A DNA stretch of 20,700 nt. Source: a virus. Location: the IMG/VR virus record IMGVR_UViG_3300035034_002123, positions 1 to 20,700 of that record; one strand, 5' to 3'. The notes below the pieces were generated by a model that searched no databases, was not told the DNA's origin, and worked only from the letters and a program-made list of their open reading frames with translations. The translations under genes were made by a program, and so were the position numbers. Shown one piece after another: positions 1-20,700 of the stretch. Each line of letters starts with the position of its first letter. The stretch's first letter is position 1.

Positions 1-184
1 GCCCGGCAATGTCCGCGTAGTCGAAGTCGTCCTTTTTCGCGAGCGATGCTGCGAGTTCATCGGGAATGGCCCGTGGCTTCATCGCCTTCAGCGTGTACGC
101 CCGCCCCTGCTCATCCATCACGCGGACCTCGGGCGCGGTGCCGACATACATCATCTGCGTCATGTTCTGCATGAGTTCCGCCAT
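1..184 (-). CDS. Unknown phage protein, 3' end beyond window
   Basis: Open frame read on the minus strand from an ATG at 184 to the left edge, so only the first 61 residues are visible. The protein begins MAELMQNMTQMMYVG and is acidic and soluble-looking, with no membrane segment or recognised motif. Its start lies inside the last codons of the upstream gene (25 nt overlap, 160-184), which is typical of tightly coupled phage structural operons. It lies downstream of the capsid gene, so a head-completion, connector or tail role is possible, but that is inferred from position alone. Confidence 0.6.
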   Translation of the reverse strand, partial: MAELMQNMTQMMYVGTAPEVRVMDEQGRAYTLKAMKPRAIPDELAASLAKKDDFDYADIAG

Positions 185-420
185 CGCTGGTAAGCCGCCC
201 GGATGTCGTCGTCGACGCCGTCGATCAGGCTGATTTCGACGCGTCCAGTGCGATCCATCTTCTCGGGCACCAACCCCCGGCCCATCACGCGGACGACACC
301 GGCATCTTCGTCGGCCATGACCGCATTGTCGACCTTCTCGCCGTCAAGCCTCACCGAGCAGCAGAAGATGATCGCCTCTTCGTCGTCGCTCCGGCAGTTA
401 TTGATGTCCAGGCGTGCCAT
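160..420 (-). CDS. Small unknown phage protein (86 aa)
   Basis: An 86-residue acidic protein starting MARLDINNCRSDDEEAIIF. It has alternating hydrophobic and charged segments that look like a small beta-rich domain, with no signal peptide or membrane helix. Its ATG overlaps the end of the upstream GT9-like gene by 23 nt and its stop overlaps the next gene by 25 nt, so translation is probably coupled along this trio. It is the second gene after the capsid gene and terminator, so a head-tail joining role is conceivable. Nothing in the sequence identifies a function. Confidence 0.6.
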   Translation of the reverse strand: MARLDINNCRSDDEEAIIFCCSVRLDGEKVDNAVMADEDAGVVRVMGRGLVPEKMDRTGRVEISLIDGVDDDIRAAYQRWRNSCRT

Positions 421-922
421 GATTCTGTCCGTACTTTAGTTTGAGCCGGAACCCAAGCGCTCGAGCGTACAGGTCGCAGCGGTGACAGTCTGATGCCTCG
501 CCGCCGTGGTGGTCCTGCTCCAAGCATAAGTCCAGCGAGTATTTCACCTGCGCGGGACACAGATGCGATTGGCGGTAATCCCACACCTGTCGGCCCGCTC
601 CGGTCAGGTATCCGAAGAACCTCGGCTCGGTCGCGATAACCATCGTGAAAGAGAATCGCCGCTCCATCGCCTTGAGGATCGGCAACAGCATCGCGATGTC
701 CCCGAGGGCGTAGCGGCGCTGGAGCATGACGACCTCCGGCTTTATCCTGCAGACCGCGTGTGAGAAGTTCCGATACTGCGTTCCGCCCGCCATCTTGATC
801 GCCTTCTCGGGCATCCCGTCAACGGGCAGCAGCCAGCCGCGATGGATCCTGATGTCGGTCCTCGGCCCCCCGTCGGTGACGAAGGTTATTGGATCCTTGC
901 GGGCTACGTGTACCAGTTTCAC
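398..922 (-). CDS. Possible truncated GT9 (heptosyltransferase-like) protein
   Basis: About 174 residues from a GTG at 922; a second GTG at 937 would add five residues but lies in the T-tract of the upstream terminator. Residues about 69-95 read RRYALGDIAMLLPILKAMER, resembling the N-terminal beta strand and Gly-Asp loop of glycosyltransferase family 9 (ADP-heptose:LPS heptosyltransferase-like) proteins. A later segment, CHRCDLYARALGF, resembles the 'R-x-D-x-[FY]-A-R-A-L-G' stretch in the same family. The usual GT9 length is over 300 residues, so the nucleotide-sugar-binding half is missing. It may be a reduced phage derivative, a degenerate copy, or something else with four to five cysteines in its C-terminal third. 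It lies just after the capsid terminator and is coupled by a 23-nt overlap to the next gene. Confidence 0.45.
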   Translation of the reverse strand: MKLVHVARKDPITFVTDGGPRTDIRIHRGWLLPVDGMPEKAIKMAGGTQYRNFSHAVCRIKPEVVMLQRRYALGDIAMLLPILKAMERRFSFTMVIATEPRFFGYLTGAGRQVWDYRQSHLCPAQVKYSLDLCLEQDHHGGEASDCHRCDLYARALGFRLKLKYGQNHGTPGHQ

Positions 923-937
923 GGCCGATGATACCAC

Positions 938-968
938 AAAAAAAACCGACCGGCTTCATGCCGGTCGG
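938..968 (-). terminator. Strong intrinsic terminator after capsid gene
   Basis: A perfect 9-bp stem (946-954 with 960-968, CCGACCGGC/GCCGGTCGG) closes a 5-nt loop. On the minus strand it is followed by a run of at least eight T residues (A938-A945 on the plus strand). It lies 30 nt after the stop of the capsid gene, so it probably limits expression of the downstream genes relative to capsid. Confidence 0.88.
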
Positions 969-997
969 CCTTTGTTGGCTCCAGTCACGGGAGAGGC

Positions 998-2269
998 TTA
1001 CGAGGCGGGACCGATGGTCAGTCGGCGGAGCAACTGAGCGTCGACACCCTTCTTGGCGAAGGCGATACCGCGCGACTTCTGCATGTTCAGAGTGTCGCGG
1101 TCGTGCCACAGGGCCGTGGTCGTCGATGCCGCGCCGAAGGGCGCCATGATATAGGCCGTTTCGAACGGGTTGACATCGCTGGCGTAGCCGACGACGGCGT
1201 CATCCGACTCCATCTGCGGGTCGTGGTACACCATGATGTTGTTCACGCTGGAGCGGCCGAGGAGGTTCAGGCTTGAACCGTTGAGGACCTCCTGATCAGC
1301 CGCGCCGGTGCCGATGAGGACCGAAAGGAACTCTGTGGTGCGAAGAAGCTGCATGGCGAAGTTGGTGCCGCACACGACGTAGTTGGGAGTGACGAATCGA
1401 TCTTCCTGCATCTCGACGATGGCTTTGAGGATCGTGTCTCGGATCAACTGCTTGTCGTAGGCGTGCTGCTCGGACGGCGAGAGCGCCGCGTAATTGCCGC
1501 CCTTCGTTTCGTCCCACACGATCGCGCCACGAGTGTTGGTCGCGGCGAAGGTGAAGAGGTCCGAGAGGATTTCGCGGTCCATTTCCCACGCCAGTTCCTG
1601 GGTCATGGTCAGGTCGTTGATCGTCTCGAAGTCGCGACCGAACTGCGTCTGGAGTGCGACCCTCGCCTGCCAAGCCGTCTGGCTCGTCAGGGCGTAGTAA
1701 TCGACTTCCATCAGCGCCCGGCGCATATCGAAGCCGACCGACTCAAGCTGCTGGCCCTCAGTGGTAATCTTCGCGTAAGTCGAATCGTGCGCCGAAACAT
1801 CCGACAACCTCCGGGTGGCACCAGTGGTTGAGTTGCGAGCAACCCGGTCAAGCCAGAACATGTAGCCGTGGGGCTGCGTGAACGGCTGAACCGAAGCGAA
1901 CCGGGGTGCCAGAAGGCGAGGGAACACTTCGAGGCCGAAACGGATTGACTGCGTGATGAACTGCTGCACCGCGGGCGACGTCGAGGTCTGGTTTGTATTG
2001 GCCTCGAGGACTCGGCTGTTTATCTGATTCTGTACGTAATCACGCGCCTGTCGGCCGGCAGCAACACCGATCCGGAGCATCTGGTGCCCCATGGTGCGCT
2101 TCCGCTGGTCCTCGTTGCTGAGGAAACCCTCAGCCGTCATCACCCGAGTGAAATCCTTGTCGTAATCAGACGCCTGCTTGGCGACCGCAAGGGCTGCCCG
2201 CTGCTCCTGGCTGAGCGAGTTCGGGTAATCCTTGCGTAGGCACGGTACTGGTAGTGCATATGGGTTCAT
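998..2269 (-). CDS. Major capsid protein, T4 gp23-like
   Basis: A 423-residue protein that resembles T4-type major capsid proteins of the HK97 fold, forming the icosahedral head shell. The segment EVFPRLLAPRFASVQPFTQP (about residues 114-133) matches the gp23-family pattern of a 'FP-x-x-x-A-x-x-I/A-S-V-Q-P' strand followed by a Gly/aromatic segment. A following long helix contains the pattern ELAWEMDREIL seen in gp23-type proteins. The length is shorter than T4 gp23 (about 520) but usual for distant relatives. It follows the protease-scaffold gene and precedes a strong terminator, the normal order for a highly expressed capsid. The start ATG at 2269 has a perfect AGGAGG placed 22 nt upstream, with a small hairpin in between. 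Confidence 0.87.
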   Translation of the reverse strand: MNPYALPVPCLRKDYPNSLSQEQRAALAVAKQASDYDKDFTRVMTAEGFLSNEDQRKRTMGHQMLRIGVAAGRQARDYVQNQINSRVLEANTNQTSTSPAVQQFITQSIRFGLEVFPRLLAPRFASVQPFTQPHGYMFWLDRVARNSTTGATRRLSDVSAHDSTYAKITTEGQQLESVGFDMRRALMEVDYYALTSQTAWQARVALQTQFGRDFETINDLTMTQELAWEMDREILSDLFTFAATNTRGAIVWDETKGGNYAALSPSEQHAYDKQLIRDTILKAIVEMQEDRFVTPNYVVCGTNFAMQLLRTTEFLSVLIGTGAADQEVLNGSSLNLLGRSSVNNIMVYHDPQMESDDAVVGYASDVNPFETAYIMAPFGAASTTTALWHDRDTLNMQKSRGIAFAKKGVDAQLLRRLTIGPAS

Positions 2270-2276
2270 GGTTGTT

Positions 2277-2297
2277 GCCGCTTCTGTGCGGCCTCCT
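2277..2297 (-). promoter_or_regulatory. Capsid ribosome-binding site with intervening hairpin
   Basis: On the minus strand AGGAGG (2297-2292) is followed directly by a stem-loop GCCGC-ACAGAA-GCGGC (2292-2277), then seven nucleotides, then the capsid ATG at 2269. The linear Shine-Dalgarno-to-ATG distance of 22 nt is too long. Folding of the 16-nt hairpin would leave an effective spacing of about 7 nt. This resembles the hairpin-assisted initiation known for T4 gene 38. The effect is inferred. Confidence 0.55.
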
Positions 2298-2345
2298 TTG
2301 GGGGGGCTTCCTTGCTTCCTCTGAACGTGCTCTGCCGACGGCTGA

Positions 2346-3008
2346 TTAGCCGAACGTGCTCATCAGGGACTCGGTATCGCGGCCACCGGCGGGGCCGCCC
2401 GATGCGCCAGAATCTTCCGGCATCTCGAATGCGTCGAGTAGCGAGTTGGTGTCCGCGGCCGCGACAGCCTTCTTGCCACCGATCGACTCGAGGAAGGACA
2501 TGGCCTCCTTGGCGATCTTCATCGCGACCTCTTCGTTTTTCGGCCTGGCCTTCGCGACCTGCTCGCACAAGGCGCTGAGGCCCTCGGTCGAAAGCCGTGA
2601 CGCGTACTCCTTGCGGACCGCTTCGGTCGCCTTGATCGAGGACTCCTTGGCCTGGGCCTCGGCGATCTGGCGACTGGCTTCCTTGAGCCTTGCCTCGGCC
2701 TCGACGAGTTTGGCCTTCGCCTCACCCTCGGACTCCTGCGCCTTGAGGACGCGCTGGCCGAGTTCAGAGTCGGTGATCTTCTCGTTGACAATCCCGGCCT
2801 CGACGAGGGCGGGCTTGATCGACTCAAGCGCCTTGGTCGCCTTCTGGTGGGACTCCTTGGCTTCCTTGAGTTCGGTTTCGAGCTTCTCGACCTTGGCCTC
2901 GGCCTCGGCCGCCTCAGCCTTCACAGGCTTGAGGGCGGCGTCGACAGCAGCCGACTCGATTGCTTTGACTAATTGCGGGAACTTCGCACGGATTTCTGCT
3001 TCTGTCAT
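2346..3008 (-). CDS. Nested scaffold-only product from internal start
   Basis: An in-frame ATG at 3008 (Met231 of the fusion; product begins MTEAEIRAKFPQ) is preceded by AAGGA at 3020-3016 with 7-nt spacing, a good ribosome-binding site. It lies exactly at the boundary between the protease domain and the coiled coil. The product would be 220 residues, almost entirely helical coiled coil, matching a free scaffolding protein. Nested protease/scaffold genes are established in lambda (C/Nu3). Production here is an inference from the start-site context. Confidence 0.55.
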   Translation of the reverse strand: MTEAEIRAKFPQLVKAIESAAVDAALKPVKAEAAEAEAKVEKLETELKEAKESHQKATKALESIKPALVEAGIVNEKITDSELGQRVLKAQESEGEAKAKLVEAEARLKEASRQIAEAQAKESSIKATEAVRKEYASRLSTEGLSALCEQVAKARPKNEEVAMKIAKEAMSFLESIGGKKAVAAADTNSLLDAFEMPEDSGASGGPAGGRDTESLMSTFG

Positions 3009-3698
3009 GGTCGTTTCCTTTTCGGCTTGATGCTGCCGGTTCTCCTTGGCGGGTTTGGTCGCGTCGGCAAATCCCGGCTCGGCGACCACGTCGTATGTGA
3101 GTAGACGCAGCTTGTCGTAAATGGTGGCTCGGACGCCGGGCGGGAGGTCGTACTTCTCGCCGTCATCCTCCGTGGAGTCGTGGCCGATGCCGTAGCCGCG
3201 CTGCGAAACTCCGGGGACAAATCCAGCGCTCACCAGCGCCATCAGGTCGCGGCCTTGGGATGTAGCTGCGATGTCGATGGTGACGTTGGCGTAGCCATCT
3301 TCGTCGATGAATGCCTCGGCCAGGATGCCGACCGCGTGGGTCAGGCAGTTCTCGTAAGGATCGATCCAGTCCGGGTGATCCATTCGCGAGAGGACGTTCT
3401 TGTTTTTGACGCGCTTCGACAGCCGATCCATCGCCGGCTTGACGACCCCGGAGGGGTAGACGCGCCGGTTCAGATTCAGGACGTCGGCGGTCTTGAACCG
3501 CCACTTGAGCCGCGCGATCCGGCCGGACTTCTTCTGCTCGTCGGCGGCAAGCTGCTCGAAGACGAAGCCCTCGGTCGTGTAGAACTCCGCGACCGCTTCG
3601 CCGTTCTTGTGCTGGAAATCCGGCTGCGCGGCCTGCTCGATCAGGTTGCTCGCGGCCGAGTCGGCGCTTTCATTGGCGTTTAGAAACGCTTGTGGCAT
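2346..3698 (-). CDS. Prohead protease fused to coiled-coil scaffold, T4 gp21-like
   Basis: 450 residues with two parts. Residues about 60-215 resemble the T4 gp21-type prohead core protease: N-R-R-V-Y-P at 77-82, MDHP with candidate catalytic His108, and GVSQRG with candidate nucleophile Ser165 in the G-x-S-x-R-G context of these serine proteases. Residues about 231-400 are a long Ala/Glu/Lys-rich coiled coil typical of scaffolding proteins, ending in a Gly-rich tail. Protease and scaffold in one frame directly upstream of the capsid gene is a common phage solution, with the protease clearing the core during maturation. The ATG at 3698 has no Shine-Dalgarno but carries the GCGTCTACT element seven nucleotides upstream. 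A second start inside the gene at 3008 has a good ribosome-binding site. Confidence 0.82.
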   Translation of the reverse strand: MPQAFLNANESADSAASNLIEQAAQPDFQHKNGEAVAEFYTTEGFVFEQLAADEQKKSGRIARLKWRFKTADVLNLNRRVYPSGVVKPAMDRLSKRVKNKNVLSRMDHPDWIDPYENCLTHAVGILAEAFIDEDGYANVTIDIAATSQGRDLMALVSAGFVPGVSQRGYGIGHDSTEDDGEKYDLPPGVRATIYDKLRLLTYDVVAEPGFADATKPAKENRQHQAEKETTMTEAEIRAKFPQLVKAIESAAVDAALKPVKAEAAEAEAKVEKLETELKEAKESHQKATKALESIKPALVEAGIVNEKITDSELGQRVLKAQESEGEAKAKLVEAEARLKEASRQIAEAQAKESSIKATEAVRKEYASRLSTEGLSALCEQVAKARPKNEEVAMKIAKEAMSFLESIGGKKAVAAADTNSLLDAFEMPEDSGASGGPAGGRDTESLMSTFG

Positions 3699-3703
3699 AC
3701 GCC

Positions 3704-3712
3704 AGTAGACGC
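3704..3712 (-). promoter_or_regulatory. Start-associated motif GCGTCTACT (protease-scaffold)
   Basis: The minus strand reads GCGTCTACT, with the GCGTCTA core ending 7 nt before the ATG at 3698 and no Shine-Dalgarno in the usual window. It lies in the short gap between an intrinsic terminator and the protease start, so it is not constrained by coding here. It is one of five copies of GCGTCTAST placed before gene starts in this window. Confidence 0.6.
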
Positions 3713-3720
3713 ATCACATG

Positions 3721-3743
3721 AAAAAGCGGCCCCGAAGGGCCGC
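3721..3743 (-). terminator. Intrinsic terminator with UUCG tetraloop
   Basis: On the minus strand GCGGCCC-TTCG-GGGCCGC (3743-3726) is followed by TTTTT (3725-3721). This is a perfect 7-bp GC stem closed by the extra-stable C(UUCG)G loop. It sits between the 3795-4193 gene and the protease-scaffold gene. Transcription of protease and capsid therefore needs read-through, antitermination, or a promoter in the remaining 22 nt before the protease start. Confidence 0.85.
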
Positions 3744-3794
3744 AGAACAGCGCCGCGGAGTTTCAGCCCCGCGACGCCAAGAGGAGAGAATCGT

Positions 3795-4193
3795 CTACGC
3801 GGCGACGAGCACCGCGACGACCCTCGCGGCAATCCGCAGGCCGTTGGCGACCTGCTTGCGTGTCGCGGAGTCGAAGTCGGCCGCCTGCATGTGCGCGAGG
3901 TATGCGGCCTTACCCATGACGTTGTCACGCTCGGCCTCGACGACCATTGGGAATCCGGGTTCGGCGGAGGCGAGGGCGAGGTGGTCGGCTCGCTCGGCGA
4001 TGTAGTCCGCAAGCTCATCGCGACGGCCGCCGATGCCGTTCGCGAACTGCGTGGCCTCTTCGGTCAGCACCGCGACGAGCTCTCGCCCGGCCGCCTTGAG
4101 GACGTCGCCCTTCTTGAGGGTCGGATCATCGAGCCCGCCGGTCGTTGTCGCCGAGGGTTCGCTGCTGGCGATAGGTTGATCTTGCTCCGACAT
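3795..4193 (-). CDS. Unknown phage protein (132 aa)
   Basis: A 132-residue protein beginning MSEQDQPIASSEPSATTTGG. It has a disordered Ser/Thr-rich N terminus, a charged helical middle (RRDELADYIAERADHLALA) and a short hydrophobic end (AARVVAVLVAA). The C-terminal stretch is too short and interrupted to be a confident membrane helix. The ATG at 4193 overlaps the stop of the upstream lipoprotein gene (TGATG), which indicates translational coupling; a GTG one codon upstream is also possible. It lies in the lysis-like block between the lipoprotein and the protease. No family was recognised. Confidence 0.6.
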   Translation of the reverse strand: MSEQDQPIASSEPSATTTGGLDDPTLKKGDVLKAAGRELVAVLTEEATQFANGIGGRRDELADYIAERADHLALASAEPGFPMVVEAERDNVMGKAAYLAHMQAADFDSATRKQVANGLRIAARVVAVLVAA

Positions 4194-4621
4194 CACAGTC
4201 CTTCCGTTGTTGGAAATGCGACCTGCGTGAACAGGTTCTCAAAGTTGCGGTGCCGCTCACGAAGCGACTCGGCCCCGAGGGGACCGATCTGCCCGTTGGC
4301 GAGGCGAGCCTTGACGCCAAGTTCTGCGACATCCTGCACGATCGGCCAGAGCGGGACGGCGACGGCCTGATACTGAAGGCGATCGCCGCTGCGGACCGCG
4401 GCGAAGAAGTCTTCCATGTTCTCCGCCGTCACCGCCTGCTCATCTTCCTCGACATACTCGAGGCCGAGGGCCGCGTCGGACTCGACGCCGAGCGACAGGC
4501 GATCGAGCGTCGGAACAGTGACGTTCTCTTCCACCTTCTGCGTGGCGCAGGCAGGCAGGGAAACGAGGGTTGCCCCCGTCACGAAAATGGTGAGGGCTAC
4601 GACGGCGGCGCGGGTGTTCAT
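4193..4621 (-). CDS. Phage lipoprotein, unknown role
   Basis: 142 residues from an ATG at 4621 that has AAGGAG with 7-nt spacing. A longer frame open upstream (to 4702) overlaps the preceding gene and is not needed. The N terminus is a lipoprotein signal: one Arg, a hydrophobic core VVALTIFVTGATLVSL, then L-P-A-C with candidate lipidated Cys25. The mature part is acidic and helical and should be anchored to a membrane facing the periplasm. It follows a holin-like gene by 22 nt, so an outer-membrane spanin subunit or superinfection-exclusion lipoprotein are options. The mature part is long for an o-spanin, and no inner-membrane partner is evident. Those roles are inference from position. Confidence 0.7.
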   Translation of the reverse strand: MNTRAAVVALTIFVTGATLVSLPACATQKVEENVTVPTLDRLSLGVESDAALGLEYVEEDEQAVTAENMEDFFAAVRSGDRLQYQAVAVPLWPIVQDVAELGVKARLANGQIGPLGAESLRERHRNFENLFTQVAFPTTEGL

Positions 4622-4643
4622 GGTCAGGCTCCTTGGGGTTGGG

Positions 4644-4991
4644 TTACTCATTCTTGGCATCGAGTAGCCTGAGCGTGGCGTGCGACTCCGCCTCTTTCGC
4701 ATGCTTCATGGCGATGCCGGCTTTCACGATTCGACGACTCTTGATGTAGCCGGCCTCGACGAGTGCGGTTCGGGTGACGGCGACCGCAGTCAGCACCAGG
4801 CCGACGAGCGAGATCGCCCACTCGTGATCCACGTTCACCTTCACGAACTCTAGGGTCATCGGGGAGAGGGTCACGATGACGCCGAGAGCGATTCCCCACA
4901 CGCCCTGACGGCGTGCGTTCTTCATCACTTCGTGCTCGGACGTCTGGCGGCCGGGGCGGGCGAGGGCGGACGACTCTTGGGCGTTGTGCAT
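4644..4991 (-). CDS. Two-helix membrane protein, holin-like
   Basis: 115 residues with two hydrophobic segments, about 31-51 (VWGIALGVIVTLSPMTLEF) and 58-75 (EWAISLVGLVLTAVAVTRT). A polar N terminus precedes them and a Lys/Arg/Glu-rich tail follows. Size, two membrane spans and charged tail fit the general look of class II holins, which make the inner-membrane lesion at lysis, but no specific family was recognised. It is followed by a lipoprotein gene, which supports a lysis or envelope role. The ATG at 4991 has no good Shine-Dalgarno but has GCGTCTACT with 7-nt spacing. An internal Met at residue 23 is an alternative start. It is transcribed divergently from the plus-strand island. Confidence 0.6.
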   Translation of the reverse strand: MHNAQESSALARPGRQTSEHEVMKNARRQGVWGIALGVIVTLSPMTLEFVKVNVDHEWAISLVGLVLTAVAVTRTALVEAGYIKSRRIVKAGIAMKHAKEAESHATLRLLDAKNE

Positions 4992-4996
4992 GTCTC

Positions 4997-5005
4997 AGTA
5001 GACGC
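4997..5005 (-). promoter_or_regulatory. Start-associated motif GCGTCTACT (holin-like gene)
   Basis: The minus strand reads TAGCGTCTACTGAGA and ends just before the ATG at 4991, with 7 nt between the GCGTCTA core and ATG. This 15-mer matches the copy before the portal gene at 14 of 15 positions. Here the motif sits in a noncoding divergent gap. A TTGCGG at 5025-5020 lies 17 nt upstream of TCTACT, so a promoter reading is possible for this copy alone. Confidence 0.6.
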
Positions 5006-5028
5006 TAGATCATTTCCAGCCGCAATTA

Positions 5029-5056
5029 TTGACCCCGAATGCCGTCCCCCTAGACT
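5029..5056 (+). promoter_or_regulatory. Predicted sigma70-type promoter of the plus-strand island
   Basis: TTGACC (5029-5034) and TAGACT (5051-5056) are separated by 16 nt. The -10 element ends only 5 nt before the ATG at 5062, so transcription would start at or very near the start codon and give a leaderless mRNA. No Shine-Dalgarno lies before that ATG, which agrees. The 70-nt gap also serves the divergent holin-like gene. Confidence 0.55.
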
Positions 5057-5061
5057 TCATC

Positions 5062-5271
5062 ATGCGTGAAAAGGTTACTATCGTTGCGGCGTTCGGATCG
5101 CTGCTGATTCTCGGGGGATGTCAGGGTATGGACCGCCTGAACACGGGCAGCAACACACCGCCCCCCACGCGGTACTACACCGTGAGTCCGGTCTACACGA
5201 GTCCCAACGGGGGGTCCACGGTCTATAAGATCACGGACGGATACTCGACCACCTACGGGACAGAACGATGA
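5062..5271 (+). CDS. Small lipoprotein (69 aa)
   Basis: A 69-residue protein with a classic lipoprotein signal: MREK, a hydrophobic core VTIVAAFGSLLIL, then L-G-G-C with candidate lipidated Cys20. The mature part is Pro/Thr/Tyr/Ser-rich (TPPPTRYYTVSPVYTSPNGG), short and probably disordered. ATG 5062 was chosen over the upstream frame start because the signal peptide begins here and a promoter -10 ends 5 nt before it. It is the first gene of a plus-strand cassette that also holds a small DNA-binding candidate and mom. Phage-encoded small lipoproteins often block superinfection or alter the envelope, but the role here is unknown. Confidence 0.65.
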   Translation: MREKVTIVAAFGSLLILGGCQGMDRLNTGSNTPPPTRYYTVSPVYTSPNGGSTVYKITDGYSTTYGTER

Positions 5272-5288
5272 ATACCAGGAAGGGTTGA

Positions 5289-5480
5289 ATGAAACTCAGC
5301 TACGACCAGATCGTATGGCTCCGAGCCATCGAGGATAACTCATACAGGAACATGTGCCTCACCGACCGTATCGGCGACAAGGCCCGACGCGCGCTCAAGC
5401 GTCGATCGCTGGTGAAGTTTGACCGCAAGGCAGGCTGGCGGATCACAACAAAAGGCTGCCGCGTCCTGCGGGAGATCTAA
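5289..5480 (+). CDS. Small winged-helix-like protein upstream of mom
   Basis: 63 residues, MKLSYDQIVWLRAIEDNSYR onward, with a good ribosome-binding site (AGGAAG 6 nt before the ATG). The pattern of helix, then RALKRRSLVKFDRKAGWRIT and TTKGCRVL, resembles a compact winged helix: recognition helix, beta wing ending in T-x-x-G, last helix. It is therefore probably a DNA-binding regulator. It ends one nucleotide before the mom start. In phage Mu the gene before mom is com, a 62-residue zinc-finger translational activator of mom. This protein has a similar size and position but only two cysteines and no zinc-finger pattern, so it is not a Com homologue by sequence. Confidence 0.65.
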   Translation: MKLSYDQIVWLRAIEDNSYRNMCLTDRIGDKARRALKRRSLVKFDRKAGWRITTKGCRVLREI

Positions 5481-5481
5481 G

Positions 5482-6195
5482 ATGCACCATCGCCAGCCGG
5501 TTGGCATGAACTCTCGCGAAGGAAGCATCAGGGCGATGCACTCGGCACACCAGCCGAGGGAGGGCGGTTCGATCCCGACCCCTTCGCTTATTCGTGCCGA
5601 CTGGCGCGTCCAGCCGGTGGAACTCTCCGTCGCGAAAGAGATGGTTCGGCGAGAGCATTACTCGCATGGCGGCAGCAATACCGCCGTCTACACGTTCGGC
5701 ATCGTTCCGGCACGCCAATGGTTCGGGGTTTTACCGATCGCCGTCAATTGGTGGATACCCCCGACGCCAGCATGTGGCAAATCTGTGTGGCCATCCAACT
5801 GCCAATCCGTGCTGTCGCTGTCGCGGCTGGTCTGCGAACCGCACGCCCCGAAAAATGCCCCGTCTTTTTTGTTGGCTCACTCACAACGGCAGATCGACCG
5901 CGCCCGCTGGCCGATCCTCATCACGTTTGCCGACGAGTGGCAGGGACACGCCGGGACGATCTACAAGGCGGCGGGCTGGCTCGAATGCGGCCGAACGAGG
6001 CCGGAACCGACCTACGTGAAGGGCGGGCGAATGGTGTCACGCAAGGCTGGGCCGAAGACCCGAACCCACGATCAAATGCTTGCGCTGGGGTGTGAATGCG
6101 TCGGCTCGTTTCGGCGATTGCGTTTCGTTCATGTTCGTGCGGACCTGCGGGACGAGTTTGAGCCGATCCGGAAACGACTGGCAGAGGGCATATAG
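5482..6195 (+). CDS. mom: Mom-family DNA adenine modification protein
   Basis: 237 residues from ATG 5482, close to the length of phage Mu Mom, which converts adenine to N6-methylcarbamoyl-adenine in phage DNA and protects it from restriction. Segments that resemble the family are VELSVAKEMVRREHYSHGG (about 46-64), LSLSRLVCEPHAPKNAPSFL (about 111-130) and LITFADEWQGHAGTIYKAAG (about 146-165); the last is the most characteristic ('I-T-F-A-D' then 'H-x-G-T-I-Y-x-A'). These belong to an acyltransferase-like fold. The first 35 or so residues do not look like the family and coincide with a tRNA-like structure, so a later start (for example ATG 5537) is possible. The gene is convergent with the head morphogenesis gene, 12 nt apart. 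Confidence 0.8.
   Translation: MHHRQPVGMNSREGSIRAMHSAHQPREGGSIPTPSLIRADWRVQPVELSVAKEMVRREHYSHGGSNTAVYTFGIVPARQWFGVLPIAVNWWIPPTPACGKSVWPSNCQSVLSLSRLVCEPHAPKNAPSFLLAHSQRQIDRARWPILITFADEWQGHAGTIYKAAGWLECGRTRPEPTYVKGGRMVSRKAGPKTRTHDQMLALGCECVGSFRRLRFVHVRADLRDEFEPIRKRLAEGI
5517..5586 (+). other. tRNA-like cloverleaf overlapping 5' part of mom
   Basis: The 70 nt fold as a cloverleaf. The acceptor stem is CGAAGG/CCTTCG (5517-5522 with 5581-5586). The D-arm is GCAT/ATGC (5525-5528 with 5536-5539). The anticodon-like stem is CTCGG/CCGAG (5541-5545 with 5554-5558). The T-arm contains GGTTCGATCCC (5566-5576), nearly the tRNA B-box consensus, with four of five stem pairs. The anticodon-like loop is CACACCAG, eight nt or six if the stem extends, with no U33. 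No CCA end is encoded. It is therefore not a standard tRNA: it may be a degenerate tRNA, a tRNA-like regulatory element, or coincidence within coding sequence. Confidence 0.4.
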
Positions 6196-6207
6196 CCACG
6201 GCTTCCG

Positions 6208-7365
6208 CTACGGCTGATACAGCAGCAGCGTTTGATCGTCGAACGCATACCGCTCGCCATTGAGAACGACGACTTCATTCTCGACGTCCTCAACGAGGCC
6301 ATGGATGAATATGTCGTACTGCTCGAGCGCCCGCCCCACCACCGCGAGCGACCCGATCAGCATCGACGGCTCATCGCCGGGCAGCCACGACTTCCAGCCA
6401 AGATCCTTCGCCCGGGCCACAGGGTCCAGGATCGCGCGGCGCGACGGCAGCGTGATGTTGATTCCGTCGCGATGGGCCTGCCCGAGCATCCGATCGCGAG
6501 CCATGATCGCCGCCGTCGCGTATGTCCCGCCCCGGAACTGCGAGAGCCGCCGATTGCGAACCATCGTCGCCACCTCAAGATCGAACTGGCGGGCCAGCGA
6601 AAGCCCCTCCGGCCCGAACGGGTCGATCTTCCTCGCCCCGACAGCGGTCACTTCCGCAGCCATTCGGGGTTCAGCGTTCGCCGCCCCGTCTCCGAGAACG
6701 ATCAGTCGGCACCTGCACCGCGACAGGCACGGCGTATCGCCCGCGCGGGGCGCAGTCCTCAACTCACTGGGCTTCCCGGATCCCGGCGGCGAGTACGGAC
6801 TGTTCGCGGCGAGCGTGATGCACCCGGCGCAGTGCTCCGCGACGCCGAGCCGCCATTCGATCTGTGCGTCATCGGGTTGCACGTTCAGGAACCCGTGATA
6901 CATCGCAAGCCGGGTCAGCCCTGAGTACATGCCGATGCGCACATCCAACTGCCTCGGCGTCAGCGACGCTGCGAGCATCCGCCGGAAGTAGCCGATCTCT
7001 TCCTCGACGATGCGCACGACCGACGCCGCCTGCGCCGCCTGCACCTTCATGCCCGCATACCCGGCGAGCGCGACCCCGCGGGCGAACGACTTTGTCGCCG
7101 CGCTGTTCATCAGCTTCCGCGAACCGGCCAGCGCGTCACCGAGGCTCATCTTCCCGGCCTGATGCTGCTGGTAGATCGACCGGAGCGCCCGCTGTAGATC
7201 GTCCCCGAGCCGTTCCACCTGCGACAGGCTCGCCGCCCGCTGGCGGTTGGTGAGCGGCTGCGGCCTCCCGGGCTGCGGGAATCGCCTGCGGCTCGGCCGC
7301 TTCGTCTCAAGCGCCAGGTCGATAAAGCGAAGGAGCGAACTCATTGATGAGGCTGGAGTCGGCAT
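6208..7365 (-). CDS. Head morphogenesis protein, SPP1 gp7/Mu F-like
   Basis: 385 residues. The central region has the layout of the phage Mu F/SPP1 gp7 minor head protein domain: a helical stretch (LDVRIGMYSGLTRLAMYHGF), then E-W-R-L-G-V-A-E-H-C-x-x-C with Cys179 and Cys182, a loop, and T-P-C-L-S-R-C-R-C-R-L with Cys213, Cys217 and Cys219. This cysteine pattern ('W...C..C ... C.C.C.L') is the hallmark of the family and probably binds a metal. These proteins sit at the portal vertex and take part in DNA ejection or head assembly. The start ATG at 7365 has GAGGGG 7 nt upstream and lies within the 3' end of the portal gene (59 nt overlap). The gene order portal then gp7-like is usual. Confidence 0.72.
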   Translation of the reverse strand: MPTPASSMSSLLRFIDLALETKRPSRRRFPQPGRPQPLTNRQRAASLSQVERLGDDLQRALRSIYQQHQAGKMSLGDALAGSRKLMNSAATKSFARGVALAGYAGMKVQAAQAASVVRIVEEEIGYFRRMLAASLTPRQLDVRIGMYSGLTRLAMYHGFLNVQPDDAQIEWRLGVAEHCAGCITLAANSPYSPPGSGKPSELRTAPRAGDTPCLSRCRCRLIVLGDGAANAEPRMAAEVTAVGARKIDPFGPEGLSLARQFDLEVATMVRNRRLSQFRGGTYATAAIMARDRMLGQAHRDGINITLPSRRAILDPVARAKDLGWKSWLPGDEPSMLIGSLAVVGRALEQYDIFIHGLVEDVENEVVVLNGERYAFDDQTLLLYQP

Positions 7366-8935
7366 ACCGCATCCCCTCTACATCCCCGCCGACCGCGAGG
7401 ATCTCTTTGAAGGACTCGATGAGCTCTTCGGCGAGCAGTGGGTCGGTCTGCCCGAGCTTCGTGATCGCCGACTCGACACTCTCGCTGTCGGGCTTGCCCC
7501 GGCTCTCGCTGTCCTCGCCGGGCGTGACCTGCGTGAAGAGCCTGTTCATTTCCTCGTCGCTGAGGTCGCGGAGTTCGTCGTCCATGCGAAGGAGATGGCG
7601 GAGTACCCATCGTGGGTTCGCACGGAAGTCCATCCCCGCCTCCGCCATCGCCTTCAACGCCTGAGCCGTGAGCAGCTTGATCTGGGCCTGGAGCATGTCG
7701 TCACGGGCGCCGATCTCCGGCACGCCGACGGAGACCTGATCCCGAATCACATCCGGGCTGATCCCGGCCCGCAGCATATGCACGATCGCTAAGTGGTAAA
7801 AACCGGGCACCATGTAGTTCTGCACCCCGCGGCAAACCCGAGCAAACGCCACATCGATCTGCATGAGACTCGATCGCCCACCGCCGTCACGGGATCGCCC
7901 GAGGTAATCACTCGGCACGCCCAGCGCGCCGAAATACGCCTGCGAAAACATCTTCAAGTCCTCGACCGTGCCGAGGTTGTTATCGCCCTCCATCACCTTG
8001 ACGCCGTAGCTCAGCCCCTCGCCGGCGGGCACAAACAAGTCCTCGTCGGGCACCATCGGCCGGCGGAACGAGTCGGTGTTGTCGCCGACGAGCGAGTCGC
8101 GGCGGTAATGCTCCATCCACTCACGGACGCGGGCCTTGATGGCGACGGGGTCATCTTTGATGTCGGAGCAATCGATATCCCACGCGTACCGCTGGGCCGC
8201 CCTCGACAGGCGGGCGATGACGGCCGAGTCCATCATGCCGAGCATCTGGAGTCCGATCGGCGCGAACGGCCGCAGGATCGATTGACCGTAGAGAATCGTC
8301 TTCGTCGCCGTCGTCCGGCGGGTCATCAGCGAGAAGTGCGGCAAGACCCACTTCGGGATCTTGGTGGCCTGCGACTTCATGCCGCGGTAGTCGAAGTCGT
8401 CATCCTCGACGTCCTGCTGGATCCAATACTCGTCGTTCGATGATGCCTGGAGGTTGCGGTAGATGGTTGCGGGCGGGATCGGCTTGAGCCGCGTGACGCC
8501 GGCTTCACCCAACACGATCTGCGGCATGATCGAACCGTACTTGCATGTTTCGCGCACGACCCACATCGCTTCGGACGCCATGATCCGCGTGACGTCGTCC
8601 GCCGCTTTCTGAAGTGCGGCGGGGGCGTTGTTCTCGTCTTCGAGCTTCACGCGGAAGCTATCCTTGCCTGAGCCGGTCAGCGTGCCGGTGCAGCAAGTCG
8701 TCGAGATCGCCATCAGAGCTCCGGAAACGTCGGAAATGTCGTCTTCGAGCGTGTCGTAGAACTTCATCTCATCGACGCGCTTGCCGGGAATGATGTGCGT
8801 CTGGCCGCGCCTCTGGCCCTGCGAGGCGCGGCTGATCGGGTCATCGCCCTTGGGCGAGACGTGCCCGGACGGTCCGGGGTCGGATGTCAGCATGCTTCCG
8901 ACGAAGTTTGAGATCTTGGCAAGGGCGCGTGTCAT
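7307..8935 (-). CDS. Portal protein, T4 gp20-like
   Basis: 542 residues, within the usual size of T4-type portals (about 520). These form the dodecameric ring at the unique head vertex through which DNA is packaged and ejected. Matching segments include YGQSILRPFAPIGLQ (216-230), then VIARLSRAAQRYAWDID (239-255), corresponding to the gp20 pattern 'Y-R-[IL]-[ST]-R-A-P-E-R-R-V-F-Y-I-D'. Further on, GDNNLGTVEDLKMFSQAYFGALGVPSDYL (317-345) corresponds to 'G-x-N-L-G-x-[IV]-E-D-[VL]-x-[YF]-F-x-K-L-[YF]-x-A-L-x-V-P'. The ATG at 8935 lies 17 nt after the terminase stop and is preceded by GCGTCTAGT at 11-nt spacing. The 3' end overlaps the next gene by 59 nt. Confidence 0.82.
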   Translation of the reverse strand: MTRALAKISNFVGSMLTSDPGPSGHVSPKGDDPISRASQGQRRGQTHIIPGKRVDEMKFYDTLEDDISDVSGALMAISTTCCTGTLTGSGKDSFRVKLEDENNAPAALQKAADDVTRIMASEAMWVVRETCKYGSIMPQIVLGEAGVTRLKPIPPATIYRNLQASSNDEYWIQQDVEDDDFDYRGMKSQATKIPKWVLPHFSLMTRRTTATKTILYGQSILRPFAPIGLQMLGMMDSAVIARLSRAAQRYAWDIDCSDIKDDPVAIKARVREWMEHYRRDSLVGDNTDSFRRPMVPDEDLFVPAGEGLSYGVKVMEGDNNLGTVEDLKMFSQAYFGALGVPSDYLGRSRDGGGRSSLMQIDVAFARVCRGVQNYMVPGFYHLAIVHMLRAGISPDVIRDQVSVGVPEIGARDDMLQAQIKLLTAQALKAMAEAGMDFRANPRWVLRHLLRMDDELRDLSDEEMNRLFTQVTPGEDSESRGKPDSESVESAITKLGQTDPLLAEELIESFKEILAVGGDVEGMRYADSSLINEFAPSLYRPGA

Positions 8936-8944
8936 TGGCTTCTC

Positions 8945-8953
8945 ACTAGACGC
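8945..8953 (-). promoter_or_regulatory. Start-associated motif GCGTCTAGT (portal)
   Basis: The minus strand reads TAGCGTCTAGTGAGA, beginning with the TAG stop of the terminase gene. The GCGTCTA core ends 11 nt before the portal ATG at 8935. It is the only one of the five with longer spacing; a weak GAGAAG follows it. Confidence 0.55.
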
Positions 8954-10746
8954 TATCCGACGGCGACGATCGGCTTATGTGTCCGCCGCCCAGTTGTAGA
9001 CCCCCTCGCCGGGTTGCGCTCGATGCGAATGTCGCTCTTGTCCTGATTGAACATCATCTCGTAGACATCGGCGGCGATGAGGTCGTACGTGGCGGCATGA
9101 AGCTGGTGATCCGGGCCATCTTCCTCCCAGCGGTACCTTGCCTCGCCAGCCCCGCCCGGCGTGTACAGCACGCGGGCGCTCGACATCATCTCGTCGCGAA
9201 GTCGGCCGTTGATCGCGTGCTGCCACGCCCGGAACATCACGACGTCATTCCGCACGAAGCTCGTGTAAAGTTTGTCGATCGAGATGGTGCGGTCGGCCTT
9301 GACCATCTTGGGCTTGTCGCCCGGATGCTCGCCCTTGAGCACTGGCGACCACCACTCATCCATCGGTGCGGTCGAGTATTTCACCATCACGCAGCGGATC
9401 CCAGCCTCCCCGAGCTTCCGCTGGATCTCCATCGACGTGTGCTTCGACGGCTGCGAGTCGATCGCCGCCACCCGGACGCCGAGTTGTCTCAGCTTCGTCA
9501 CCAGGTCCGCGTTTGTCACCTTGCCGACGAAAATCTTGTGCTGCTTGCGGGTCGGGTCGGGGTAGGTCGAGACATGGACGTCGAAATACGGCTCATTGAC
9601 GTCGATGCCCGCGGTGCAGGGGCCGGGGTGCTGCTCGAACATCTTGTACGACGGGTCGACGCAGCCCTCGATCATGGCCTCGGTGAACCTCGCGACGCCT
9701 GCCGTGAACGGGCGCCCGAGCGACAGGTTCATGAAGTTCTGGTAGCCGGTCGGGTCATCGACGTTCTTGCGGAATCGGTCTACGAGCGAAGTGATGCCCG
9801 GACCCATCTTGAGCGCCAGGGGTTCAACCCAATAACTCCGGAGTTTCGATCGCTTATTCTGCTGCTCCCATTCGCCTTCCGCGAGGCGATCGAATGGCTT
9901 GTGGCACTCGATGCAGATCGGCCTCGGTTCCGGCGATTCGGCCTCCCACCTGTGATCGCGGACCTCAAAATCGAGGACTCGCCCCGAGTGATCCATGTCG
10001 GCGTTGATGAAGTTTTCGAACCAGTCGAGAATCTGCGGATGGCCGCACTGGTCGCACTTCGTGAACCACCGCCACTGGTCGCCGCGGAGAAACAGGGCGT
10101 GGATGTTGTCGCCAGAGACGCTGCCGTCCTGTCGGATGGATGCCTGGAACGTCGGCGTCGAGATCGTGTCTTCGAACGCGAACTCCGACGCGTTCATGCG
10201 GTCGGGGTACATCGACAGGTTGCCTTGATCGTGGAAGTCCTTTTCGTCGATGTGCATACAGTCGGCCGAGAACGATGTCAGATCGTCGATCGACCGCGAC
10301 GTCTTGATGAAGAGCTTGCCATACTCGCCCCATGTCATGTAGGTGTGCGAGTCGAATTGGCGGACCCGGCTGCGGTAGTACGGCGTGGCCTCGATCGTCG
10401 GAACGATTTTGCCCTTTGCAAGCTCCGAAATCTTCGAATGCTTCGTGAGCACCCACCCGACCGCGAGGCCGAGATCCATCTGAGCAAACGACTTCACGAG
10501 TTCGAGAAGGGTCTTCCCTCGCTGGGCGGCCGAAATTACGGTCAGGTTTGGCGAGGCGTCGGCGTAGATTCGCCTCCACTGAGGCTCGAGACGTATCGGT
10601 CGCCCGGCCTCCGTGCGATGGTGATGCTCGGCCAGGTACAACGTGTGCTTCGCGATGGAGTGCGCCATGCCCATCCGACGGATGGCGCTCTCGGTCATCT
10701 GCACTTTCTTGCCGGCCATCTCGACGGTGTAGACCGACTCAGCCAT
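8953..10746 (-). CDS. Terminase large subunit, lambda GpA type
   Basis: 597 residues. This is the packaging ATPase-nuclease that cuts concatemeric DNA and drives it through the portal. The ATPase half has a Walker A-like S-A-A-Q-R-G-K-T (72-79), as in the atypical loop of GpA-type terminases, and a Walker B-like ADCMHIDEKDF (161-171). A zinc-binding insertion uses Cys231/Cys234 and Cys278/Cys281 (CDQCGHPQ and CIECHKPF), again a GpA-family trait. The nuclease half begins at GIDVNEPYFDVHVSTYPDP. The start overlaps the previous gene by 8 nt and has AAGGTGG about 6 nt upstream. The stop TAG abuts the portal start-associated element. A long open frame on the opposite strand is only a shadow. Confidence 0.9.
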   Translation of the reverse strand: MAESVYTVEMAGKKVQMTESAIRRMGMAHSIAKHTLYLAEHHHRTEAGRPIRLEPQWRRIYADASPNLTVISAAQRGKTLLELVKSFAQMDLGLAVGWVLTKHSKISELAKGKIVPTIEATPYYRSRVRQFDSHTYMTWGEYGKLFIKTSRSIDDLTSFSADCMHIDEKDFHDQGNLSMYPDRMNASEFAFEDTISTPTFQASIRQDGSVSGDNIHALFLRGDQWRWFTKCDQCGHPQILDWFENFINADMDHSGRVLDFEVRDHRWEAESPEPRPICIECHKPFDRLAEGEWEQQNKRSKLRSYWVEPLALKMGPGITSLVDRFRKNVDDPTGYQNFMNLSLGRPFTAGVARFTEAMIEGCVDPSYKMFEQHPGPCTAGIDVNEPYFDVHVSTYPDPTRKQHKIFVGKVTNADLVTKLRQLGVRVAAIDSQPSKHTSMEIQRKLGEAGIRCVMVKYSTAPMDEWWSPVLKGEHPGDKPKMVKADRTISIDKLYTSFVRNDVVMFRAWQHAINGRLRDEMMSSARVLYTPGGAGEARYRWEEDGPDHQLHAATYDLIAADVYEMMFNQDKSDIRIERNPARGSTTGRRTHKPIVAVG

Positions 10747-11356
10747 CCTCTACCACCTTGCCGCCAAACATCCCGGCGATCTGCCTCACATGGCCCTCCG
10801 CGATGCTCTGTGCGGTGCCCGAGTCGATGAAGTCGATGGTCTGCTGACGGTTGTCGGCTGGAATCTCGGTCTTGACGCCCTGCGCGATCGCGATCTTCTC
10901 TGCGATCGTCCTCGCCAGCGCCGCCGCCGAAACGTTGAACTGCTCCGCCTGAACCTCGGTCTTCGTGGCCTGCTCGTCATCCGCGCCAGCGGAGCGACCT
11001 GGCCGCTGCGTCACTGTGGACTTCACTTTGTCCGTGACAACGTGGTGCATGGTCAACGCATACAGCGTGTTCAGCCGCTCGAGGTAGACGGCCCTCGCGT
11101 CTTCGCAGAACCCTTCCGGAGTTTTCCCGCGGGCAAACTCGCGCGACTTCTGGAGCCATTTGAGGCGGTCGGCCTTTGAGCTCAGCCCCCACTCGTCTTT
11201 CATCCGGTCGAGGGCGACATCTTCACCTTCGGCCGCGACCCATGCGATAGCCTGGTGCATCTTGTCGAGGAACGCGGACTCTGTCATTGACAAGCCGGGC
11301 ACGCCGTCTTCGACAACGCTCGCGTCCGCCTCGATCGTTTCGAGGTCGCGGTACAT
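10739..11356 (-). CDS. Probable terminase small subunit
   Basis: 205 residues from ATG 11356; a TTG two codons upstream is possible but the ATG has the GCGTCTAGT element at exactly 7 nt. The protein is acidic to neutral and mostly helical, with a central charged region (LDRMKDEWGLSSKADRLKWL) and a C-terminal helical part. No membrane or catalytic motif is visible. The assignment rests mainly on position: it is immediately upstream of, and overlaps by 8 nt, the large terminase gene, where DNA-recognition small terminases normally lie. A helix-turn-helix near residues 55-80 is plausible but not clear. Confidence 0.55.
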   Translation of the reverse strand: MYRDLETIEADASVVEDGVPGLSMTESAFLDKMHQAIAWVAAEGEDVALDRMKDEWGLSSKADRLKWLQKSREFARGKTPEGFCEDARAVYLERLNTLYALTMHHVVTDKVKSTVTQRPGRSAGADDEQATKTEVQAEQFNVSAAALARTIAEKIAIAQGVKTEIPADNRQQTIDFIDSGTAQSIAEGHVRQIAGMFGGKVVEDG

Positions 11357-11358
11357 GC

Positions 11359-12138
11359 TCAACTAGACGCCGCCTTGGCGGGCGGCTCGCCTTCCGGCTG
11401 GTTTTCTTCCGGATCAGGGTCGATCGACTCGTAGAAACCTTCGGACTCGTTGGCGTCAGCAGCCTCGGCCTCGGCCTGCGCCTGGATAAGCCACGCCTCG
11501 CAGATCAGCGCGATCGCCGCGCCCGGCACATGCTCGCTGAGTCCGGAGACCCGCCCATCGGCCTTCGCGAGCTTGATCGCCCGCGTGACGACCTGCTTCT
11601 GCTCGGACGTCAGGAAGAACACTTCCGGCGACGACTTTCGCCCCATCTGCTTCTTGCGCGACTTGAGATCGTCGACCACTGCGGTCGACCTGGCCTTCGC
11701 GAGCTTGTGAAGCTCATCCTGGGTCTCGGGCACGACGGAAGATAGCGCCTCGGCGTCCGTCTCTCTGAGAAGATCGGCAAGCAGATCGCGACGCATCTTC
11801 TTCGACTCCTTGCCGCGGAGCGAGTTCATTGTCAGAAGCATTTGCTTGGCCCGGGAGTCGGTGACGCCAGCAACGACGTAGGCGGGCACTTCTTCTCGGC
11901 CGAGATCCTTCGCGACAGCCCATCGGTGATGCCCATCGAGGATCTGGAGGCTCCCGGCCTCGTGCTCTTTCTGAAACTCCTCAGAGGCTTCGAGCGACCG
12001 GACGAACAGCGGCGGAATCTCGCCGGATGCGCGGATGTTCAGCTTCAGCTTCTCGTACAACTCGTCGCTCATCTTGTTCGGATTGCGCGGGTGCGCGATC
12101 AGCGACGAAACATCAACCGTCCGCATTTTCTCAGCCAT
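11359..12138 (-). CDS. ParB N-terminal domain protein
   Basis: 259 residues. The N-terminal 90 residues have the ParB/Srx fold signature: SSLIAHPRNPNKM (11-23), then LQILDGHHRWAVAKDLG (64-80), with GHHR at 69-72 in place of the 'G-E-R-R' nucleotide-binding box. The remainder is helical and ends in an acidic, Pro-rich tail. ParB-domain proteins bind CTP or cleave DNA depending on the subfamily. Phages often carry one next to the terminase genes, where a role in packaging-site recognition or regulation is suspected but not established. GAAGGG sits 6 nt before ATG 12138. The start overlaps the previous gene by 8 nt; the stop TGA lies a few bases before the small terminase start. Confidence 0.78.
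   Translation of the reverse strand: MAEKMRTVDVSSLIAHPRNPNKMSDELYEKLKLNIRASGEIPPLFVRSLEASEEFQKEHEAGSLQILDGHHRWAVAKDLGREEVPAYVVAGVTDSRAKQMLLTMNSLRGKESKKMRRDLLADLLRETDAEALSSVVPETQDELHKLAKARSTAVVDDLKSRKKQMGRKSSPEVFFLTSEQKQVVTRAIKLAKADGRVSGLSEHVPGAAIALICEAWLIQAQAEAEAADANESEGFYESIDPDPEENQPEGEPPAKAASS
11362..11370 (-). promoter_or_regulatory. Start-associated motif GCGTCTAGT (small terminase)
   Basis: The minus strand reads GCGTCTAGTTGAGC then ATG (11356), with 7 nt between the GCGTCTA core and ATG. It also encodes the last Ala-Ser-Ser of the ParB-like gene, so the element is maintained inside coding sequence. Confidence 0.58.
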
Positions 12139-12388
12139 TCCATGCCCTTCTGTGCTTGCTTTCGACCGCCCGGCGTTCCCGCGCCGAGAGGAAGTCCTGG
12201 CGGCGACGACACGCTATCTCAACCATAATCGGCAGGTAGAGAAGCCACGCGACCGGAAAGTGCCAGCCGATGATACCGATCCCTGCGGCGTGGATGACGA
12301 GGTTCAGCTTGCGAACGGCGAACATCATCCGCCACTTCGTCCGCAGCGAGTCGATTTCCCTGAGTTTTAGTTCATGCGGACGGAGCAT
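12131..12388 (-). CDS. Small membrane protein (85 aa)
   Basis: 85 residues from ATG 12388. After a charged N terminus (MLRPHELKLREIDSLRTKWR) comes a hydrophobic segment of about 30 residues (LNLVIHAAGIGIIGWHFPVA and beyond) that could be one long or two short membrane helices. A basic tail follows (RRRQDFLSARERRAVESKHR). It is placed between the helicase and ParB-like genes with overlaps at both ends (17 nt and 8 nt). An upstream TTG would add four residues. The function is unknown; membrane association is inferred from hydrophobicity. Confidence 0.6.
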   Translation of the reverse strand: MLRPHELKLREIDSLRTKWRMMFAVRKLNLVIHAAGIGIIGWHFPVAWLLYLPIMVEIACRRRQDFLSARERRAVESKHRRAWNG

Positions 12389-18571: not shown

Positions 18572-19181
18572 CCTGCTTCGTCTCGAAGGGTACGGGCGAC
18601 GACTTGAACCGGTCCTCCGGAAAGCCTTCGTCGCCGGGCCGCGGGTACAGCAGTTCGATCTTGCCGAAGTGCGAGCCGAGTCCCGCGATCGCGCTGATGA
18701 GTTCGGTCAGGTCGCCGACGTCGCCGTCATCCCTTGCCTTCTCGGCCGCCCGGGCCAGCACATTGACGTCGAAAGCGTTCAGCGAGGCCCGGATGTCTTC
18801 GCGGATGCCCCATGCGAACGTGTCGAGCCAGAAACCCTGGTCCGCAGCGAGCGCGGCGATCCCCTTCGGCCGGATCGACCAGAGCCGCATCATCGCCGGG
18901 CCCGCAAGCCAGCGGTGATACTCGCAATCGATCATCCCTTTTCTGTGAAGGCGCTCCGTCGTACCGGTCAGCGTGTTCTTGTTCACGCCGCCGATCTTTT
19001 CAAGATGATGACTCAACTCGGCCTTGTAGAGCGGGGTGCGCTTGAGCGCGCCGAGCACCGCGATGTCGAAGCGTCTCCGCGTGCCGCCGCCCACAACAGG
19101 GGAGCTGCGAGCCCGGCTTCGCAGGATGCTCCGGATTGCGTCTTTGAGCACGTCGTCAGTCATCATTGGCACGATCGTCAT
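18564..19181 (-). CDS. Winged-helix DNA-binding protein (PadR/MarR-like)
   Basis: 205 residues. Residues about 36-112 have a winged-helix layout: FDIAVLGALKRTPLYKAELS (helices 1-2), NKNTLTGTTERLHRKGMIDC (recognition helix and 'L-x-x-x-G-[ML]-I'), then a wing rich in aromatic residues and a final W-S-I-R-P-K-G-I-A-A-L, as in PadR/MarR-type regulators. The C-terminal 90 residues are helical and acidic and could serve dimerisation. The ATG at 19181 overlaps the stop of a 34-residue membrane ORF as ATGA, with GAGGA directly before it. The stop lies inside the start-associated motif of the next gene. Probably a phage regulator; target unknown. Confidence 0.65.
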   Translation of the reverse strand: MTIVPMMTDDVLKDAIRSILRSRARSSPVVGGGTRRRFDIAVLGALKRTPLYKAELSHHLEKIGGVNKNTLTGTTERLHRKGMIDCEYHRWLAGPAMMRLWSIRPKGIAALAADQGFWLDTFAWGIREDIRASLNAFDVNVLARAAEKARDDGDVGDLTELISAIAGLGSHFGKIELLYPRPGDEGFPEDRFKSSPVPFETKQGV

Positions 19182-19282
19182 TCCTCAACCCCGAGGCAAC
19201 CCAGCATCACCAGAATGACCAGAACGTAAAAGAGGGAGATTGCCGTTTCCATGAACCGCCTCGCGTATCTGCTTGAGTTCAT
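19178..19282 (-). CDS. 34-residue membrane microprotein
   Basis: A very short frame from ATG 19282 to TGA 19178. A polar basic start (MNSSRYARRFME) is followed by one hydrophobic helix, TAISLFYVLVILVMLGCLGV, and a short acidic end. It begins 3 nt after the stop of the preceding gene within TGAGGAATG, and its stop overlaps the next start as ATGA, again after GAGGA. Exact fitting between two genes with coupled junctions on both sides supports real translation. A single-span membrane peptide is predicted. The L-G-C near the end is not a good lipobox. Function unknown; holin or antiholin-like peptides of this size exist. Confidence 0.55.
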   Translation of the reverse strand: MNSSRYARRFMETAISLFYVLVILVMLGCLGVEE

Positions 19283-19285
19283 TCC

Positions 19286-19780
19286 TCACCCCCGAGGACG
19301 TGTTGGTGGTGTTCGTGCGGGCCGCGCAGGTTCGGGGCGGTACAACTCCAACTCCCTCTCCATGCGAGCCAGGGATCGGCGGATCGCTTCCTCAATGACG
19401 CTTGGCATGTGGCTTGCGCGCTGCACGATGCGGCCGTTGACACTCGACCCGACGAGTTCGCCCGTCGCCTCGATAAAGCACATCGCCCACGTTCGTTTCC
19501 CCAGCGCGAACCCATACGCGATGCCGTCGAGAACGTGAGTCACGATGACGTCCATTCGACTGGCGTCGGCGAACTCGACGGTGTAGGCGCCGGCGTAGAG
19601 CGATAAGGTCCGTCGCACCGAAATCCACCGTGCCACAACCTCTTCTCGCGGCTCGCTGGCTTCGCCCTCAGAGGCCGCGAACAGCTTGGCGTCCCACCCC
19701 GTCAGCTTCACCGTCGCGCCTCCGCCTTCAAGGACGTAGCCGTCATCCACTTTGCGATATCGATAGTCGTCAGTCTTCAT
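19286..19780 (-). CDS. Unknown phage protein (164 aa)
   Basis: 164 residues from the ATG at 19780, chosen because AAAGGA lies 8 nt upstream. An ATG two codons earlier (19786) is only 2 nt from the same ribosome-binding site. The N-terminal part is a beta-rich domain (YRKVDDGYVLEGGGATVKLT, LSLYAGAYTVEFADASRMDV). A helical basic region and a Pro/Arg-rich tail (RPARTPPTRPRG) that looks disordered follow. No membrane or catalytic motif. The start overlaps the end of the previous gene inside a GAAGAT repeat. No family recognised. Confidence 0.6.
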   Translation of the reverse strand: MKTDDYRYRKVDDGYVLEGGGATVKLTGWDAKLFAASEGEASEPREEVVARWISVRRTLSLYAGAYTVEFADASRMDVIVTHVLDGIAYGFALGKRTWAMCFIEATGELVGSSVNGRIVQRASHMPSVIEEAIRRSLARMERELELYRPEPARPARTPPTRPRG

Positions 19781-20006
19781 CTTCATCTTCCTTTCTCGCC
19801 ATGGCCTCTAATTCACTCGTGAGGGCGACTGCGGCCATCAGGTAGATCAATCTGTCGATCGGCCGCCCGTCGGCTCTCGCTTCATTGAACAAGCTCTCGC
19901 ACCGCATCGCCAAGGTCTCGACCGCATAGGGGATCTCAAGGGTGTCCGCCAGGACTGCCCGCAACTGTTCGGTCTCGTGGATCATCCGCAAATATTGATC
20001 GTTCAT
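19770..20006 (-). CDS. Small helical protein (78 aa)
   Basis: 78 residues, MNDQYLRMIHETEQLRAVLA onward, mostly alpha-helical, ending in a strongly acidic run (RKEDEDED). GGAAGG lies 9 nt before ATG 20006. The start overlaps a short upstream frame as ATGA, and the 3' end overlaps the next gene by 11 nt. No family recognised. The acidic tail may reflect a DNA-mimic or chaperone-binding surface, but that is speculation. Confidence 0.55.
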   Translation of the reverse strand: MNDQYLRMIHETEQLRAVLADTLEIPYAVETLAMRCESLFNEARADGRPIDRLIYLMAAVALTSELEAMARKEDEDED

Positions 20007-20080
20007 TCCAGCCAGCCTTCCATTTGCTCCACATCGGGGATGGTCATCTTCAGCATCTTCAGAACGCGATGCGACCCCAC
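20003..20080 (-). CDS. Possible 25-residue peptide
   Basis: Between the Trp-rich repeat gene and the 78-residue protein lies a short frame from GTG 20080 (a later ATG would give 17 residues) ending MTIPDVEQMEGWLE. Its stop overlaps the next ATG (ATGA), which suggests coupled translation. No good ribosome-binding site is visible and no family is recognised, so this is a weak call. It could instead be a leader for the next gene. Confidence 0.25.
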   Translation of the reverse strand: MGSHRVLKMLKMTIPDVEQMEGWLE

Positions 20081-20096
20081 GGTAGGCGCGCAGTTT

Positions 20097-20681
20097 TCAC
20101 GTTTCGTGAAACTGACTGGGATTTTTCGGCGCCAGCGCTTTCTCCAGTTGCGCTGGCGTCATCACAGGCTCAATAGGCTGCCTCTCGCCGGCCGCACACA
20201 AATCGATGATGCACTGGCGGCGTAATCGACAGCCCTCTGCGGCCTCCGTGACCGCCCACCAGTCTGCGGCCTCCGCGTCCGCCGCGTCCGTATTCGCCTC
20301 CCATTGGCTTGGCGACTTCCACTCCTTCCACCAGTCCACTGCGTCCGCCCAGCAGTCCACTGCGAACGTCCACCAGTCCACTGCGGCCGCCCACAACGCC
20401 ACCACTCCCGCCGCCCCCTCCGCCATCGCCTTATCTATCGCCTCTATCCTCGCATCTATCCTCGCCAACGCCGCCGCCGCCTTCTCCTCCTCCGCCTTCT
20501 TCTCCGCCAACGCTTCCGCCTGCGCCAACGCCATATTCATCGTCATCGCCATCTTCGTAAAATCGACGGACTTACCGTCCTTTGCGCCCTTCAGATTCCA
20601 GTCCAGTGCGGTCTTCACCGCGCACAACGCCAATCTCGCCGCCTCCGCCTCCCCCTTGGTCTCCCTTAGTTCCTGTGGCAT
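20097..20681 (-). CDS. Ala/Trp-rich heptad-repeat protein
   Basis: 194 residues, almost entirely helical. Residues about 1-90 form an Ala/Glu/Lys-rich coiled coil (ALAQAEALAEKKAEEEKAAA). Residues about 93-125 carry three clear 7-residue repeats around A-V-D-W-W (AVDWWTF, AVDCWAD, AVDWWKE), with a looser copy (AEAADWWAV) at 137-145. The C-terminal 45 residues are less repetitive and end near MTPAQLEKALAPKNPSQ. Repeat proteins with Ala/Trp/Asp periodicity are seen in phages and prophages, but no function is established that I can name. The start is ATG 20681, close to the right edge of the window; the gene upstream is not visible. Confidence 0.6.
   Translation of the reverse strand: MPQELRETKGEAEAARLALCAVKTALDWNLKGAKDGKSVDFTKMAMTMNMALAQAEALAEKKAEEEKAAAALARIDARIEAIDKAMAEGAAGVVALWAAAVDWWTFAVDCWADAVDWWKEWKSPSQWEANTDAADAEAADWWAVTEAAEGCRLRRQCIIDLCAAGERQPIEPVMTPAQLEKALAPKNPSQFHET
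20331..20393. repeat. Three tandem 21-bp repeats in Trp-rich gene
   Basis: Units at 20331-20351, 20352-20372 and 20373-20393 share the core CAGTCCACTGCG and differ mainly in the last nine bases. Each encodes seven residues of the A-V-D-[WC]-W repeat on the minus strand. A degenerate related unit lies near 20257-20277. Such in-frame tandem repeats expand and contract easily. Confidence 0.75.
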
Positions 20682-20700
20682 CGCCCCCCGCGCCTGACAC

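Follow-up and report, generated by a model that had tools for sequence, protein, structure and literature searches.

A tRNA-Gly-like element within or beside many phage mom genes, a candidate glycine carrier for the DNA modification enzyme Mom

The window analysed here is the whole of a 20.7-kb IMG/VR virus record, IMGVR_UViG_3300035034_002123. The ORF listing revealed three plus-strand open reading frames at 5029-6195 (5029/5062-5271, 5289-5480 and 5482-6195), which are opposed to minus-strand neighbors on both sides; the three-gene plus-strand island within a minus-strand head module, as described in the initial annotation, is indeed present. The minus-strand genes on one side of the island are 6208-7365, portal and TerL, and those on the other are 4644-4991, 4193-4702, the protease and the major capsid gene. 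The features at the locus are as follows.

4644..4991, minus strand: small membrane protein gene flanking the island, with weak matches only
5062..5271, plus strand: putative small lipoprotein gene, 69 residues from ATG 5062, with a signal peptide and a lipobox-like LLILGGC
5289..5480, plus strand: gene of a 63-residue winged-helix-like protein, PHROG 7665 (function unknown), E=4.3e-6
5482..6195, plus strand: mom, Mom-family (GNAT-fold) DNA adenine modification enzyme, 237 residues from ATG 5482
5516..5588, plus strand: tRNA-Gly-like element, in frame in the 5' part of mom, from covariance model and minimum free energy (MFE) fold
6208..7365, minus strand: minor head protein by position only, 385 residues, the flanking gene after portal

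The ORF of the putative lipoprotein (5062-5271) has an alternative start at TTG 5029, and family database searches gave no family match for its product or for the 385-residue protein at 6208-7365. The promoter-like sequence ascribed to the island is weak: one 9/12 site lies at 5029-5056, with 0.4 expected by chance, and it overlies the proposed TTG start. The GC content of the cassette is 0.605, compared to 0.626 for the remainder of the window. For the suggested origin of the island as a moron gained by transfer, relatives were sought for comparison: peptide-pattern searches of IMG/VR found none for the 385-residue head protein, portal or TerL (6208-10746), and a search of GTDB genomes found none for TerL. 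Judged from these sequences, the phage is very divergent, with no relative found for the three proteins. Elsewhere in the window, an N6/N4 DNA methyltransferase gene (15781-16716, minus strand, Pfam 4.4e-17) represents a second DNA modification gene, and a ParB-like gene is located at 11359-12138, beside the terminase genes.

The stop codon of the 63-residue gene directly precedes the mom ATG at 5482. Com, the translational activator of mom in phage Mu, is likewise encoded by a small gene directly upstream of mom, but it is an RNA-binding protein with a CCCC zinc finger (PMC6483171), compared to the winged-helix-like PHROG 7665 protein of the window. The latter has two Cys only and no N-terminal CCCC zinc finger, in agreement with the earlier view that it is not Com, and a Com homologue was accordingly rejected. 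A role as a conserved mom partner is unsupported as well, since the protein was not found beside other mom genes: no relatives were found in viral contigs, and PHROG 7665 occurs in 0 of 32 other Mom-bearing virus records. In Microbacterium phage BarnCat (L038 3750-3986), an annotated helix-turn-helix gene overlaps the mom start, a possible parallel to the 63-residue gene.

A profile search places the product of 5482-6195 in the Mom family, as the initial annotation had proposed, with a match to Pfam PF25680 at E=2.6e-25 (89.7 bits against a cut-off of 27.1). The product also matches PHROG 1384, 'Mom-like DNA modification protein' (E=1.2e-23), and the family profile matches the crystal structure of Mu Mom (PDB 8bv8, 'Methylcarbamoylase mom') at 4.5e-53. 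The structure prediction suggested earlier gave the same answer: the AlphaFold model (mean pLDDT 71.7) adopts a GNAT fold, with 8bv8 as its best PDB match (E 1.8e-9). In the alignment, Mu Ser124, which is replaced in the inactive S124A mutant of 8bv8, corresponds to Ser128 of the window protein (codon 5863-5865), and this position is Ser or Thr in 32 of 32 aligned sequences. The window protein and Mu Mom (PF25680) therefore share the enzyme family, the GNAT fold and the Ser124 equivalent. The likeness to the XF1762 family (NF045478) is weak (E 5.9e-4, below cut-off), and this family is a protein model only, silent on any RNA element. Altogether, mom of the window encodes a GNAT enzyme of the Mom family, whose predicted product in phage DNA is N6-carbamoylmethyl-adenine. 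An SD-like GGGAG lies upstream of ATG 5482; ATG 5506 is an alternative start, 10 nt ahead of the tRNA-like element, as in many relatives.

The first clue to this element was an odd N-terminal peptide, 'ADSVRV..PLFQ..GGSIPTSALQL', common to Mom proteins from viral contigs in the alignment. Exactly at this peptide, ARAGORN reported tRNA-like genes in many mom loci, several of them called tRNA-Gly. The reading of 'GGSIPTSAL' as a protein domain was rejected because the codons are frozen and the segment is of low confidence in the AlphaFold model. The earlier reading of the island was right about the Mom family and overlooked the tRNA-Gly-like RNA at 5516-5588.

The element has the sequence GCGAAGG-AA-GCATC-AGGGC-GATGC-A-CTCGGC-ACACCA-GCCGAG-GGAG-GGCGG-TTCGATC-CCG(A)CC-CCTTCGC-T, and its MFE fold is a four-arm cloverleaf with a z of -3.0. 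The acceptor stem (5516-5522/5581-5587) has seven of seven pairs, followed by a D-arm with GGG (5525-5539), an anticodon arm (5541-5558) with ACC at 5549-5551, corresponding to positions 34-36, and a T-arm (5563-5580) whose loop, TTCGATC, is canonical and whose stem has a bulged A at 5578; the discriminator is U73 at 5588. The bacterial tRNA-Gly determinants U73, G1-C72, C2-G71, G3-C70, C35 and C36 (PMC9976931, Table 1) are all present in the window copy. Unlike a decoding tRNA, it has a bulged T-stem and an anticodon loop of 8 nt, or of 6 nt if one more pair forms, instead of 7 nt, and it carries no encoded CCA. The covariance model R1, built from 34 relatives with the window copy left out, scores this copy at 64.7 bits (E=1.5e-14), compared to 17 bits for the next-best site in the window. 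ARAGORN reported no tRNA in the window, and the Rfam matches over 5516-5588, PrrB_RsmZ (E 0.0077) and tRNA-Sec (E 0.99), are below gathering scores and were discarded as misreadings of the element. The claim made below rests on the family, since the single copy of the window is insufficient to carry it.

In 68 distinct sequences, the 5' end of mom carries the element in frame, with its first base 4-60 nt after the likely start codon. Of the 98 sources searched with R1, 79, counting the window, gave a coding-strand match at the 5' end of mom; apart from these, a single match fell below E=0.1, the tRNA-Gly beside mom in Microbacterium phage Appa. In the alignment of this 5' family, 95.5% of the pair cells are paired and 13 of 21 pairs show double changes; there are 100 double-change cells, compared to 24.8 in shuffles, and slid controls collapse. 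GCG/CGC makes up the first three pairs in 67 of the 68 copies, and an encoded CCA directly follows the element in 50. An NCC anticodon was recovered by automatic match in 67 copies, and by eye L028 has TCC. At position 73, U occurs in 59 copies and A in nine, never C or G. The same bases are read as protein: the element is 73 or 76 nt long in 75 of 76 copies, in a single frame throughout, the exception being L006 with 74 nt and a stop. The same-codon probability at four-fold codons is 0.69 inside the element compared to 0.27 downstream, and the freezing is significant at p=7e-11 (codons of degeneracy 4 or more). The frozen synonymous positions together with the kept reading frame indicate maintenance of the RNA as well as of the open frame.

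U73 and A73 are the discriminator bases of the two GlyRS types, with A73 belonging to the alpha2-type (PMC3990555). The nine distinct A73 copies (L080, L082, L087, L099, L103, L105, L113, L117 and L124) all have an encoded CCA. Judging from the sequences, A73 versus U73 may be an indicator of the host GlyRS type, A73 being tied to the alpha2-type enzyme.

A second arrangement was found in Mu-type mom genes, where the element sits at the opposite end: 77 of the best 80 Mu-type mom loci, ranked by similarity to an element-containing query, carry it at the 3' end. Among 54 distinct copies of this 3' family, 51 are wholly within the mom frame and three just downstream. U73 is present in all 54 and an encoded CCA in 42, and the TTCRA T-loop is kept in 12, with the D-arm absent in some copies. 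The bases invariant in 46 aligned copies (G1, C2, G10, C28, C35, C36, G42, A44, G52, C60, A63, G71, C72 and U73) contain the core glycine set, in addition to G10, a determinant in T. thermophilus. Covariation is stronger than in the 5' family, with 97.6% of pair cells paired, double changes in 16 of 21 pairs, and 219 double-change cells against 58.1 in shuffles. Sampled proteins of both the 5' and the 3' types are Mom by Pfam.

The linkage was also seen in a mom-blind DNA scan of IMG/VR, in which the 3' half of the element served as the query; 88 stretches matched, and 80 loci were listed. Mom lies directly downstream in 73 of these 80 listed loci and directly upstream in four (L155, L187, L188 and L199); in L183 the element is at a contig end, yet on the same contig as the mom locus L109, and L168 is cut by the contig end. 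The element is thus beside mom in 78 of the 80 listed loci. L191 (8059-8138, minus strand) is the sole listed match that has no Mom nearby and is not cut by a contig end. Here the 3' half of the element falls close to the end of another ORF, upstream of which is a ParB-like gene; a Mom has perhaps been replaced by another gene. Taken together, the element is a tRNA-Gly-like cloverleaf under RNA-level selection, linked to mom at either end of the gene, and its opposite positions argue for a trans-acting RNA.

Two features of gene content were observed among these loci. A ParB-like gene directly precedes the Mu-type mom in L155 (4520-5107), L187, L188, L037 (3472-4005) and L305 (882-1493). Two Mom paralogues occur within a few kb in L002 (2177-2758 and 4445-5092), L010 (5962-6573 and 8653-9357) and L028 (1450-2061 and 4380-4856); in L002, the first Mom has the embedded element and the second, of Mu type, is without it.

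The cultured Psychrobacter phage Y8A carries, between mom and terS, two copies of the element in tandem, both without a D-arm; its published description reports no tRNA genes (PMC10434257). The same source lists a further Mom, ORF69, besides the mom located in this analysis. In Appa, the tRNA-Gly adjoining mom has the anticodon ccc. Of 20 mom regions examined from cultured phages, 18, including those of Mu and ICP1, lack the element nearby; it is therefore not obligatory. The mom gene of Mu is accompanied by Com and lacks a nearby tRNA-like element, whereas the mom of the window contains a tRNA-Gly-like RNA. A DNA similarity search found no cultured phage with the 5' element, and a match in a Shinella plasmid record was set aside as an ordinary tRNA-Gly with no Mom nearby. 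No earlier account of a tRNA-Gly with mom was found in the open-access literature that was covered.

Mom has been under study since the 1970s, and in the literature we found the donors put forward for it, as proposals, are acyl-CoA compounds. One published proposal is acetyl-CoA with iron chemistry. Another is glycyl-CoA, suggested as the acyl-CoA donor (PMC7824862). Mom yields alpha-N-(purin-6-yl)glycinamide (Swinton et al. 1983). Since this compound is adenine carrying a glycinamide group, a glycine-specific RNA at mom is best explained by Mom taking its glycine from Gly-tRNA. We propose that mom is probably a composite, in which the enzyme gene and the gene of a tRNA-Gly-like carrier RNA share the same bases, and that Mom draws on the Gly-tRNA. 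For the family at large, it seems rather likely that Mom enzymes are aminoacyl-tRNA-dependent DNA modifiers, and that many phages encode a translation-incompetent glycine carrier within the mom frame.

According to this proposal, the element would be trimmed from the transcript, and the cut that frees it would destroy that copy of the mRNA. After addition of CCA, the freed element would be glycylated by the host GlyRS, and Mom would then use the Gly-tRNA-like RNA as the activated glycine donor for adenine in phage DNA; charging of the element and transfer by Mom are steps that we infer. On chemical grounds, the resulting N6-glycyl-adenine could rearrange intramolecularly, the glycine amine attacking C6, to yield N6-carbamoylmethyl-adenine, the known Mom product, which protects DNA from restriction. 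A dedicated carrier would spare the translational Gly-tRNA of the cell, and the loss of canonical D- and T-loop features would keep it off EF-Tu and the ribosome. Retained GlyRS determinants and CCA combined with decayed T- and D-loop features make up the pattern that would be expected of a chargeable, non-decoding tRNA. Mom phages without the element would need host Gly-tRNA or another donor.

Two known systems provide partial precedents. The non-proteinogenic tRNA-Gly species of S. aureus that serve peptidoglycan synthesis are chargeable, have lost T-arm features and so escape EF-Tu, and supply a non-ribosomal transferase (PMC9976931). The phage element differs in lying in frame inside the gene of its presumed user enzyme, and its acceptor would be DNA. 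The toxin TacT shares the GNAT fold with Mom and recognizes Gly-tRNA-Gly via U73 and G71, but it acetylates the glycine (PMC9976931), whereas Mom would transfer it. Several points weigh against the carrier reading: excision destroys the mRNA; Mu, ICP1 and the rest of the 18 element-free cultured-phage regions manage without it; the window copy has no encoded CCA and an anticodon loop of unusual size; and the best-80 sample of the 3' family was ranked by likeness to a query that itself contains the element.

The main rival is a cis-regulatory tRNA mimic at the mom start codon that is bound by Mom, GlyRS or another tRNA-binding protein and restrains translation, modelled on the tRNA-like operator of thrS and on the inhibitory structure opened by Com in Mu. 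The 5' element is close enough to the likely start codon to block initiation, and in Mu, an excess of Mom is toxic and its production is under tight control (PMC4461284). A mimic in the mRNA leader or start region, as in thrS, is however true of the 5' family and not of the 3' family, whose copies at the end of mom or just downstream cannot block initiation, and the tandem copies after mom in Y8A are equally at odds with it. Moreover, folding as such would not call for an encoded CCA, U73 or the full glycine set. This mimic, which fits the 5' copies and not the 3' and tandem ones, is in our view unlikely as the general explanation.

It is more doubtful still that the locus is an ordinary Mom cassette with an acyl-CoA donor, the 63-residue winged-helix protein as its control and the RNA as a side feature. 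The strong Pfam and PHROG matches to Mom agree with such a cassette, as does the absence of the element from Mu and many cultured phages, but a glycine-specific RNA linked to mom in two arrangements would stay unexplained and the 63-residue gene was not found beside other mom genes. Many phages carry tRNAs, and some copies score as tRNA-Gly by ARAGORN or as tRNA by Rfam; an ordinary tRNA-Gly for translation that overlaps mom through genome compaction is nevertheless very improbable, given the rarity of the TTCRA T-loop in the 3' copies, the loss of the D-arm in some, the bulged A of the T-stem and the adjacency of nearly all listed mom-blind scan copies to mom. Integrases often use tRNA genes, so that a copy of a host tRNA-Gly could be an attachment-site remnant picked up by integration. 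We rejected this origin and give it almost no credence, because the whole cloverleaf, including its 5' half and the shared A63 bulge, is conserved and covarying, and because the element is consistently fused to or beside mom.

The carrier reading bears on the question of the Mom donor. A glycine-specific tRNA-like RNA joined to mom points to a Gly-tRNA donor, which is directly testable with purified parts and Y8A. If true, this would be the first DNA base modification known to us that depends on an aminoacyl-tRNA, and it would clearly illustrate how a single stretch of DNA can encode both an enzyme and the carrier of its substrate. It also implies that the mom genes of environmental phages hide RNA genes that are mostly missed by standard tRNA finders.
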